A DNA stretch of 64,000 bases from Epilithonimonas lactis (GTDB lineage Bacteria; Bacteroidota; Bacteroidia; Flavobacteriales; Weeksellaceae): the NCBI RefSeq assembly GCF_900110605.1, contig NZ_FOFI01000003.1, positions 62,001 to 126,000 of the forward strand. The letters are read 5' to 3'. The number at the start of each line of letters is the position of its first letter. The stretch's first letter is position 1. Below, piece after piece: positions 1 to 64,000 of the stretch. The position numbers and the translations under genes are program-made. Under the pieces are notes generated by a model, which did not search any database, had not been told where the DNA came from, and worked only from the letters and a program-made list of their open reading frames with translations.

Positions 1-611
1 GGCAAAGTGATGAGCATCGCGGTTTTCTTCCCTATATTTTCCAGATGATTCTCGTAAGAATTCTCAGTTTTGGAAATGATGATGAAACGCGTGTGATTCT
101 CCTCAACGTCGTGGATGTTTTCATTAAGGATTTTCAAACCGTATAATTCAGCCGCAAATTTATTCGCAACTGCTGCGATTTTTCTATCTGGATTTTCAGA
201 AACACGCTTTGCCGCCGCTGCTGTGGAAGCAAAATCCTGTTTCGGAACGTCGGGATAATTTTTATTCAAAAAATGAAAACTTTGCGCAAGCGCCTGCGGA
301 TGAGAATAGATCTTCTCGATAGAATCTTGATTTTCCTGACCTGGATGTATCATCAAATGATGCGCAATCGGCATTACTGCTTCCGCTTCGATCTTGATTT
401 CGGGAGTCTGATAAAGGTAATCCAAAGTCATAGAAACCGTTCCTTCTATCGAGTTTTCCAAGGGAACCACCGCTTTGTCCACTTCATTGTTCTGAACCGC
501 CAAGAAGCAATCCAAAATATTGGCTTTTGGGATCAATTCATCATTTGGGAATAACTGCGTTGCGGTCAGCTGCGTAAAAGAAGCTTCGGGTCCGAGGAAT
601 GCTATTTTCAT
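1..611 (-). CDS. pheA: Prephenate dehydratase, partial (C-terminus beyond window)
   Basis: Converts prephenate to phenylpyruvate in phenylalanine synthesis, in the cytoplasm. Starting at the ATG ending at 611, 203 codons are readable before the frame leaves the window at base 1. The N-terminus MKIAFLGPEASFT is typical. NSIEGT lies at residues 53-58 and the catalytic-site TRF motif at 174-176 (in NHTRF), so the dehydratase domain is nearly complete and only the C-terminal regulatory ACT domain is expected to be missing. There is no sign of a fused chorismate mutase at the N-terminus, which fits the monofunctional enzyme. The gene reads away from a 20-bp inverted repeat (635-769). Confidence 0.93.
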   Translation of the reverse strand, partial: MKIAFLGPEASFTQLTATQLFPNDELIPKANILDCFLAVQNNEVDKAVVPLENSIEGTVSMTLDYLYQTPEIKIEAEAVMPIAHHLMIHPGQENQDSIEKIYSHPQALAQSFHFLNKNYPDVPKQDFASTAAAAKRVSENPDRKIAAVANKFAAELYGLKILNENIHDVEENHTRFIIISKTENSYENHLENIGKKTAMLITL

Positions 612-634
612 TTTGCGAAATTAAAGAATTTTTG

Positions 635-769
635 AACCACAAAAGTCACAAAAGATATCGAAAAACAAAAATTTACCGAAGATCAAAAAAATTAAAACTT
701 TAAAACAGACTCCTTTTTTAAACTTTTTTAGATTTAAGAAGGATAATAGCTTTTGTGACTTTTGTGGTT
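635..769. repeat. 20-bp perfect inverted repeat flanking 95 bp
   Basis: AACCACAAAAGTCACAAAAG at 635-654 recurs as its exact reverse complement at 750-769. The enclosed sequence is A+T-rich and has no gene. It fills the gap between the starts/ends of pheA and the DUF2490 gene. It could be a small non-autonomous mobile element, a dispersed intergenic repeat or a long hairpin terminator for both flanking genes. No transposase is present. Confidence 0.85.
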
Positions 770-772
770 AAA

Positions 773-1564
773 TTAATCTACAATTTTCTTAGAAAAATCA
801 AAATTGAAATTGGCGCTTACGATAAATCCATTGTTGTACTGAAAAACATTCTTCCCTTCAATTTCCCGTCCAAATTGCACAATCTGATTCAAATATCCAC
901 CTTCTAACCTAACCAAATTATTGAATTTGTAACCCAGCAAAACGCCTATTCGATTTTGGTCAAAGATATTTTCACCGACATTTTTCCCAAATCCAATCAT
1001 CAATTCATCATAAGCAGCAACGTAAGGCGTTTTGTCTCCAATCGAATTTCCCTTCAAAGGCATTTGCAAACGGATCATATATCGCGCTCGGTTCAGAAAT
1101 GGATATTGGTCTTCGGAAGTCAGGTTGGCATTGGAATATCGCCCGACCCAACGCTGTTCTAGCATAAAACGGTGCGACAAATCTACCTTTCCGATTTTGT
1201 CAGTAATGGTTGCCATTTCGTAGATCCTGTGTTCTGTGAAATCTTTTCCCATCCCGTTGATCGGAATGTCACCATAAGGAAAAGTCTCTGCCCAAGCATA
1301 ACCAACGCGCAATTGCAAATTTGGATTTACTTGATAATTAAGTCCCAAACGCAAAAGACTCTGTTGCCAAGTCGTGATGTAATCATTTCTTCGCCACTGA
1401 TATTCTGTGTGAATGGAGAATTTCGAATCCAGCTTGAAAGTTCCGTTGTACGCGTACCAGCCGATATTATTGTGATCGCTGATTCGGTTTTGCGCTGAAA
1501 AAGATGTTGAAATTGAAATCAGAAAAACTGAACTGAGAAATAATTTTGCCTTGGTGAAAAACAT
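773..1564 (-). CDS. DUF2490 family outer-membrane protein
   Basis: 263 residues with an N-terminal signal peptide ending around SFSAQ. The rest alternates short beta strands with aromatic residues, as expected for an outer-membrane barrel. Runs such as HTEYQWRRND and LRLGLNYQVNPNLQLRVGYA match the DUF2490 family, common in Bacteroidota and of unknown function. It ends in FDFSKKIVD rather than a T9SS sorting domain. It stands alone between an inverted repeat and a small exported protein. Family assignment is by recognition of the sequence pattern; no substrate can be inferred. Confidence 0.75.
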   Translation of the reverse strand: MFFTKAKLFLSSVFLISISTSFSAQNRISDHNNIGWYAYNGTFKLDSKFSIHTEYQWRRNDYITTWQQSLLRLGLNYQVNPNLQLRVGYAWAETFPYGDIPINGMGKDFTEHRIYEMATITDKIGKVDLSHRFMLEQRWVGRYSNANLTSEDQYPFLNRARYMIRLQMPLKGNSIGDKTPYVAAYDELMIGFGKNVGENIFDQNRIGVLLGYKFNNLVRLEGGYLNQIVQFGREIEGKNVFQYNNGFIVSANFNFDFSKKIVD

Positions 1565-1619
1565 ATTTTTGAAATATCGATTTCAGCAAAAATAGAAATT
1601 CGGAAATGGATAGACAACC

Positions 1620-2063
1620 TTAATCGGTTTTTATCTTTAAAACGGGTGCGCTGTAATTGTTCGTTTTTTTGTCAGGATCGATGACGCTGGAAGTTTTCAA
1701 AAGATCTTCAGCAATCAGGATATTTTCGTCGTGCACAGCGATATCATTAAGGAAAACCAGAGCATTAGCAGGTAATTTGAATCTTTTCTTCGCTTCGGAG
1801 ATCGTCAGACTTTCGATGGTCATTTTTTCTTTGAGCGTGATGTTGATCAATCCATTTTTTATCAGATCATCAAATTTTGCAGTTTCTGTAGAAGGTGTTT
1901 TGTAAACCTGAACCTGCTCGATCTTGTTTGGGTCCAAACTATTCAAAGTTAGATTTCCCATTACCACATTTTGGACAATGACAATTGGTTTTGGTTCCGT
2001 TGTCTGTGCGGAATTTAAAATAAATGCGAAGGAAAGTATTAAGCTAAAGATGATCTTTTTCAT
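1620..2063 (-). CDS. Exported hypothetical protein with TonB-plug-like segment
   Basis: 147 residues with a clear signal peptide (MKKIIFSLILSFAFILNSAQ). The middle, around LDPNKIEQVQVYK through NGLINITLK, resembles the segment of TonB-receptor plug domains where an Asp-rich start, an Ile-x-x-Val-x-Val-x-Lys strand and an NGxIxITxK strand occur. The same logic is seen at the C-terminus of the M56 peptidase at 48165-50249. It is far too short to be a receptor. Function unknown; probably periplasmic. Confidence 0.65.
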   Translation of the reverse strand: MKKIIFSLILSFAFILNSAQTTEPKPIVIVQNVVMGNLTLNSLDPNKIEQVQVYKTPSTETAKFDDLIKNGLINITLKEKMTIESLTISEAKKRFKLPANALVFLNDIAVHDENILIAEDLLKTSSVIDPDKKTNNYSAPVLKIKTD

Positions 2064-2095
2064 TATTAATAAATTTAATTTTAAAGATACAAAAA

Positions 2096-3166
2096 TTAAT
2101 TGGCATCACCTTTCTCGATGCCTTCTTCTATTTTTTCAACCACTTCCTGCTCTTCATCGTCGGAAATTTCCAGTTGATCTTCTGTATCTTCATTTCTAAT
2201 GACGAGCGAGATCCAAATTGGAAAATGGTCAGAATCTACGGACTTTGTGACATTCATATCCACCAATCTGAAATGTGGACTCACGAAAAAATGATCTAAT
2301 GGCCAACGCAAAAACCAATATTTGGCGTGAAAGGTATTGAACATGCCTCTGCCGCGTCGGGGATCCAACATTCCGCTGGATTTTAGGAATAATTTGGTGG
2401 TTTGTGACCAAGCGACATCATTCAGGTCACCAAAAACGATGGCTGGCTTCCCGTATTCTTCCGCTTTTTTTCCGACCAAAAGAATCTCAGCGTCACGTTC
2501 GGTACTTTCTGGATTTTCCTGAGGAACTGGCGGCGTGGGATGAATCCCGTATAATCTGACAATGCTATTGTTATATTCCAAGTCGGCGACGATGGACGGA
2601 ATATCATCATCTATCAAATAATTGATCTCGTAATTCTTAACCGGAAAATGACTGTAAAACAACAGACCATACGTATTCGCCAATGGAACCTCGATCTTGT
2701 ATTCATAATCTTTTGTGACCATTTCCAAAGCTTTTCTCCACTCTTCATCCGTTTCGAGAAAGAACAAAACGGTGGGATTATTTTCTTTGATCAGGTCAAT
2801 TAGTTTCTGGTAATTTCGGTTGTGCTGATAGACATTACAAACCAAAATATCGAGCGTGGTCTCGTCGTCATTTGGCTTTACTTTATCGATCATTGTCTTT
2901 CCAAATCTTGTGTAAGGAAGAATGATATATAAAAGATAAAGTGCAAATACCACTTCTAACGCCAAGAGAACTTTGTCGTAATCCGTGGGTTCAGGAATGG
3001 CAAATTTCCATAAAACAATCAGAACTATCAGAATCACAAACTTCTGAAAACGAGGATAATCGAAAATCCTAAAGGTCCAAAATGTGTTTTTGACAGAAGG
3101 GATCAGAACAGAGAAGATCGCCAATATGGAAATGATCCAGTACAAACAATACGTGTAGTTTTCCAT
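2096..3166 (-). CDS. Endonuclease/exonuclease/phosphatase (EEP) family membrane protein
   Basis: 356 residues. The first ~95 residues hold three hydrophobic segments (near 7-26, 41-57 and 68-86), followed by an EEP hydrolase domain. Catalytic-type motifs are visible: the N-terminal Asn near DILVCNVYQHN, an acidic FLETDEEW, GDLNDVAW, and the C-terminal SDHFPI histidine motif. The C-terminus is very acidic. This arrangement is common in Bacteroidota. The substrate (nucleic acid, phospholipid or phosphoester) cannot be told from sequence. It lies 8 bp downstream of a GNAT acetyltransferase and may be cotranscribed with it. Confidence 0.85.
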   Translation of the reverse strand: MENYTYCLYWIISILAIFSVLIPSVKNTFWTFRIFDYPRFQKFVILIVLIVLWKFAIPEPTDYDKVLLALEVVFALYLLYIILPYTRFGKTMIDKVKPNDDETTLDILVCNVYQHNRNYQKLIDLIKENNPTVLFFLETDEEWRKALEMVTKDYEYKIEVPLANTYGLLFYSHFPVKNYEINYLIDDDIPSIVADLEYNNSIVRLYGIHPTPPVPQENPESTERDAEILLVGKKAEEYGKPAIVFGDLNDVAWSQTTKLFLKSSGMLDPRRGRGMFNTFHAKYWFLRWPLDHFFVSPHFRLVDMNVTKSVDSDHFPIWISLVIRNEDTEDQLEISDDEEQEVVEKIEEGIEKGDAN

Positions 3167-3174
3167 ATATAAAT

Positions 3175-3672
3175 TTAGTCTTTGATGGTTTTGCCTAAAA
3201 TAATGAGACTTTGTTTTTCGTCATCGAGTTCAGCGATATTTTTGAGATTGGCCCAAAGTTCGAAACCGAATTTTTCAAATAAGGTCAAACTTGGCAAATT
3301 GTGAGCGAAGATAAATGCAAGGAGATTTTCGATACCTAAGCTCGGGCATTTTTCTATGGATAACTTTAAAATCTGTTGTCCGAAACCTTTGCCTCGGAAA
3401 TTTTCATCAATGTAAATACTGATCTCAGCTGTTTTCTGATAAGCCGGACGTCCATAGAAATCCTGAAAACTGACCCAGCCAATTGTGTTGTCCTGAGAAT
3501 CCTGAACCATCCAAAGCGGACGCGTTTCAGAATTGTGCTCATTAAACCAATCAAGTTTGCTTTCGACAGAAACAGGCTCCAGATCGGCAGTAACCAATCG
3601 CGACGCCACCGTAGAGTTATAAATTTCTACGATCTTGGGAAGATCATCTAAAGTGGCATCTCGAAAAGTCAT
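3175..3672 (-). CDS. GNAT N-acetyltransferase, phosphinothricin-acetyltransferase-like
   Basis: 165 residues, a single GNAT fold. The start MTFRDATLDDLPKIVEIYNS and the acetyl-CoA loop region with RGKGFGQQIL (near 94-103) are characteristic. The segment STVASRLVTADLEPVS followed by W(F/M)..H is shared with the PAT/MnaT branch, which acetylates small amino-acid-like molecules such as methionine sulfone or phosphinothricin. The physiological substrate here is unknown. The gene is upstream of, and on the same strand as, the EEP gene. Confidence 0.85.
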   Translation of the reverse strand: MTFRDATLDDLPKIVEIYNSTVASRLVTADLEPVSVESKLDWFNEHNSETRPLWMVQDSQDNTIGWVSFQDFYGRPAYQKTAEISIYIDENFRGKGFGQQILKLSIEKCPSLGIENLLAFIFAHNLPSLTLFEKFGFELWANLKNIAELDDEKQSLIILGKTIKD

Positions 3673-3940
3673 ATTTTTAATTATAATTGATGAATGATAA
3701 TTGATAAATGATTATTTGCACTATTAATCGCAAAGCTTTAAAAAGTTGCTGTAAATCTTTTAGGCAGCGAAGTTTTTTATCAATTAAAATTGATTTTATG
3801 AAGCTTGCATTCTAAATTTTACGCTTCTTCAATCGACAATGTCGAAAATCTTTGCTTCCTTCTTTATTAAAATTTTATTCTTTAATCTTTGCTTTTTATT
3901 ATGAGTGATATATAAAGGTTTGATCAATTATCCTCTATCA
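3673..3940. other. A+T-rich intergenic region with word-like repeats
   Basis: No convincing gene. Near 3690-3715 the words TTGATGAATGATAATTGATA form short near-tandem repeats. Related words in inverted orientation lie near 3928-3952 just after the stop of the downstream gene. Similar words occur at 11520-11580 and 36176-36208. No clear terminator was identified. Confidence 0.5.
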
Positions 3941-5095
3941 TTAATCATTTATTGAACTAAACGCTTGTTCCAGATCAGCGATCAGATCTTCAGCATCTTC
4001 GATTCCGACGCTTAATCTTACCAAATCATCTGTGATTCCAAGGGCTGCTCTTTTCTCTTCTGGGATCGATGCGTGCGTCATCAAAGCGGGAAGATTGGCC
4101 AACGATTCTACGCCACCCAAAGATTCTGCCAAAGTGAAAACTTTGATGTTTTCCAAGAATTTAACTGCATCTTCCTTCTTGCCAGATTTGAACGTGAAAG
4201 AAACCATTCCACCAAATTCCGTCATTTGACGTGTTGCCAAATCATATTGTGGATGAGAAGACAATCCTGGATAGTAGATCTTATCAACCAATTCATTCGT
4301 TTCCAAGTATTTTGCCACTTCAAAACCGTTGTCTGAATGTCTTTGCATTCTCAGCGCCAAAGTTTTGATTCCTCTCAAGACCAAATAAGAATCGTGAGGA
4401 CCCAAAATTCCACCACTTGCAAACTGGATGAAATGTAATTTCTCGCCCAATTCTGCATCTTTCGCGATTAAAGCTCCAGCGATGACATCGGAATGTCCGC
4501 CTAAATATTTGGTTGCAGAATGCATCACAATATCCGCACCCAGATCAAGAGGTTTTTGAATATAAGGCGTTGCAAATGTATTATCAACAGCTACCAAAAT
4601 ATCTTTTCCTTTCACAGTATCAGCCACCATTTTGATATCCACCAATTTCATCAATGGATTGGTTGGCGTTTCTAGCCAGATCAGTTTTGTTTTGTCTGTA
4701 ATGACATTTTCAAGTTGCTCAACATTATCGAATCCAATGAACGTAAATTTCAATTGGTATTTTTCGAATAATCTGGTAAACATTCTGTAAGATCCACCAT
4801 AAAGATCATCTACAGCGATGACTTCATCACCTGGATTCAGTAACTTCAAAACACAATCGATTGCGGCCAAACCTGATCCGAAAGCCAAACCTCTAGCTCC
4901 GTTTTCGATGCTTGCCAAAGAATCTTCCAATGCTTGTCTCGTCGGGTTTGCACCTCTTGAATATTCGTAGCCAGAGATCAATTGTCCCGGACTCTTCTGT
5001 GCGAATGTTGATGTTAAAAATACAGGAACATTGACTGCGCCAGTCGCTGGCTCGTGCTGTTGTCCGCCGTGAATAACTTTTGTATTGAATTTCAT
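3941..5095 (-). CDS. metB: Cystathionine gamma-synthase family PLP enzyme
   Basis: 384 residues counted from the ATG ending at 5095 (MKFNTKVIHGG); an upstream in-frame start at 5149 would add 18 residues encoded by repeat sequence and is unlikely. The Cys/Met-metabolism PLP fold is plain: YEYSRGANPTR, GSGLAAID, LWxETPTNP-type LETPTNPL, the cofactor-binding Asp in AVDNTFATP and the Schiff-base lysine in HSATKYLGGHSD. The family includes gamma-synthases, gamma-lyases and beta-lyases; the closest look is cystathionine gamma-synthase, which joins activated homoserine to cysteine in methionine synthesis. It lies downstream of gldC with a hairpin repeat between them. Confidence 0.85.
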   Translation of the reverse strand: MKFNTKVIHGGQQHEPATGAVNVPVFLTSTFAQKSPGQLISGYEYSRGANPTRQALEDSLASIENGARGLAFGSGLAAIDCVLKLLNPGDEVIAVDDLYGGSYRMFTRLFEKYQLKFTFIGFDNVEQLENVITDKTKLIWLETPTNPLMKLVDIKMVADTVKGKDILVAVDNTFATPYIQKPLDLGADIVMHSATKYLGGHSDVIAGALIAKDAELGEKLHFIQFASGGILGPHDSYLVLRGIKTLALRMQRHSDNGFEVAKYLETNELVDKIYYPGLSSHPQYDLATRQMTEFGGMVSFTFKSGKKEDAVKFLENIKVFTLAESLGGVESLANLPALMTHASIPEEKRAALGITDDLVRLSVGIEDAEDLIADLEQAFSSIND

Positions 5096-5113
5096 ATTTC
5101 TAATATTTTGTTT

Positions 5114-5171
5114 GAAGCTGGAAGTTTGAAGCTGGAAGTTTTTTAACATCCATCTTTCAACTTCCAGCTTC
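5114..5171. repeat. Word-repeat hairpin between gldC and the PLP enzyme gene
   Basis: GAAGCTGGAAGTTT occurs twice in tandem (5114-5127 and 5128-5141), and its reverse complement AACTTCCAGCTTC is at 5159-5171. The result is a 13-bp perfect stem. On the + strand the stem is followed by a run of T (5173-5180), so it resembles a terminator facing the wrong way for its neighbours, which are both on the - strand. Confidence 0.8.
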
Positions 5172-5179
5172 CTTTTTTT

Positions 5180-5506
5180 TTACATTTTGATAGCCGATTT
5201 CACTGCAAATTCCTCAGCTACTTCTTCCAGCCAACCAGCAACATCTTCTTCGCCAGTTGCACGCAGATAAGTTTGTCCAAGGGAAACGATGATCTGGTGA
5301 TAGAAACGTTTCATATGATCCACAGGCATATCTTTTGTCCAAAGATCAATTCTCAAAGCTTCGGAAGTTTTTTCGTCCCAAACGGAGATCATCACGGCTT
5401 TGGTTTCTTGGTTTTCTACGCCGCCGTCTTGTGCATTCCACATCATTTTTTCTGGCACGTGATTCTCGTCCAACTCTATATCTACTGTAATTTTTGTTTT
5501 ACGCAT
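5180..5506 (-). CDS. gldC: Gliding motility protein GldC
   Basis: 108 residues, the usual length of GldC. The start MRKTKITVDIELDENHVPE, the central WNAQDGGVENQETKAVMISVWD and the DMPVDHMKRFYHQ segment are characteristic. GldC is a small cytoplasmic accessory protein of the Gld/T9SS gliding apparatus of Bacteroidota; its exact role is not settled. gldB lies upstream on the same strand, but a 142-residue membrane gene sits between them here. Confidence 0.93.
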   Translation of the reverse strand: MRKTKITVDIELDENHVPEKMMWNAQDGGVENQETKAVMISVWDEKTSEALRIDLWTKDMPVDHMKRFYHQIIVSLGQTYLRATGEEDVAGWLEEVAEEFAVKSAIKM

Positions 5507-5552
5507 TGTTATATTAATTAAAAAAATTTAAAGTTAAGAAGCAGAATCAATT

Positions 5553-5981
5553 CTACTCAATTTGTGTTTTTCTATTTTTACATATGATTATATTAACATT
5601 AATAATACAGAATAAAGCTATCCCAAAACTTACAAGGTTATATCTATCTATTTCGAATATTAAAACCTTAGCCATCCAATAAATAGAGTAAACTGAGGCT
5701 AATAAACAAAATGCAAATAAAATATTATTGGTTTTAATTGATTTAAAGTACACAATTATATTATATATCAAAATGAATATTATTGTTAAAAATAAAGGAA
5801 ATAAAAAATTCATTAAAGTAAGTTTAGTACTGCTCTCAGGTCTTTGGTTTAAATAATTAAAAAAAAAATAAGCCAAAATTATGTACCAGATTGAATACAT
5901 TGAAAATAATAAAATGATCAATCTGAAAAATATCTTTTTAATTAAGGCCTCGTTCATCCCAATTATTTTAAAACTCTCCAA
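5553..5981 (-). CDS. Hypothetical four-helix membrane protein between gldB and gldC
   Basis: 142 residues with four predicted hydrophobic helices and charged loops. The start could be the ATG at 5981 or the in-frame ATG eight codons later (MNEALIKK). It begins 7 bp after the gldB stop, so it is probably translated from the same transcript. Base composition is extreme: bases 5701-5760 contain only 9 G or C. I recognise no family. The position and composition suggest a late insertion between two genes that are usually adjacent. Confidence 0.65.
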   Translation of the reverse strand: MESFKIIGMNEALIKKIFFRLIILLFSMYSIWYIILAYFFFNYLNQRPESSTKLTLMNFLFPLFLTIIFILIYNIIVYFKSIKTNNILFAFCLLASVYSIYWMAKVLIFEIDRYNLVSFGIALFCIINVNIIICKNRKTQIE

Positions 5982-5987
5982 CTTTCC

Positions 5988-6971
5988 TTACTTCGGTCTG
6001 TATTCCGATCCATTGAAAATCTCTGTTGCGTTCTTCTTCAAAAACACGTCCAATTTTTCTTCGGGATGTGCTTTCAGATAATGTTTGCAAATTTGCCAGC
6101 CTGTCCAGATCGCGATCTGAGGCGAACTTTCTCTGTCAACTTCTGTGTAGAATTTTGAAAAAGGTCCTGGCGCAATGAATCTTTCCGATAATCCCGGATC
6201 TGCACTGAAGAGCAAGTCACCTTCTACAAAATAATTCCAGATATTGGTTTCGTTGGCAACTGCCCAATTATATTGTTCCTTGGTATAATTCATTTTCAAA
6301 TGTTCTGGAACATTAGGCAGGAAAGCGTCCTGAAGGATTTGAACTTTCCCTTGATAGACCATTTGATCCAAAAATTTCTGTTGCTCTATCGGAGCAGGAA
6401 CCAATCTTGCGGCAAAAAAGGCAGAGATCTTTGGAACCAAATTTTCCGGGTTCATCGATTTTTGAAAATAAAGGTCCAAGCCCTTGTAATTCTTATTTCC
6501 GTCACCCATAAATCCAGTAATGTCCACGAAAAGCATATTCTCATCTTCTCTCAAAAAAATAGGATCCGTCACATTTTGAGTATCGATCACAGATGAATAG
6601 AGATAAATATGAGGCGGCTGGAATTTCGGGAAATATTTTTTGATGTGTGAGAAAAGGTCAATCAAATCTTTATCCAGTTTTGTTTTGTTGATCTTGGAAA
6701 TCGCTTCTTTGTAGATGCGAACTTCCATCGTATCTTTTCGTCTGTCACCGTAGTCGGCGTCTGGGACTGAACCTTGGAACCAAGGATATTTTTGTTTGAA
6801 ATCTTCCAAGCTTACAGAAGAATTGTAGAATTCTCCAGAAAGATCGGTGACATTTATTTTCTTGACAGGATTCTTGATCTCAACATCCCATTTGTTTTCG
6901 TTTTCCTTTTTGCAAGCCGATAAACTGAAAACAATTATGGCCGAAAAAGAGATATATCGGAAAAACTTCAT
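5988..6971 (-). CDS. gldB: Gliding motility lipoprotein GldB
   Basis: 327 residues counted from MKFFRYISF (ATG ending at 6971); an in-frame ATG at 7001 would place ten residues before the signal peptide and overlap the promoter. A lipobox (LSAC, Cys about residue 20) predicts an outer-membrane lipoprotein. Motifs typical of GldB include YPWFQGSVPD, the long acidic-aromatic region ending in FVDITGFMGDG, and the C-terminal GPGPFSKFYT-like APGPFSKFYT with IAIWTGWQIC. GldB is required for gliding in Flavobacterium. The region upstream carries a -7-like element (6999-7006). Confidence 0.92.
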   Translation of the reverse strand: MKFFRYISFSAIIVFSLSACKKENENKWDVEIKNPVKKINVTDLSGEFYNSSVSLEDFKQKYPWFQGSVPDADYGDRRKDTMEVRIYKEAISKINKTKLDKDLIDLFSHIKKYFPKFQPPHIYLYSSVIDTQNVTDPIFLREDENMLFVDITGFMGDGNKNYKGLDLYFQKSMNPENLVPKISAFFAARLVPAPIEQQKFLDQMVYQGKVQILQDAFLPNVPEHLKMNYTKEQYNWAVANETNIWNYFVEGDLLFSADPGLSERFIAPGPFSKFYTEVDRESSPQIAIWTGWQICKHYLKAHPEEKLDVFLKKNATEIFNGSEYRPK

Positions 6972-6998
6972 TATTTTTACATTAAGATTTTCGAAAAG

Positions 6999-7029
6999 CA
7001 AAAATACGATTTAATAGATGAAGCTACCA
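6999..7029 (-). promoter_or_regulatory. Probable gldB promoter
   Basis: Reading the - strand, TATTTTTG (7006-6999) fits the Bacteroidota -7 consensus TAnnTTTG, and a TTG lies about 20 bp further upstream (around 7029-7027). The latter falls inside the start of the divergent acetyltransferase gene. Confidence 0.45.
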
Positions 7030-7542
7030 ATAATTACGGAAAGATTAATTTTAAGAAAATTGACCAAAGCGGATGTTGATAACATCTTCCTTTTGGACAG
7101 CAATCCCGACGTGATGAAGTATGTAGGTGTTCCGCCTTCGACTAGTAGAGAACAGTCTGAAAAAATGGTCGAGAATATTCTGGATCAGTACGCCAAAAAC
7201 GGAACTGGCAGGCTTGCGGTCATCGAAAAAGAAACTAACAGATTTATTGGCTGGAGTGGCATCAAACTTTTGACAGAGGAAGTCAATGGTTTCAAAAATG
7301 TCTACGAATTAGGCTACCGATTTCTCCCTGAATTCTGGGGAAAAGGTTACGCGACAGAATCTGCAAAAGCTTCATTGGATCTAGGTTTTAATCAACTGAA
7401 TGCTGAGAAGATCTATGCTTATGCTGATGTTGACAATGAATCTTCCAATCACATTCTCACGAAATTAGGTTTCGAAAACAAAGGCGCTTTTCTTGACAAT
7501 GGCGACAATTGCTATTGGTACGAATTAGAAAAAAATAAATAA
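7018..7542 (+). CDS. GNAT acetyltransferase, RimJ/RimL-like
   Basis: 174 residues. The opening ITERLILRKLTKADVDNIF and the LGYRFLPEFWGKGYATES acetyl-CoA-binding segment, then ASNHILTKLGF-like SSNHILTKLGFE, mark the RimJ/RimL branch, which acetylates protein N-termini or small amines. Substrate unknown. It overlaps the next gene by one base (TAATG), indicating translational coupling with the 146-residue exported protein and, through another TAATG, with nadE. Confidence 0.88.
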   Translation: MKLPIITERLILRKLTKADVDNIFLLDSNPDVMKYVGVPPSTSREQSEKMVENILDQYAKNGTGRLAVIEKETNRFIGWSGIKLLTEEVNGFKNVYELGYRFLPEFWGKGYATESAKASLDLGFNQLNAEKIYAYADVDNESSNHILTKLGFENKGAFLDNGDNCYWYELEKNK

Positions 7543-7982
7543 TGAGAGCTTGTAATCTATTATTTTTCTCGTTCTTATCGTTGATGTGCGTTCCAGTGTA
7601 TTCACAAACTAAAAACCAAAACAACAAAATAGTTTTGAATAAAACATTCAGAACATCAGTAGGAAGTATGTGTGTGGAAACCAATACACCGAAACCCTGT
7701 GCTGGATATACCGTTTTTCTGGAATTAAATTTCAAAAATGATTTTGTCTTGGTTAATGAAAAGAATGAAAATGCTTGTGGAACCGTTTCTGAAAATAAAT
7801 ATAAAACGAATTACAGTACACAAGGAAATATTGTGAAAGTCGAAAAGTTGACCCGATATGGCGAACCGTTGAAAATCAAACAATTTTTGTACACAAAGAA
7901 TAGTTTGATTGGAGAAGCAATCGATGTGGACGGACGCAAAACGGAATATGTCTTTGAAGAAATTAAAATAAAACAAAAATAA
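7542..7982 (+). CDS. Exported hypothetical protein
   Basis: 146 residues with a signal peptide (MRACNLLFFSFLSLMCVPVYSQ). The mature part has four cysteines, in VGSMCVETNTPKPCAGY and NACGTVS, and a largely beta-strand C-terminal half. It overlaps both neighbours by a single base at TAATG junctions, so it sits in one operon with the acetyltransferase and nadE. I recognise no family; function unknown. Confidence 0.7.
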   Translation: MRACNLLFFSFLSLMCVPVYSQTKNQNNKIVLNKTFRTSVGSMCVETNTPKPCAGYTVFLELNFKNDFVLVNEKNENACGTVSENKYKTNYSTQGNIVKVEKLTRYGEPLKIKQFLYTKNSLIGEAIDVDGRKTEYVFEEIKIKQK

Positions 7983-8776
7983 TGCAGACACAAAAAGTAA
8001 TAGATCATATCGTCAACTGGTTAAAAGATTATGCGACCAAAGCCAACTCAAAAGGTTTCGTAGTAGGTGTTTCGGGAGGAATTGATTCCGCAGTGGTTTC
8101 GGTTTTGGTAGCGAAAACGGGATTGCCGGTTTTGGTTTTGGAAATGCCAATCCGTCAAAAAGCCGATCAGGTGGACAGAGCTCAAGACCACATCGATTTT
8201 TTGAAATCTAATTTTCCAAATGTGGATGGTTTCCGAGTGGATCTGACGCCAACGTTTGAAAGTTTTGAAAAAACAACAGAAGGCTACAAAGACGACTCAC
8301 CGAGCAAAAATCTGGCGGAAGCGAATACAAGATCGAGATTGAGAATGGTAACACTTTATTATTACGGTCAGATCAATGGATTTCTTGTGACTGGAACTGG
8401 AAACAAAGTGGAGGATTTTGGCGTTGGATTTTTCACAAAATATGGCGATGGCGGAGTAGACATCTCTCCTATCGCTGACCTTTACAAAACGCAGATCTAT
8501 GAGATTGCCAAAGAACTAGGCATTCTCGAGAGCATTCAGAAAGCTAAACCTACGGACGGACTTTGGGAAGTGGAAAGAACAGATGAAGACCAAATTGGCG
8601 CCACCTACCCTGAATTGGAATGGGCAATGGAACAGCAAAAAGCTGGAAAAACCGAAGCTGATTTTGATGGAAGAGAAAAAGAAGTGATGACCATTTATCT
8701 AAGATTCAACAGAGCGACACAACATAAGATGAATCCGATTCCTGTTTGTGAGATTCCAGCAGAGTTGAAAAATTAG
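7982..8776 (+). CDS. nadE: NAD(+) synthase
   Basis: Makes NAD from deamido-NAD and ammonia (or glutamine) using ATP. 264 residues, the size of the ammonia-dependent form; there is no nitrilase/glutaminase domain. The ATP-pyrophosphatase P-loop SGGIDSA is at residues 31-37. NTRSRLRMVTLYYYG, GTGNKVEDFGVGFFTKYGDGGVDISPIADL and the C-terminal HKMNPIP are all typical. The start overlaps the stop of the preceding gene. Confidence 0.96.
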   Translation: MQTQKVIDHIVNWLKDYATKANSKGFVVGVSGGIDSAVVSVLVAKTGLPVLVLEMPIRQKADQVDRAQDHIDFLKSNFPNVDGFRVDLTPTFESFEKTTEGYKDDSPSKNLAEANTRSRLRMVTLYYYGQINGFLVTGTGNKVEDFGVGFFTKYGDGGVDISPIADLYKTQIYEIAKELGILESIQKAKPTDGLWEVERTDEDQIGATYPELEWAMEQQKAGKTEADFDGREKEVMTIYLRFNRATQHKMNPIPVCEIPAELKN

Positions 8777-8797
8777 TTTTCAGAAATATTCTGGAAG

Positions 8798-9133
8798 ATG
8801 AATTCAAACATTTTAAATAAATTCAAATTGATCGTCTGTATAATTATTGGTCCTTTAGTTATTTATTTCGTAGCTTCATTTTTGAGAAATCAAAGATTGA
8901 AAGAGGTCGATTTTACTAAGGAGAACTTTGGATATACAAAAGGTATTATAACCAAAAAAAGTACTCATAAAGGCAATTCTATTAGTGTAAGGTATCTTAT
9001 AAACAATAAAATTTTCGAAGAGTCAGATGGCTTTGAAGAAAAATATAATTTTAAAGAAGGCGATAGTATAATATTAAAATATTCAAAAACTAAACCTGAA
9101 TTAATTATTACAGAATATAATATTGATTATTAA
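8798..9133 (+). CDS. Hypothetical protein with one N-terminal membrane helix
   Basis: 111 residues. One transmembrane helix near 11-28 (LIVCIIIGPLVIYFVASFL), then a beta-rich domain with ISVRYLINNKIFEE and FKEGDSIILKYSKTKPE, which recalls DUF3592-like membrane-anchored domains. Composition is A+T-rich against nadE: 16 of 60 bases in 8941-9000 are G or C, versus 27 of 60 in 8101-8160. Function unknown. Confidence 0.65.
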   Translation: MNSNILNKFKLIVCIIIGPLVIYFVASFLRNQRLKEVDFTKENFGYTKGIITKKSTHKGNSISVRYLINNKIFEESDGFEEKYNFKEGDSIILKYSKTKPELIITEYNIDY

Positions 9134-9151
9134 CTAAAACTCAAATATAAT

Positions 9152-9808
9152 ATGAAAATAAAAAATCTACTTTTTATCACAATTGGTCTGTCATTCACAT
9201 CAACTTTTCATTCTCAAGAAAAACCTGTCACCGAAGAAATAACAGCTACAACTCCTGCTGAAGTGATTGACCGATTGAATATTGCCGGACCTTTAACCTT
9301 CCGTGAAAGTGAATATTTTCTGACCTGGAGCAAGCAAAATTCTCCAACTTGGGCGCAGCAGCAATACATTTTACGAGATGATGATTTCAAAAATTATAAA
9401 GAACTCATCAATTTCTCATACTTCGATAAAGAAATCGATATGGACACTGCTGTAAAACAAAAAGTGGAATATGTCGAAAAAAGAAAGGACAGAACGCAGG
9501 ACAAATACTCTTTCGTAAGCGTTACGGAAAGTCCCGACGGAAAGGAAATAGTAGTAGATTACCTCGTGACCGTGGTTCCGCAAGAAGGCGAATCCTACGC
9601 TGAATATAATATCGATCGATTCAAAAGCTTTGACGCTGGCGGCAAAAAATCGTTCTTGATTTTCTCCTATTCCAAAAGACTTGCAGGCGATTTGAAATAT
9701 GCGTCAAAATCCTTAACCAAAGAAAGAAGCCGACTGATGGAAGGCGTCATCACCATGGCAATTCCGCCGATCACTTACAAACCAACGGCGGTTGAAGCGA
9801 AGAAATAG
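9152..9808 (+). CDS. Exported hypothetical protein
   Basis: 218 residues with a signal peptide (MKIKNLLFITIGLSFTSTFHSQ). The mature part opens with an acidic/threonine-rich linker (EEITATTPAEV), then a compact domain with many charged residues and no cysteine. It reads as a small periplasmic or surface protein conserved next to housekeeping genes in related bacteria. I do not recognise the family. ribD follows 20 bp downstream on the same strand. Confidence 0.7.
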   Translation: MKIKNLLFITIGLSFTSTFHSQEKPVTEEITATTPAEVIDRLNIAGPLTFRESEYFLTWSKQNSPTWAQQQYILRDDDFKNYKELINFSYFDKEIDMDTAVKQKVEYVEKRKDRTQDKYSFVSVTESPDGKEIVVDYLVTVVPQEGESYAEYNIDRFKSFDAGGKKSFLIFSYSKRLAGDLKYASKSLTKERSRLMEGVITMAIPPITYKPTAVEAKK

Positions 9809-9828
9809 ATCTTAGAAGTTAGACATTC

Positions 9829-10881
9829 ATGAAGGACGAAGAGTACATCAAACGCTGCATAGAATTGGCGGAAAAAGCTTTAGGAAAAACTTATCCCAAT
9901 CCGTTGGTTGGTTCCGTGATTGTCCACAACGACAGGATCATTGGCGAAGGTTTTCATAAAAAAGCTGGCGAACCGCATGCAGAGATCAACGCGATCAATT
10001 CTGTAAAAGATGAAGACAAACATCTGATCCCGGAAGCTACGATCTACGTTTCTTTGGAACCTTGTGCGCATTTTGGGAAAACGCCACCTTGCGCTTTGAA
10101 AATTGTAGAACTCGGTTTCAAAAAAGTAGTGATCGGCGCAATGGACAGCCATGATAAAGTGAATGGAAAAGGCAAAAAGATCATTACCGATGCAGGAATC
10201 GAAGTTGTTTCCAGTATTTTAGAAAAAGAATGCCGAGAACTTAATAAACGATTTTTCACTTATCACGAGAAGAAAAGGCCCTTCATTATTATGAAGTGGG
10301 CGGAATCTGCTGATGGTTTTATGGACAAAGATTACAAACCGACGCAGATCAGCAATTCACTTTCGAAGCAGTTGGTTCATCTAATGCGAAGTGAGGAACA
10401 CGCGATTCTCGTTGGAAAAAATACCGCACTTCATGACAATCCAAGTTTGACAGTCAGAGAAGTTGAAGGTCGAAATCCTACTAGAATTTTGATTGATTTT
10501 AATCTTGATGTTCCTAAGAACTTTAATATTTATAATGATGAAGCGGAAACGATCATCTTCAATTCCATTAAAAATTCTGAGGATAAAAATCTGAAATTCA
10601 TTAAAATAGAAAAAGAAAATTCATTAAACAAAATCTTGGAAGCCTTGTACGAGTTGCAAATCCAGTCTGTGATCATCGAAGGTGGAAGATTTACATTGCA
10701 ACAATTCATCGATCAAAATCTTTGGGATGAAACTGTGATCTTCAAAAATCCAAATTTGAATCTTGAGAATGGAACCACGGCACCAACATTCAATTTCAAT
10801 CCAGAAAAAACGGAAAGTTTGAGAGATTGCGAAGTTTTGTTTTTCAGGAATCCAAGGCTTGACCAATATCAGAATGATTAA
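9829..10881 (+). CDS. ribD: Bifunctional diaminohydroxyphosphoribosylaminopyrimidine deaminase / reductase
   Basis: Two successive steps of riboflavin synthesis: deamination and then NADPH-dependent reduction of the ribosyl chain. 350 residues, the full bifunctional length. The zinc-binding deaminase motif HAE is at 50-52, with PC at 78-79 and Cys 88 in EPCAHFGKTPPC. The reductase domain starts near 155 with KRPFIIMKWAESADGFM and includes SEEHAILVGKNTALHDNPSLTVR and a C-terminal IIEGG. No FMN riboswitch was seen upstream. Confidence 0.95.
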   Translation: MKDEEYIKRCIELAEKALGKTYPNPLVGSVIVHNDRIIGEGFHKKAGEPHAEINAINSVKDEDKHLIPEATIYVSLEPCAHFGKTPPCALKIVELGFKKVVIGAMDSHDKVNGKGKKIITDAGIEVVSSILEKECRELNKRFFTYHEKKRPFIIMKWAESADGFMDKDYKPTQISNSLSKQLVHLMRSEEHAILVGKNTALHDNPSLTVREVEGRNPTRILIDFNLDVPKNFNIYNDEAETIIFNSIKNSEDKNLKFIKIEKENSLNKILEALYELQIQSVIIEGGRFTLQQFIDQNLWDETVIFKNPNLNLENGTTAPTFNFNPEKTESLRDCEVLFFRNPRLDQYQND

Positions 10882-10938
10882 AAATCGACGCTCGGAAAAA
10901 AATCCGTAAATTCGCATCCTTAATAGATTTCAATTGAT

Positions 10939-11514
10939 ATGAAAAATCTGAGCGCCTCTACGAAAGGCTTGATTTTTTCTTTACTGGCCATGGGATTTGC
11001 GTTCGCTATTTACTTTTTGTTTTTGGCGAAAAAAAATTATTATCTGGTAGACAATCCTACGCCGGAAACTTTCTATTTCAAGATCAATAATGGCTCACAA
11101 AACATCCTTTCTGCAGGACAATACGTGAAGGTTGACCTCAATAAAGGAAAAAATAACATCGCCGTTTTTGACCAGAACAAAAAACTGCTTTACGATTCTG
11201 CTTTTACCGTCAGCAAGATCCGAGGTCTGTTGAACATTGCGAATAAAGATTACTACGTCAACCACCAATATTACGGATATGGCTTGAACAAAGATTCTCT
11301 AATGGCCGCAAAGCCTGGAATCGAGATCGATAAAAAGCACTATCTGGGCGACGTGAAGAAGATCAACAAGCTTTACACAGAAGATTTCTATTACAACCTG
11401 GACGAAGAATATGACCGCATCATCAAAAATGTAGCGAAAGTCGAAAGCCGATCCAAGATCTTCAGAAAACAGGATTTCATCAATTATTATAACAATTATT
11501 ACAAGTTCAAATAG
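10939..11514 (+). CDS. Hypothetical membrane-anchored protein
   Basis: 191 residues. One N-terminal membrane helix near 10-29 (LIFSLLAMGFAFAIYFLFLA), then a beta-rich extracytoplasmic domain and a tyrosine-rich C-terminus (FINYYNNYYKFK). No lipobox. I recognise no family. It sits between ribD and the menaquinone methyltransferase and has its own spacing on either side, so operon membership is unclear. Confidence 0.65.
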   Translation: MKNLSASTKGLIFSLLAMGFAFAIYFLFLAKKNYYLVDNPTPETFYFKINNGSQNILSAGQYVKVDLNKGKNNIAVFDQNKKLLYDSAFTVSKIRGLLNIANKDYYVNHQYYGYGLNKDSLMAAKPGIEIDKKHYLGDVKKINKLYTEDFYYNLDEEYDRIIKNVAKVESRSKIFRKQDFINYYNNYYKFK

Positions 11515-11581
11515 ATTTAATAATTAAAAGATCAACCATCAATTATCGGTCGAAGATCATTTATCAACTCTCATCATCAAA

Positions 11582-12307
11582 ATGGAACACAACAACGTAA
11601 CACCATACAACTCCGAATACAGCAAAAAAAGTCAGGTAGAAGATATGTTTGACAACATTGCGCCAAAATATGACCTTCTAAATCACGTACTGTCTATGAA
11701 AATAGATGTGCTCTGGAGAAACAAGTTGGTGAATATGCTAAAGAAAGACCAGCCAAAATTGGTTTTGGATGTGGCCACAGGCACAGGAGATCTTGCCATT
11801 GCAGTTCAAAAAGGCACCAATGCAGATGTTGTCGGTCTGGACCTTTCTCAGCAAATGCTGAACGTGGGGATCGAGAAGATCAGAAAGCAAAATCTGGACG
11901 GAAAGATCTCTATGCAAAAAGGCGATGCGGAACAACTTCCGTTCGAAGACAATAAATTTGATGGCGTTACCGTTGCATTTGGAGTGAGAAATTTCGAAAA
12001 TCTGGAAAAAGGATTATCAGAATTACGCAGAGTTGTGAAAGAAAACAAAAGTATTTATATATTAGAGTTTTCAAAAGTAGAAGGATTCTTGGGACCATTT
12101 TATATGTTTTATTTTAAAAACATTCTGCCTGCAATTGGGCGTTTGGTCTCCAAAGACAACCGTGCTTACACATATCTTCCGGATTCTGTGAACGCTTTTC
12201 CTTTTGGAGAGAAGATGAAAACGATTCTACTAGATACTGGTTTCAAAAAAGTAGAATACACCAAACTAAGTTTAGGAATAGCCACCATTTATAAAGCTAC
12301 AAAATAG
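11582..12307 (+). CDS. ubiE: Demethylmenaquinone methyltransferase
   Basis: Transfers a methyl group from S-adenosylmethionine to demethylmenaquinone, the last step of menaquinone synthesis. 241 residues. The N-terminal signature MFDNIAPKYDLLNHVLS, the SAM-binding glycine motif LDVATGTGD (62-70), and the second signature GVRNFENLEKGLSELRRVV are diagnostic. Menaquinone is the normal quinone in this phylum, so menG is an equally good name. porT follows after 1 bp, and the pair ends at an intrinsic terminator (13178-13205). Confidence 0.95.
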   Translation: MEHNNVTPYNSEYSKKSQVEDMFDNIAPKYDLLNHVLSMKIDVLWRNKLVNMLKKDQPKLVLDVATGTGDLAIAVQKGTNADVVGLDLSQQMLNVGIEKIRKQNLDGKISMQKGDAEQLPFEDNKFDGVTVAFGVRNFENLEKGLSELRRVVKENKSIYILEFSKVEGFLGPFYMFYFKNILPAIGRLVSKDNRAYTYLPDSVNAFPFGEKMKTILLDTGFKKVEYTKLSLGIATIYKATK

Positions 12308-12308
12308 A

Positions 12309-13109
12309 ATGAAGCAGCGAGTAATCAAGATCTTATCATTTGCAGTACTTCTGGGCAGCAATCTGAATGCTCAGACCTATAACAATCTTTTTAGGACCAA
12401 AGACAGAATGGACAATCTGGAAGATTTTGATCTAAAGAAATTCAGTTATGGATTTTTTCTGGCTGCCAACAATTTCGATTATAAAATGAATCTCAGCCCT
12501 GTTTTTGGGATGGACGGCAGCAAAAGTCTCGTGGAATCAAAAGCGACCTACAGTTTTGGAGCTGGATTGATCGGGAAAATGAGATTGAATGAATTCATGG
12601 ACCTGAGACTGGAACCAGGCTTACACTTCGTACAGAGAGATTTGACCTTCAATACATTTGACCATGTGAATCAATACGCTGGAGGAACAAATTATAATTT
12701 GCCTTTCACACCAATCACCGAGCCAGGTGACGAAATGATCAACAAAATCGTAAAATCTACATACATCGATATTCCGCTACTTTTGGAAGTGCATGGTGAT
12801 AGATGGTACAACTCTCGACCTTATGCTGCCGCTGGTATCAATTATTTGGTAAATCTGCAGTCGAACCAGACTTCGATGGACGACAATCAGCAAAACACTT
12901 TCCGTACGACCACGCATAACTTTGGTTGGAGCGCGGAAATCGGAATCCAACTGTATTTTAGCAGATTCAAGCTAACGCCAGCCATCCGAGGAACCTTCTT
13001 TACAAACAACGAATTGGTAAGTGATAAAGAAACAACACCACCTTACTGGACGCCTGCCATTTCTACTATGCAGACCCGCGCATTCATGCTAGTTTTGAAG
13101 TTTGAATAG
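12309..13109 (+). CDS. porT: Type IX secretion outer-membrane protein PorT
   Basis: 266 residues with a signal peptide ending at NLNAQ. The rest has barrel-type alternation: RLEPGLHFVQRDLTF, YIDIPLLLEVHGDRWYNSRPYAAAGINYLVNL and a C-terminal aromatic MLVLKFE. These are features of PorT/SprT, a beta-barrel needed for T9SS secretion and gliding. Its position directly after the menaquinone methyltransferase gene is a gene order I recall as common in this phylum. It gives the window's sorting-domain proteins a matching secretion system. Confidence 0.88.
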   Translation: MKQRVIKILSFAVLLGSNLNAQTYNNLFRTKDRMDNLEDFDLKKFSYGFFLAANNFDYKMNLSPVFGMDGSKSLVESKATYSFGAGLIGKMRLNEFMDLRLEPGLHFVQRDLTFNTFDHVNQYAGGTNYNLPFTPITEPGDEMINKIVKSTYIDIPLLLEVHGDRWYNSRPYAAAGINYLVNLQSNQTSMDDNQQNTFRTTTHNFGWSAEIGIQLYFSRFKLTPAIRGTFFTNNELVSDKETTPPYWTPAISTMQTRAFMLVLKFE

Positions 13110-13177
13110 AATAATAGGATACACTTCACTATCGTACAAGATTATACATTCTATACATTTTGATATAATAATATAAA

Positions 13178-13205
13178 AATAAAGCAATAATTGCTTTATT
13201 TTTTT
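13178..13205 (+). terminator. Intrinsic terminator after ubiE-porT
   Basis: Perfect 10-bp stem, AATAAAGCAA (13178-13187) and TTGCTTTATT (13191-13200), with a TAA loop and then T at 13201-13205. Confidence 0.88.
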
Positions 13206-13225
13206 GTTTATAAAAGAAAAATAAC

Positions 13226-14173
13226 ATGAGAAAGAATGTACTTTTAACAATCCTTTTTGTATTGATTATTACCGCTTGTGCACGTTTATTAGAAGGTGAT
13301 CCGCTTCCAGTTGAAGTTGGAGACTACAAACCACCCATTAGCGATACTGTGAAGCTAACGGCCGATGTCGGCCTCAATGACCCAAAATCATTAGGTCTTG
13401 CAATTAATTGTAGTGTCAGTGATGGTCCAGAGTATAAGAAGATAGAAATCCTCGACTCACTACCGGTACGTTTTGACCTGAGCAAAGATATGCCTCCTGT
13501 GAAATCACAAGGCATTGTGGGCAGTTGTGCATCATTTGCTACAACTTATTACATGAAAAGTTATCAGGAAAAAATTCAGCACAAATACGAGTATAATAAC
13601 TACGGCAAAGTCATGAGTCCATCATACGTCTATAACCAGGTGAAGGTGTCCGATTGTCCTAGTGGCTCTTGTATTATCAATAATCTAAGTTTATTGAAGC
13701 GTGAAGGTGCCGCAACATGGCAAGAATTCCCTTACGATGGCGTCAGTTGTTTTTTACAGCCAAACAGCCAACATAAAAAGCTGGCAGAAAAAAATAAGAT
13801 AAAAGCTTATTACAATGTCAGCAGCACAGATAGCACGAACATCAATTACACAAAAATAAAAGCAATCAAGTCCTTACTTTACAATAAGATACCTGTTATC
13901 ATCGGCATGAGTATCGACAAGGATTTCTCAGAAGGTAATAAAAAATCTGACAGCGTTTTCGTCTACAATAGTTATGATGCGTCGAAACCGTATGGAAGGC
14001 ATGGAATGTTGATCGTGGGATATGACGACAGACTAAACGCCTTCAAAGTCATCAATTCATGGGGAACATCTTGGGGTAACAAAGGATATTCTTACATCAA
14101 TTACGACTTCTTTGATAACACGAATGAGAATTCGCAGTACGTCCCAGAGATCTATTACGCCGAAGATCTATAA
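13226..14173 (+). CDS. Papain-family (C1) cysteine peptidase lipoprotein
   Basis: 315 residues. A lipobox (ITAC, Cys 18) predicts a lipid anchor. The catalytic triad of papain-like enzymes is visible: Gln 95 and Cys 101 in PVKSQGIVGSCASFATT, His 259 in GRHGMLIVGYDD, and Asn 277 in VINSWGTSWGNKGY. There is only a short region between lipid anchor and catalytic domain, so no long inhibitory propeptide. It stands alone after the porT terminator. A role in degrading extracellular protein is plausible but not shown. Confidence 0.9.
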   Translation: MRKNVLLTILFVLIITACARLLEGDPLPVEVGDYKPPISDTVKLTADVGLNDPKSLGLAINCSVSDGPEYKKIEILDSLPVRFDLSKDMPPVKSQGIVGSCASFATTYYMKSYQEKIQHKYEYNNYGKVMSPSYVYNQVKVSDCPSGSCIINNLSLLKREGAATWQEFPYDGVSCFLQPNSQHKKLAEKNKIKAYYNVSSTDSTNINYTKIKAIKSLLYNKIPVIIGMSIDKDFSEGNKKSDSVFVYNSYDASKPYGRHGMLIVGYDDRLNAFKVINSWGTSWGNKGYSYINYDFFDNTNENSQYVPEIYYAEDL

Positions 14174-14356
14174 CGAAGATGATAAGATTAAATAGTGCAC
14201 GTTACAGTACTCATTATTGATAATTATCTGATTCTGCTTAAAGTTAATTCATTATAAATCAAACAGAAAGAAAGTCTGGCTCACAAAAGAGAAATATCGT
14301 GTTAAATCATCATTAATTTTTCCTATTTTTGTAAAAGTTAGAATTTAATTCTGGTT

Positions 14357-14659
14357 ATGTTAGGCGAATTAGAAAACAACTTTTCTGTTTTAGAGAAAAA
14401 GATCCTCAATCTTTATAAGAAGTTTAAGAATCTTTCGGAGAAACATGCAGAGACGTCTGAGGAGCTTCAAAAGTTGAAGGAGGAGTACATGGAGGAGAAA
14501 CGCAGAAACCAGATCTTAGCAGAAGAAAACAAAGAATTAAAACTTTATTCAGCAATATCCGGAAACGCAGAACACAACCGACTGATGAAAAATCACATCA
14601 ACAGATTGGTAAAAGAAATAGACATGTGCGTTTCTGAATTACAAAACACCGGCCTATAA
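14357..14659 (+). CDS. Coiled-coil protein preceding zapA
   Basis: 100 residues, almost entirely charged heptad-type helix (EKHAETSEELQKLKEEYMEEKRRNQ is cut here for length; see residues 28-62). It lies 2 bp upstream of zapA, so the two are almost surely cotranslated. Proteins of this type before zapA are common in Bacteroidota and may be ZapB-like or ZapA partners in division, but this is inference from position and shape only. An upstream TATTTTTG (14324-14331) could be the -7 element. Confidence 0.8.
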   Translation: MLGELENNFSVLEKKILNLYKKFKNLSEKHAETSEELQKLKEEYMEEKRRNQILAEENKELKLYSAISGNAEHNRLMKNHINRLVKEIDMCVSELQNTGL

Positions 14660-14661
14660 CT

Positions 14662-14949
14662 ATGGATTTCAGAAGAATAACTATAAATATTGCCGGAAGA
14701 AATTATCCGCTGAATGTGCCAGCAGCCGAGGAAGAGACCCTACGCAAGGTTGGCAAGCAGATAGAAACGATGATTAAAGACTTCGAAGCCAGTTTCGATG
14801 TAAGGGACAAACAGGATGCACTCGCCATGTGTGTTTTGAAACTCGGGACCAATGCAGAAGTTTATTCTTTAAACAATGAGAAAAATATAAAAAATACAAA
14901 CGAGCGCGTTACCAAGATCAACGCACTCCTTGAGCAATTGGAAAAGTAA
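14662..14949 (+). CDS. zapA: Cell division protein ZapA
   Basis: 95 residues, the usual ZapA size. The N-terminal ITINIAGRNYPLNVPAAEE and the RDKQDALAMCVLKLG helix match the family, whose tetramers bundle FtsZ filaments at the division site. It is translationally close to the coiled-coil gene before it and is followed directly by a structured RNA region (14970-15135) and rny. Confidence 0.92.
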   Translation: MDFRRITINIAGRNYPLNVPAAEEETLRKVGKQIETMIKDFEASFDVRDKQDALAMCVLKLGTNAEVYSLNNEKNIKNTNERVTKINALLEQLEK

Positions 14950-14965
14950 ATTTTTCGAATTACAA

Positions 14966-15135
14966 GCTGCCTACAATAGTTCTAACACAAAGAAGTAAAC
15001 TCAACAATTAAAAATTACCGGACGAAAGTTCATTCGATGGCGTGCTGCCTTGCGCAGATTACAGAGGATGAAAATCAGTTCAAATCGTGTTTTTATGGAG
15101 TTTACTCTATATCTGAACTGTTGTAGGTTTTTTTT
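14966..15135 (+). ncRNA. ssrS: 6S-like RNA
   Basis: The gap between zapA and rny can fold into a long closed rod. CCTACAATAGTTC (14970-14982) pairs with GAACTGTTGTAGG (15115-15127), 13 pairs with one G-U, and is followed by eight T (15128-15135). Inside it GTAAACTC (14995-15002) pairs with GAGTTTAC (15098-15105). Unpaired stretches between these helices leave room for the central bubble that binds RNA polymerase. In Escherichia coli ssrS is also next to zapA, and the Flavo-1 motif of flavobacteria has been regarded as a 6S RNA. The exact 5' end is not known. Confidence 0.75.
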
Positions 15136-15275
15136 ATTTTTAAAAAGTACATTTTAAGATGTATCAATATTAAAACTAATAAATAGAATTAAATAAAAGG
15201 ACTTTGGTCTTCATACAATGTAAGAATTGCATTGTAGTATGAATTAAAAACAAAACTCAACATATATATAAATTT

Positions 15276-16847
15276 ATGGACACAATTACCATTATTATCG
15301 GTGTCGTTGCACTTATCGTAGGAGCGGTTGCAGGACTTTTCTTCGGAAAGAGTTCTTTGAACACAAAAGCGCAGTACGTAGTAGAAGATGCTAAAAAGAC
15401 AGCCGAAAACATTATAGAAAAAGCCAATGTACAAGCCGAAGCTGTAAAGAAAGAAAAACACCTTCAGGCCAAAGAAAAATTCCTTGAACTAAAATCCCAA
15501 CACGATGCGGACATCCAGTCGAGAGAAAGAAAAATGCAGGAAGCTGAGAAACGCACCAAAGACAAAGAAAACAAACTGAACGACGAGCTTAGCAAAGCTG
15601 GAAAATTAGAAAAAGACCTTGAAAGACAGGTTTCCGAATACAACAAAAAACAAGAGGCAGTTCAGAAAAAGCAACACGATTTAGAAGTTGCAACTGCCCA
15701 GAAAGTAGAAATGCTGGAGAAGATCTCTAACTACTCTGCTGAGGAGGCCAAATCGGAATTGGTAGAATCTTTGAAAGCCGAAGCAAAAACCAAAGCATCA
15801 GCACACGTTCAAAGCATCATGGAAGAAGCACAATTGAATGCGAAAAGTGAGGCTAGAAAGATTGTCATCCAAACCATCCAAAGAATCGGAACAGAGCAAG
15901 CTGTAGAAAATTCAGTTTCTGTTTTCAATATCGAATCTGACGAAATCAAAGGTAGGATCATCGGCCGTGAAGGTAGAAATATCCGTGCACTGGAAGCAGC
16001 AACCGGCGTAGAGATTATCGTAGATGATACACCAGAAGCAATCCTTCTTTCTTGTTTCGACCCTGTGAGAAGAGAGATTGCAAGATTGTCCCTTCACAGA
16101 TTGGTAACGGATGGTAGAATCCACCCTGCGAGAATCGAAGAAGTGGTTGAAAAAACAAGAAAACACATCGAAGAAGAGATCATCGAAGTTGGTAAGAGAA
16201 CCATCATCGACCTCGGGATCCATGGTCTTCACCCAGAATTGGTAAAAGTGGTTGGTAGAATGAAGTTCCGTTCTTCATACGGTCAAAACCTTCTACAACA
16301 CTCCAGAGAAGTGGCGAACATCGCAGCAACCATGGCAGCTGAATTAGGACTGAATGTAAAAATGGCCAAAAGAGCCGGATTACTACACGATATCGGAAAA
16401 GTTCCTGAGCAGGAATCCGAATTGCCACACGCACTTCTTGGAATGCAATGGGCGGAAAAATATGGTGAAAATGCAGAAGTAATCAACGCGATTGGAGCTC
16501 ACCACGACGAGATCGAAATGACCTCTCTCCTATCGCCGATCATCCAGGTTGCCGATGCAATTTCCGGAGCTAGACCAGGTGCAAGAAGACAGGTTTTGGA
16601 ATCTTACATCCAAAGATTGAAGGACCTCGAAGCGGCTGCTTTGAGTTTTGAAGGCGTTTCTAGTGCTTACGCGATCCAAGCGGGAAGAGAACTTAGAGTA
16701 ATGGTAGAAAGTGGGAAAGTGAACGACGAGAACGCACACCAACTATCTTACGATATCTCTGAGAAGATCCAAAACGAATTGACTTACCCAGGACAAGTAA
16801 GGGTAACAGTTATTAGAGAAACAAGATCTGTGAATATCGCAAGATAA
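15276..16847 (+). CDS. rny: Ribonuclease Y
   Basis: Membrane-anchored endoribonuclease that starts mRNA decay. 523 residues, the expected length. An N-terminal membrane helix (about 4-22, [19 protein letters not shown]), then a long coiled coil to about 185, then a KH domain around 215-275 with [15 protein letters not shown], then an HD domain with the metal-binding HD at about 371-372 (LLHDIGKV). It is followed by a strong terminator (16870-16898). Confidence 0.96.
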
Positions 16848-16869
16848 TTTTCAGTTTGATATGATAAGA

Positions 16870-16898
16870 AAGGCTTCCAGATTTTGGAAGCCTTTTTT
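16870..16898 (+). terminator. Intrinsic terminator of rny
   Basis: AAGGCTTCCA (16870-16879) and TGGAAGCCTT (16885-16894) form a perfect 10-bp stem with a 5-base loop, followed by TTTT. Confidence 0.9.
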
Positions 16899-16921
16899 AT
16901 ATCTTATATTATGTCTAAAAA

Positions 16922-18610
16922 CTATTCGACTGCAACAGAATCATCGCCTCTCCCATCAGCAACAGCGTGAATCGTTTTATTATCATCGATCACAATCATT
17001 TCTGTTTTCCCGATTTGTTTGATCTTTTCGAATTTGTAATTCTTTTGCTCTAAAGCTTTGATGGTCGTTTCAGGGAAGTTATTTTCCACTTTCACGATTT
17101 CTGGTAACCACTGGTGATGGAATTTCGGCGCGTTGACAGAGAAGTTGGCATTTTGTTTAAAATCAATCACACCTACAATCGCCTGAAATACTGAGGTTGG
17201 AATAGTCGTTCCTCCAGGCGTTCCTACTACGATCTTTATTTTATTATCTTTTAATACTAATGTTGGTGTCATCGAAGACAGCATTCTCTTTCCAGGTTCA
17301 ATTTTGTTCGCTTCTCCTCCAACGGCACCGAACATATTCGGAACACCAGGTTTTATGGAGAAGTCGTCCATTTCGTTATTTAAGAAAAATCCAGCGCCAG
17401 AAACTACGGTTTTACTTCCGTAATAGCCATTGAGCGTCGTCGTCACGGAAACGGCATTTCCGAACTTGTCCAAAATCGAGATGTGCGTCGTTTGCATACT
17501 TTCTTTTGGATTGGGATTGATGATATTTCCAACGTCTTTGCTTGGCGTCGCTTGTTTCGGATCATAAGATTTCCAACGGGTTTTCAAATATTCGTCAGAG
17601 ATCAGCATTTGTGTTTTGTCTTCGATAAAATCTGGGTCACCCATATATTCCGCTCTATCGGCAAAAGCTCTGCGCTCTGCTTCTACCATAATTTGAACAG
17701 CCTCTGCGGAGTTTTGTTGATACTTGGACAGGTCTTCATAAGACGCCATTTTCAGCATTTGAGCCAACAAAGTCCCACCACTTGAAGGCAATGGCATTGC
17801 AACGATCTGATGTCCTTTATAATCGAAGACCAAAGGCGTTCTGACTTTCGTTTTATAATTTTTAAGGTCTTGAGACTGTACGATGCCGTTTCCAAGTTTC
17901 ATTTCGGCAAGAATTAAATCTGCCGTTTTACCTTGATAAAATTCCTTTTCGCCACCTTTCTGAATCCTTCTTAAAGTCTCAGCCAATTCTTTTTGGATCA
18001 ACAAGTCTCCTATTTTCCAATCTTTGTCTTTGACAAAAACTGTTTTATTCTTATTATTTTTAAGGAAATCTGCTTTGTGGGTATTCAGCAGCGTGGCTTC
18101 TGGTTCTGTGATGGCGAAACCTTTTTCTGCCAAGGCGATTGCTGGCTCAATTAATTTTGAGAAAGGCAGTTTTGCATATTTCAAGGTTTCAAACATTCCG
18201 GAAATGCTTCCTGGCACTCCGACCGCTAATCTTCCGTATTGTGAAAGGTCTGTATTAGCATTTCCGTTCTTGTCCCAATACATATCGAACGACGCCTTGG
18301 AAGGTGCTGTTTCGCGGTAATCCAAAGCGATTTTTTTTCCTTCCGCCGTTATCGCGACAAGAAATCCACCACCACCGATATTTCCTGCTTGAGGATAAAC
18401 AACTGCCAAAGCCAGCTGAGTAGCGATCACAGCATCGAAGGCATTTCCGCCCTGTTTCAGCATTTGAGCTCCAGCTTCACTAGCCAAAGGATGCGCACAG
18501 ACCACGACACCTTTGTTTTGAACTTTGACCTCTTTGATGATATTGATGTCTGTATATTGCGCAGAAACTGTGATGGATAAGAAGAAAGCTGCGTATAGTA
18601 TTTTTTTCAT
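16922..18610 (-). CDS. ggt: Gamma-glutamyltransferase
   Basis: Cleaves the gamma-glutamyl bond of glutathione and related peptides in the periplasm. 562 residues with a signal peptide (FFLSITVSAQ). The proenzyme is expected to cut itself before the threonine in the MQTTHISILD motif (about residue 375), giving large and small subunits. YRETAPSKA supplies the substrate-binding Arg, and GAGFFLNNEMDDFS and TPGGTTIPTSVFQ are typical of the small subunit. It converges with rny. Confidence 0.95.
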   Translation of the reverse strand: MKKILYAAFFLSITVSAQYTDINIIKEVKVQNKGVVVCAHPLASEAGAQMLKQGGNAFDAVIATQLALAVVYPQAGNIGGGGFLVAITAEGKKIALDYRETAPSKASFDMYWDKNGNANTDLSQYGRLAVGVPGSISGMFETLKYAKLPFSKLIEPAIALAEKGFAITEPEATLLNTHKADFLKNNKNKTVFVKDKDWKIGDLLIQKELAETLRRIQKGGEKEFYQGKTADLILAEMKLGNGIVQSQDLKNYKTKVRTPLVFDYKGHQIVAMPLPSSGGTLLAQMLKMASYEDLSKYQQNSAEAVQIMVEAERRAFADRAEYMGDPDFIEDKTQMLISDEYLKTRWKSYDPKQATPSKDVGNIINPNPKESMQTTHISILDKFGNAVSVTTTLNGYYGSKTVVSGAGFFLNNEMDDFSIKPGVPNMFGAVGGEANKIEPGKRMLSSMTPTLVLKDNKIKIVVGTPGGTTIPTSVFQAIVGVIDFKQNANFSVNAPKFHHQWLPEIVKVENNFPETTIKALEQKNYKFEKIKQIGKTEMIVIDDNKTIHAVADGRGDDSVAVE

Positions 18611-18634
18611 ATTGATATTTTATTCTAATGGTTA

Positions 18635-18697
18635 ACCAACCTGGATTTCAAAATAAATTTTGATTTACCTTTCCAAGAGAGGGGATTTCTGGTTGGT
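18635..18697. repeat. Intergenic hairpin between pentapeptide gene and ggt
   Basis: ACCAACC (18635-18641) and GGTTGGT (18691-18697) enclose a second short stem, TCAAAAT/ATTTTGA (18648-18654 and 18657-18663). There is no T run in the direction of the flanking - strand genes, so termination is uncertain. Confidence 0.45.
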
Positions 18698-18702
18698 GGA
18701 AT

Positions 18703-19263
18703 TTATTCTATGATAATCTGTAATCGGTCTAATAATCCTGCAAGATTATCTTTTGCAAATTTGGTCTTTTTCAACTGATTTTTATTGGGATCGATGGAAA
18801 AATTGATAGCGTTTTTGAGATTGGCGTTGTCCAAAATTGTTCTGGCGAAGACCGCATCTGTCAAAATTGATTGGTCAAAAAATGAGTTTGACAGGTTGGC
18901 TTCTGTAAAATCCACTTCTTTCAAACTGGAATTTTTGAACGTTGTTTTCCGAATGTCCAATTGATAAAATGATGAATGATCCAAAATACAATCTTCGAAC
19001 TTGAAAGAAATATTGAAGGAATGCGCATCCTCAAAACTAAGTCCAATCATCTTGCAATTTTTAAAAACAATATCCCGAAAAGCCGTCTGATGGATCTTCG
19101 CATTGCTGAGATCACAATCTTTGAAATCACAATCTGAAAATTTGAAATCGGACAGATTCTGACCAGAAAAATTGATGTCGGTGAAAACACAACTTTCGTA
19201 ATCTGCTTTTTCAAGTTCAGAGAAATCTGTTTTCGTAAATTTTTGTTCTGAGAAATATTTCAT
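18703..19263 (-). CDS. Pentapeptide-repeat protein
   Basis: 186 residues made of loose A(D/N)LXX-type pentapeptides, for example LSDFKFSDCDFKDCDLSNAKI and LKEVDFTEANLSNSFF, with Phe or Leu at the central position, as in the right-handed quadrilateral beta-helix of this family. No signal peptide. The family includes DNA-mimic proteins that protect gyrase (Qnr type), but many members have no known role. It starts at the base next to the stop of the bestrophin gene, so the two are coupled. Confidence 0.85.
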   Translation of the reverse strand: MKYFSEQKFTKTDFSELEKADYESCVFTDINFSGQNLSDFKFSDCDFKDCDLSNAKIHQTAFRDIVFKNCKMIGLSFEDAHSFNISFKFEDCILDHSSFYQLDIRKTTFKNSSLKEVDFTEANLSNSFFDQSILTDAVFARTILDNANLKNAINFSIDPNKNQLKKTKFAKDNLAGLLDRLQIIIE

Positions 19264-20187
19264 TTAGTCTATAAAATAAGAGTTGGAAACTTCAAGTCTT
19301 GGTTGCGGAATGTGCGCCTGTTCGAAGATGGAAAACTCAATCGTTTTGCAAAGCGTGTTGAGTGCGAGATCATTCTCTTCCTCATCAAACGGATCCTGAA
19401 TTTCATTAATAATTGCATCCAGCGCGATAAAGGTATAACTGATCAGCAAAACGATAATTGGCATCATCCAACCAACCGCATCCACCAAACCAAATGGCAG
19501 CCAAAAACAGTACATATAAACCGTCCTGTGCAGCAAAACATTGTAGGCAAAAGGCAAAGGTGTATTTGCAATCCTTTCGCAACCACCGATGATGTTTGAT
19601 AACTGATTCAGTTGATGGTCGATGGAACTTAAAACAATCGTATCAATGTTCTTTTCCTGATTCTGAGTATTGATCCACTCGCCCATGATGTCAAGCAAAA
19701 TAATCGGCTTGAATTTTTTATCTTTTATCTTCTCAAAGTTTTCAGGAGACAATAATCCTTCCAGTTTTTCATTCGCCTCTTTATTCCTGAGTTGGAAATT
19801 CAGTGCCCAGCAAACCGCTGAGATCATTTTGATGAATTCCTGTTTTTTAATTTTTGAATCGGGAGAATCATCATTAATTAAAGTCAAAACCTGACGCGTC
19901 AAAGACCTGGTTTCTATGACCAACAATCCCCAAAGTTTGCGGCCTTCCCAAAAACGGTCGTAGCTGGCAGAGTTGCAAAATCCCATGAAAATCGCTAAAG
20001 ACAAACCAAGCAACGTGAAGATCGCAGGATTGAGATGGACTTTGTAATCGTAGATGTTCCCTTTGAAATAAAGAACAATTATTGAGAAAATTGTGATGAC
20101 CAACAATTGTGGAATGATCTTTCGAAGAACAGAACCTTTCCAGACGAACAGCATTTTCAACCAATTGGTTCTTTCTCTAATGATCAT
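19264..20187 (-). CDS. Bestrophin-family ion channel
   Basis: 307 residues. The N-terminus MIIRERTNWLKMLFVWKGSVL, FMGFCNSASYDRFWEGRKLWG near 70-90, the PLPFAYNVLLHRTVYMYCFWLPFGL neck region and the C-terminal DPFDEEENDLALNTLCKTIE are hallmarks of bacterial bestrophins (formerly UPF0187). These form pentameric inner-membrane channels; the bacterial ones studied conduct cations, the animal ones chloride. It is immediately upstream of the pentapeptide protein. Confidence 0.92.
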   Translation of the reverse strand: MIIRERTNWLKMLFVWKGSVLRKIIPQLLVITIFSIIVLYFKGNIYDYKVHLNPAIFTLLGLSLAIFMGFCNSASYDRFWEGRKLWGLLVIETRSLTRQVLTLINDDSPDSKIKKQEFIKMISAVCWALNFQLRNKEANEKLEGLLSPENFEKIKDKKFKPIILLDIMGEWINTQNQEKNIDTIVLSSIDHQLNQLSNIIGGCERIANTPLPFAYNVLLHRTVYMYCFWLPFGLVDAVGWMMPIIVLLISYTFIALDAIINEIQDPFDEEENDLALNTLCKTIEFSIFEQAHIPQPRLEVSNSYFID

Positions 20188-20276
20188 GGTAAAATAAATT
20201 ATAAAAAGTCCTATTTTAGACCTTTCAAAAAAGTATATAAAATTACTGAATAGTTTGATGAAGCCGAAATTCTTAA

Positions 20277-21704
20277 ATGGAAAATTCTAAAAAAGTTTTA
20301 ATTGTCACCTATTATTGGCCGCCTGCTGGTGGACCTGGCGTTCAGCGTTGGTTGAAGTTCGCCAAATACCTTCCCGAGTTTGGCTGGGAACCGGTTATCT
20401 ACACGCCCGAAAATCCGAGTTATCCTTTGGTAGATGAGACTTTGACCAAAGAAGTTCCGCAAGATCTGAAAATCGTGAAGACCAATATTTGGGAACCTTA
20501 TCAGATTGCGGAAAAATTCAGTAAGAGCAATAAGAAATTCAAAGGTGGACAGTTTGATGTTGGGAAGAATCAGTCTTTTGTTTCGAAGCTGTCGATTTTC
20601 ATTCGAGGAAATTTTTTCATTCCAGATGCCAGGAAATTTTGGGTGAAACCTTCGATTAAATTTTTGAAGGATTATTTGAAAGAAAATCATATTGATACGA
20701 TTGTCACGACTGGTCCGCCGCACAGTTTGCACTTGATCGGACTTGGACTGAAAAAGGAATTGCCAGATCTGAAATGGATCGCTGATTTCCGTGATCCATG
20801 GACAGAAATCTCGTATTATAAACATTTGAAACTGACTTCTGGTTCTGAAAGAAAACACAGATATCTTGAGAAATCGGTTTTTGAAAATGCTGATTTGACA
20901 CTCGCAACGAGCTACACGGACGCAGAGAATTTCAGAAAATATGGAGCGAATGCATTTTGTATTACTAATGGGTTTGATAAGTTGGAGGATTCGAAAGTTG
21001 GAGAGTTGGAGAGTCAGAGCGTTGGAGTGTTGGAGAGTCAGAGCGTTGGAGTGTTGGAGAGTTTGAGCGTTGGAGCGTCTGAGAGTTCACTTCACGAAAG
21101 TATTGGAACTCTAAAACCCTCAAACTCTAAAACCCTCAAACCCAAATTTACTTTGAGTTATGTTGGCGTTTTGGAGCAGTTGAGGAATCCGGAGAATCTT
21201 TGGAAAGCTTTGATCACACTTTGTGAAAAACATCAGGAGTTTGCTGAGGATCTTGAATTGAAATTTGTTGGACGAGTGGACGATAAAATTTTGAATGAGA
21301 TCGAGAATTCTGTTTTGAAAAATAACATCTTGAATCTTGGTTATCTGGCGCACGATGACTCTGTGCAGGAAATGGAAAATTCTAATCTTCTTTTGATCAC
21401 TAATTTCCCGAATGAGAGTTCAAAAGGTATCATTCCAGGAAAGTTGTTTGAATATCTGGCGACGGGAAAGAAGATCATCTCTTTTGGACCAAAAGATGCG
21501 GATGTGGAAACGATTTTGGATAAAACAAAAGCTGGGAAACATTTTGATTATTTGGAGAGTTTGGAGATCGAAATGTTTATTTTCTCGCTATATGAGGATT
21601 GGAAAAGTGGAAAATCTATTACGAATTCGGCAAACATTAATGAATTTAGCAGACGTGAATTGACGAAGCAACTTGTGGCTAAGTTGGAGAGTTTGTGGGT
21701 TTGA
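20277..21704 (+). CDS. Glycosyltransferase family 4 protein with repeat-derived insert
   Basis: 475 residues. The N-terminal domain begins VLIVTYYWPPAGGPGVQRWLKF, the donor-side region has FVGRVD, and the C-terminal half has NESSKGIIPGKLFEYLATGKKI with the conserved E of GT4 enzymes. It probably acts on a surface polysaccharide. Residues about 240-289 do not belong to the family: they are encoded by 24-bp and 16-bp tandem words (20998-21142) and read as low-complexity GELESQSVGVLES. The C-terminal LESLWV also comes from similar words that continue past the stop. Confidence 0.85.
   Translation: MENSKKVLIVTYYWPPAGGPGVQRWLKFAKYLPEFGWEPVIYTPENPSYPLVDETLTKEVPQDLKIVKTNIWEPYQIAEKFSKSNKKFKGGQFDVGKNQSFVSKLSIFIRGNFFIPDARKFWVKPSIKFLKDYLKENHIDTIVTTGPPHSLHLIGLGLKKELPDLKWIADFRDPWTEISYYKHLKLTSGSERKHRYLEKSVFENADLTLATSYTDAENFRKYGANAFCITNGFDKLEDSKVGELESQSVGVLESQSVGVLESLSVGASESSLHESIGTLKPSNSKTLKPKFTLSYVGVLEQLRNPENLWKALITLCEKHQEFAEDLELKFVGRVDDKILNEIENSVLKNNILNLGYLAHDDSVQEMENSNLLLITNFPNESSKGIIPGKLFEYLATGKKIISFGPKDADVETILDKTKAGKHFDYLESLEIEMFIFSLYEDWKSGKSITNSANINEFSRRELTKQLVAKLESLWV
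20998..21142. repeat. Word-repeat insert inside the glycosyltransferase gene
   Basis: A 24-bp unit beginning GAGAGTCAGAGCGTTGGAG is present at 21009-21032 and 21033-21056 exactly, and at 21057-21080 with changes. A 16-bp unit AACTCTAAAACCCTCA is tandem at 21107-21122 and 21123-21138. The second unit reads as the complement of the GAGGGTTTTAGAGTT-type words of the first kind. All lengths keep the reading frame. Confidence 0.9.
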
Positions 21705-21780
21705 GCGTTTGAGAGTTGGAGTGTTTGAGGGTTGGAGAGCTTGAGGGTTGGAGCGTTTGAGGGTTTTGGGAAACTTGTTT
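21705..21780. repeat. Word-repeat array after the glycosyltransferase gene
   Basis: Loose repeats of the words GTTTGAGGGTTGGAG, GTTTGAGAGTTGGAG and TTGAGGGTTGGAGCG. They are of the same kind as the insert at 20998-21142 and begin before the stop codon. No gene seen. Confidence 0.8.
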
Positions 21781-21814
21781 GGATGTGAAAGGGTTCTACT
21801 CTGCGCAGTGCGTG

Positions 21815-21895
21815 AGCGATGGTAACGGTTATCCTTTTTGTTTGGGCTGGGAAAAGCTGGGCAACAAAAAGATAATAGTGGACAGCGCGGTCCCA
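21815..21895. repeat. Dispersed hairpin repeat, copy A
   Basis: The core has GCGATGGTAACGG, then a hairpin CTTTTTGTT (21834-21842) / AACAAAAAG (21863-21871), then ATAATAGTGGACAGCG. The same frame of conserved words is found at 54478-54556 (copy B), where the hairpin arms differ in sequence but still pair. This suggests structure is conserved. No gene is seen between 21705 and 22010. Confidence 0.75.
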
Positions 21896-22010
21896 GCATT
21901 GGACAAAGCCAGGGAAAGGACACGCCCAAAAAAATATCTGAATATTAAATTGTTGGCACAAATTTTTCTTATCACTGGGTAATTAATATTAACAATAAAA
22001 AAATTACAAA

Positions 22011-22280
22011 ATGGGAAATAAGACAAATGGCCTATTGGCATTGTTAGGAGTAGGAGCTTTGGCTTGGTGGAAATACAAAAAATCTTCTCCGGAGGATCAA
22101 CAAAAGGTAAAAGACACTATCAACAACGCGAAAGATAATCTGACAAAATTCGGAAACGATCTGAAAGATAAAGCGACACAAACAGCAGAACAATTGAAAG
22201 ATAAAGCTAATGATACAGCGGACCAATTCAAAAATAAAGCTGAAGAAGTGAAGACAGACGTTCAGAACGCTGCACAATAA
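22011..22280 (+). CDS. YtxH-like small membrane-associated protein
   Basis: 89 residues. A hydrophobic N-terminal stretch (LLALLGVGALAWW, about 8-20) is followed by an amphipathic helix with repeated 11-residue-type units such as NDLKDKATQTAEQLKDKAND, resembling YtxH and late-embryogenesis-abundant-like proteins. Such proteins are often stress related, but the role here is unknown. It is a single-gene unit with a strong terminator. Confidence 0.8.
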   Translation: MGNKTNGLLALLGVGALAWWKYKKSSPEDQQKVKDTINNAKDNLTKFGNDLKDKATQTAEQLKDKANDTADQFKNKAEEVKTDVQNAAQ

Positions 22281-22286
22281 AATAAA

Positions 22287-22320
22287 AAAACCGTCTCAGT
22301 AAAATAAGACGGTTTTTTTT
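22287..22320. terminator. Bidirectional terminator
   Basis: AAAACCGTCT (22287-22296) and AGACGGTTTT (22307-22316) form a 10-bp stem with T on the + strand side (to 22320) and A upstream, so it can serve both the YtxH-like gene and the converging transporter gene. Confidence 0.9.
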
Positions 22321-22331
22321 ATGTCAATTTT

Positions 22332-23315
22332 TTAGTGGTAAGCTTTGGCTGGCTCTACCTCATTTTTAGATGGTAGATTCATCAGGACAATGGCGAAAAG
22401 TATCAATACAATTCCGAACCATTGGATGAGAATGACCTCTTCTTTCAATAATACAAAAGCCATCGTGACAGAAACCGGAAGTTCCAGAGATGAGATGATA
22501 CTTCCCAATCCCAAACCTGCTTTGGGAAATCCGATGTTAAATAAAATCGGTGGAATGATGGTTCCGAATAATGCCAAGACAAATCCGTAAGTCCAGAAAA
22601 TCGAATAATCGAATGGGCGAATATATTGTGTATTCTCTGTGAAATTGAGGTAGAACAATCTCAGTCCTTCAAAATGCAACGGTCCGATCTGGGCGAAGAA
22701 TAAAAATAACATTACGACGATCAAACCGCCCGTCAGCATTGTCATACTTTTTCTCAAAACTGGCAAATGCGTTGCAATCGTATTTGAGGTAAACATCGTC
22801 ATCGTGAAAGATGCCGCGGCCAGAACGCCCCAGAAGATGCCGTGCCAATCGAGCTCGACTTTCATATTGATCAGGTTGGTTGCCAGAATTGTGCCTGCCA
22901 AAACGATGATCACAGCGATGACCTTTCTGGCATTCGGAAATTTCTTGGCGATAAAACTTTCAACAACCACGCTGAACCACACGGATTGCATCAACAAAAC
23001 GATGGCGATGGAAACATTGATGTATTGAACCGCGATGTAATAGAATAAACTGGTGAAACCCATGGAAGTTCCTGCCAACATCAGCATTCTGATCTCTTTG
23101 GGAGTTGGTTTTGATAATTGTTTTTTTGAGGTTTTGGTTTGGATGAGATTCAATATCAACAATCCGATGAATCCTAAGACAAACTGTGCTGTCGTGACCT
23201 CGGAAGTGGTAAATCCATCTTTGTAGGACATCTTTACAAACGTTGCCAGCATTCCGTAGATGCTCGCTCCGATTCCCACAAACAGGACGCCTTTTAATAT
23301 GTTTTTTTTCTCCAT
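22332..23315 (-). CDS. DMT-superfamily (EamA) transporter
   Basis: 327 residues from MEKKNILKGVLFVG (ATG ending at 23315); an in-frame ATG at 23378 would add 21 hydrophilic residues before the first helix. There are ten hydrophobic helices in two EamA halves, with GLGSIISSLELPVSVTMAFVLLKE in the second half as typical. These are inner-membrane exporters of metabolites or amino acids; the substrate is not predictable. Confidence 0.88.
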   Translation of the reverse strand: MEKKNILKGVLFVGIGASIYGMLATFVKMSYKDGFTTSEVTTAQFVLGFIGLLILNLIQTKTSKKQLSKPTPKEIRMLMLAGTSMGFTSLFYYIAVQYINVSIAIVLLMQSVWFSVVVESFIAKKFPNARKVIAVIIVLAGTILATNLINMKVELDWHGIFWGVLAAASFTMTMFTSNTIATHLPVLRKSMTMLTGGLIVVMLFLFFAQIGPLHFEGLRLFYLNFTENTQYIRPFDYSIFWTYGFVLALFGTIIPPILFNIGFPKAGLGLGSIISSLELPVSVTMAFVLLKEEVILIQWFGIVLILFAIVLMNLPSKNEVEPAKAYH

Positions 23316-23403
23316 AACTAATTTTGAGCCGGCGAATTTACGATATAAATTTTTGTTGATAGATTTTGGAATATCCAAGACATTGGCAGAAAGAATATTT
23401 AAA

Positions 23404-23439
23404 TCAAAAAAAAACCGCCTCGGAATTGCGAAACGGTTT
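23404..23439 (-). terminator. Intrinsic terminator of the T9SS protein gene
   Basis: On the - strand an 11-bp stem with two G-U pairs (arms 23439-23429 and 23422-23412, loop of 6) is followed by a run of eight or more T (23411-23404). Confidence 0.8.
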
Positions 23440-23445
23440 CATATT

Positions 23446-24204
23446 TTACTTTTTTATCACTTTACTGTGATTTTTGCTTCCATCTTTATAATCGATGGTC
23501 AGGATGTAATTTCCTTTTTTCAGCTCCGATAATTTTATTTCCTTGGAAACGTTATTGATCGTTTTGATATTTTTTCCAGAGAAATCTGATACTGTAATCG
23601 ACCTTACCGTTTCTGCTTTATCTATATAGATCACATCTGTGAAAGGATTCGGGTAAATTCTAGATTCTTTTTTGGTAACATCTGTGATTGACAGAACACT
23701 TTCCTGAGAAATTTTGAAATCATCCAGTAGTAACCAATAATCGCCTGATAACCATTGACCAGAAACACGAAATTTAAAATCAGCATTAGCTGGAATAGAA
23801 CCTTGTGGAATAGAGCCAGACCAGGTTTTGCAAGAAGCTACAGAGTTTAAAGTTACGGTTTCCAAAGTCTGAAAAGTCTGTCCTCCATCCACAGAATACT
23901 CTAATTTCATTGTCCCATTTACCGATCCACCAGAGTAAATATGCGTTTTATATTGGAATGATAGGTTTAGCTTGCCTCCGTTAGAAGCGGTTGAACTATA
24001 AGTTGTTGAGCCAGCTGTGCCTCCACTCCAGAACTCCCTGTTCAAGGTGTAAGAACCGACACAGGCCGAGATGACACTGCTGCGAAAGAAGGATACATTG
24101 GTAAATGCTGGATATGTGGTATTTTCAAATCCTTCATTAGCATTGATCTGAGCTGAGGAAAAAATTGAAGCAATCAAGCTTGCAAATAGTAATTTTTTTT
24201 TCAT
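23446..24204 (-). CDS. T9SS type A sorting-domain protein
   Basis: 252 residues: signal peptide (MKKKLLFASLIASIFSSAQ), a jelly-roll-like domain with LNLSFQYKTHIYSGGS, MKLEYSVDGGQTFQTLETV and WLLLDDFKI, which looks like a choice-of-anchor/MAM-type binding module, and a C-terminal sorting domain from about 178 (IYPNPFTDVIYID ... LKKGNYILTIDYKDGS..HSKVIKK). It is expected to be exported by T9SS and attached to the cell surface or released. Confidence 0.92.
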   Translation of the reverse strand: MKKKLLFASLIASIFSSAQINANEGFENTTYPAFTNVSFFRSSVISACVGSYTLNREFWSGGTAGSTTYSSTASNGGKLNLSFQYKTHIYSGGSVNGTMKLEYSVDGGQTFQTLETVTLNSVASCKTWSGSIPQGSIPANADFKFRVSGQWLSGDYWLLLDDFKISQESVLSITDVTKKESRIYPNPFTDVIYIDKAETVRSITVSDFSGKNIKTINNVSKEIKLSELKKGNYILTIDYKDGSKNHSKVIKK

Positions 24205-24220
24205 TTGATAAAATTGTTAA

Positions 24221-24254
24221 AAATAAAAAGCCACCCAAAATATTTTGGATGGCT
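24221..24254 (-). terminator. Intrinsic terminator of rpsA
   Basis: Near-perfect hairpin with 13-base arms (24229-24241 and 24242-24254, one G-U). On the - strand it is followed by TTTTTATTT. The tip must open to form a loop. Confidence 0.88.
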
Positions 24255-24278
24255 AATTTATTAAAAATGAATCAAGGA

Positions 24279-26084
24279 TTACTTACCTTCTTCCATTTTT
24301 CTTTTCAATTCTGCCAATACATCGATATCACCAAGTGTTGATTTTTCTTCGTTGTTAGAAGAAGATGATGTGTTGCTGTTGTTGTTAGATCTGTTTGAGT
24401 TATCTCTTACATTCTTTTTCTCTTCGTCTCTGAAGATTCCTGTGTGAGAAACTACGACTCTTTTGAATTCTTTGTTGAATTCGATCACTTTGAATTGAGC
24501 ATCGTCACCTTTTTTGATTTTAGATCCGTCTTCCTTCTCTAATAATCTTGATGGGCAGAACGCTTCTACTTCTACATCTTCGAACTGGATAGATGCACCT
24601 TTGTCGTGTACTTCAGTCGCTTTTCCAGCGTGTACAGTTCCTTCAGCGTATTTAGTTTCGAATTTATCCCAAGGGTTTTCAGTCAATTGTTTGTGACCTA
24701 GAGACAATCTTCTTGCTTGCGTATCCAATTCTAATACGATAACGTCTAATTTATCTCCAACTGCACAGAACTCAGATGGGTGCTTGATCTTCTTAGTCCA
24801 AGAAAGGTCTGAGATATAAATCAATCCATCGATTCCTTCTTCCAATTCTACGAATACTCCAAAGTTTGTGAAGTTTCTTACAGTTCCAACGTGCTGAGAA
24901 CCTACTGGATATTTAGCTTCGATATTTTCCCAAGGATCTTTGTTCAATTGCTTGATACCTAGAGAGATCTTTCTGTCTTCTCTATCCAAAGTCAATACTT
25001 CTGCTTCTACCTCATCACCTACTTTCACGAAATCTCCTGCGCTTCTCAAGTGAGTAGACCAAGACATTTCAGAAACGTGGATCAATCCTTCTACACCTGG
25101 AGCGATCTCTACGAATGCACCATAGTCAGCAAGAACGACTACTTTTCCTTTTACTTTGTCACCAACTTTCAGGTCAGCAGAAAGAGCATCCCAAGGATGA
25201 GCTTCTAATTGCTTCATACCCAATTGGATTCTAGTTTTCTCATCATCAAAATCAAGGATAACAACTTTTACAGTTTGTCCGTCCTCTAAGATCTCAGATG
25301 GGTGGTTCACTCTAGACCAAGAAAGGTCTGTAATGTGGATCAATCCGTCAACACCTCCTAGATCTACGAATACACCGTAAGAAGTAATATTTTTAACAGT
25401 TCCTTCAAGAACCTGTCCTTTTTCTAATTGACCGATGATCTCTCTCTTCTGTCCTTCAAGATCCGCTTCGATAAGCGCTTTGTGAGATACAACTACGTTT
25501 TTGAACTCAGGGTTGATCTTCACAACTTTGAACTCCATAGTTTTACCTACGAACTGATCGTAATCTTTGATCGGCTTAACGTCGATCTGAGAACCTGGCA
25601 AGAACGCCTCGATTCCGTGAACATCAACGATCATACCTCCTTTAGTTCTAGATTTTACAAAACCGTTTACGATCTCTCCAGTTTCGTGAAGTTCGTTTAC
25701 TCTATCCCAAGCTTTAAGCGTTCTAGCTTTTCTGTGAGATAACTGTAATTGTCCTGTTTTGTCCTCTCTTCTGTCAACCATTACTTCAACTTCATCGCCT
25801 ACTTTAAGACCTTGGTTGTAACGGAATTCGTTTAGAGAGATCACACCTTCAGATTTGAAGTTGATATCTACGATTGCCTCTTTATCAGTCAATCTTACCA
25901 CTTTCCCGATGATCACATCGTTGTCTGCAAGATTGTTTAGAGAACCGTTGTAGATCTCTTCCAATTCTTTCTTCTCGCTTCTGTCTTCTGCGTTAAGACC
26001 TGATTCGAAAGAATCCCAATCAAATTGTTCTGGTGTTACGTTTTGGTTCAATAGAACCTCTGCTGAATTTGTCTCTTTTGACAT
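24279..26084 (-). CDS. rpsA: 30S ribosomal protein S1
   Basis: 601 residues with six S1 (OB-fold) repeats, recognisable from motifs such as VKNITSYGVFVDLGGVDGLIHITDLSW, DYGAFVEIAPGVEGLIHVSEMSW and NFTNFGVFVELEEGIDGLIYISDLSW. The C-terminus is a serine/asparagine-rich linker (about 560-585) and a short charged helix. S1 binds mRNA on the ribosome. In this phylum most mRNAs lack Shine-Dalgarno sequences, which makes S1 of special interest. It has its own promoter and a long leader (about 115 bases). Confidence 0.97.
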   Translation of the reverse strand: MSKETNSAEVLLNQNVTPEQFDWDSFESGLNAEDRSEKKELEEIYNGSLNNLADNDVIIGKVVRLTDKEAIVDINFKSEGVISLNEFRYNQGLKVGDEVEVMVDRREDKTGQLQLSHRKARTLKAWDRVNELHETGEIVNGFVKSRTKGGMIVDVHGIEAFLPGSQIDVKPIKDYDQFVGKTMEFKVVKINPEFKNVVVSHKALIEADLEGQKREIIGQLEKGQVLEGTVKNITSYGVFVDLGGVDGLIHITDLSWSRVNHPSEILEDGQTVKVVILDFDDEKTRIQLGMKQLEAHPWDALSADLKVGDKVKGKVVVLADYGAFVEIAPGVEGLIHVSEMSWSTHLRSAGDFVKVGDEVEAEVLTLDREDRKISLGIKQLNKDPWENIEAKYPVGSQHVGTVRNFTNFGVFVELEEGIDGLIYISDLSWTKKIKHPSEFCAVGDKLDVIVLELDTQARRLSLGHKQLTENPWDKFETKYAEGTVHAGKATEVHDKGASIQFEDVEVEAFCPSRLLEKEDGSKIKKGDDAQFKVIEFNKEFKRVVVSHTGIFRDEEKKNVRDNSNRSNNNSNTSSSSNNEEKSTLGDIDVLAELKRKMEEGK

Positions 26085-26206
26085 TTTCTAAAAAATTTGT
26101 ATTCTTAATTTACTCAGACTTTGGCTTTGCTGTGAATCCTGAAAAATATGGAAGATGTTAATTGTTAATGTTTTACTTCGCCGAAAGTGCGTTCACAAAA
26201 GTGGTG

Positions 26207-26237
26207 CAAAATTAAGAAAAATATTTGAAACCAACAA
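26207..26237 (-). promoter_or_regulatory. Probable rpsA promoter
   Basis: On the - strand TAATTTTG (26214-26207) fits the -7 consensus. TTG trinucleotides lie 17 and 20 bp upstream (26234-26232 and 26237-26235). This predicts an untranslated leader of roughly 115 bases before the rpsA start codon. Confidence 0.55.
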
Positions 26238-26278
26238 TGGATTATATTGAATAGAAATATTAAAAATAAAAACGCTTA

Positions 26279-27754
26279 TCAAACTTCGGACAACCAAACA
26301 TGAATGTCCATATCCGAAGGAATATTGAGTTTTTTTCTCAGTCGAAATTTTCTGTGTTGGGCAGCCTTTATCGTCACAAAGGTATATTCTGCAATGTCCT
26401 TGGTAGAGAATCCCAAAAAGATCATTGCGCAAAGCTTCATTTCCGTCATCAACAATTTGGGTTGGATGTTGCCTAGCTTTTGATAATAATCGGGATACAC
26501 TTCCTGGAAACGTGTCAGGAATTCTGGGTGGTTGTCTTTCGCCAACTGTACGACTTCTTCGAAAGATTCGTTTACTTTTTGCTTGAGCTTTTGGTTTTCA
26601 AACTCTTTTTCTGTCAGTTGTATTTCTGTTTGATCAGCATCAATATTTCTTTTTCTCAAATACAAATAGATATAAACAGCGCTAATGAAAATGGCAAAAG
26701 ATATTATCCAAATAACAAGTGAATAATTATTTTTAACACTCGAGGTTTCTTCTTCTTGCTTTTTAACCATATTGCTAACAGCCAAGTCTACACTTTTCTT
26801 CTGTATGTTTCTTAAACTATCATTAAACTTTGTATATTTTTCAAGATAATAACTCTGCTTGGAAGGTTCTCCTAGTGCTTCATAAGTGTCTGCCAAAACT
26901 TTGTTGACGTCATTATCATCACTAACTTTTGTTTTTTGTTGACTGACATTAACTTCTGCCTTCAAATAATATTCAAGTGCTTTTTGATAGTTTTTTTCCA
27001 GAAAATAATAATCACCGAAAGCCAGATATTCCCGCACTAGAATGTTGTGATTATATTTCTTTTTTAAATCAAACCCCTTATGAAAATAAAATAATGCGGA
27101 ATCTTTTTTCTTTGTGTATTCTAAAAACACATACCCCTTGATATTGTAAATCTCAGACAAATTATTCACTACAATTTTTGTATGTTTTTTCGGAAATTGT
27201 TTCAAGATCGCCTCCTTTTTTTTATAGTAGTAGAAAGATGAATCGGTATTTCCTCCGGTGTAATAGTAATATCCTATGTCTCCATAGCTTTCGGATAAAA
27301 AGAATTGACCAGGATAGGTTTTGGTGTCATGCAAAACCTTGATAGCTTTTTGATTATAAGCTAAAAATTGCGTTTTTAATTGTAATACTTCATAATTAAA
27401 TGCAAAAATCTGATAAACTCGGGCTTTGAATACTTTATCTTTCTTATCAAAATCCATTTTCAGGATCTTATTAAGATAAGACAAACTTTCTCTGTGAAAC
27501 TCCAATCCTGACATCGCATCTGCCATTTGCAGATAAATATCTGGTAATTTTTGTTTATTGGTTTTTAATGCAAGAACTTCTGCATCTTTCGCATATTTTA
27601 AAGTCTTTAGATAATCACTACTAATCATCTCAACCCGAGATCTATAGATGAGAGCATCTATTTTTTTATCACTCTCCTTCGAAGGATCAGTACACGAAAT
27701 GTAAAGTACAAACACAAAGAGTGACAGTAATTTTAAAGAGCTAGTTTTCTTCAA
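26279..27754 (-). CDS. TPR-containing LuxR-type transcriptional regulator, membrane-bound
   Basis: 491 residues. An N-terminal signal with a lipobox-like LYISC (Cys about 21), a periplasmic domain of about 310 residues made of tetratricopeptide-type helices (for example LAFGDYYFLEKNYQKALEYYLKAE), a membrane helix near 345-365, and a cytoplasmic coiled coil leading to a LuxR-like helix-turn-helix (MTEMKLCAMIFLGFSTKDIA through KAAQHRKFRLRKKL). This layout, sensing outside and DNA binding inside on one chain, is common in Flavobacteriia. Targets unknown; the surface-protein genes upstream are candidates. Confidence 0.85.
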   Translation of the reverse strand: MKKTSSLKLLSLFVFVLYISCTDPSKESDKKIDALIYRSRVEMISSDYLKTLKYAKDAEVLALKTNKQKLPDIYLQMADAMSGLEFHRESLSYLNKILKMDFDKKDKVFKARVYQIFAFNYEVLQLKTQFLAYNQKAIKVLHDTKTYPGQFFLSESYGDIGYYYYTGGNTDSSFYYYKKKEAILKQFPKKHTKIVVNNLSEIYNIKGYVFLEYTKKKDSALFYFHKGFDLKKKYNHNILVREYLAFGDYYFLEKNYQKALEYYLKAEVNVSQQKTKVSDDNDVNKVLADTYEALGEPSKQSYYLEKYTKFNDSLRNIQKKSVDLAVSNMVKKQEEETSSVKNNYSLVIWIISFAIFISAVYIYLYLRKRNIDADQTEIQLTEKEFENQKLKQKVNESFEEVVQLAKDNHPEFLTRFQEVYPDYYQKLGNIQPKLLMTEMKLCAMIFLGFSTKDIAEYTFVTIKAAQHRKFRLRKKLNIPSDMDIHVWLSEV

Positions 27755-27860
27755 TATCTTTCAGTTATTTGAGCAATCGATAGTCATCTAGATAATAAAT
27801 AATGAAATGGAATGCTACATCACAAATATAATAAAATCAGCAAACACGTTTGAAAGCAAT

Positions 27861-27892
27861 AAAAAAGCCGCAGATTCAAATCTATCCGCTTT
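27861..27892 (-). terminator. Probable terminator after the 189-residue protein gene
   Basis: On the - strand an imperfect hairpin (AGATT/AATCT and AAGC/GGCTT arms with an internal loop) is followed by six T (27866-27861). Confidence 0.55.
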
Positions 27893-27914
27893 CCCATGCT
27901 TTTGCTTTACTTTT

Positions 27915-28484
27915 CTAAGGTTTCCAGAAAGTCCATTTCTGCCCATTGAAAACGATCAACCGATGACCGGCTGCAGTTGTTCCCTGCAAGAATGCCATCA
28001 TTCCTGGAGAAGGATTTTTGATCGCCGTATAACTTGATACGATGGGTAAAACCATGGCCTTATCGGGAGAATCCAGAACCAAAACGCCATCTGTCGTGGA
28101 ATTAGGATCTCCAATGATCGCTTTCCCATTGGTTTGATCCGCAAGTGGTGAGGCTTGCGGTACTTTTACGATGCTTTCGACAGATTGAGAATATCCCGAA
28201 ATTCCGCTAAGATCTGCCCAGCCTGCATTTTCATTCTTAATTTTCACTTTATACTCTGTGTTTGCAGAAACATCAAAAATGATGGTCCCGCCTCTGGCAT
28301 TGTTAGCTCCCGTTGGTACAGTCTCTACATAAGGAAGAATGATCCCTTTGTCCCCATCGTTCCCAAATTCAAGTAAAATGGAATTATTGGAAATGCTGTT
28401 CACTGTATTTGCTGACCCGATTCTCACCTGCGAAAAAGCAGAAGCAGATATGAGAGCGGATAATATAATGGCTAATTTATTCAT
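27915..28484 (-). CDS. Exported protein with GMM-type C-terminal module
   Basis: 189 residues with a signal peptide (MNKLAIILSALISASAFSQ). The C-terminus PSPGMMAFLQGTTAAGHRLI..FNGQKWTFW resembles the end of the 768-residue protein upstream (VVGMMVFDTDE..GCMKIYTG..GDGWKCF): both have GMM-x-F, a short gap, then a strand, G and W. This module is found at the ends of many Bacteroidota surface proteins. There is no classic sorting domain. It lies downstream of the large protein and is probably cotranscribed. Confidence 0.7.
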   Translation of the reverse strand: MNKLAIILSALISASAFSQVRIGSANTVNSISNNSILLEFGNDGDKGIILPYVETVPTGANNARGGTIIFDVSANTEYKVKIKNENAGWADLSGISGYSQSVESIVKVPQASPLADQTNGKAIIGDPNSTTDGVLVLDSPDKAMVLPIVSSYTAIKNPSPGMMAFLQGTTAAGHRLIVFNGQKWTFWKP

Positions 28485-28503
28485 GATATTTTTTGGTATT
28501 TGT

Positions 28504-28533
28504 AACCTTCAGAGCTTGGAAGCCCTGAAGGTT
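28504..28533. repeat. 14-bp hairpin between two surface-protein genes
   Basis: AACCTTCAGAGCTT (28504-28517) pairs with AAGCCCTGAAGGTT (28520-28533) with one mismatch. No T run follows on the coding (-) strand. It may be an RNA processing or mRNA-stabilising hairpin, or a dispersed repeat. Confidence 0.75.
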
Positions 28534-28561
28534 TATATTAACATTAATTCAATTAGATCCG

Positions 28562-30868
28562 CTATGGACAACCGGCAGTGGTGAAACATTTCCAGCCATC
28601 TCCGGCTCCAGCTCCTGTATAAATTTTCATACATCCGGCTCCCGCATTTTCATCCGTATCGAAAACCATCATTCCGACTACCGGAGTTGCAATGGTTGTT
28701 TCCGGACTGCTGTTTCTCGTAATGACAAATCCTTTGGTTTTACTTTCCAGCACCGTGTAGGCAGAATTTCTTAGGGTTGGCCAATCTCCGTTGTTTGCAC
28801 CTGCTCTTCCAAGGATAGTGATCCCGTGTTTCACAGGATAGGTTTGTCCTGCCACCAAAGTTGGATCCTCGTAGCAGACGCAACTATTTATAAGTGCGTT
28901 TTGAGCAGTTCCGATAGCTTGTCCAGTTCCCGCAATCGTTGGTACTCCATAATTTGCGGAAGCAATATTTGTATCAACATTATTTCCTAAGTTCTGAATA
29001 ATAGGTTGATTGTAAGAACCACTCGTAGCTCCAGAGTTCCCGCCAGGCATAGAAGAATTGACCAGGTTTGAATTGGTGATTGTCGTCGACGCCCCTTCTA
29101 TGGCATCAGAACAACCATCATTATCTGAATCAAGATCCAGGTTATTAGGAATTCCATCGCCATCCGTATCTGTTCCACAACTGAATCCCACTGTAGGCGC
29201 CTCGGAAAGGTCGCCCCAGGCGTAGCCGCTGGTTAAGTTAGAAACTGTACCTAAATTGGCACCTGTATCCGGATTGACTCGAACTAGATTCCCACTACTG
29301 CTCCCAATCAAATTTCCATTGGCGGCAAAAAACAACTGTGACCCACTAATTGGAGAATTGGTATTGATCGTCGTCCATGCAGATGATGGTGCAGTTGTGC
29401 TGAGATTTAAACTACTTAGATCAATCCTGTACAAATTTCCATTAGAAGTGATGTAGGCCATGCCAGTATGACTGATTGCAATATCGCCCAGATCAACTCC
29501 AACCACGGGTGGTAAAGCGACTTTAGTAAGTGTTGCCGGAGCTCCAGAAGCATTAAATGTCACTCTCCACAACCCTTGGGTATTTCCTGGGAATGCACCG
29601 CTTCCGTCATCATCATAAATATAATAATCATTATTGTACATCGCTGCTCCACCAGAGGAACTACCTAGACCGGAAAGAAAACCAGACCCGATGTTCACAA
29701 CAGAATTGGTCGAGAATTGATAAGCGAAAAGACTCCCTTGTGCTGCACTGTTGGCAAACAATATTCTATTCCTGTAAGCATCTGTTGCCAGGTGATTTGC
29801 ATCTGCACCGGACAGGATATCACTTGCGATCAATGACGGCGCGTAGGTTGCACCCGTGAATCCAATTAGATCCGCCTGACCAGATATACTTCTTATTCCA
29901 AAACCTCTATAGTTGTACACTGCGCCGCCAGCACATTCGGCAGAATCCAAGATCCCATCATTATCATCATCCAGGTCATAAATATCAGGAATGCCATCAC
30001 CATCAGAGTCAAGTGCCATAGAAATCGTTACCACATTGGAAGTTGCCGTACAACCACTGGTCGTTACCACAGCTCTGTAGTACCTTGTAGCAGTCAATGT
30101 TCCTGGCGAGTAGCTTGCTGTATTTCCACCACTGGCAACGTTGGTAAACGTTACATTATCTGTGGACATCTGCCATTGGATTGCTCCTGATGAACCGGTC
30201 AAAGTCAGGGCAGCTGGTGCAGTACCCGATACTATTGTTTGGTTGTTTCCAGCTGTTCCTGCATTACAGGCTTCAACGATGCTGGAACCACAAAAGATCA
30301 TTGTACTTCCTTGATATCCGCCAGCACCATTGATGGTCAAAGTCGTAAAATTGCTTGGTGAAGTGATCCGAAACAATCCACCACCTCCAGTCGGACTAGA
30401 TTCGGCTCCTACTCCAGACAGAATTTCGTTTCCATTAATTGTTGAGAGACAATTGGCGGGTAGATTGGAAGAGATTGAAACTGGTCCACCGTTCGTATTG
30501 AAAATGAAATTTTCATTGCCGCTGTTGGTATTCGCACCCGTTCCAGCCAATGCTATAACAACATTATTAACAAACTTATTAAAAGTAAGGGTCACAGACC
30601 ACGCACCTCCACTTCCCACAAAGAGTGCTCCTGAAAAAAAAGGTTGTCCGCTACAATTCGTATGGTTAAAGGGATAAGTTACAATGCTTCCAGATGAGCT
30701 GGAATTGATTGTGACGCCATTCACAGTAATTGTTCCGTTTGGTGGTATGTTGGCCTGGCCTCCACAACTAATTGTTTGCGCATAAGTCAGATCATGCATC
30801 ATTAGGAGCAAAATTGCCGTGGTTATAAAAAGATGGGCTCGCCCGAGAGTTGTTTTAATTTTTTTCAT
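28562..30868 (-). CDS. Large surface protein with thrombospondin type 3 repeats
   Basis: 768 residues. Signal peptide with a long n-region (to about YAQ, residue 31). The N-terminal ~200 residues are glycine/asparagine-rich beta structure, followed by an Ig-like module (SGTAPAALTLTGSSGAIQWQ). Calcium-binding TSP3-type repeats occur twice: DSDGDGIPDIYDLDDDNDG and DTDGDGIPNNLDLDSDNDG. Between them is a propeller-like region (LYRIDLSSLN, LVRVNPDTGANLGTVSNL). The C-terminus is the GMM-x-F module ending in FTTAGCP, not a type A sorting domain. Probably an adhesin or surface-layer protein. Confidence 0.8.
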   Translation of the reverse strand: MKKIKTTLGRAHLFITTAILLLMMHDLTYAQTISCGGQANIPPNGTITVNGVTINSSSSGSIVTYPFNHTNCSGQPFFSGALFVGSGGAWSVTLTFNKFVNNVVIALAGTGANTNSGNENFIFNTNGGPVSISSNLPANCLSTINGNEILSGVGAESSPTGGGGLFRITSPSNFTTLTINGAGGYQGSTMIFCGSSIVEACNAGTAGNNQTIVSGTAPAALTLTGSSGAIQWQMSTDNVTFTNVASGGNTASYSPGTLTATRYYRAVVTTSGCTATSNVVTISMALDSDGDGIPDIYDLDDDNDGILDSAECAGGAVYNYRGFGIRSISGQADLIGFTGATYAPSLIASDILSGADANHLATDAYRNRILFANSAAQGSLFAYQFSTNSVVNIGSGFLSGLGSSSGGAAMYNNDYYIYDDDGSGAFPGNTQGLWRVTFNASGAPATLTKVALPPVVGVDLGDIAISHTGMAYITSNGNLYRIDLSSLNLSTTAPSSAWTTINTNSPISGSQLFFAANGNLIGSSSGNLVRVNPDTGANLGTVSNLTSGYAWGDLSEAPTVGFSCGTDTDGDGIPNNLDLDSDNDGCSDAIEGASTTITNSNLVNSSMPGGNSGATSGSYNQPIIQNLGNNVDTNIASANYGVPTIAGTGQAIGTAQNALINSCVCYEDPTLVAGQTYPVKHGITILGRAGANNGDWPTLRNSAYTVLESKTKGFVITRNSSPETTIATPVVGMMVFDTDENAGAGCMKIYTGAGAGDGWKCFTTAGCP

Positions 30869-30919
30869 TCGTTTTATGTTTTTTTAAGTATATATTGAGA
30901 CCAATTCCTTTGATGAGAA

Positions 30920-31237
30920 TCAAGCGTCTATTTTTAGGTTTAATATTTCATTCTTGAGCTTATTAGCATTAACATTGCGCTTCACGGCTCCAATCTTGAG
31001 GCTCAAAATCGCTTCTTTGACGCTCCATGCTCCATGGTTGGGGTTCACAACGTCATCTTTGAGGTTCAGAACGTCATCTTTGGGGTTCAGAACGTCATTT
31101 TTGAGGTTCAAGACGTCATCTTTGGGGTTCAAAACGTCATCGTTGGGGTTCAGAACGTCATCTTTGGGGTTCAGAACGTCATCTTTGAGGTTCAGAACGT
31201 CATCTTTGGGGTTTAAGACGTCATTTTTGGGGTTCAA
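30920..31237 (-). CDS. Heptad-repeat reading frame (possible frameshifted C-terminus of upstream gene)
   Basis: An open frame of about 105 codons made of 15 heptads of the kind LNPKDDV, ending LNLKNEILNLKIDA-like (the last units are diverged: LSLKIGA, VKRNVNA). It has only a TTG as local start. The frame continues upstream without a stop as far as about 31275 and includes one more heptad (FFPKHDV). The upstream gene ends in another frame just at 31234. A one-base slip in its TTTTTCCCC tract would fuse the two. The diverged end units keep the heptad phase and lack stops, which favours translation at some time. No homologue recognised. Confidence 0.4.
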   Translation of the reverse strand: MNPKNDVLNPKDDVLNLKDDVLNPKDDVLNPNDDVLNPKDDVLNLKNDVLNPKDDVLNLKDDVVNPNHGAWSVKEAILSLKIGAVKRNVNANKLKNEILNLKIDA

Positions 31238-31258
31238 GACGTCATGCTTGGGGAAAAA
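30937..31258. repeat. 21-bp tandem repeat array
   Basis: Ten clear units of 21 bp (containing AACGTCATCTTTGGGGTTC with small changes) start at 31042, 31063, 31084 and so on in exact 21-bp steps to 31251. Diverged units in the same phase continue to 30937 on one side, and a partial unit reaches 31258 on the other. There are no spacers, so this is not a CRISPR array. Confidence 0.92.
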
Positions 31259-31878
31259 GGTGGAGGTCTTACCGCGTAAGAATCAGAATAGATCTTGCTA
31301 TGACCTTGTAAAATGTAGGTTGGCATTTGTGTTTTAATCTGACGTAAAACACATATCTTAGAACAAGTGAAACCTACCTTGACAAAATAGTTCAGAACCT
31401 GGTTTTGCGTCTGAGCCACTGCGGTCTGATTGATATGTTGGATAGAAATTGTAATGTCAGATCCTCGCGCGGAAGAGAATGTTTCCTCCATTGGCGAATC
31501 GGTCTCGACCGATCTTTGCTTTGCAGACTTGGTCTTGTGTATTGTCTTTTTTTTGCTTCCACCCTTTTGGAATCTCGAGGCGATTATTTTTTTTGGATTT
31601 GAGACCCTTACCGTTTCGTAATCGGTTTCAGCATCCAGATCCGAAATATTCACATCAGATGAAAGATAGATTTTTGCATCAGACCTATTTTCATTAATAG
31701 AATAATCGGCATTATGATCCAGTACAAAATCCTGTTGTTCGGAATAAATGGTCAAGCCGCCGGAGAACGTAAGCTGTGCCTGGAAACTTTGAATCCAAAA
31801 TAAAACAAGTGCAATGACGACCTTTTGTACGAAAAGCGGCTGCTGTATTTTACCATCATATGTATCTTTTATTTCCAT
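31234..31878 (-). CDS. Exported hypothetical protein before the repeat array
   Basis: 214 residues. A hydrophobic export segment lies at about 18-36 (VVIALVLFWIQSFQAQ), preceded by an unusually long hydrophilic n-region. The mature part is acidic then basic (lysine-rich KGGSKKKTIHKTKSAKQR near 105-120), with a Cys pair (FTCSKICVL). The last dozen residues (VRPPPFSPSMTS) look like out-of-frame translation of the repeat array and fit a frameshift. Unknown function. It is the first gene of the run of surface-protein genes. Confidence 0.6.
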   Translation of the reverse strand: MEIKDTYDGKIQQPLFVQKVVIALVLFWIQSFQAQLTFSGGLTIYSEQQDFVLDHNADYSINENRSDAKIYLSSDVNISDLDAETDYETVRVSNPKKIIASRFQKGGSKKKTIHKTKSAKQRSVETDSPMEETFSSARGSDITISIQHINQTAVAQTQNQVLNYFVKVGFTCSKICVLRQIKTQMPTYILQGHSKIYSDSYAVRPPPFSPSMTS

Positions 31879-32067
31879 TCGTATTCTTGCATATTATGCG
31901 GGCATAAAGAAACTAAGCTGTCATAAAAAATCAAAAAAAACAGATACTAAACAGATACTAAACTTTATTAAACACCTAGACAACAAACCTTTACATTCGA
32001 AAAACCGTAAAATATTTTAATTATTTTTTTCCATTCACAACCCGTTGGTTTCCCTTAAATTTGCAAA

Positions 32068-33375
32068 ATGGAATTACAACCGATTTTTGAAAAACTGCAG
32101 ATCCAGGATATGAATCAAATGCAGAAATCTACATACACCGCTTCTGAAAACGCAACCGACATTGTACTACTGTCACCAACAGGCTCTGGAAAAACCTTGG
32201 CATTTTTATTTCCGGTTCTTAGAAATTTGAAATCAGATGTTAAAGGAATTCAGGCTTTGATATTGGTTCCCGCAAGAGAATTGGCTTTGCAAATTGAGCA
32301 GGTTTTCAAATCGATGGGAACGGATTTCAAAGTTTCCATCGCTTATGGTGGTCACGATAAAAAAATCGAGGTCAACAATCTGATCCAGGCACCAGCAGTA
32401 TTGGTTGGGACGCCAGGAAGGATCGCTTACCATTTGAAGAACGAAAACTTCGATCCGGAAACGATCAAGACTTTGGTTTTGGACGAGTTCGACAAAGCTT
32501 TGGAATTAGGCTTCCAGGAAGATATGGAATACATTATCGGCTCTTTGACAGGTCTTGAGCAAAGAATCCTGACCTCTGCAACCGTGATGGACAACATCCC
32601 GAGATTTGTGGAACTTAATAACGAAAAGAAGATCAACTTCCTCAAAGAAAACGAGTCAAAACCGAACATCCAGCTTCGCAAAGTGATGACGACTTCCGAA
32701 GACAAATTGAACACCTTGTTCCAATTGATCTGCAAAATCGGAAACAAAAGAACTTTGATCTTCTGCAATCACAGAGATGCAGTCGATAGAATATCAGAAC
32801 TATTAAGAGAAAAAGGAATCCAAAGAGAAACCTTCCACGGCGGAATGGAACAGGATGAGCGTGAGCGGGCTTTGCTGAAATTCAGAAATGACTCGGCGAG
32901 AATATTGATCACAACAGATCTGGCTTCCAGAGGTTTGGATGTTCCCGAAGTAGAATCGATCGTTCATTATCAATTGCCGCCGAAAGAGGACGCTTTCATC
33001 CACAGAAATGGACGTACGGCGAGAATGAACGCGAAAGGTTTTGCTTATTTAATCATGACCGAGGACGAAAATTTCCCATTCATCAAAAGCAATACGCCGG
33101 AAGAAAATGTTTCGGAAAGCAACCGCGTTCCTGAGAGAACTCCAAACCAAACGATCTACATCAGTGCCGGAAAAAAAGACAAGGTGAACAAAGTGGACAT
33201 CGTAGGTTACCTCATCAAAAAAGGAGAACTTGAAAAAGACGACATCGGTCTGATAGAAGTGAAAGACACCACTTCCTACGTTGCTGTCAATCGTAAAAAA
33301 ACCATCGAACTGCTGAAAAAATTAGCCAACGAAAAACTGAAAGGCAAGAAAGTAAAAATAGAGATCGCTTATTAA
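32068..33375 (+). CDS. DEAD-box RNA helicase with DbpA-type C-terminal domain
   Basis: 435 residues. Motifs in order: Q-motif region, motif I SPTGSGKT (about 32-39), Ia PARELALQ, GTPGR, motif II DEFD (instead of DEAD), SAT, and in the second domain HGGMEQDERERALLKF, TDLASRGLDVPEV and IHRNGRTAR. The last ~70 residues (DKVNKVDIVGYLIKKGELEKDDIGLIEV) match the RNA-binding domain of DbpA, which recognises 23S rRNA hairpin 92. A role in 50S assembly is therefore likely. A -7-like TAAATTTG (32056-32063) ends only 4 bp before the start codon, so the leader is very short. Confidence 0.92.
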   Translation: MELQPIFEKLQIQDMNQMQKSTYTASENATDIVLLSPTGSGKTLAFLFPVLRNLKSDVKGIQALILVPARELALQIEQVFKSMGTDFKVSIAYGGHDKKIEVNNLIQAPAVLVGTPGRIAYHLKNENFDPETIKTLVLDEFDKALELGFQEDMEYIIGSLTGLEQRILTSATVMDNIPRFVELNNEKKINFLKENESKPNIQLRKVMTTSEDKLNTLFQLICKIGNKRTLIFCNHRDAVDRISELLREKGIQRETFHGGMEQDERERALLKFRNDSARILITTDLASRGLDVPEVESIVHYQLPPKEDAFIHRNGRTARMNAKGFAYLIMTEDENFPFIKSNTPEENVSESNRVPERTPNQTIYISAGKKDKVNKVDIVGYLIKKGELEKDDIGLIEVKDTTSYVAVNRKKTIELLKKLANEKLKGKKVKIEIAY

Positions 33376-33390
33376 TAAGCGATCTTTTTT
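33363..33390. terminator. Bidirectional terminator overlapping the helicase stop codon
   Basis: GATCGCTTA (33363-33371) and TAAGCGATC (33376-33384) form a 9-bp stem. The loop contains part of the TAA stop codon (33373-33375). Six T follow (33385-33390). Confidence 0.88.
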
Positions 33391-34279
33391 ATTGGATTCC
33401 AGTAACATTCATCGGCAGAACATAAACTGAATTTGAGGCCGTGATAAACAAAGTCGAATTTTCTTTTCCACCAAAAGTCACATTCGAGGTCCACTCTTCA
33501 TCAATCGGAATATTGGTTAATTTTTCACCCTTATTATTGAAGATCGTTACACCTTTTCCTGTTAAATAGAGATTTCCTTGGCTGTCGAGCGTCATTCCGT
33601 CCGAACCCATTTCGCAGAACAATCTTTTTTCGGAAAGTTTGCCTTTGCCAAGAATGTCGTAAACATAGGTTTTTCCGGCATCGATATCCGAAACATATAA
33701 TTTTTTCAGTTTTTGAGAACCGATGATCCCATTGGGTTGCACGAATGTTTCCAGTTTTGTGATCGTTCCATTTTCATTTCGGTAATAAAGATTCTTCTCT
33801 TGGATCTCTACTTTGAAGTCTTTCCAATAATCCCTTTCGTACAAAGGATCCGTGAAATAGATGCCACCAAATTTGTCAATCCAAAGGTCATTGGGACCAT
33901 TTAGCCTTTTGCCTTCAAAACCTTGTGATAAAACTTGGACCTCCTTATTCTTATTGATCTTCCAGATCTCGCCGTTGTCATCAGAACAAGTGATCAGGTT
34001 ATCGTCTTTATCAAAATAAGTTCCATTGGCTCTGCCTGTTTTGGCAAGAAACAGCTCCACTTTGTTGGTTTTCCAATCCCAGAAATAGATCTTATCATTC
34101 GGTTGATCGGTGAAATACACATTTCCCTCTTTGTCAGAAGCAGGACCCTCGGTAAAAGTAAATTGACTCGAAAGTAATGTTGGTGGCACTTCAAATAATC
34201 TCCCACCTGTATTCTGAACCTTACAGCTCACCAAAATCAGCAAAAATGCCGCATAACCCAATTTCCAAAAACTTTTCAT
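33389..34279 (-). CDS. SMP-30/gluconolactonase/LRE family lipoprotein
   Basis: 296 residues with a lipobox (LILVSC, Cys about 19). Beta-propeller motifs are typical: FTEGPASDKEGNVYFTDQPND with the metal-binding Glu, LNGPNDLWIDKFGGIYFTDP with the Asn-Asp pair, and VSDIDAGKTYVYD. Members hydrolyse sugar lactones or related esters. As a lipoprotein it acts in the periplasm or at the outer membrane. Its substrate is unknown. Confidence 0.9.
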   Translation of the reverse strand: MKSFWKLGYAAFLLILVSCKVQNTGGRLFEVPPTLLSSQFTFTEGPASDKEGNVYFTDQPNDKIYFWDWKTNKVELFLAKTGRANGTYFDKDDNLITCSDDNGEIWKINKNKEVQVLSQGFEGKRLNGPNDLWIDKFGGIYFTDPLYERDYWKDFKVEIQEKNLYYRNENGTITKLETFVQPNGIIGSQKLKKLYVSDIDAGKTYVYDILGKGKLSEKRLFCEMGSDGMTLDSQGNLYLTGKGVTIFNNKGEKLTNIPIDEEWTSNVTFGGKENSTLFITASNSVYVLPMNVTGIQ

Positions 34280-34390
34280 ATATATCTATTATTTTTATTT
34301 ACCATATGCGATCGCTGTATCTTTATCGTCGTTTCTATTTTCCAATAATGGCGATTTCATAGTGTAAATTCTAAAGTTGCAAGTTACAAT

Positions 34391-34422
34391 TTGTGTAAAA
34401 GAATTAAAAATAATTATCTTTG
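34391..34422 (+). promoter_or_regulatory. Promoter of the MerR-family gene
   Basis: TTG at 34391-34393, 21-bp spacer, and TATCTTTG at 34415-34422, a good match to the Bacteroidota consensus. The start codon follows at 34440. Confidence 0.65.
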
Positions 34423-34439
34423 AAAACTCGATACAAAGA

Positions 34440-34772
34440 ATGAAACTTAATCTTCCTGACAAACTCTATTATTCGATTGGCGAAGTCGCAAAGGCTTTCG
34501 ACGTCAACACTTCACTGATCCGCTATTGGGAACAGGAATTCCCGATCATCAAACCGAAGAAAAACAAAAAGGGAAACCGCTACTTCACACCTTCCGACAT
34601 CGAGAATTTGAAGATCATCTACCACCTCGTGAAAGAGAAAGGTTACACTTTGGATGGAGCCCGAGTGGCGCTGACAACCAACACGAAGATCTCGGAAACC
34701 ATCACCATCATTGACCGATTGGAATTCATCAAAGCAGAACTTCTGAAGCTTAAAAATTCCCTAAACGACTAG
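34440..34772 (+). CDS. MerR-family transcriptional regulator
   Basis: 110 residues from MKLNLPDKLYYSIGEVAK; a longer in-frame start at 34377 would run through the promoter and is rejected. The N-terminal winged helix-turn-helix (YYSIGEVAKAFDVNTSLIRYWEQEFP) is MerR type, followed by NRYFTPSDIENLKIIYHLVKEKGYTLDGAR. The C-terminal helix is short (about 30 residues) with no cysteine or ligand domain. Such short MerR proteins are widespread in the phylum; the effector is unknown. Confidence 0.88.
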   Translation: MKLNLPDKLYYSIGEVAKAFDVNTSLIRYWEQEFPIIKPKKNKKGNRYFTPSDIENLKIIYHLVKEKGYTLDGARVALTTNTKISETITIIDRLEFIKAELLKLKNSLND

Positions 34773-34841
34773 TTTAAAGTTTTTTTTATTCAATTAACAA
34801 ATATTTGATTCATTTTATTTAACTTTGGTTAAAACACAAAG

Positions 34842-36173
34842 ATGAATCAGAAATTACCTTTCCAGATCCGGAAAAGGCAGCTTCTCAGCCTTGCTATTTT
34901 CGGGATTCTCATTATTTTTTCGCAGTTTGCTTTTTCTATTTACAAGAAGAATCAGCACTACGAAAAACCTCAAATTACTTTCATCACCCCAAAAGTTGAA
35001 GAAATCATCCTCACTGAATTCAATCCAAATGATCTGGATGAAAATCAGTGGAAACATCTCGGTTTTAGCGAAAAGCAAATCAAAACCATTTTGAAATATA
35101 AAGAAGTAGTTGGTGGAAATTTTAAATCCAAAGAACAATTTAAAAAATGTTACGCGCTGACTCCAGAGAAGTACGAACAACTGAAAAACTACATCTTGCT
35201 TCCTGAAACAAACTTTGAAGCTAAAAAAGAGAACTTCAGTTTTAAAACTTTTGAGAAGAAAAAGCTGAACATCACAGGAAAGTTCAATCCAGATCTATAT
35301 TCTCAAAAGGATTGGGAAAATCTGGGGTTTTCTGCGAAACAAGCGGCGGCAATCTTGAAATATAAAAATTATCTCGGCGGAAGTTTTATCAGTAAAGAAA
35401 AGTTGAAAGAATGTTTTATGATCAACGATGAACAGTTTGCGCAGATGTCACCTTATTTGACTTTGCCAGCTAGAACACCAGAAAATCTCATGGCAAAGTT
35501 TGAGAAAAAGAAAGAGAAAGAAACCTTTAAGATCACGCACCATTTTGACCCAAATGAATTGAATCTTGAGCAATGGCAAGCTTTGGGATTTTCTGAGAAA
35601 CAAGCTACCTCGATTTTGAATTATAAAAACAAAATTTTGCGCGGAACTTTCAAGTCATTGGAAGACATTCAAAAATGCTATATGATCTCGCCAGAAAAAT
35701 TCGAAGAGATGAAGCCTTGGATCAAACTTTCTGTTCCTGACAAAACGACGGAAGAAAAACCGGTGCTTGCAGAGAAGACAGATTTTAGCAAAATAAATCT
35801 CAATGATATCACTTTCAAACAATTGCGGGAATATGGTTTTACTGAAAAAGACGCTGCAGGGATATTAGCTTTCAGAAAGAAACTTGGCGGTTTCATCAAC
35901 AAAAATCAATTGCTGGAAACTTATGAGATCGAAAGAGCTTTGGGAGAGAAACTGATCTTCACTGCAAAATTAGAAAACTCGAACGTCGCAAAATATTCAT
36001 TATCAAACGCTCCTGAAGATTGGCTGAAGAAACACCCTTATTTTAAGTTCTCTGCCGATAGGATCATCTATTATAGAATCACCAATCCTGAAGATAAAAA
36101 GATCTGGAAATTTTTGAAATTAAAACCTGAGTATGAAGAAAAGATGAGACTTTATATTGTTAATGATAAATGA
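34842..36173 (+). CDS. Helix-hairpin-helix repeat protein (ComEA-like modules)
   Basis: 443 residues. An N-terminal membrane helix (about 14-32) is followed by four modules of the type FNPNDL..QWKHLGFSEKQIKTILKYK....G.FKSKEQFKKCY, at about 59-117, 147-205, 232-292 and 314-370, and a degenerate fifth near 385-440. Each is a helix-hairpin-helix unit like that of the DNA-uptake protein ComEA. Anchored modules facing the periplasm suggest DNA binding or a structural role; natural uptake of DNA is only inference. Confidence 0.85.
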   Translation: MNQKLPFQIRKRQLLSLAIFGILIIFSQFAFSIYKKNQHYEKPQITFITPKVEEIILTEFNPNDLDENQWKHLGFSEKQIKTILKYKEVVGGNFKSKEQFKKCYALTPEKYEQLKNYILLPETNFEAKKENFSFKTFEKKKLNITGKFNPDLYSQKDWENLGFSAKQAAAILKYKNYLGGSFISKEKLKECFMINDEQFAQMSPYLTLPARTPENLMAKFEKKKEKETFKITHHFDPNELNLEQWQALGFSEKQATSILNYKNKILRGTFKSLEDIQKCYMISPEKFEEMKPWIKLSVPDKTTEEKPVLAEKTDFSKINLNDITFKQLREYGFTEKDAAGILAFRKKLGGFINKNQLLETYEIERALGEKLIFTAKLENSNVAKYSLSNAPEDWLKKHPYFKFSADRIIYYRITNPEDKKIWKFLKLKPEYEEKMRLYIVNDK

Positions 36174-36178
36174 TGATT

Positions 36179-36280
36179 GATAGTTGATAGTTGATAGTTG
36201 ATAGTTGAAAATTAAGGATAAAAAATCTCGCAGATTTTAAAATCATCTGCTGGATTGGTAAATTTGCGAGAGTTTATCCT
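36179..36280. repeat. Heptanucleotide tandem repeat and nested hairpin
   Basis: GATAGTT is repeated four times in tandem (about 36179-36208). Next comes a nested hairpin: AGGATAAA (36215-36222) with TTTATCCT (36273-36280), CTCGCA (36227-36232) with TGCGAG (36265-36270), and CAGAT with ATCTG at the tip. The gap between the HhH gene and rluF holds nothing else. Confidence 0.75.
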
Positions 36281-36295
36281 AGTTTTGAAATATAA

Positions 36296-37018
36296 TTAAT
36301 CGAATGTTTTGGTGGAATCTTCTAACAATCCGTTGAGTTCCGTCATTTCTTTAGCTGTGAGGTCGCGCCATTTTCCGACTGGCAGATCCAGCTTGATGTT
36401 CATGATACGAACTCGTTTTAGCTTCTTCACCTCGTAGTCCAGATGTTCGCACATTCTGCGGATCTGTCTGTTGAGACCTTGTGTTAGTACGATCCGGAAA
36501 TTCATGGTATCGATTTTCTCGACTTCGCATTTTTTGGTCACGGTGTCGAGGATTGGAACGCCATTTCTCATTTTTTCCAGAAACTTTTCGGTGATCGGCT
36601 TGTTGACCCTCACAAGATATTCCTTCTCGTGATTGTTCCGAGCTCTCAAAATTTTATTGACGATATCGCCGTCAGAAGTCAAAAGGATCAATCCTTCACT
36701 TGGTTTGTCCAATCTTCCGATAGGGAAAATACGTTTTGGATGGTTGATGTACTCTATGATATTGTCATTCTCGCGCTTCGTGTCCGTGGTACAGACGATT
36801 CCTACAGGTTTATTGAAAGCAATGTACACAAACTCCTCCTCCACTTTTTTGATTGTTTTACCATCTACGAGGATCTCGTCGTCATCAGAAACCTTCGTTC
36901 CCATTTCTGGAACTACGCCGTTGATCGTGATCCTGCCTTCTTCCAAAAGTTTGTCGGCTGCTCTTCTGGAGCAAAACCCTACTTCTGACAAATATTTATT
37001 GATTCTAACTTTTTCCAA
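36296..37018 (-). CDS. rluF: 23S rRNA pseudouridine synthase RluF
   Basis: 240 residues. An N-terminal S4 domain (RINKYLSEVGFCSRRAADKLL) is followed by the RsuA-type catalytic domain with the active-site Asp in PIGRLDKPSEGLI. The stretches GVPILDTVTKKC and GLNRQIRRMCEHLDYEVKKLKR closely follow E. coli RluF, which modifies U2604 (and tRNA-Tyr U35) rather than RluB/RluE. The subfamily call rests on remembered similarity. Confidence 0.88.
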   Translation of the reverse strand: MEKVRINKYLSEVGFCSRRAADKLLEEGRITINGVVPEMGTKVSDDDEILVDGKTIKKVEEEFVYIAFNKPVGIVCTTDTKRENDNIIEYINHPKRIFPIGRLDKPSEGLILLTSDGDIVNKILRARNNHEKEYLVRVNKPITEKFLEKMRNGVPILDTVTKKCEVEKIDTMNFRIVLTQGLNRQIRRMCEHLDYEVKKLKRVRIMNIKLDLPVGKWRDLTAKEMTELNGLLEDSTKTFD

Positions 37019-37065
37019 TTTATTCTAAATCTTTTGCAAAAATATGTTTTATTAAAACCGAATAC

Positions 37066-37097
37066 AAAAAAAAGCCTCACTTTGAAAGTGAGGCTTT
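37066..37097 (-). terminator. Intrinsic terminator of the T9SS protein gene
   Basis: AAAGCCTCACTTT (37071-37083) and AAAGTGAGGCTTT (37085-37097) form a 13-bp stem; on the - strand a run of T follows (37073-37066). The same element can also act for rluF reading the other way only weakly. Confidence 0.9.
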
Positions 37098-37119
37098 AGG
37101 TTTTGTCTAAAAAAATCGA

Positions 37120-38016
37120 TTATTTCTTGATCAATTTTTGAGTATGAGAACCAGTTTCGGTTTGAACTTTCACAACATAGTTTCCTTTGCTCAATGCAGA
37201 AACATCCAATGATCTAGCACCATCTTTGGCAGCTTTCACCAATTTCCCGGCAGCATCATAAAACTCCACAGAATTGATCTTTCCAGCTACGTCAAAGTTC
37301 ACCACATCAACAGTTGGATTTGGATAAACTCGGAAGATGTCTTTTTTGGTAACTTCAGAAGTTGCCAAAGTCGCATCAGCAATTTGGATATTATCAAAGT
37401 AAGCATCACTTCCATAATTGTCTATCGCAAAATCCAATTCTGCAATTCCTGTACCTGTACCTTCAAAAGCTCCGCTGTAAACTTGTGAACCGTCTACGAA
37501 AACTTTATATTGTTTAGTTCCATAATCGATATCCAATTTTACTTTGTACCATTGATTAGCAGTAAAAGTACCTACTGTTGAGAAATCTTCCAAAGACGGT
37601 TTGTAAACATCAATAGTACCTTGATAAGTGAAATCTATTGCAGCTGCAATTCCTTCAGAATCATAAAGAATAAAATAATTATCAGAAAGATTCAATTCTG
37701 GAACGTAAACGTCGTAAGAAACTGATGTTTTTCCATAAGAAGGGACATTAGTAATAAAAATACCACCCATTTCTGTATCATCATAATTGATGATCTTTAC
37801 AGAATTTGAGCCATCAGATGCAAACTCGGAAGTCACCTCGGCAGTTTCTGTAATAGAGACCTCAGAACTCCAGTATGTATCCACATTGTCATTTTGTCCT
37901 ACAATATCTCCTAAGGTAAAACCTTCGGAAGTTTCAAATGAATACTTTGTTGTCTGTGCATTAGCAGAATAAAAAATTGCTGAAGTAGCAATTAAAGAAA
38001 ATAGAATTCTTTTCAT
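37120..38016 (-). CDS. T9SS type A sorting-domain protein with lectin-like fold
   Basis: 298 residues: signal peptide (MKRILFSLIATSAIFYSANAQ), a LamG/concanavalin-like domain (ITNVPSYGKTSVSYDVYVPEL, NQWYKVKLDIDYGTKQYKVFVDG, FAIDNYGSDAYFDNIQI), and a sorting domain from about 228 (RVYPNPTVDVVNFDVAGK ... LSKGNYVVKVQTETGSHTQKLIKK). It is expected to bind carbohydrate or another surface ligand after T9SS export; the ligand is not known. Confidence 0.92.
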   Translation of the reverse strand: MKRILFSLIATSAIFYSANAQTTKYSFETSEGFTLGDIVGQNDNVDTYWSSEVSITETAEVTSEFASDGSNSVKIINYDDTEMGGIFITNVPSYGKTSVSYDVYVPELNLSDNYFILYDSEGIAAAIDFTYQGTIDVYKPSLEDFSTVGTFTANQWYKVKLDIDYGTKQYKVFVDGSQVYSGAFEGTGTGIAELDFAIDNYGSDAYFDNIQIADATLATSEVTKKDIFRVYPNPTVDVVNFDVAGKINSVEFYDAAGKLVKAAKDGARSLDVSALSKGNYVVKVQTETGSHTQKLIKK

Positions 38017-38238
38017 AAAATTGAAATTTAATTAAACGTTTATTTTAAAAGGATAGCTAAATTACGTAATAATCATGAATACCACAAGGAAATATAACAA
38101 AACCTTTAAATTAAACATTTCAAAAAATTTGAAGAAAAGACATTAAAAACAAATTACAGCAAAACGATATTTGGCACTATGGGACAAATTGATACAAAAA
38201 ACATAAAAGTAAATATTTATTTTTGGTAATTACAGCCT
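38017..38238. other. A+T-rich intergenic region
   Basis: 222 bases without a gene, repeat or clear terminator. It contains the promoter for the gene at 37120-38016 by position, but no -7 box is convincing. Confidence 0.4.
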
Positions 38239-38829
38239 TCAATCCCTACCATAAACTGTATAATTCCTATTGCTAAAAATAGTAGCACTCACAGAAATAC
38301 CTATGAAATAAGCATTGGAAACATCAGAATTATAACGACAGATAAACAAACCACCTTCTTGGATCAATTGTTTTGAGAAAGAATCCTGATAGCCCAATTT
38401 TCCTCCAAAGTAATGGGTATTGTTGATATTCGAGGTGTTGAACTGCTTCCCGTATTCGAATTCGACAACAAACTTGCCTTCATCTTTTCCAAAGATAAAT
38501 TTTGGCTGAATCGTCCAATTCAGAAGATGCAGATTGTCTGAGACATAATTATACTTCAGTCCAGTTCCTAAAGCAAAAAATGGTAAAAGATGATAGCCGC
38601 CGACCACGCCAACGCCGTAAGTAAAGTCATTGGGAAGATAAGGCGCGACGTATTGTTGATAGTATGGAGAATCTTGATTTTGACCATCTTTTATTGAATT
38701 TCCCAAATTGTAACCAACCTGAACATTCGGACTTACGTAAAAGCCCATCGTCTTACTTTTATGTTCTTCTGATTGTGCTAATACAGAAGTGGACAATAAA
38801 ACAGTCAACACCAATAAAGTTTTTTTCAT
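38239..38829 (-). CDS. Small outer-membrane beta-barrel protein
   Basis: 196 residues with a signal peptide (MKKTLLVLTVLLSTSVLAQ). The mature part is an eight-stranded-barrel-like pattern: MGFYVSPNVQVGYNLG, FTYGVGVVGGYHLLPFFALGTGLKYNYV, FVVEFEYGKQFN and a C-terminal YFIGISVSATIFSNRNYTVYG. It lies 10 bp after truB. Function unknown. Confidence 0.75.
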   Translation of the reverse strand: MKKTLLVLTVLLSTSVLAQSEEHKSKTMGFYVSPNVQVGYNLGNSIKDGQNQDSPYYQQYVAPYLPNDFTYGVGVVGGYHLLPFFALGTGLKYNYVSDNLHLLNWTIQPKFIFGKDEGKFVVEFEYGKQFNTSNINNTHYFGGKLGYQDSFSKQLIQEGGLFICRYNSDVSNAYFIGISVSATIFSNRNYTVYGRD

Positions 38830-38839
38830 CAGCTATTTA

Positions 38840-39538
38840 TTATTCTGAGATATTGAGATCATCATTGATAAAATCAGAGCTTGCATCTTCTACAGAATAG
38901 TCTCCGATCTTTGTCCGTCTTAGCTGTGTCAAATATGCGCCAACGCCTAGTTCCTGACCAATATCGTGCGCCAAACTACGGATGTATGTTCCCTTGCTGC
39001 AGCCAACCGTAAAGGAGACAAAAGGCAAATTGATCTCTATATCATTAAGATAATGGATCGTGGTTTTTCTGGATTTCATCTCGACTTCCGTTCCTGCTCT
39101 TGCCAGGTCATAGGCACGTTTCCCATCGATTTTGAGTGCTGAAAAAACGGGTGGTTTCTGGTCTATCTCGCCAATGAACTTGGCTAATGTTTCGTGAATC
39201 TGTTCCTCAGTAATGTGAGAATGATCGGTATGAAGAACCTCCGGTTTTTCGGTGTCGTAAGATTCGGTCTGGACGCCAATTTTTATTTCTGTCCAATATT
39301 CTTTTGGCGCATCTTGGATTTCGGGAATTTTCTTTGTGAACTTACCCGTGCAAACGATCAGTAATCCTGTTGCTCGTGGATCCAAAGTTCCCGCGTGCCC
39401 AATCTTGAATTTCTTCGGTAACTCTTTGAATTCTCTTTTGAGCTTATATTTCAACTTGTTGACTGCCTGAAATGACGTCCAATCCAAAGGTTTGTCCAAT
39501 AGAAATATGTGTCCGGATTGTAGGTTTTCAGCGGTCAT
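38840..39538 (-). CDS. truB: tRNA pseudouridine(55) synthase
   Basis: Makes the universal pseudouridine 55 in the T loop of tRNAs. 232 residues. The catalytic Asp is in HAGTLDPRATGLL; LDKPLDWTSFQAVNKL at the start, KPPVFSALKIDGKRAYDLAR and CSKGTYIRSLAHDIG are all diagnostic. It starts at the base next to the stop of the beta-helix gene upstream, so its translation is coupled to that gene. Confidence 0.96.
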   Translation of the reverse strand: MTAENLQSGHIFLLDKPLDWTSFQAVNKLKYKLKREFKELPKKFKIGHAGTLDPRATGLLIVCTGKFTKKIPEIQDAPKEYWTEIKIGVQTESYDTEKPEVLHTDHSHITEEQIHETLAKFIGEIDQKPPVFSALKIDGKRAYDLARAGTEVEMKSRKTTIHYLNDIEINLPFVSFTVGCSKGTYIRSLAHDIGQELGVGAYLTQLRRTKIGDYSVEDASSDFINDDLNISE

Positions 39539-41080
39539 TTAATCAACATTAATTTTAATTACTTTATTTTCAATCTGTACAACATATAACCCCCTACTTA
39601 GATTAAGCTTTACAATATTACTCGCAATCTTATTTTCAATAATTTTCCGTCCTTGCATATCGAAAACTGCCATAGTTTTATTCACTAATTGTTTATCAAG
39701 AATAAGAATTGACTTATTAGATCTGCTGTAAATGAATTTGTTGCTAGTTTTGGCTTCATCACTTGCTAAGATTTCTTCAAATTCTATTGCTCCTAAGTCA
39801 ACTATACCATTAACTATCCGATCATGTCCTAAAAAATCCTTCTCGTAACCTTCAACAAAAGTATTATTGCCTGCACTAATTGCTGGGGAATTATTTTTAA
39901 GTGAGTAATTATATGTAGACGCAGCAAAAGGAGCGCTGCTTGAACTACCGGGAGCTTTAAATAAAGGATCAGAGTCAATTACATTGATTCCTGTACTATA
40001 TCCATTTTTAACGATTGAATTATATACGAGATTCTGCTGATTAACTTCCAAATTATTACCATTATCCCACACTATGCAATTATATATCATCATAGGACTT
40101 GCCTCAGGATATTTGTAAATAGTAGAGGCAAAACTATTTGAAGCACTATTACCAGCAATTGTTGAATTTATAATTTTCACAGCATTCTGCTTTACACTAC
40201 TTGACGCCAACACATTTGCAGAAATTGCTAAATTACCGACTATCAAAGAATTACTAATTACAAAATCCTCAACAGCTTGTCCTACATTAATAATCCTCCC
40301 TTGAGAACAAGTATTTCTAGAGATATCACACCTATCCATTTCCAAATTTTTACCTTGAAAATCCAAAGCAGCACCCAGATTAGCAGAATTACGTTCAAAT
40401 TGGGAATTACTAATCGACAGATCGGAATTACTACCTGCATAAATAGCACCAGCTAACATGATAGACGAATTCATTGAGAATAAACAACTAGTAGCATTGA
40501 CACGAGAATTAAATATATATACAGCTGATTTTCGATAGGCCCTGCAGTTACTTACCATTATGTTCGTCAGGAAAATCTTAGCACTATTATTTATCAAAGA
40601 AATCGCTGTACCTCCTTCAATATTATCATCAGCCATATTATTTCCTCCATCAATCCTGAATCCATCGAATATGATATCAGCATTGATGCTTTCAAATCTC
40701 ATTATTGTCTTAGAATTGTCAGAATTGTCATTTTTAACACCAATATCTCCTGATAATATGGTGAAATTACTAGTCTGGTCTCTGTCACTGATGTCAGATT
40801 CTACACCAACAAATCCCCCAAAAACATGGACTCCATTTTTCATATTAAATGATGCATCTCTGTCTAATGATGACGTAGGATAATAAGTGCCAGCAGCAAC
40901 CCATATTTCATCACCTGAGGTCGCCACACCTAAAGCATTTTGAATTGTAGTAAACGCATTGCCCCACGAAAGTCCACTATTATTGCCTTCAGCATTCTGA
41001 TTGACATAATATCTCTTGGCCGAGACTTTTGATAATGCCACGAAGCAGAAGATAAAGGTTAAAAAGTAATTTTTCATCAT
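39539..41080 (-). CDS. T9SS type A sorting-domain protein with parallel beta-helix
   Basis: 513 residues: signal peptide (FIFCFVALSKVSA), then the start of a choice-of-anchor Q / right-handed beta-helix (YYVNQNAEGNNSGLSWGNAFTTIQNAL, WVAAGTYYPT), repeated strand turns with many Asn and Ser, a C-terminal NNSPAISAGNNTF...IVDLGAIEF motif that often closes such helices, and a sorting tail (MAVFDMQGRKI ... LSRGLYVVQIENKVIKINVD). Predicted to be a secreted or surface carbohydrate-active or adhesive protein. It sits between uppP and truB with no gap to truB. Confidence 0.9.
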   Translation of the reverse strand: MMKNYFLTFIFCFVALSKVSAKRYYVNQNAEGNNSGLSWGNAFTTIQNALGVATSGDEIWVAAGTYYPTSSLDRDASFNMKNGVHVFGGFVGVESDISDRDQTSNFTILSGDIGVKNDNSDNSKTIMRFESINADIIFDGFRIDGGNNMADDNIEGGTAISLINNSAKIFLTNIMVSNCRAYRKSAVYIFNSRVNATSCLFSMNSSIMLAGAIYAGSNSDLSISNSQFERNSANLGAALDFQGKNLEMDRCDISRNTCSQGRIINVGQAVEDFVISNSLIVGNLAISANVLASSSVKQNAVKIINSTIAGNSASNSFASTIYKYPEASPMMIYNCIVWDNGNNLEVNQQNLVYNSIVKNGYSTGINVIDSDPLFKAPGSSSSAPFAASTYNYSLKNNSPAISAGNNTFVEGYEKDFLGHDRIVNGIVDLGAIEFEEILASDEAKTSNKFIYSRSNKSILILDKQLVNKTMAVFDMQGRKIIENKIASNIVKLNLSRGLYVVQIENKVIKINVD

Positions 41081-41091
41081 ATTAATAAAAT

Positions 41092-41910
41092 CTATTTAAA
41101 CCAATAAAAATAAACCAACAGCGCGATTCCAACCACAATCCTGTACCAACCCCAAGGTTTGAAACCATATTTATTTAATAAACTAATGAAAGATTTGATA
41201 GCAATCCAAGCCACGACAAATGCTACAATGTTTCCAACAATGAAGATCGTAATGTGGTCCTGAGATTCCAAGATCATCTCATAACCTTTTTGTGGATGAA
41301 GTGTTTCTTTACCCCAAGTTTTCACGAAAACAGAATAAAGCGTCACCGCCAACATCGTAGGAACTGCCAGGAAAAATGAAAACTCAGCCGCAGCTTTTCT
41401 GGATAGGCCTTGTGCCATTCCGCCAATGATGGAAGCCGCACTCCTACTCGTCCCGGGCATCATTGCCAAACATTGCCAGAAACCGATGGTCACTGCTTTT
41501 TTGATGGTGATCTCTTTCTCATCGTGGATGACAGGATTCTTGAACCAACTGTCCGCGAACAACAAGACAACACCACCCAAAACCAAAACGGAGGAAATGG
41601 CGATTTGATTTCCCAAAACGGATTCTATCACGTCGTCTAAGAAAAAACCAATAATCAAAGCCGGCATCACCGCAAACGCCAATTTGTAATAGAATTGAAG
41701 ATTGCTGAAATCAAAGAACTTTTTGCCATACGCTACAACCACGGAAAGTATTGCTCCAAATTGGATAGAAACCTGAAACATCTTTAGAAATTCGGTTTCC
41801 TCAAGTCCCATCAGATTGGCGGCAAAACCCATGTGAGCGGTTGAAGAGATCGGCAAATATTCGGTAAGACCTTCTATGATCGCAATAATGATCGCTTTGA
41901 TTAAATCCAT
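41092..41910 (-). CDS. uppP: Undecaprenyl-diphosphatase
   Basis: Recycles undecaprenyl diphosphate, the lipid carrier for peptidoglycan and O-antigen. 272 residues from MDLIKAIIIAIIEGLTEYLP (ATG ending at 41910; a longer start at 41961 would run through a terminator hairpin). The active-site motifs EGLTEYLPISSTAH and PGTSRSAASI are intact, and there are eight hydrophobic helices. It lies downstream of ftsX and DUF3098, but a terminator separates it from them. Confidence 0.96.
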   Translation of the reverse strand: MDLIKAIIIAIIEGLTEYLPISSTAHMGFAANLMGLEETEFLKMFQVSIQFGAILSVVVAYGKKFFDFSNLQFYYKLAFAVMPALIIGFFLDDVIESVLGNQIAISSVLVLGGVVLLFADSWFKNPVIHDEKEITIKKAVTIGFWQCLAMMPGTSRSAASIIGGMAQGLSRKAAAEFSFFLAVPTMLAVTLYSVFVKTWGKETLHPQKGYEMILESQDHITIFIVGNIVAFVVAWIAIKSFISLLNKYGFKPWGWYRIVVGIALLVYFYWFK

Positions 41911-41924
41911 TGTTCTTAGTTTAA

Positions 41925-41966
41925 TTAAAAAAAACTTTGTCTCAGTATAGAACCAAGACAAAGTTT
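41925..41966 (-). terminator. Terminator between DUF3098 gene and uppP
   Basis: On the - strand AAACTTTGTCT (41966-41956) pairs with AGACAAAGTTT (41942-41932), 11 bp, followed by a run of T from 41931. It separates ftsX-DUF3098 from the uppP unit, or acts as an attenuator. Confidence 0.85.
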
Positions 41967-41988
41967 GTATTTGTATTTTGTTTAAATT

Positions 41989-42294
41989 TTAATCTTTGTT
42001 TCTTTTCAATATCGCAACGATCTGGATCACAAATCCTGCGATGACAAATAACGGAGCTATTCTGATCCTTCTGAAAGAAAAAATATCTTCATTCCAATAG
42101 TTAGGGTCGAATTTACCATCTGGTGTTGTGTTCGCATCAGCGCCCATCATCAGGACAAATCCCAGGACAATCATTCCCAAACCGATCAACATCAATTTGA
42201 AATTCTTGTTTCCGAAATAGAACGTTTTTCTCTCCACAGTTTCAGTGGATTTGCCGTACTGGTCTGCAGAATATTTGTTTGTTTTTTTAGCCAT
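41989..42294 (-). CDS. DUF3098 domain membrane protein
   Basis: 101 residues with two hydrophobic helices (about 34-52 LMLIGLGMIVLGFVLMMGA and 78-95). The segment FGNKNFKLMLIGLGMIVLGFVLMMGADANTTPDGKFDPNYWNEDIFSFRRI is characteristic of DUF3098 and is cited here only by position (28-77). It lies 2 bp after ftsX. Function unknown; position suggests cell-envelope or division. Confidence 0.88.
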   Translation of the reverse strand: MAKKTNKYSADQYGKSTETVERKTFYFGNKNFKLMLIGLGMIVLGFVLMMGADANTTPDGKFDPNYWNEDIFSFRRIRIAPLFVIAGFVIQIVAILKRNKD

Positions 42295-42296
42295 TT

Positions 42297-43199
42297 TTAA
42301 GAATAATAAAGGTCATCCACGTTGCTTCTCAGGAATCTCCAGGTTGCAAAGATAGTACTTGCAACGGTAATGAAAACACCAACCAACAAAATGATGATCA
42401 CAAGGAAAACATATTGGTTCGTATCCTGCACGAAAGGCGTTCCGATCTGGCTTGTAAAGTAATACCAAAGTCCACCCAAAGCCAATAGTCCAATAAAGGA
42501 ACCTATCAAACCAAGAATCAAAGCTTCCTTGATGAAAGGCATTAAAATGAACCTTCTCTTCGCACCAACCAACTGCATTGTTTTGATAATGAATCGTTTA
42601 GAGAAAATCTTCAGTCTAATTGAATTATTAATTAAGACAATTGCTACAATCAAGAATAAAATTGAAAATGCTAAGATCCATGTCAGGATCCTGTTCAGAT
42701 TGTTATAAACATCGATGGTCAACTGGTTGTCATTTGCGACATCTTTCACACCATTGATTGCTTTCAGTTGCTTTACAACTCCATCAATTTTTGCCGGATC
42801 TACAAATTCTGGCTTCAAGGTCACCTCTACAGATGCTGGAAAAATATCCTCTTCAAAAAGTGCGTCCGCATCGATTCCCAACTGTTTCTTCGCCAAAACA
42901 GTCGCCTGTTGTTTTGAGATGTATCTTGCTTGTTTCACGTAGTTCTGTTCTTTGATCTTGGCAAAAGTTTCCTCCTGGAATTTCAAAGTTTTTGCAGAAT
43001 CGCGTGGATCGAGATACTCCTCGAAGTAAGCTTCCACAACCAATTGTTCCTTGATATAATCCGAATATTTCTGAGCATTGATCAATATTAATCCAAATAA
43101 TCCTACAAGGAATAAAACCAGTGAAATACTGATGACCACGGTAATATTACTGGATCTGAGTCTGCTTTTATTAAAATCGTCAACTGTCTTTGGCATCAA
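42297..43199 (-). CDS. ftsX: Cell division protein FtsX
   Basis: 300 residues (start at 43199, or one codon later). An N-terminal helix (about 25-43), a periplasmic domain (about 45-175) and three C-terminal helices give the FtsX topology. EAYFEEYLDPRDSAKTLKFQ and FIIKTMQLVGAKRRFILMPF are typical. FtsX with the ATPase FtsE controls peptidoglycan hydrolases at division; no ftsE is in this window, as is common in Bacteroidota. Confidence 0.9.
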   Translation of the reverse strand: MMPKTVDDFNKSRLRSSNITVVISISLVLFLVGLFGLILINAQKYSDYIKEQLVVEAYFEEYLDPRDSAKTLKFQEETFAKIKEQNYVKQARYISKQQATVLAKKQLGIDADALFEEDIFPASVEVTLKPEFVDPAKIDGVVKQLKAINGVKDVANDNQLTIDVYNNLNRILTWILAFSILFLIVAIVLINNSIRLKIFSKRFIIKTMQLVGAKRRFILMPFIKEALILGLIGSFIGLLALGGLWYYFTSQIGTPFVQDTNQYVFLVIIILLVGVFITVASTIFATWRFLRSNVDDLYYS

Positions 43200-43358
43200 T
43201 AAAATTTTTGCTAAAATAGAAATTTTCGTTTAATAAGCGACCTTTCTCTTTGTTAATAAAATCATAAAAGCCTGAGTTCATCTTTATTTGATGAAGCCTA
43301 TCGTTAAAATATCAAATCGGCATTTTAATTGTTTAAGGAAAATCACCAAATCAAAATC

Positions 43359-44387
43359 ATGAAAGTTACACGACAGGTTTCCGGCAAGAGTTTTTCCTAC
43401 ATCACCAACAAACAGGAAAAACTAAAAGATAAGGAAAAGATAAAATACATCCAATCTCTCGTCATCCCACCAGCTTGGACCGATGTCGAGATCACCACTA
43501 ATAAAAGTGCAAAAATCCTCGCCATTGGCAGAGATCAAAAAGGCAGGAAACAATACATCTACAATCCAAAATTTCGCGCACAGAAAGACGCTGATAAATT
43601 TGACAGGATCCTTCATTTTGCTGAAAATCTGGAACACATGCGACGCGTGACGGGACAACATCTCAGAAAGAAAAAAATGACACGTGAAAAGGTTTTAGCA
43701 ACTATGGTAAGACTATTAGATTCTGCCTATTTCAGACCAGGAAGTCCGAAATACACTGAACAAAACCAAAGTTATGGATTGACGACCATTCGTAAAAAAC
43801 ATTTGACAATAGAAGGTGACGAAATGATATTTTCTTATAAAGGAAAATCGGGAAAATTTCAGGAGAAACACATTATCAATTCGAAATTGACAAAAGTGAT
43901 CTCCGATTTGGAAGAATTGCCTGGCTACAGACTTTTTAAATATTATGACAAAGACAACAATCTGATCACGGTAGAAAGTCAGGATTTGAACGATTACATC
44001 CGGGAAATAATGGGTGCGGAATTTTCTGCAAAAGATTTCCGAACCTGGGCCGGAACGATGATCGCAGCTGGAATCCTGGACGAACTAGGAATTTGCGAAG
44101 AAAAACAGCAAAAAGAGCTTAAGAAAAGAATCCGAAATGCCATCGTTGGCGTCTCCGAAAAATTAGGAAATACGCCTTCCGTCGCAAGAGATTCTTACAT
44201 TGACCCAAGAATTTTTGAACATTACAAAAACGGCCACACTGTTCATTACTTTCAAAAAGAGATCAAGAGACTTTTGAAGAAAAATGAAAATCTATCGGAA
44301 ACGGAAGTCGGCGTCCTCTATATGTTGAAATCGAAAATGAAACCTTCGAAAACCCCACGAAAGCGAACTTCGAAAGCTTCAGCTTGA
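43359..44387 (+). CDS. DNA topoisomerase IB (poxvirus type)
   Basis: Relaxes supercoils through a 3'-phosphotyrosine intermediate, ATP independent. 342 residues from MKVTRQVSGKSFSYITNKQ (ATG at 43359; an ATG 30 bases earlier is less likely). The catalytic Tyr is residue 280 in SVARDSYIDPRIFEHY; RKKHL and FRTWAGTMIAA hold other active-site residues. Bacterial homologues are scattered and often thought to be acquired. The last 9 bases overlap the converging nnr gene. Confidence 0.92.
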   Translation: MKVTRQVSGKSFSYITNKQEKLKDKEKIKYIQSLVIPPAWTDVEITTNKSAKILAIGRDQKGRKQYIYNPKFRAQKDADKFDRILHFAENLEHMRRVTGQHLRKKKMTREKVLATMVRLLDSAYFRPGSPKYTEQNQSYGLTTIRKKHLTIEGDEMIFSYKGKSGKFQEKHIINSKLTKVISDLEELPGYRLFKYYDKDNNLITVESQDLNDYIREIMGAEFSAKDFRTWAGTMIAAGILDELGICEEKQQKELKKRIRNAIVGVSEKLGNTPSVARDSYIDPRIFEHYKNGHTVHYFQKEIKRLLKKNENLSETEVGVLYMLKSKMKPSKTPRKRTSKASA

Positions 44388-45863
44388 TAAAGATTTGAAA
44401 ACCTCTCCTATTTTATGGATGAGATCCGTTGGCAACATCGATTCTTTGGAGAATTGTTCAGCCGCAAGATCGCCTGCTTTTCCGTGTAGCCAAACACCGA
44501 AGATGCAGGCTTTTTCGATGTCATATTTTTGAGAAATTAAAGACGTTAAAATACCTGTCAGCACATCGCCGCTTCCGCCTTTTGCCATTCCGGAATTGCC
44601 AGTGATGTTGTAGTAAACCTTTTTACCAGGAGTGATGACCGCAGTGTGATGGTCTTTGAGAACGATAAAAATTTGTAATTCCTCAGCTTTTGTTCTAGCC
44701 AGTTTTAATCTTTCAAAGGAATTCTCAGTTTTTCCAAAGAGCCTTTCAAATTCCAACGGATGTGGCGTGATGACCGAGTTCTTTGGGATTAATCTCATTC
44801 CATCAGTTTCCGCCAAGATATTGAGCGCATCGGCATCCAGAACTATTGGATCGTGATAATTTTCTAAGAAATCAAGTAGCGCGTTTTGCGTTTGTTTTTC
44901 TTTTCCGAAACCTGGCCCAATGCCGTAAACTGCTTTGTCCTGGATCTCAAATTTTTCTATATATTTTTCTCCACAACCTATGAACATGGCTTCCGGAACT
45001 TGAGATTGCAGAATCAGATTTCCACATTCCGGAGCAATTGTGAAAGTCAAGCCACTTCCGGTCTTCAAAGCCGACAATGTTGACATGAGAATCGCACCGA
45101 TCTTGCCATAACTTCCGCCAACCAAAATACTTTTACCGTACGTCCCTTTGTTACTGAAATCATCTCGTGGTCTATAAATTTCTTTGATTAAATCTTCGTC
45201 GATAACGAAATAATAAGTTTTAATGACATCAATAAAATCTTCATCAAGATTAATATCCAAAACGATGATCTTACCACAGGATTTTCCAGTTTCCGGATGG
45301 AGAAAACTCTTTTTGTAGAATTGGAAGGTCAAAGTGAAATCGGCTTTCAAAACTGTTGAATTTTCCTCAATGATCTTATCTGCAAACAATCCGGTTGGAA
45401 TATCGATTGAAATTTTAGGTATTTTTATTTGATTGAGTTTCTCAACGATATTTTTTGTAGCGCCAGACAATCCACGATTCAATCCGTAGCCAAAGAGAGC
45501 ATCGATGACGACTGTTTTATCATCTCTAATCATCAAATCAGAAAAATCCTTGATATCGACTCCGCTCATTTGCTTGATCTTTTTGAAATTGACATTGGCA
45601 TCGGGAGAAAATTCCCTATTATTCTTATCAATGAAAACTTCGACGTTATAACCTTTTTCATACAACATTCTGGCGATTGCAAATCCGTCGCCGCCGTTGT
45701 TTCCTGTTCCGCAAAAGATCAAAAATTTCTGAGTTGACCTAAAATTGACCTCGATCCAATCTACACAAAATTTCGCTGCTTTTTCCATCAAGTTGATAGA
45801 CGAAATTCCTTTTTCGATGGTTGCAAAATCGCATTCTTTGATCTGTTGAGCTGTCAGAATTTT
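44379..45863 (-). CDS. nnr: Bifunctional NAD(P)H-hydrate epimerase / dehydratase
   Basis: Repairs hydrated NADH and NADPH. 494 residues from MKILTAQQIKECDFATIEKG. The N-terminal YjeF_N half has CGTGNNGGDGFAIARML and the C-terminal carbohydrate-kinase-like half has DADALN, ITPHPLEFERLF and GSGDVLTGI. The fused order epimerase-dehydratase is the usual bacterial form. The gene ends 9 bp inside the topoisomerase IB gene in convergent orientation. Confidence 0.95.
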   Translation of the reverse strand, partial: KILTAQQIKECDFATIEKGISSINLMEKAAKFCVDWIEVNFRSTQKFLIFCGTGNNGGDGFAIARMLYEKGYNVEVFIDKNNREFSPDANVNFKKIKQMSGVDIKDFSDLMIRDDKTVVIDALFGYGLNRGLSGATKNIVEKLNQIKIPKISIDIPTGLFADKIIEENSTVLKADFTLTFQFYKKSFLHPETGKSCGKIIVLDINLDEDFIDVIKTYYFVIDEDLIKEIYRPRDDFSNKGTYGKSILVGGSYGKIGAILMSTLSALKTGSGLTFTIAPECGNLILQSQVPEAMFIGCGEKYIEKFEIQDKAVYGIGPGFGKEKQTQNALLDFLENYHDPIVLDADALNILAETDGMRLIPKNSVITPHPLEFERLFGKTENSFERLKLARTKAEELQIFIVLKDHHTAVITPGKKVYYNITGNSGMAKGGSGDVLTGILTSLISQKYDIEKACIFGVWLHGKAGDLAAEQFSKESMLPTDLIHKIGEVFKSLSS

Positions 45864-45983
45864 CATAATCAATATCATTAATTCTAATCAAATTTAGTTA
45901 ATAAAATGATTATTGGATGTCAAAAAATAAATCGATTTTAATAAAAAAATTATATTTTTGTCAATTAATATAAAAATACAACT

Positions 45984-46364
45984 ATGGGATTTGTAAAAGA
46001 ATTTAAAGAGTTTGCCTTCAAAGGCAATGTGGTGGATCTGGCAGTCGGTGTGATCATCGGTGGTGCATTTGGTGCAATTGTAAAATCATTGGTTGATGAT
46101 GTGATCACGCCTCTATTACTAACGCCGGCTTTGAAAGCTGCTGGTGCAGAAAACATCAAAGAGTTGGCTTGGAATGGTGTGACTTACGGAAATTTCCTTT
46201 CCTCTGTTATCAGTTTCTTGGTCATTGCATTCGTTTTATTCTTATTGATAAAAGCGGCTAACAAAGTTAACAAAAAAGAAGAAGCTGCTCCAGCTGGACC
46301 GTCTTCTACAGATGTTTTGCTAGCAGAGATCCGCGATGAACTGAAGAAAAAATCATCCATTTAA
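45984..46364 (+). CDS. mscL: Large-conductance mechanosensitive channel MscL
   Basis: 126 residues. Emergency release valve in the inner membrane. The N-terminal MGFVKEFKEFAFKGNVVDLAVGVIIGGAFG and the second helix VISFLVIAFVLFLLIKAANK are diagnostic; only their positions, 1-30 and about 72-92, need be noted. A -7-like TATTTTTG lies at 45953-45960. It is a single-gene unit with its own terminator. Confidence 0.96.
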   Translation: MGFVKEFKEFAFKGNVVDLAVGVIIGGAFGAIVKSLVDDVITPLLLTPALKAAGAENIKELAWNGVTYGNFLSSVISFLVIAFVLFLLIKAANKVNKKEEAAPAGPSSTDVLLAEIRDELKKKSSI

Positions 46365-46374
46365 TATAGTACAA

Positions 46375-46401
46375 AACGCCACTTTCCAGTGGCGTTTTTT
46401 T
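46375..46401 (+). terminator. Intrinsic terminator of mscL
   Basis: AACGCCACT (46375-46383) and AGTGGCGTT (46388-46396) with a TTCC loop, then TTTTT. Confidence 0.9.
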
Positions 46402-47248
46402 ATTTCAACAAATCGAGTTCTAGAATGTTGTTGTTCTTTTTCATTTGCTCTATTGCCTGTCTTTCTTGCGATTTTATCAATTCGGGACCACTCATTTTAT
46501 TTCCTGCTTCGTCTGTCATGTAGAGTTCACCTTCGCTGGCTTTTCTTCTGAAATTTGCAGTTGGATCCTTTCTGTAATTTTTATAGATGATTTGATACTT
46601 TTTGTAGTCAATTGGAATTGGTTTTTCCCATTCGAATGCAAAAATATTTCTTTCAAGAATATTATTTTTAATTCCTTTCAGTTCAAACTTGTAATAGCCT
46701 AACTTGTCTTCTAATTTCACAATAAGTCCTGGCAAACCATGGAATTTATAAGGTCCGTCCTGAACAGGAATATCTGCTGAAAACCAAGCAATCCAATGTC
46801 TGCCCGCAAAATTTGTTTCTGCTTTCTGAACAGACCAGTTTCCAATACTGTTTTTATCAGCAAGAATTTTCCAATTCATTTTCACCTGTTGACTGGCATT
46901 ATATAGCGTCATATCCAATGAAACGACATGATTAATTTTGAAATCCGGGTAAGATTTTAAAATTTTATGGGTCACAACACCTTCTTTGCCAGACATCGGA
47001 AAAGGCTCATCACTGTGCGTTGCCATATTTTTGCTAAAATGAGCATTCATCAAAGAGTCATTTTGATAGACATATTCGCTGTAATATTTGGAGCCTTTTT
47101 TATCAACATCCAAAACCATTAATTCTGATTTTTTTGTCTCCACATCTGTAGAATCTGTCTGGAATTGATAATCGTAATAAAATCTCTGATTCTGCGAAAA
47201 GCTTAGAATAGAAAGAAAAAGAAAGATTGATACGAAATGTTTTTTCAT
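46400..47248 (-). CDS. GLPGLI family protein (second copy)
   Basis: 282 residues with a signal peptide (HFVSIFLFLSILSFSQ). The family signature is present: AGRHWIAWFSADIPVQDGPYKFHGLPGLIVKLED. Members are exported Bacteroidota proteins of unknown role. It follows the other GLPGLI gene by 26 bp; the two share their overall plan and probably arose by duplication. Confidence 0.92.
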   Translation of the reverse strand: MKKHFVSIFLFLSILSFSQNQRFYYDYQFQTDSTDVETKKSELMVLDVDKKGSKYYSEYVYQNDSLMNAHFSKNMATHSDEPFPMSGKEGVVTHKILKSYPDFKINHVVSLDMTLYNASQQVKMNWKILADKNSIGNWSVQKAETNFAGRHWIAWFSADIPVQDGPYKFHGLPGLIVKLEDKLGYYKFELKGIKNNILERNIFAFEWEKPIPIDYKKYQIIYKNYRKDPTANFRRKASEGELYMTDEAGNKMSGPELIKSQERQAIEQMKKNNNILELDLLK

Positions 47249-47274
47249 GGTTTCAGTTTTTGGTTATTGAAAAA

Positions 47275-48111
47275 TCAATTGATGATATCCAGCTCAATCC
47301 TGTTATTATCCTTTTTGATCTGGGCTTTCAAACGATCTTCCTGCTCCTTTGCAAACTTTAAAGCGGTTCCATCTTTTCCTGTCATTATGATATTTGCGCC
47401 GCCCATCTGCATTTGTTTGATGCCTTTTGTAGGATCATTCTCATATTCCTTCAAAACTTTTTGAAACTGCTTTGAATTGATGGCCACTTCCTTAGCCTCA
47501 AAAACATTGATATCCAGATCACCAGTGATATTTCTGATGCCTTTCAGTTCCATTTTGTGAGAACCGGTTTTGTCTTCTATTTTCACGATCAATCCAGGCA
47601 AACCACTGAATTTGTATGGTCCATCTTGAATGGGAATTTCTGTAGAAAACCATGCAGTCCAATGTCTGCCGGCGAAATCTGCTTCTGCTTTTTGGGCATT
47701 CCATTCACCAATCTTTTCTTTTTCTGATGAGACCTTCCACTTGATCTTTCGATCGTCGGAAACTTTATAGGCATCCATAGAAAGTCTTCTGTGAATAAAA
47801 GTTTTATAATCCGGGTAAGTTTTAGTCACGGAGTATCTTACCACAGGCTTTTTCATCGGCGGCGTAATATTGATAGAACCCGTTGCCTTCAGCTGGCGTT
47901 CCAGATCTGCCTTCATGATAGAATCGGAGTTGAAGACCGTGTAGCTGTAATACTTGGAGCCATCTTTTGACGTGTCCAGATACATCATTTCGGTTTTGAC
48001 ATCGGAAACATCGGTAGAGTCCGGAATCAGTTTGTATTCGTAGATAAAACGTTTGTTTTGAGCGAACGTCAAAGTTCCTAAAAGAACAAAAAGTAAAAGT
48101 AGTTTTTTCAT
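47275..48111 (-). CDS. GLPGLI family protein (first copy)
   Basis: 278 residues, signal peptide (LLLLFVLLGTLTFAQ). The signature is FAGRHWTAWFSTEIPIQDGPYKFSGLPGLIVKIED. It sits downstream of the M56 peptidase gene, with a UUCG-loop terminator hairpin in between. This suggests a separate transcript or partial read-through from the blaI-M56 unit. Confidence 0.92.
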   Translation of the reverse strand: MKKLLLLFVLLGTLTFAQNKRFIYEYKLIPDSTDVSDVKTEMMYLDTSKDGSKYYSYTVFNSDSIMKADLERQLKATGSINITPPMKKPVVRYSVTKTYPDYKTFIHRRLSMDAYKVSDDRKIKWKVSSEKEKIGEWNAQKAEADFAGRHWTAWFSTEIPIQDGPYKFSGLPGLIVKIEDKTGSHKMELKGIRNITGDLDINVFEAKEVAINSKQFQKVLKEYENDPTKGIKQMQMGGANIIMTGKDGTALKFAKEQEDRLKAQIKKDNNRIELDIIN

Positions 48112-48122
48112 ATTTTGAGATT

Positions 48123-48143
48123 AAAAAAGCCGGCGAACCGGCT
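48123..48143 (-). terminator. UUCG-loop terminator after M56 gene
   Basis: On the - strand AGCCGG-TTCG-CCGGCT (48143-48128) is followed by T at 48127-48123. A 6-bp G+C-rich stem with a UUCG tetraloop is very stable. Confidence 0.85.
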
Positions 48144-48164
48144 GTAGTGTTATATATATTTGTC

Positions 48165-50249
48165 TTATTTTGTAGTGACTTCTATCGTTGAAATCCCATT
48201 AGGATTTGTTTTGAAAATTTCCATTTTGGAAATATCAGTGGGATTTAAAGATTCTAGCGCTTTATAATCCACTTTTTTTCCATTGACATAAACCTCGGCC
48301 GTTTTTGAATTAATTGGTAATGTCTGATTAGCTCTGACAATTTGTTGTGGCGGAGTTATATACAATATATTTTTGTTAGTGGTCAAAAGCTTCAGTTGAT
48401 CAGGTCTTGAATTGAAAGTCACCGAATAAGGATTGTTTTTACGCGCTTCTTTGTTAAGCTCTTGTTGCTTTTTCTGAAGTTTTTTCTGCTCTTCCAACAA
48501 TTCGTTTTGCTTCTTTTGCAACTCTTTTCTTTTTTTCTCCAGCTTTTTCAATTCTTTCGGGGACAAATTTGACTTGGCCGAATCTAAAGCACCGTCTGAC
48601 CAACTAAAATTAAAGTTTTCAGTAAGACCGTCAACTTTTGGAAAAATATAATCGTCTTTGAAATACCTTACAGTACCATCCGAAAATGCATACTTTCCAA
48701 ACTGATCTGTGATCATCTTTTGAAACTCTGCTTCACTGTAGACCTTTCCAATATCATCGGAAGCTATTTTAGCTAATTTCTCAGCGTCAGCAATTCTTTT
48801 TTTGAACTCTGGAGAATTGTAATATGCTTCTGTTTCTCTGGCTTTTTTTTCTACATCGGCGATTTTTTTCTTGAACTCTGGAGAACTGTAATACGCTTCT
48901 GTTTCTTTAGCCTTTTTCTCTACATCGGCAATTTTTTTCTTGAATTTCGGAGAATTGTAATAGGCTTCCGTTTCTTTGGCTTTCTTTTCTACATCGGCGA
49001 TTTTTCTCTTGAATGCCGGAGAGTTATACATTTTATCTACCGCTTCCGCATTGTCCGCCAATCCTTTGATATTGTTTTTGTAATTGTCAGAGCCTACAAT
49101 ATTTTCCATTTGACTGGCAAGCGTTTCCATATCTTTCTCCAAAGCTTTGTATTCAGGTGTCTCCCCTTTCTTAGCTTTTTTAAGTGCTGATAATTCTTTG
49201 CCCTTGTCAGCCATTTTTTTACTGATTGCCGACATCTTCAAATGGTCTTCCTGCAAAGCATCGGAATAGACGCGAGTTTGTCTCTGATGCTCGGTCGACA
49301 AACTATCTAGCTCAGAAGTTTGAGGTTTAATTGTGTCATTTTTAAGCTCGTTTACCGCTATTTCTATAGCTTTGTTCGTTTCTGTGATCTCTTTATTTTT
49401 CGCATTTACCATATAGGCAAATACCATAAAGAATAAAATTGGTAGCGCAAAAAGTTTGCGTGCGTAGCTGTACTTGGTTTGGTTTTTTGTAAGCATTTTA
49501 AGTCTTTTTTTGAGGTTAGATGATAAAAAAGGACTCGTGACAGGAAGTACCGACCCGGAGAAATGACTCTCCAAAAGCATCTGCGCAAATGCTCTTGTAT
49601 CGGATTTTTTCACTGCCTTGTTGTCCGCCAAGTATTCGTGAATAAGATTGATTTCTTTGTTGATAAAGTAAAAAACGGGATTGAACCAGAACACGGATTT
49701 TACAATCTGCATCAGGAGTTTGTCCCAACTGTGTTTTTGTTGGATGTGGACCATCTCGTGCTTCAAGATCTGCTGTCCTACAGGCGAGTCCAATTGGATG
49801 GATTGCTTCCAGAACAGATTTCGGAAGAATGAAAATGGTGCGTTGTTTAAGTTAGTCTGATAAAATTTGATGCCTTCTATCGTCTCGTTCGGAAACTTAT
49901 TTTTGATAGACTGGATCTTCGCAATTCCTAATATTAATATAACTAAAAGAATGATTGAAACCACTCCAATAATTGCATAAAGAATTTGATAAATAGTGAG
50001 ATCATTGGTTGAGTTTTGTAGTTGATTTTGATTGAGTTGACTTAGCAACAAGTAAAAATTCTGATTGGTCTCGATGGTGAAGTACGAAACCTTTATCAGT
50101 GGCAGGACCAAGCTGATAATAACCGTCAGTAAAAGGTAAAAACGATTGTAATGGTGAAATGTTTTATCCTTTAAGAATAACAAATAGTAAGCAAACATCA
50201 CCCCTGAACCCAGGATCATCTTGCCCAAATAAAACATAAAAGCTTCCAT
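48165..50249 (-). CDS. M56 family metallopeptidase (BlaR1-like) with internal repeats
   Basis: 694 residues. N-terminal membrane helices (about 4-22, 36-53, 95-115 and 266-284), with the zinc motif HEMVH at 164-168 in the cytoplasmic loop and ELIHEYLAD-like NLIHEYLADNKA downstream, as in BlaR1/MecR1. The extracytoplasmic part has four 23-residue repeats of the kind YNSPEFKKKIADVEKKAKETE (about 407-498) and a lysine/glutamate-rich coiled coil. It ends in a TonB-plug-like segment (LNPTDISKMEIFKTNPNG..TIEVTTK). It is cotranscribed with blaI, whose repressor it is presumed to cleave on a signal. Confidence 0.9.
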   Translation of the reverse strand: MEAFMFYLGKMILGSGVMFAYYLLFLKDKTFHHYNRFYLLLTVIISLVLPLIKVSYFTIETNQNFYLLLSQLNQNQLQNSTNDLTIYQILYAIIGVVSIILLVILILGIAKIQSIKNKFPNETIEGIKFYQTNLNNAPFSFFRNLFWKQSIQLDSPVGQQILKHEMVHIQQKHSWDKLLMQIVKSVFWFNPVFYFINKEINLIHEYLADNKAVKKSDTRAFAQMLLESHFSGSVLPVTSPFLSSNLKKRLKMLTKNQTKYSYARKLFALPILFFMVFAYMVNAKNKEITETNKAIEIAVNELKNDTIKPQTSELDSLSTEHQRQTRVYSDALQEDHLKMSAISKKMADKGKELSALKKAKKGETPEYKALEKDMETLASQMENIVGSDNYKNNIKGLADNAEAVDKMYNSPAFKRKIADVEKKAKETEAYYNSPKFKKKIADVEKKAKETEAYYSSPEFKKKIADVEKKARETEAYYNSPEFKKRIADAEKLAKIASDDIGKVYSEAEFQKMITDQFGKYAFSDGTVRYFKDDYIFPKVDGLTENFNFSWSDGALDSAKSNLSPKELKKLEKKRKELQKKQNELLEEQKKLQKKQQELNKEARKNNPYSVTFNSRPDQLKLLTTNKNILYITPPQQIVRANQTLPINSKTAEVYVNGKKVDYKALESLNPTDISKMEIFKTNPNGISTIEVTTK
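48756..49031 (-). repeat. Four 69-bp tandem repeats inside the M56 gene
   Basis: Units start (minus strand) at 49031, 48962, 48893 and 48824. Each encodes 23 residues beginning (M/A)Y(Y/N)(N/S)SP.F.(K/R)KIADVEKKA. The outer units are more diverged than the inner ones. Confidence 0.9.
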
Positions 50250-50608
50250 TAGTCCTTATTTTTGAGTTCATCCAACAAAAGTTCCAGATCTTCTACGCTG
50301 ATCTCATTTTTTTCTACCAAAAATGAAACAGCATTGGTGTAAGAACCTTCGAAATAGTTTTTCACGAGACTTTTGATCGATCTTCCGCTGTAGTTCTCTT
50401 TACTAATGAGTGGGAAATATTCGTGTTGTCTGCCAAAGGTCTTATGACTTACAAAGCCTTTCTCCATCAGGATCTTAAGGATTGTAGAAATGGTATTGGT
50501 GTGCGGTTTTGGCTCGGGAAACAATTCTAAAACGTCTTTCAAGAATCCTTTCTCTATTTGCCAAAGATATTGCATCACTTGCTCTTCTGCTTTGGTTAAC
50601 TTATTCAT
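50249..50608 (-). CDS. blaI: BlaI/MecI-family transcriptional repressor
   Basis: 119 residues from MNKLTKAEEQVMQYLWQIEKG (ATG ending at 50608; a start 7 codons earlier is possible). Winged helix-turn-helix with PHTNTISTILKILMEKGFV as the recognition region and a C-terminal dimerisation helix with FLVEKNEISVEDLELLLDEL. The stop overlaps the M56 start by one base, so the sensor-protease and repressor are translationally coupled. A palindrome lies over the predicted start site of its own promoter. Confidence 0.93.
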   Translation of the reverse strand: MNKLTKAEEQVMQYLWQIEKGFLKDVLELFPEPKPHTNTISTILKILMEKGFVSHKTFGRQHEYFPLISKENYSGRSIKSLVKNYFEGSYTNAVSFLVEKNEISVEDLELLLDELKNKD

Positions 50609-50642
50609 AATCTTTACTTTTAAAAACAATCAATCTTATATC

Positions 50643-50690
50643 ACTAAAAACTTAGTAATACAAATTTAGAATTAATTTTCTATCGTACAA
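50643..50690 (-). promoter_or_regulatory. blaI promoter and candidate BlaI operator
   Basis: On the - strand TTG (50690-50688), a 19-bp spacer and TAAATTTG (50668-50661) match the consensus exactly. ACTAA-N4-TTAGT (50643-50656), a 5-bp palindrome with a 4-base centre, covers the predicted start site. A repressor bound there would block transcription of its own operon. The operator role is inference. Confidence 0.6.
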
Positions 50691-50778
50691 CTATTTTTAT
50701 AGTTAAAAGAAGTTAAAAACCATAACCATTTGAAAATCAATTAAATTAATTATTATTTATAAATTTCGGTTGATAAAC

Positions 50779-50808
50779 TTGACTTGTATCGAAAAAGATG
50801 TATCTTTG
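50779..50808 (+). promoter_or_regulatory. Promoter of first initiator tRNA gene
   Basis: TTG (50779-50781), 19-bp spacer, TATCTTTG (50801-50808). The tRNA begins at 50820. Confidence 0.75.
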
Positions 50809-50819
50809 CACCACAATAT

Positions 50820-50895
<76 letters not shown>

Positions 50896-50900
50896 AAAAA

Positions 50901-50931
50901 AGAGAATCAAATTTCTGATTCTCTTTTTTTT
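50901..50931 (+). terminator. Terminator of tRNA copy 1
   Basis: AGAGAATCA (50901-50909) and TGATTCTCT (50916-50924), then seven T. Confidence 0.88.
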
Positions 50932-51035
50932 GCATTTTATAAAAGGATTTCTGTGAATTAATTTTTAGTCTAAAAAAATAAAAACCCCAATTCACTTGAC
51001 TTGTATTAAAAAGCTAGATATTTTCACTATAATAT

Positions 51036-51111
51036 CGCCAGGTAGAGCAATAGTTAACTCTTCCGGCTCAAAAGCCGAAGGTCGCACGTTCGAGTCTTGT
51101 CCTCACAACCA
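51036..51111 (+). pseudogene. Decayed initiator tRNA, copy 2
   Basis: Aligned base for base with copies 1 and 3 it has the same length but 11 changes. The anticodon is changed to CAA, and pairs are lost in the acceptor (3-70, 4-69), D (13-22), anticodon (29-41, 31-39) and T stems. Its upstream -7 region reads TATTTTCA, no longer a match, and its terminator stem is weakened. It is very unlikely to give a working tRNA. Confidence 0.85.
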
Positions 51112-51214
51112 ACTAAAAGAATCAAATTTTTGATTCTATTTTTTTATGCCTTCCACAAAAGGACTTCTGTGGATTTAATTTTTAGCCTAAAAAAAAATAA
51201 AAACCCTAATTCAC

Positions 51215-51244
51215 TTGACTTGTATCAAAAAAGCTGTATATTTG
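51215..51244 (+). promoter_or_regulatory. Promoter of third tRNA unit
   Basis: TTG (51215-51217), 19-bp spacer, TATATTTG (51237-51244), ahead of the tRNA at 51256. Confidence 0.75.
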
Positions 51245-51255
51245 CACTACAATAT

Positions 51256-51331
<76 letters not shown>

Positions 51332-51335
51332 ATCT

Positions 51336-51367
51336 AAGAGAATCAATTTTTTGATTCTCTTTTTTTT
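51336..51367 (+). terminator. Terminator of tRNA copy 3
   Basis: AAGAGAATCAA (51336-51346) and TTGATTCTCTT (51351-51361) with a TTTT loop, then further T. Confidence 0.88.
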
Positions 51368-51390
51368 ATTTAAAATTCGTAAATTTGACC

Positions 51391-52002
51391 ATGGCAAAAA
51401 CCCTAAAAATATATCCAGAAAACCCACAGGAAAACCTTATCAACGAAGCTGTTAAGGTATTGCAGAACGGTGGCGTTATCATCTACCCTTCCGATACGAT
51501 TTACACGATCGGTTGTGATATTTACAATCACAAAGCGATGGAAAGACTTGCCCAGATCAAAGGGATCAAATTGGATAAGCACAAGTTCTCTATCATTTGT
51601 AACGACCTTAGCCATCTTTCCGAATTTACAAAACCGATAGAAACGGCAACTTTCAGATTTTTGAAAGCGCATTTGCCTGGGCCTTTCACGTTCATTTTGG
51701 AAGCCAATAGAAATTTACCGACATCTTATAAAGGTCATAAAACGGTTGGAATCCGGGTTCCTGATCATATTGTTCCGCAAATGATTGTCGAAAAATTGGG
51801 TCATCCAATCGTTTCAACGTCCATTCACGCTGATGATGAGATTTTGGAATATTCTACAGATCCAGAATTGATTGCTGAGAAATATGAAAAATTGGTTGAC
51901 CTCGTCATCGATTCTGGTTATGGTGACAACACCGCCTCCACAATCGTTGACCTGACTTCTGGCGAACCGGAAATCCTGAGACAAGGGAAAGGGATATTAT
52001 AA
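51391..52002 (+). CDS. L-threonylcarbamoyladenylate synthase (Sua5/YciO/YrdC)
   Basis: Makes threonylcarbamoyl-AMP for the t6A modification of tRNAs that read ANN codons. 203 residues from MAKTLKIYPENPQ (ATG at 51391; a TTG two codons earlier is less likely). YPSDTIYTIGCD, KHKFSIICNDLS, LPGPFTFILEAN and HPIVSTSIH are typical. The C-terminal Sua5 domain is absent, so it is the short YrdC/YciO type. It follows the tRNA cluster after one terminator. Confidence 0.92.
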   Translation: MAKTLKIYPENPQENLINEAVKVLQNGGVIIYPSDTIYTIGCDIYNHKAMERLAQIKGIKLDKHKFSIICNDLSHLSEFTKPIETATFRFLKAHLPGPFTFILEANRNLPTSYKGHKTVGIRVPDHIVPQMIVEKLGHPIVSTSIHADDEILEYSTDPELIAEKYEKLVDLVIDSGYGDNTASTIVDLTSGEPEILRQGKGIL

Positions 52003-52004
52003 AG

Positions 52005-52028
52005 GTCTTCGAGAGCCTCAAACTGACA
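52005..52028. repeat. TTCGA...CTGACA repeat, intergenic copy
   Basis: GTCTTCGAGAGCCTCAAACTGACA-type element (24 bases; first 6 GTCTTC, last 6 CTGACA) between the tsaC-type gene and yaaA. Three relatives lie inside prmC (53357, 53397 and 53690). The rest of the gap to 52121 holds A+T-rich words such as CATAAACTTTAAACCATTC. Confidence 0.75.
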
Positions 52029-52121
52029 ACTTTGGGAAAGGGATTCTCTAATTCCAAGTTCAAAATTCAAAGTTTTGAGTTAAAGACTTTGAATATTAAA
52101 CCATAAACTTTAAACCATTCA

Positions 52122-52883
52122 ATGAAATTCGTTACTTCTCCAGCAAAATTGATGAACATCGAAAATTCGACGGAATTTTTGAGATTTACAACTCCGAAAT
52201 TCATCAAGGATTCTGAATTTATCCAATCCCATTTAAAAGAGAAATCTCCAAAATATCTTTCTGAATTGATGGAAATCTCTACCAAATTGGCTGATGAAAA
52301 CTGGGAACGCAATCAAAAATGGAGCGCAAAACCTACGGCAAAAAATTCAGCGCCGGCAATGTTTGCTTTCACAGGCGAAGTTTACCGAGGTTTGGATGCC
52401 AAAACTTTGGACAAACAAGCGGTAGAATATCTTCAGAAAAATTACAGGATCCTGTCTGGGCTTTATGGATTGTTGAAGCCGTCAGACAAAGTGATGTTGT
52501 ACAGACTGGAAATGGGACGACCATTCAAATTTGATTCTTACAAAAACATCTACGAATTCTGGACCGAAAAAGTGACGGAACAACTGAATTCTGAACTTAA
52601 AAAGGGAGAATTGCTCATAAATCTGGCGAGTACAGAATATTTCAAAGTCATTGACAAAAAAGCGTTGAAGGCGAAAGTCATCGATTTTGAATTCAAGCAA
52701 ATACAGCCAGACGGAAAATTGAAAACCATTGTGGTCTACACGAAACACGCTCGTGGATTGGTTCTGCGTTTCTGCGCCGAGAAACAAGTGAAAACTTTGG
52801 ATGAAATTAAAGCTTTCAATTACGAGAATTATTTGTTTGATGAAAAACTTTCTACTGAAACTAATTTGGTTTTTACGAGATAG
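52122..52883 (+). CDS. yaaA: Peroxide stress protein YaaA
   Basis: 253 residues, the usual length. SPAKLMNIE at the start (after residue 4), AMFAFTGEVYRGLDAKTL, ILSGLYGLLKPSDKVMLYRLEMG and LINLASTEYFKVID are characteristic of the DUF328/UPF0246 family. In E. coli YaaA lowers free iron during hydrogen peroxide stress. It is followed by a strong hairpin terminator. Confidence 0.95.
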   Translation: MKFVTSPAKLMNIENSTEFLRFTTPKFIKDSEFIQSHLKEKSPKYLSELMEISTKLADENWERNQKWSAKPTAKNSAPAMFAFTGEVYRGLDAKTLDKQAVEYLQKNYRILSGLYGLLKPSDKVMLYRLEMGRPFKFDSYKNIYEFWTEKVTEQLNSELKKGELLINLASTEYFKVIDKKALKAKVIDFEFKQIQPDGKLKTIVVYTKHARGLVLRFCAEKQVKTLDEIKAFNYENYLFDEKLSTETNLVFTR

Positions 52884-52922
52884 AATTTTTCATCACAAGA
52901 TTATAAATCGCATATCAATTAG

Positions 52923-52949
52923 AAGTCGCAAATTATTTTGCGACTTTTT
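52923..52949 (+). terminator. Intrinsic terminator of yaaA
   Basis: AAGTCGCAAA (52923-52932) and TTTGCGACTT (52937-52946), loop TTAT, then TTT. Confidence 0.88.
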
Positions 52950-52996
52950 CGTTTTGTCAATCAATTAATTTTTGCGACTTTGCGACAAATTCCATT

Positions 52997-54025
52997 ATGA
53001 AGCTTTCCGAAATCAAGATTCTTTTTCAAGCAGAACTTTCTGAACTCTATTCCAAATCTGAGATTGAGGAATTGTTCTCGATTTTCTGTGAACATTATTT
53101 GGATTTGAATAAGATTGAATTGCGATATAGTTTGGAAAACGAATTATCAGAAAGCAATTCCAACAAATTTTCTGGAGTTATTTGTGAATTAAAAACAGGA
53201 AAACCTTTTCAACAGATCCTTGGTGAAACGGAATTTTATGGAATGAAATTCTTTGTGAATGAACATGTTTTGATCCCAAGACCGGAAACGGAGGAACTTT
53301 TGGAGTTGGCTATAAAAAGGATTCAAGATTCAAGATTTGAGATCCAAGAATCAAAGGTCTTCGACTCCGTTCAGACTGACAATTTAGAAACAGAAAGTCT
53401 TCGAGAATCTCAGGCTGACAAAGTGGAATCAGAGCTAACTCCTCAGCATGAAACTGATGACGATAATGAACGCTCTAACTCTCAAACACTCAAACACTCA
53501 AACACTCCAATAAAAATTCTCGACATTGGAACCGGAAGCGGAATTATTCCGGTTGTTTTGAAGAAACACTTTCCGGAAGCGGAAGTTTCGGCGATCGATA
53601 TTTCTATTGATGCTTTGGAAGTGGCGAAAAGGAACGCGGAATTTCACAGGACAGAAATTAATTTCATCCACCAAGATTATTTGAATAAAGTCTTTGACTC
53701 CGCTCAGACTGATAGCGAAAGCTATGATGTGATCATCAGCAATCCGCCTTACATTGGCATTGAGGAAAATCCTGAGATCGAGGATTCTGTAAAAGGTTTT
53801 GAGCCAAACTTGGCGCTCTTCTCTCCTACTTCGGACGCTTTGATCTTCTACAAGAAAATTGCGGAAGACTGCAAAGATCATTTGGCGGAACATGGACTTT
53901 TGTTTTTAGAGATCAATCAGAAATTGGGGAAAGAAACTTTGGAATTGTATCAAGAAAGTTTTTCCGAAGTTGAGCTTTTGAAAGATATTTCGGGGAATGA
54001 CAGGATGATCTTTGGGAGAAAATAA
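52997..54025 (+). CDS. prmC: Peptide chain release factor N5-glutamine methyltransferase with inserts
   Basis: Methylates the GGQ glutamine of release factors. 342 residues, against about 285 for typical members. The N-terminal helical domain ends with IPRPETEELLELAI (about 93-106), the SAM-binding motif LDIGTGSG is at 175-182 and the catalytic NPPY at 249-252. Residues about 107-171, between the domains, are not PrmC sequence: they are encoded by intergenic-type repeats (53320-53508). A second small insert (about 233-241, VFDSAQTDS) lies just before the NPPY strand. Both keep the frame, so the protein may still work. Confidence 0.93.
   Translation: MKLSEIKILFQAELSELYSKSEIEELFSIFCEHYLDLNKIELRYSLENELSESNSNKFSGVICELKTGKPFQQILGETEFYGMKFFVNEHVLIPRPETEELLELAIKRIQDSRFEIQESKVFDSVQTDNLETESLRESQADKVESELTPQHETDDDNERSNSQTLKHSNTPIKILDIGTGSGIIPVVLKKHFPEAEVSAIDISIDALEVAKRNAEFHRTEINFIHQDYLNKVFDSAQTDSESYDVIISNPPYIGIEENPEIEDSVKGFEPNLALFSPTSDALIFYKKIAEDCKDHLAEHGLLFLEINQKLGKETLELYQESFSEVELLKDISGNDRMIFGRK
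53320..53508. repeat. Repeat-derived insert inside prmC
   Basis: Contains AAGATTCAAGATT-type words (from about 53322), two TTCGA...CTGACA elements (53357-53381 and 53397-53420) and three tandem TCAAACACT words (about 53481-53507). Together they keep the prmC frame and encode a hydrophilic linker. Confidence 0.88.
53690..53714. repeat. Third TTCGA...CTGACA element in prmC
   Basis: TTTGACTCCGCTCAGACTGA (from 53693) inserted between conserved strands of the methyltransferase domain; adds about nine residues in frame. Confidence 0.8.
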
Positions 54026-54027
54026 GG

Positions 54028-54375
54028 ATGGAAATAAGAACACATATCACCAACGAAGAGAAAATTGCAGAAGTTGTTTCTGAGGAAATCATCATCAATT
54101 CTGTGGAAGATGCGCTGGATCTGGTGGGAAATCTTTATTATCAAGGTTTTGATAAACTGGTGATCTCTGAGAAAAATCTGACGCCTGATTTTTTTGATCT
54201 AAAGAACAAATTGGCTGGAGAAATTTTGCAAAAGTTTTCAAATTACAGAGTTCGTTTAGCGATTGTTGGTGATTTTGGAAAATATGAAAGTAAGAGTTTG
54301 CGGGATTTCATTTTGGAAAGCAATAAAGGAAGACAAATCAATTTTGTTGGAAATCTTACTGATGGACTTTCTTGA
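54028..54375 (+). CDS. DUF4180 domain protein
   Basis: 115 residues. The sequence NSVEDALDLVGNLYYQGFDKLVISEKNLTPDFFDLKN with LAGEILQKFSNYRVRLAIVGDF is typical of DUF4180 (given here only by residues 25-61 and 63-83). Function unknown. It starts 2 bp after prmC, so the two are cotranslated. The gene ends in the composite repeat region. Confidence 0.88.
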   Translation: MEIRTHITNEEKIAEVVSEEIIINSVEDALDLVGNLYYQGFDKLVISEKNLTPDFFDLKNKLAGEILQKFSNYRVRLAIVGDFGKYESKSLRDFILESNKGRQINFVGNLTDGLS

Positions 54376-54387
54376 TCGCTTGCAGAA

Positions 54388-54655
54388 CTACCCCGTCAAT
54401 TCGCCTTCTGCGCCTTGCCACCCCTTCATAGAAGGGGAATTTTTTTGATCTTGAAAGAAGGGAAAAGCGTGAACATAGCCCCGATGGGAACGGCATCCTT
54501 TTTCTCGGTGGCTAGGGCTGAGCTTTGGCACCGAGAAAAAGATATAGTGGACAGCGGGTTGGAAACGTGGAACAAAACTTTAAACGTCTTGCTCCTAAAC
54601 CACCCTGTCAATTGCGCCTTCGACACATTGTCACCCCTTCAGGGAAGGGATTTAT
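54388..54655. repeat. Composite repeat: hairpin copy B flanked by direct repeats
   Basis: In the middle is copy B of the hairpin element: CGATGGGAACGG, arms CTTTTTCTCGGTG (54498-54510) and CACCGAGAAAAAG (54529-54541), then ATATAGTGGACAGCG. On each side is a related block of the form CC(C/T)GTCAATT..CGCC...CACCCCTTC with a small hairpin (54421-54437 and 54635-54649). Copy A of the central element is at 21815-21895. No gene is present, although short open frames run through it. Confidence 0.85.
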
Positions 54656-55302
54656 CCGATTCTCTTTTTCACGAAGATCTCGTACGCCAAATAGATCAGT
54701 GGTAATGCCATAATTCCAATGGGCAAAGCATTCTTCATCGCAAATTCTGGGTAGACGATCACCGCGTAGACCAATCCGAAAAATGCGCCACCGAGATGCG
54801 CTGCGTGACCGATATTGTCATTGGCTCTTGGATTGAGCATCATGTAAACAGAATATCCGAAATAGATGGCTCCGAAAAGATAACCTGGGATGAACCAGAT
54901 CTCAATCTCTTTGGGCGCCAAAGCTACGGCTGCAAACAAAATCCCCGAAACGCCTCCACTGGCTCCAATTGCTGAATAAAATGGCACGTTGCGGTAATGG
55001 TACAGGCAAAATAGATTTCCCAGGATCATGGACCCGAAGTAGATGATCAGGAATCCGTAGACGTGAAATCCCATCAATGCAATCGGTGCGAAGATGTAGA
55101 GCGTGTACATGTTGAAGAACAAGTGCATGAAGTCGCCATGCAAAAATCCGGCAGACAGAAGTCTGAGATATTCTTTTCGTCTTTGGATGGCGCCGACCTC
55201 GAATTTGTACTTCTGGAAAAACTCCGGCTGCTGAAACCCAATGTAACTGATGACACAAGTGACTGCAATGATGATGACAAGGCTATATAATGAACTGTCC
55301 AT
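54652..55302 (-). CDS. Rhomboid-family intramembrane serine protease
   Basis: 216 residues with six hydrophobic helices. The catalytic Ser is residue 115 in AIGASGGVSGILFA and the catalytic His is residue 169 in GHAAHLGGAFFG. HGDFMHLFFNMYTLYIFAP matches the conserved L1 loop region. It cleaves membrane proteins within the bilayer; the substrate is unknown. It follows parC by 12 bp on the same strand. Confidence 0.92.
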   Translation of the reverse strand: MDSSLYSLVIIIAVTCVISYIGFQQPEFFQKYKFEVGAIQRRKEYLRLLSAGFLHGDFMHLFFNMYTLYIFAPIALMGFHVYGFLIIYFGSMILGNLFCLYHYRNVPFYSAIGASGGVSGILFAAVALAPKEIEIWFIPGYLFGAIYFGYSVYMMLNPRANDNIGHAAHLGGAFFGLVYAVIVYPEFAMKNALPIGIMALPLIYLAYEIFVKKRIG

Positions 55303-55314
55303 TTTTTTTAGATT

Positions 55315-57891
55315 TTAATTGTTTTCTTCGTCAAAAAGACTTCCGATGGTTCCGCCGTCGTCGTCCAGATCTTCGTCTGATGTTTCTTCCATTTCCGGCT
55401 CTTCTTCTATGATTTCCGGTGGTTCTGGAATGGTGATGTTGATATTTTTGACTTTATCTTTTGTCAATTGATTTCCAATCGCTTTGATTCCTTTGACTGT
55501 GATAAATTCGTCCAGGTCTACTGTTTCTGGGTCTTTTTGTTTGTCTTTGATCTTCGGGAAAACGAGTTCTGCAATGGCTCCAACCTCCGTGGTGACAAAT
55601 TCCAAGAAGGATTTCGGATTCTCATTGTTGAAGAACGATTGAATATTTGGTGTAGCTTCCAGTAGGAAACGTTTCACAAAATATTTGTCCTTTTCGCCAT
55701 CGAAATAGATGCAGGTGATCGCTTGTTCGGGTTTCCATTTTTCGAGGATCAGATATTCGTCGTCGAAACGGTTCATGAGATCGAAGGAAACCAACTTGGC
55801 TTCGCCTTGAGAATTGATTGTCAAAATTCTGTCGTCGCCTTTGAAACTTCCGAGCAAAGTTCCGCGTCCGTCGGCATTGAGACGTCTTACGGAATCATCG
55901 AACCAGATCTTTCTTGGTGCTAATGTGGAAACGCCTTCTTCTTTCAAATCGACTTTCTTGACTGCATATTTTGTCACCAGATTTCCTTTGGAATCACGGC
56001 CTTTGATGGCAATTTCTGAGAAATCGATATCGATCTTGTTCTTTCTGACTCTGGCATTTGGTTTTAATAGAACAGAAACCACTTCTGCCTCGCCATTTGG
56101 ATTGGCGGAGAAATATAGCATTTCCGAACCTTTCTTGTCAGACGCCAATTTGTAATCTGTATTTCTCGTAACGCCTGTTACAGAGAAACGTTTCATATAA
56201 TAAGGACCTTCACGGCCTTCGCGATAGATCGAGTTGTAAACGGTGCGTTTATCATTCTTTTTCCAGATCGCAACGTGGACGATATTTTTGCCGATGAACG
56301 TTTTGCCTTCCACTTTCACCACCTTCATTGTTCCATCTTTTTGGAACGTGATGATGTCGTCTATATCAGAACAATCGAACAGGAACTCGTCTTTTTTGAG
56401 TGAAGTTCCAATGAAACCTTCCTCCCAATTGACGTAGAATTTTTCATTAGCGACCGCCACTTTACTCGCATCGATCGTATCGAAAATCCTTAATTCGGTT
56501 TTTCTTTCTTTTCCTTTTCCGTATTTTTTTTGGATATTGGTGTAATAATCAATTGCATAGGCTATCAAGTTTGCCAAATGGTGTTTGACCTGCTCGATCT
56601 TTCCTTCTAATGCGATAATATTTTCCTTGAATTTATCTAAGTCGAAACGTGAAATTCTTTTGATCCGAATTTCCGTCAATCTCAGAATATCTTCTTCTGT
56701 AACGGCTCTCAGCAAATGTTTGGTGTGCGGTTTCAAGCCTTCATCAATGGTTTTGATGACATCTTCCCAAGACTTGACTTCTTCAATATCGTGGTAAATC
56801 CTATTCTCGATGAAAATCCTTTCCAATGAGGAGAAATGCCAGTTTTCCTGCAACTCGTGCAGTTCGATTTCCAATTCTTTTTTCAATAAAGAAACCGTAT
56901 GATCGGTATTGTGTTTCAGAATATCCGAAACTGAGAGGAACATGGGTTTGTCTCCAACGATTACGCAGGCATTTGGAGAGATCGGAACTTCGCAATCTGT
57001 GAAGGCGTAAAGAGCGTCTATCGTTTTGTCTGGCGAAACATCGGGATGTAGATGGATATTGATCTCCACCAGATCGGACGTGTTGTCCTCAATTTTTTTG
57101 ATCTTGATCTTCCCGCGCTCATTAGCCTTAATAATACTATCGATCAGGTCGCCTGTATTTTTGGAGAAAGGCAATTCTGTAATCGTGAGTGTGTGTTTAT
57201 CTTTTTGAGTGATTCTGGCTCTGGCTCGTATTTTTCCGCCACGTTTCCCATCGTTGTAATTGGTAACGTCCAACATTCCTTCTGTTAGAAAATCTGGGAA
57301 CAACTCAAACTTTTTGCCTTTGAGGTGAAGAATGGAAGCTGTGATCAACTCGTTGAAATTGTGAGGCATGATCTTGGTGGAAAGTCCTACGCCAATTCCT
57401 TCAACGCCTTGTGCAAGCAGTAATGGGAATTTTACAGGAAGGTCGATCGGCTCATTGTTTCTACCGTCGTAAGATTTTGTCCACTGCGTCGTTTTTGGGT
57501 TGAAGACCACATCCAGAGCAAAAGGTGTCAGTCTCGCTTCAATATATCTGGCTGCCGCTGCAGAATCTCCTGTGTAGATATTTCCCCAGTTTCCCTGAGT
57601 ATCGATCAGCAATTCTTTTTGACCCAATTGAACCATGGCATCGGTGATTGATGCATCGCCGTGTGGATGGTACTTCATCGTGTTTCCTACGACATTTGCC
57701 ACTTTATTGTAACGCCCGTCTTCAAGCTCACGCATCGAGTGCATGATCCGACGCTGAACCGGCTTGAATCCATCAAAGATAGAAGGAATCGCCCTGTCCA
57801 AGATCACGTAAGACGCATAATCCAGGAACCAATCTTTATACAGTCCCGAAACTTTCTTCAGGCTTTCTTCGTGATGTGTACTTTCTTCCAT
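55315..57891 (-). CDS. parC: DNA topoisomerase IV subunit A
   Basis: Decatenates daughter chromosomes. 858 residues. Active-site region KYHPHGDASITDAMVQL, with the DNA-linking Tyr at residue 116 in AAARYIEARL. The coiled arm and C-terminal propeller follow, and the C-terminus is an acidic tail (EEEPEMEETSDEDLDDDGG). The start codon overlaps the stop of the small membrane protein gene by one base (TAATG), and parE lies upstream of that. Confidence 0.93.
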   Translation of the reverse strand: MEESTHHEESLKKVSGLYKDWFLDYASYVILDRAIPSIFDGFKPVQRRIMHSMRELEDGRYNKVANVVGNTMKYHPHGDASITDAMVQLGQKELLIDTQGNWGNIYTGDSAAAARYIEARLTPFALDVVFNPKTTQWTKSYDGRNNEPIDLPVKFPLLLAQGVEGIGVGLSTKIMPHNFNELITASILHLKGKKFELFPDFLTEGMLDVTNYNDGKRGGKIRARARITQKDKHTLTITELPFSKNTGDLIDSIIKANERGKIKIKKIEDNTSDLVEINIHLHPDVSPDKTIDALYAFTDCEVPISPNACVIVGDKPMFLSVSDILKHNTDHTVSLLKKELEIELHELQENWHFSSLERIFIENRIYHDIEEVKSWEDVIKTIDEGLKPHTKHLLRAVTEEDILRLTEIRIKRISRFDLDKFKENIIALEGKIEQVKHHLANLIAYAIDYYTNIQKKYGKGKERKTELRIFDTIDASKVAVANEKFYVNWEEGFIGTSLKKDEFLFDCSDIDDIITFQKDGTMKVVKVEGKTFIGKNIVHVAIWKKNDKRTVYNSIYREGREGPYYMKRFSVTGVTRNTDYKLASDKKGSEMLYFSANPNGEAEVVSVLLKPNARVRKNKIDIDFSEIAIKGRDSKGNLVTKYAVKKVDLKEEGVSTLAPRKIWFDDSVRRLNADGRGTLLGSFKGDDRILTINSQGEAKLVSFDLMNRFDDEYLILEKWKPEQAITCIYFDGEKDKYFVKRFLLEATPNIQSFFNNENPKSFLEFVTTEVGAIAELVFPKIKDKQKDPETVDLDEFITVKGIKAIGNQLTKDKVKNINITIPEPPEIIEEEPEMEETSDEDLDDDGGTIGSLFDEENN

Positions 57892-58391
57892 TAATCTATT
57901 ACTGTATTATCATCTTTACTGGTTTCACCATTGGTTTTTACAACTTTGTTCAGAGAGAATTTCAAATCTTTGATTTCCTTTTTTGTCATAAATGTAAGAT
58001 CATATTTGAGAATGACAACATTGCTTTTCTTACTCGAAACATAAACATATAATGTACTGAACATCAAAACATTGACCACATTATATTTGATCAACTTATA
58101 CTTTGGAAATTCATCTTTTGCATTGTTTTGTGAAAGTAGAAAAAGAATGTGGCAATTTCTAAAATTAAGCGCTTCGCCATCACTGTCATACTCAAAGATC
58201 GGCCTTCCGGATAAATATAAGAACAACAACATCACAGTCGGAATGAATAGCAACACCCAGGATTTATCGCCAAGAACATCAAACTTATTAATTTCAAGAA
58301 TGAATGCAATCAACCATAATACTAGAATAATGCCCGCGAGTGAATAAATAAAACTATAAAAAGGCGTTTTATTCCTGTTACTTAATCTCAT
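57891..58391 (-). CDS. Hypothetical membrane protein between parE and parC
   Basis: 166 residues. Two hydrophobic helices (about 12-28 and 42-59), then a cytoplasmic domain with many lysines and beta strands (KLIKYNVVNVLMFSTLYVYVSSKKSNVVILKYDL), resembling PH-like membrane-anchored domains. It overlaps parC by one base. Its function is unknown, and a link to topoisomerase IV is only positional. Confidence 0.7.
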   Translation of the reverse strand: MRLSNRNKTPFYSFIYSLAGIILVLWLIAFILEINKFDVLGDKSWVLLFIPTVMLLFLYLSGRPIFEYDSDGEALNFRNCHILFLLSQNNAKDEFPKYKLIKYNVVNVLMFSTLYVYVSSKKSNVVILKYDLTFMTKKEIKDLKFSLNKVVKTNGETSKDDNTVID

Positions 58392-58446
58392 TTTTTTTCT
58401 TGTGTTGTGTTGTCTTATGTTGTGTCTTGAATGATGCTTGGTCCTG

Positions 58447-60321
58447 CTATTCTACAACCACTTCTTTCTTATCTATATCATTATCTTCGACGACCAAATT
58501 GTCCAAAATAAACAACTGTCTGTCGGGCGTATTCTTGCCCATATAAAATTCTAAAAGCTGCGCAATGGTTTGATCCTTCCCCAGAACAACAGGCTCCAAT
58601 CTGATATCTTTTCCTATGAAATGCTTGAACTCATCCGGCGAGATCTCTCCCAAACCTTTGAATCGTGTGATCTCTGGATTTTTCCCTAATTCCTCCAATG
58701 CCTTCAATCGCTCTGCATCAGAATAGCAATATCTGGTTTCTTTCTTGTTTCTCACCCTGAACAAAGGTGTTTGCAAGATGTAAAGATGTCCATTCTTGAT
58801 CAGATCGGGAAAGAACTGAAGGAAAAACGTGATCATCAACAATCTGATGTGCATCCCATCCACATCAGCATCTGTAGCGATGACGACGTGATTATAACGC
58901 AAATCTTCCAAACTTTCTTCTATATTGAGTGCCGCTTGCAACAGGTTGAATTCCTCGTTCTCGTAAACCACTTTTTTTGTTAATCCATAGCAGTTCAGTG
59001 GCTTTCCTTTCAATGAAAAAACAGCTTGTGTTTCCACATCTCTGGATTTTGTGATCGATCCAGAAGCAGAATCTCCCTCCGTAATGAAAATCACGGTCTC
59101 AGATTTTCTGGTGGCCTTCTGATCGTTGTAATGATGGCGGCAATCTCTTAGTTTCTTGTTGTGCAGAGAGACTTTTTTGGCACGTTCTCTCGCCAGTTTT
59201 TGGATTCCGGACAATTCCTTTCTCTCACGTTCGGAAATCATGATCTTTCTCAGGATCGCTTCTGCCGTTTCGGGATTTCTGTGGAGGAAGTTGTCCAGTT
59301 TATTTTTAAGTGAATCGATAATGAACGTACGGACCGTCATTCCACCTGGCTCGATCTCGTTTGATCCTAATTTTGTTTTGGTCTGAGATTCGAAAACAGG
59401 TTCTATTACCTTAATAGAAACCGCCGCGATGATCGACTTTCTAATATCGGCTGCTTCAAAACTTTTATTATAAAATTCTCTGATCGTTTTCACAAACGCT
59501 TCACGGAAAGCATTGAGGTGCGTTCCACCTTGCGTCGTATTTTGTCCGTTGACGAAAGAGAAATAGGTCTCAGTCTGAGATTTGTCAGAATGCGTAATGG
59601 CAACTTCGATGTCTTCTTCTTTCAAATGAATGATCGGATAAAGGATATCACTTTCCAATTCTTCTTCCAAAAGATCTTTCAAACCATTTTCGGAATAGAA
59701 TTTTTCACCATTGAAAAGAATCGTCAAACCAGGATTCAGATAAGCGTAATTACGAAGCATTCGCTCCACATATTCTTTTCTGAATTTGAAATTGATGAAA
59801 ATTTCCTCATCCGGAATGAAGCTGATCTCGGTACCATTTCTGTCGGATGAATCGGCTTCCGGATAATCTATTTTGATGATCCCTTTGGAGAATTCCGCCA
59901 TTTTCACACGGTTTTCTCTTACAGATTTCACTCTGAAGAAACCTGACAAAGCATTGACCGCTTTTGTACCAACACCATTCAGACCTACAGATTTCTTAAA
60001 AGCCTTGCTATCGTATTTTCCACCGGTATTCATTTTGGAAACGGCGTCCACCACTTTTCCCAATGGGATTCCACGACCGTAATCGCGAATGGTGACTTTG
60101 CCTTCGTCCACTTTGATCTCGATACGTTTTCCGGCTTTCATCACAAACTCATCGATGGAATTATCGATGATCTCTTTCAGGAGAATATAGATCCCATCGT
60201 CCGCCGAAGAACCGTCGCCCAGTTTTCCAATGTACATCCCAGGACGCAGCCTGATATGCTCTTGCCAATCGAGGGTTCTGATATTGTCTTCGGAGTAGTT
60301 TACAGGATTAAGTTCGCTCAT
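58447..60321 (-). CDS. parE: DNA topoisomerase IV subunit B
   Basis: ATPase subunit. 624 residues. GHKL ATP site: [10 protein letters not shown] (Asn for Mg), [10 protein letters not shown] and [15 protein letters not shown]. Toprim: TEGDSASGS and DADVDGMHI. The end QLFILDNL and the short length (no gyrase-type insert) fit ParE. parE, the small membrane gene, parC and the rhomboid gene run in one direction with small gaps. Confidence 0.94.
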
Positions 60322-60433
60322 AAAGTGGATGCTAGCCTTGTTGGAAATCGGTAACTTACAAAAATAACGAAATGAAATTTAATTTGAAAGTTTTGTGAAT
60401 TAATTTTAATCGATGTTGATAAATTTCTTACGG

Positions 60434-60461
60434 AAAAAAGCCAGACGATTTGCCTGGCTTT
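60434..60461 (-). terminator. Intrinsic terminator of the next T9SS gene
   Basis: AAAGCCAG (60437-60444) and CTGGCTTT (60454-60461); on the - strand a short T run follows. Confidence 0.85.
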
Positions 60462-60482
60462 GATTCTAATTGAAATATAGAT

Positions 60483-61283
60483 CTATTTTTTTATCAATTT
60501 TCTAGAGATCACTTGGTTTCCAGTGTAAACATTGATGATGTATTGCCCTGCAGGAAGTTCCTTAACGACAATTTCAGAACCTTTTGATTCTTTTACTATT
60601 TTTCCAGTCATATCAAAAACTCTTACGTTATCGATATTTTCGACGCCTGAAATTTTGACAAACTCTGTTGCTGGATTAGGAGAGATCTTAAGCGATAATG
60701 CTGCAGATTCAGAAACTGCCATTCCTGCATTATCCTTAATTTCGATATCATCGATTCCCATGTAAAAAACATCGGTGCAATCGTAATGTCTGAAGATCAA
60801 TTTGACGTTCTGTCCTTTGAAAGATGAGATATCAACATTGATGACCTTTGCAACCTCAGTGTAACCTTGGTCAAAAGTCTCCTCGAAAACAGGCGTCTCA
60901 GTTCCCTCAAAAGTTGAATTCGCAGGAATTACATAGACCGCATAATGCTCCTGAAAAAGCTCTTCGTCTCCCGCTGCCGCTTTGAAAGACAAACTTAGTG
61001 CATCTGAATTGGGTAAGGTGATAGCACGACTTTCCAAAACATTGTCTGGCGTAAAGGCATCAATATACCAAGAAAAAGACACCGCAAGATTTCCTGAGAA
61101 ATTTGGCAGTTCATTGAGTTCCGCATTTAGGATCTCCCAATTTTCACCATCTCCATCTCTATCATACAGTTTCCATTGCGCCACAGAGGCTTCATCTTCA
61201 AAATCTTCTATAAATACCGTTGTTTGTGCTTGACTATTGAACGCAAATGCTAAAGTTGAAGCAAATAGTAATTTTTTGATCAT
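60483..61283 (-). CDS. T9SS type A sorting-domain protein with choice-of-anchor J domain
   Basis: 266 residues: signal peptide (MIKKLLFASTLAFAFNSQAQ), a choice-of-anchor J/MAM-like domain with FIEDFEDEASVAQWKLYDRDGDG and NVKLIFRHYDCTDVFYMGIDDIEI, and a sorting domain from about 198 (KISPNPATEFVKISG ... LPAGQYIINVYTGNQVISRKLIKK). Expected to be exported by T9SS. The module often mediates binding or lies beside a peptidase; no catalytic domain is seen here. Confidence 0.92.
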   Translation of the reverse strand: MIKKLLFASTLAFAFNSQAQTTVFIEDFEDEASVAQWKLYDRDGDGENWEILNAELNELPNFSGNLAVSFSWYIDAFTPDNVLESRAITLPNSDALSLSFKAAAGDEELFQEHYAVYVIPANSTFEGTETPVFEETFDQGYTEVAKVINVDISSFKGQNVKLIFRHYDCTDVFYMGIDDIEIKDNAGMAVSESAALSLKISPNPATEFVKISGVENIDNVRVFDMTGKIVKESKGSEIVVKELPAGQYIINVYTGNQVISRKLIKK

Positions 61284-61317
61284 AAATTTTTTATTTAAAT
61301 TTTGCTAAAAGTACAAT

Positions 61318-61348
61318 AAAAAAACGCTTACATTTCTGAAAGCGTTTT
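61318..61348 (-). terminator. Intrinsic terminator of ychF
   Basis: AAAACGCTT (61321-61329) and AAGCGTTTT (61340-61348), with T on the - strand after the stem. Confidence 0.88.
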
Positions 61349-61368
61349 AATAATATCTTCAAATGTCT

Positions 61369-62460
61369 TTAAACATTAAATCTAAAATGCATGATATCGC
61401 CATCTTGAACGACATATTCCTTACCTTCTACCGATAGTTTACCAGCTTCTTTCACTTTCGCTTCGGAACCGTAATTCATGTAGTCGTTGTATTTGATCAC
61501 TTCCGCACGGATGAATCCTTTTTCGAAATCTGTGTGGATCACGCCAGCCGCTTGAGGCGCAGTCCAACCTTGACCGATGGTCCAAGCTCTAACTTCCTTC
61601 ACACCAGCTGTGAAATAGGTTTGCAATTTCAAAAGTTCGTAAGCTTTTCTGATCAATCTGTTGACGCCTGGCTCTTCTAATCCAAGTTCTTCCAAGAACA
61701 TTTGTCTCTCTTCAAAGGTTTCTAACTCATTGATATCAGCCTCGATCTGAGCAGCCAAAACAACAACCTCTGCGTTTTCAGATTTTGCCATTTCCTCGAT
61801 CTTTGCGATCCAGTCGTTTCCGTTTTTGATGGAATTTTCGTCCACATTACAAACGTACAAAACAGGTTTGTTGGTCAACAGTTGAACTTCATCCAAGATT
61901 GATCTTGCAAAATCGTCTGCAGGAAATTCTCTGGCATTTTTTCCTTCTTCCACAAAAGTCTGAAGGTTTTGCAAAACCTCGTAAGTCAAAAGATCTTCTT
62001 TCTTACCAGATTTCAGGAATTTTTTAGCTTTATCTACCGCTTTCCCAATGGCTTCCAGATCTTTCAATTGAAGTTCGATATCGATGATCTCTTTATCTCT
62101 GATCGGATCCACAGAACCTTCCACGTGGATGATATTCCCATTATCGAAACATCTTAGCACATGAATGATCGCTTCACACTCTCGGATGTTTGCCAAGAAC
62201 TGATTTCCCAATCCTTCACCTTTGCTCGCACCTTTTACCAATCCGGCAATGTCCACGATCTCTACGACTGCAGGCAAAACGCGCTCTGGATTGACGATCT
62301 TTTCTAATTCAAAAAGTCTAACATCCGGAACAGAAACAGTTCCAAGATTTGGTTCTATGGTACAAAACGGATAGTTTGCAGATTGCGCTTTGGCGTTGCT
62401 AAGACAATTAAAAAGGGTTGATTTTCCTACATTCGGAAGACCTACGATTCCACATTTCAT
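61369..62460 (-). CDS. ychF: Redox-regulated ATPase YchF
   Basis: 363 residues. Obg-family GTPase-like protein that prefers ATP. P-loop GLPNVGKSTLFN (about 7-18), DIAGLVKGASKGEGLGNQFL with the G3 region, and the C-terminal TGS domain with VIHTDFEKGFIRAEVI and DGDIMHFRFNV. It binds ribosomes and is linked to oxidative-stress responses in other bacteria. Single gene with its own terminator. Confidence 0.96.
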   Translation of the reverse strand: MKCGIVGLPNVGKSTLFNCLSNAKAQSANYPFCTIEPNLGTVSVPDVRLFELEKIVNPERVLPAVVEIVDIAGLVKGASKGEGLGNQFLANIRECEAIIHVLRCFDNGNIIHVEGSVDPIRDKEIIDIELQLKDLEAIGKAVDKAKKFLKSGKKEDLLTYEVLQNLQTFVEEGKNAREFPADDFARSILDEVQLLTNKPVLYVCNVDENSIKNGNDWIAKIEEMAKSENAEVVVLAAQIEADINELETFEERQMFLEELGLEEPGVNRLIRKAYELLKLQTYFTAGVKEVRAWTIGQGWTAPQAAGVIHTDFEKGFIRAEVIKYNDYMNYGSEAKVKEAGKLSVEGKEYVVQDGDIMHFRFNV

Positions 62461-62663
62461 AACGAAATTTTTATTTATTTGTTTGAGTTATGCAACCTTT
62501 CGGTTTCATAATTTTCTGTTCAATGTTGATGGTTTAATATTCTGAGTTTAAACCTTGAATTCTAAACTTTGAACATTAAATTTTAAGTGTGCAAATATAC
62601 TGATTTTTGCGTTTGAATTTTCTACTTTTACAATCTTAATTAAGATCAGGAAACAAACTCAAA
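62461..62663. other. Intergenic region with A+T-rich words
   Basis: Holds loose copies of the words AAACCTTGAATTCTAAACTTTGAAC (each shorter than 20 in exact match), like those before yaaA. Promoters for ychF and the DUF721 gene must lie here, but no box is convincing. Confidence 0.4.
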
Positions 62664-62960
62664 ATGGCCAGGAAAAAACGCGAATATCTATCTTCGGAAT
62701 TAGTGAATTCTTTCGCCAGAATCTATGGTTTTGAAGATAAATTGAAAGCTTTTGAGGTCAAGGATTTTCTTGAGGATTATCTTTCCAGTGATCTTTACGC
62801 CGAGATCGTGAGCGTGAATCTGAAAGAACAGGTCTTGATCATCAGAATAAAATCGCCACTTTTGAAGAACGATTTCCGATTGAGAAAAACTTTTTTTCTG
62901 AAAAAGTTTCGTGAAGTTTTGAAGGACGATTCTCTGATCAATGATTTGTTGATCCTGTAG
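62664..62960 (+). CDS. DUF721 (DciA-like) protein
   Basis: 98 residues. LVNSFARIYGFEDKLKAFEVKDFLEDY and VSVNLKEQVLIIRIKSPLLKNDFRLRKTFFLKKFREVL (residues 12-38 and 52-89) follow the DUF721 pattern: a helix, then a strand pair with IRIKSPLL and a helix. DciA members help load the replicative helicase. The call rests on pattern only. Its last 23 bases overlap the converging gene. Confidence 0.65.
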   Translation: MARKKREYLSSELVNSFARIYGFEDKLKAFEVKDFLEDYLSSDLYAEIVSVNLKEQVLIIRIKSPLLKNDFRLRKTFFLKKFREVLKDDSLINDLLIL

Positions 62961-64000
62961 TGATCTCATCGATCATCCGCTTGCTTCTCTCGTCCAATCT
63001 GGATTTTATCGGGAAGAAAAATCGGAACGGATTTCGCACAAAATATCGGAAGATCTCACTGAATATTTCCCGCGCCTCGCTCATCTCCACTTTTCTGGAA
63101 CGGAATGCCAACAACATAGACAATCCAAAACTAACGGCAAAGTTGAAAAAACCGATCACGAAAACCGTGATGAATGAGATCCAAAATGCGTAGGAAGTGA
63201 TCACAAAATCTTTACCATATAGTCCAAGTGCAAAGTTACCAGCTGCAAACGTAATATGCCTAATATCGAGATCCAATCCCAAGAAAAGTCCTATAGGCGC
63301 AGTGGCACCAAGAAAAACACCGAACCAGAAATTGGAAACGATCCCAGCCCAATTGTTGGAATAATAGACCGACAAACGCTTTGCGATCCGCTGCCCAAAG
63401 AAATAATTGATAAAAGGATTTTTTGCAATCCGCTTAGGAATCTGGAAGAAGACCGCATTGTTACTGATATTCCCTGAAATGACACCCGAAATAAATAGAA
63501 AAACCCCAGCAATACAAGCATGCAAAATAGCTTTGGATTGAAATGGATCCAGATCATAAAGCAATCTACTCGACTTATCAAAAGCAAAATTCTGTTTGAA
63601 AAGAATCTCCAGGCCGTAAATAATGATCAAGGAAACTGGAAAAGACATCAACACATTGCCTACAAATGCAATAAATTGAGATCTGAACAATTGGGAAACA
63701 ACATGCGCAAACTCAATGTAGGTATTCCTGCTATTACCATCGGACAACACCTTTGCCATCGTAGCTGCAGTCATCGCCGGCTGTTTTGTAGCCAAAGTGA
63801 AATGCATCAAATAGATCATGACAAAACCCATGGCATAATTCATAGAATAGAGAAAAGCGTGGGCAAAATCACTGGCAGGAATGTAACTGTAAAGCATCTT
63901 CAAAACACAAAGCGCTCCAACGATGACGCCGCCGCCAGATGCTTTCCAAAACATTTTCATGTAGGCTCTAAGCGTGGAAGTAATATAATGAGTTCCTGTT
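62938..64000 (-). CDS. SpecificRecomb (Gcr) family membrane protein, partial
   Basis: At least 353 residues; the frame is still open at the window end (upstream residues read TGTHYITSTLRAYMKMFW), so the N-terminal half is missing. About six to eight hydrophobic helices are visible. LYSMNYAMGFVMIYLMHFTLATKQPAMTAATMA is the conserved block of the family annotated site-specific recombinase Gcr; given its membrane topology the recombinase label is doubtful. Function unknown. Confidence 0.75.
   Translation of the reverse strand, partial: TGTHYITSTLRAYMKMFWKASGGGVIVGALCVLKMLYSYIPASDFAHAFLYSMNYAMGFVMIYLMHFTLATKQPAMTAATMAKVLSDGNSRNTYIEFAHVVSQLFRSQFIAFVGNVLMSFPVSLIIIYGLEILFKQNFAFDKSSRLLYDLDPFQSKAILHACIAGVFLFISGVISGNISNNAVFFQIPKRIAKNPFINYFFGQRIAKRLSVYYSNNWAGIVSNFWFGVFLGATAPIGLFLGLDLDIRHITFAAGNFALGLYGKDFVITSYAFWISFITVFVIGFFNFAVSFGLSMLLAFRSRKVEMSEAREIFSEIFRYFVRNPFRFFFPIKSRLDERSKRMIDEITTGSTNH

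Follow-up and report, generated by a model that had tools for sequence, protein, structure and literature searches.

We confirm that the gene for release factor glutamine methyltransferase, prmC, carries two in-frame inserts built from repeats that are dispersed through its own genome, as a sequence-only reading of the same DNA had proposed. The repeat words of these inserts recur elsewhere in the genome, the inserts are present in some relatives and absent from others, the same enzyme loops hold different repeat families in different species, and selection on the larger PrmC insert is relaxed. The window, meaning the whole stretch of 64,000 nucleotides that was analysed (G000:C8:62001-126000), belongs to a 4.09-Mb genome in 14 contigs (G000). 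Our genus sample consists of G000 and 22 further genomes grouped with it as one genus (23 in total).

Two repeat-built inserts in PrmC

The open reading frame at 52997-54025 matches the PrmC family TIGR03534 with 231.6 bits (cut-off 199.1), and its AlphaFold model matches E. coli PrmC in the PrmC-RF1 complex (2b3t_A, E 4.8e-21). The protein has the SAM motif, NPPY is invariant in the PrmC alignment of 44 rows, and the nearest named relatives of the protein are those of Epilithonimonas and Chryseobacterium. The gene and its parts in the window are as follows.

52997..54025, + strand: prmC, release factor glutamine methyltransferase, 342 aa (TIGR03534; fold match)
53315..53353, + strand: ordinary 13-residue linker (KRIQDSRFEIQES) with AAGATTC words, no insert (length as in 39 of the 54 short-linker rows; similar words in L026 and L035)
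53354..53512, + strand: site 1 insert, ~53 extra residues (linker of 66 aa versus mostly 12-13 aa in uninvaded relatives)
53357..53381, + strand: REP-like arm of family A (GTCT-TCGACTCCGTTC-AGAC-TGACA), read as VFDSVQTD (pattern match; stem covariation over copies)
53397..53420, + strand: REP-like arm of family B, read as SLRESQAD (pattern match)
53473..53511, + strand: octamer array (CTCAAACN)n, read as SNSQTLKHSNTP (pattern match)
53690..53714, + strand: site 2 insert, the third arm (family A, two mismatches), read as VFDSAQTD (pattern match; filled in 13 of the 23 genus genomes)

The words that had been claimed inside prmC are present, far above shuffle expectation: AAGATTCAAGATT at 53325-53337, TTCGACTCCGTTCAGACTGACA at 53360-53381, TTCGAGAATCTCAGGCTGACA at 53400-53420 (match start ~53399), three TCAAACACT words at 53482-53506 and the two-mismatch arm at 53693-53714. 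In the 64-kb window, arms of families A and B were each found twice, compared with 0.05 and 0.04 expected from 100 shuffles, and the octamer triplet gave 17 overlapping hits with 0.00 expected.

To separate insert from native sequence, we define the PrmC linker as the stretch between LELAI and KILDIGTGSG, compared over 78 non-identical rows with L100 and L101 excluded. The linker has 7-19 aa in 54 of these rows (13 aa in 39 and 12 aa in 5) and more than 22 aa in 24. The 54 short-linker proteins are 270-292 aa long, 40 of them 282 or 283 aa, and the 342 residues in the window are indeed longer than usual. The gain at site 1 is smaller than the ~65 residues first proposed; the first 13 residues of the 66-aa linker match the short linker, which leaves ~53 as added. 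The AAGATTC heptamer words had been counted as part of the insert but belong to the native 13-aa linker, which uninvaded relatives share and which in some of them (L026, L035) contains the same words. The second small insert was correctly recognized as the same element, and it contributes ~6 extra residues between DYLN and YDVIISNPPY.

Alignment of PrmC from relatives shows the insert to be variable. Site 1 has arms in 14 of the 23 genus genomes, with only a truncated arm in G016, and the 9 genomes without arms keep the short linker; the added residues are thus not conserved in repeat-free relatives. Beyond the genus, site 1 is occupied by other repeats, including arms in both orientations in L018, TGTCATTCT...AGAATC-type units, some of them decayed, in L034, L058, L059 and L067, and TTCGACAAGCTCAG-type arms with octamers in L050, L053 and L070. 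Three Chryseobacterium PrmC proteins (L056, L057 and L064) have mutually similar linkers of 42-44 aa with no recognized repeat at site 1 despite this length, and possibly represent an old, decayed insert.

Selection differs between the two parts of the protein. In comparisons of G000 with three congeners, dN/dS is 0.163, 0.100 and 0.146 for the PrmC core and 0.712, 0.983 and 0.798 for the insert (G000 residues 108-169; 38-62 codons) in the same three pairs. Purifying selection thus acts on the core, with the insert evolving almost freely. The AlphaFold model, computed from 44 rows, has a mean pLDDT of 81.5, with blocks around site 2 at 62-89 and residues 126-168 below 50, a low value that may partly reflect the thin alignment at the insert. 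These residues are unstructured in the model, in agreement with the expectation that the insert loops out, and the insert is predicted to be disordered.

It is hardly conceivable that the extra residues are an ordinary native extension in which the repeat words arose by chance. PrmC linker length does vary, as the three long Chryseobacterium linkers with no recognized repeat illustrate, but a native extension is contradicted by the 9 short-linker congeners, by chance expectations of 0.00-0.05 and by the same words in other genes. We also consider it very improbable that the insert is retained for a useful role in PrmC, such as an altered contact with the release factor. The 14 congeners with arms at site 1 would be compatible with such a role; its absence at this site in the other 9, the unrelated sequences that occupy the same site in other species, the near-neutral dN/dS and the predicted disorder all argue against it.

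Arms and tandem words across the genome and in other genes

The arms have the form NNCT-TCGA-core-CTC-AGNN-TGACA and are 22-26 bp long. At the variable stem positions, 42 of the 56 exact copies are Watson-Crick at both pairs, with six pair types represented; over 2000 shuffles this number averaged 11 and never exceeded 20. Among neighboring arms at the G000 loci scanned, 11 of 13 are head-to-head, two are head-to-tail and none is tail-to-tail. Single arms of the window fold no better than shuffles (4-5 outer pairs, once 8 with a bulge), and one complete intergenic arm pair folds strongly (z -7.46). Since each strand has one stop-bearing and two stop-free frames, an arm is open in four of six frames, and the host genes make use of at least three (FDSAQTD/LREPQPD; FESLRLT/STPLNVT; VSLRLSK reversed). 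The octamer arrays in the insert are not palindromic; with a unit length of 8, the CTCAAACN array yields the stop-free peptide LKxSNxQT in all three forward frames.

A genome-wide search that tolerated three mismatches or fewer found arm A at 32 places and arm B at 51, versus 1 and 0 for the reversed patterns, and the general arm without mismatches at 56 versus 0 in the control. We inspected all 83 A/B arm places: 57 are located between ORFs, 15 within short ORFs (104 codons or fewer) and 11 within longer ones. Nine of these 11 fall in six identifiable genes, which encode PrmC (3), RsmE (2), a P-type ATPase, diphosphomevalonate decarboxylase, NadD and the C-terminus of an FkbM-type methyltransferase. 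The suggested search for the words inside other genes therefore finds them in several other ordinary enzymes. One match, in an ORF at C8:505263 that we take to be RadA-like, has three mismatches in apparently conserved coding sequence and was set aside as chance; the L134 ORF was left uncounted because its arm lies upstream of a plausible start.

The octamer has 73 hits genome-wide, of which 30, at 15 places, were inspected. Octamers are in frame at 7 of the 15 places, in six genes (PrmC, MurB, two glycosyltransferases, MenE-like and LuxE-like). The reversed octamer pattern (51 hits versus 73) can match the same arrays, and shuffles were used instead as the control. Five overlapping hits to the heptamer triplet fall at two places, one in PrmC and the other in a long ORF that has no family name. 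Elsewhere in the window, a 476-codon glycosyltransferase-like ORF at 20277-21704 has an in-frame octamer insert at ~20976-21147, with octamers in both orientations (KVGELESQSVGVLES... and TLKPSNSKTLKP); the variant used is GTTGGAG, which keeps the reverse side free of TGA. A family B arm also lies at 52007-52028, five bases past the stop of the upstream ORF 51385-52002.

Orthologues of other host genes in the genus, with the G001 fragments of RsmE and MurB dropped, have the same pattern of filled and empty loops. In RsmE, one loop is without insert in 10 of 22 genomes and filled in 12. It holds an A..B inverted pair in G000, G014 and G005, a related arm with reversed B in G017, A with CAACC words in G004 and G022, B with CAACC-type words in G015 and G008, B alone in G021, decayed B in G012, heptamer-like words in G018, and the same plus CAACC-type words in G010. 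Judging from the sequences, the A arm in G004, G022 and G005 seems to be nested in the remains of an older arm. In NadD, one loop is without insert in 13 of 23 genomes and filled in 10 by two families in two frames: a B arm read as FESLRLT or similar in six, an A arm read as STPLNVT in three and a decayed A in one. The inserts of the P-type ATPase and diphosphomevalonate decarboxylase correspond to gaps in the alignment to solved homologues. In the ATPase (L121, G000:C9), the arm is in the nucleotide-binding part, and a second low-complexity stretch (HQNTKHQTPNTHQ) resembles another tandem word.

In MurB (L218-L239), nearly all 22 species have CTCAAAC-like octamer words before LFLGGGSN with the length hardly changed, as if the words had replaced native codons one for one. 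These octamers are not shown to be an insertion; the sole clear insert in MurB is the arm of G012, read as LRQAQCDN. Since protein length does not change to match these words, a word inside a gene need not mark an insertion. Octamer and heptamer words may have arisen in place by replication slippage of native codons, with only the REP arms being foreign, a proposal to which we give somewhat less than an even chance. The near length-neutral MurB words are consistent with it, as is the native 13-aa linker of some uninvaded PrmC relatives, which is made of heptamer words. Slippage in place does not readily explain why the same octamer words occur at many intergenic places, some of them adjoining arms (L129, L160).

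Turnover of filled sites and the search for a mover

Genomes of the genus have 10-129 exact arms each, and at least one exact arm is present in 57 of the 148 genomes searched, with 0 for the control in all 148. Genomes with more exact arms tend to have more filled sites (Spearman 0.46, p 0.026, n=23, relatedness not corrected for). We mapped the states on a five-gene nucleotide tree that includes the host genes minus their gapped parts and has several weak branches. The minimum number of changes is 5 for PrmC site 1 (shuffled-label mean 7.4), 5 for RsmE (7.5), 7 for PrmC site 2 (7.7) and 6 for NadD family B, which is present in 6 species (5.4). The states of PrmC site 1 and RsmE partly follow the tree, and those of site 2 and NadD are scattered about like shuffled labels. 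Sister species with a support of 100 differ in their states: G009 and G015 at PrmC site 2, RsmE and NadD, G004 and G006 at RsmE, and G016 and G022 at PrmC site 2 and RsmE. G000 and G014 (100/99 in the protein tree) differ at NadD. These differences imply a fast turnover of filled and empty states, or alleles moving between species. One repeat can also take the place of another outside genes, since an intergenic site (G000:C8:524040, L120) holds a family A arm in G000, where the matching place in G014 has a family B arm in decay.

The patchiness could come mainly from interspecies homologous recombination of filled and empty alleles, together with gene conversion among repeats, more than from new insertions. 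We regard this as possible but rather doubtful. In its favor, NadD family B needs as many changes as it has species, no fewer than shuffled labels do, and the intergenic site at C8:524040 differs in arm family between G000 and G014. However, the A and B arms of NadD differ in their 5'-side frame and in their flanks, and PrmC site 1 and RsmE each need fewer changes than shuffled labels, on a tree with some weak parts that was built partly from the host genes themselves.

Comparison of 400 kb each of G000 and G014, with few informative sites, revealed no target duplication and no definable ends. It tallied 13 arm clusters when both directions are counted, and for 4 of these the other genome had no exact arm. 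The comparisons made thus contain no insertion in progress and no strain-level polymorphism. The genome has one Y1_Tnp gene (L217, G000:C7, around 317834-318178), and a scan of its 3.3-kb locus at up to three mismatches found neither a family A arm nor one of family B or C. This RAYT-like gene has GTCGC...GCGAC palindromes on both sides, which are probably a REP family moved by the resident Y1_Tnp and distinct from the arms studied here. With other palindromes at its flanks and no arms nearby, the resident Y1 transposase is not supported as the mover of the arms.

Interpretation and comparison with known systems

We are confident, short of certainty, that dispersed repeats entered enzyme loops, and that in-frame, stop-free copies in flexible segments survive and drift near-neutrally. 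The genome hosts small dispersed repeats, namely REP-like arms (single or in head-to-head pairs) and tandem octamer words. Under this explanation, the sites where their copies land would include loops and linkers of ordinary enzymes. Most in-gene insertions would be lost, and the survivors would be those that keep the frame, read stop-free and fall in a flexible segment; the added protein would then drift almost neutrally. The copying step may be transposition or recombination. Different families would recur in the same few loops since no others tolerate an insert, and perhaps also because repeats already present act as targets for further ones. The added stretches are probably floppy and neutral, and we infer that PrmC activity is unharmed by its insert. 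A broader reading, against which we lean slightly, is that a few loops of conserved enzymes are standing landing pads, where over a genus unrelated repeat classes arrive, decay and are followed by others, nested repeats included. Translation-fit repeats might then steadily supply new disordered segments, because this vocabulary is unusually translatable (arms in four of six frames, octamers as one peptide in three forward frames).

In more than 20 sequenced species of one genus, named type strains among them, these loops exist as filled, empty, decayed and refilled alleles, a ready-made natural series. The conversion of selfish repeats into protein, the rate at which such segments decay and whether they carry a cost could thereby be tested directly in free-living bacteria; in contrast, the Rickettsia case is confined to obligate intracellular bacteria. 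The inserts also help to explain odd lengths and low-complexity words in annotated Chryseobacterium-group proteins.

In-frame REP insertion is already known, from Rickettsia palindromic elements (RPEs) and from CGTC and GTAG REPs. The available portion of the work on CGTC/TGTC-tagged REPs (Di Nocera, De Gregorio and Rocco 2013, PMC3733652) describes in-frame entry of CGTC and GTAG REPs into genes in several phyla, lists Bacteroidetes among the phyla with CGTC repeats, places different REPs near the same recB site in two Xanthomonas species, and assigns RPE-4 and RPE-6 of Rickettsia to the CGTC/TGTC-tagged superfamily. Like our arms, these REPs are described there as short hairpin units with a TGTC end, predominantly in head-to-head pairs, with some copies in frame within genes. 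No transposase gene flanked by the repeats is reported in that portion; CGTC REPs are said to be without a dedicated transposase, which fits the arm-free locus of the one Y1_Tnp gene. The TGACA end of the arms, as reverse complement, gives TGTC(A) beyond the pairing positions, in accord with the unpaired end tag of the superfamily, and the orientation counts (11/2/0) agree with its head-to-head predominance and tail-to-tail rarity.

The stem, loop and CCA tail of that superfamily, as far as the same portion of PMC3733652 describes them, have no clear fit to the arms. Its stem is given as 8-9 bp with a loop of 4-5; here the outer NNCT/AGNN pairing covaries, and single arms fold weakly. An A-T first stem pair is not a constant feature of the arms, with A opposite T in 31 of 54 copies, and no CCA-like tail was found, the preceding three bases being mostly AAA or GAA and CCA not among the eight commonest. 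The arms are also mixed here with tandem octamers, and the same loops are reused across the genus. By sequence features the arms resemble TGTC-tagged REPs most closely, and we claim no membership. Repeats flanking a Y1 transposase gene, as in RAYT-moved REPs of the GTAG type, are not seen for families A, B and C.

The likeness to Rickettsia palindromic elements drawn by the sequence-only reading is apt as a way of working: in the accessible text of PMC3733652 and PMC2996958, these palindromes are found in frame within a wide range of unrelated genes, usually where the protein is unstructured. Its wording that the sequence is different may be too strong, because RPE-4 and RPE-6 share the superfamily that the arms resemble most, a comparison based on their description. 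Unlike the Rickettsia elements as described there, the present repeats belong to another phylum with free-living hosts, have shorter units, and include several unrelated repeat classes in one loop. According to the part of PMC2759123 at hand, the enterobacterial RU-1, RU-2 and RU-3 are likewise small dispersed repeats with open frames within genes, but with units of 103-168 bp in Enterobacteria compared with arms of 22-26 bp here. The intergenic heptamer GGGAATC of Xanthomonas, in the available part of PMC4692102, is similar in its short tandem words, mostly intergenic with some in genes, and differs in being G-rich, quadruplex-forming and of another sequence. Within titles and the beginnings of abstracts, we found no account of such inserts in Epilithonimonas, Chryseobacterium or other Bacteroidota, nor of several classes of repeat, among them tandem words, occupying one set of loops again and again across a genus. 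What is new in comparison with these systems is the bacterial group, the mixture with tandem words and the reuse of the same loops by different families.
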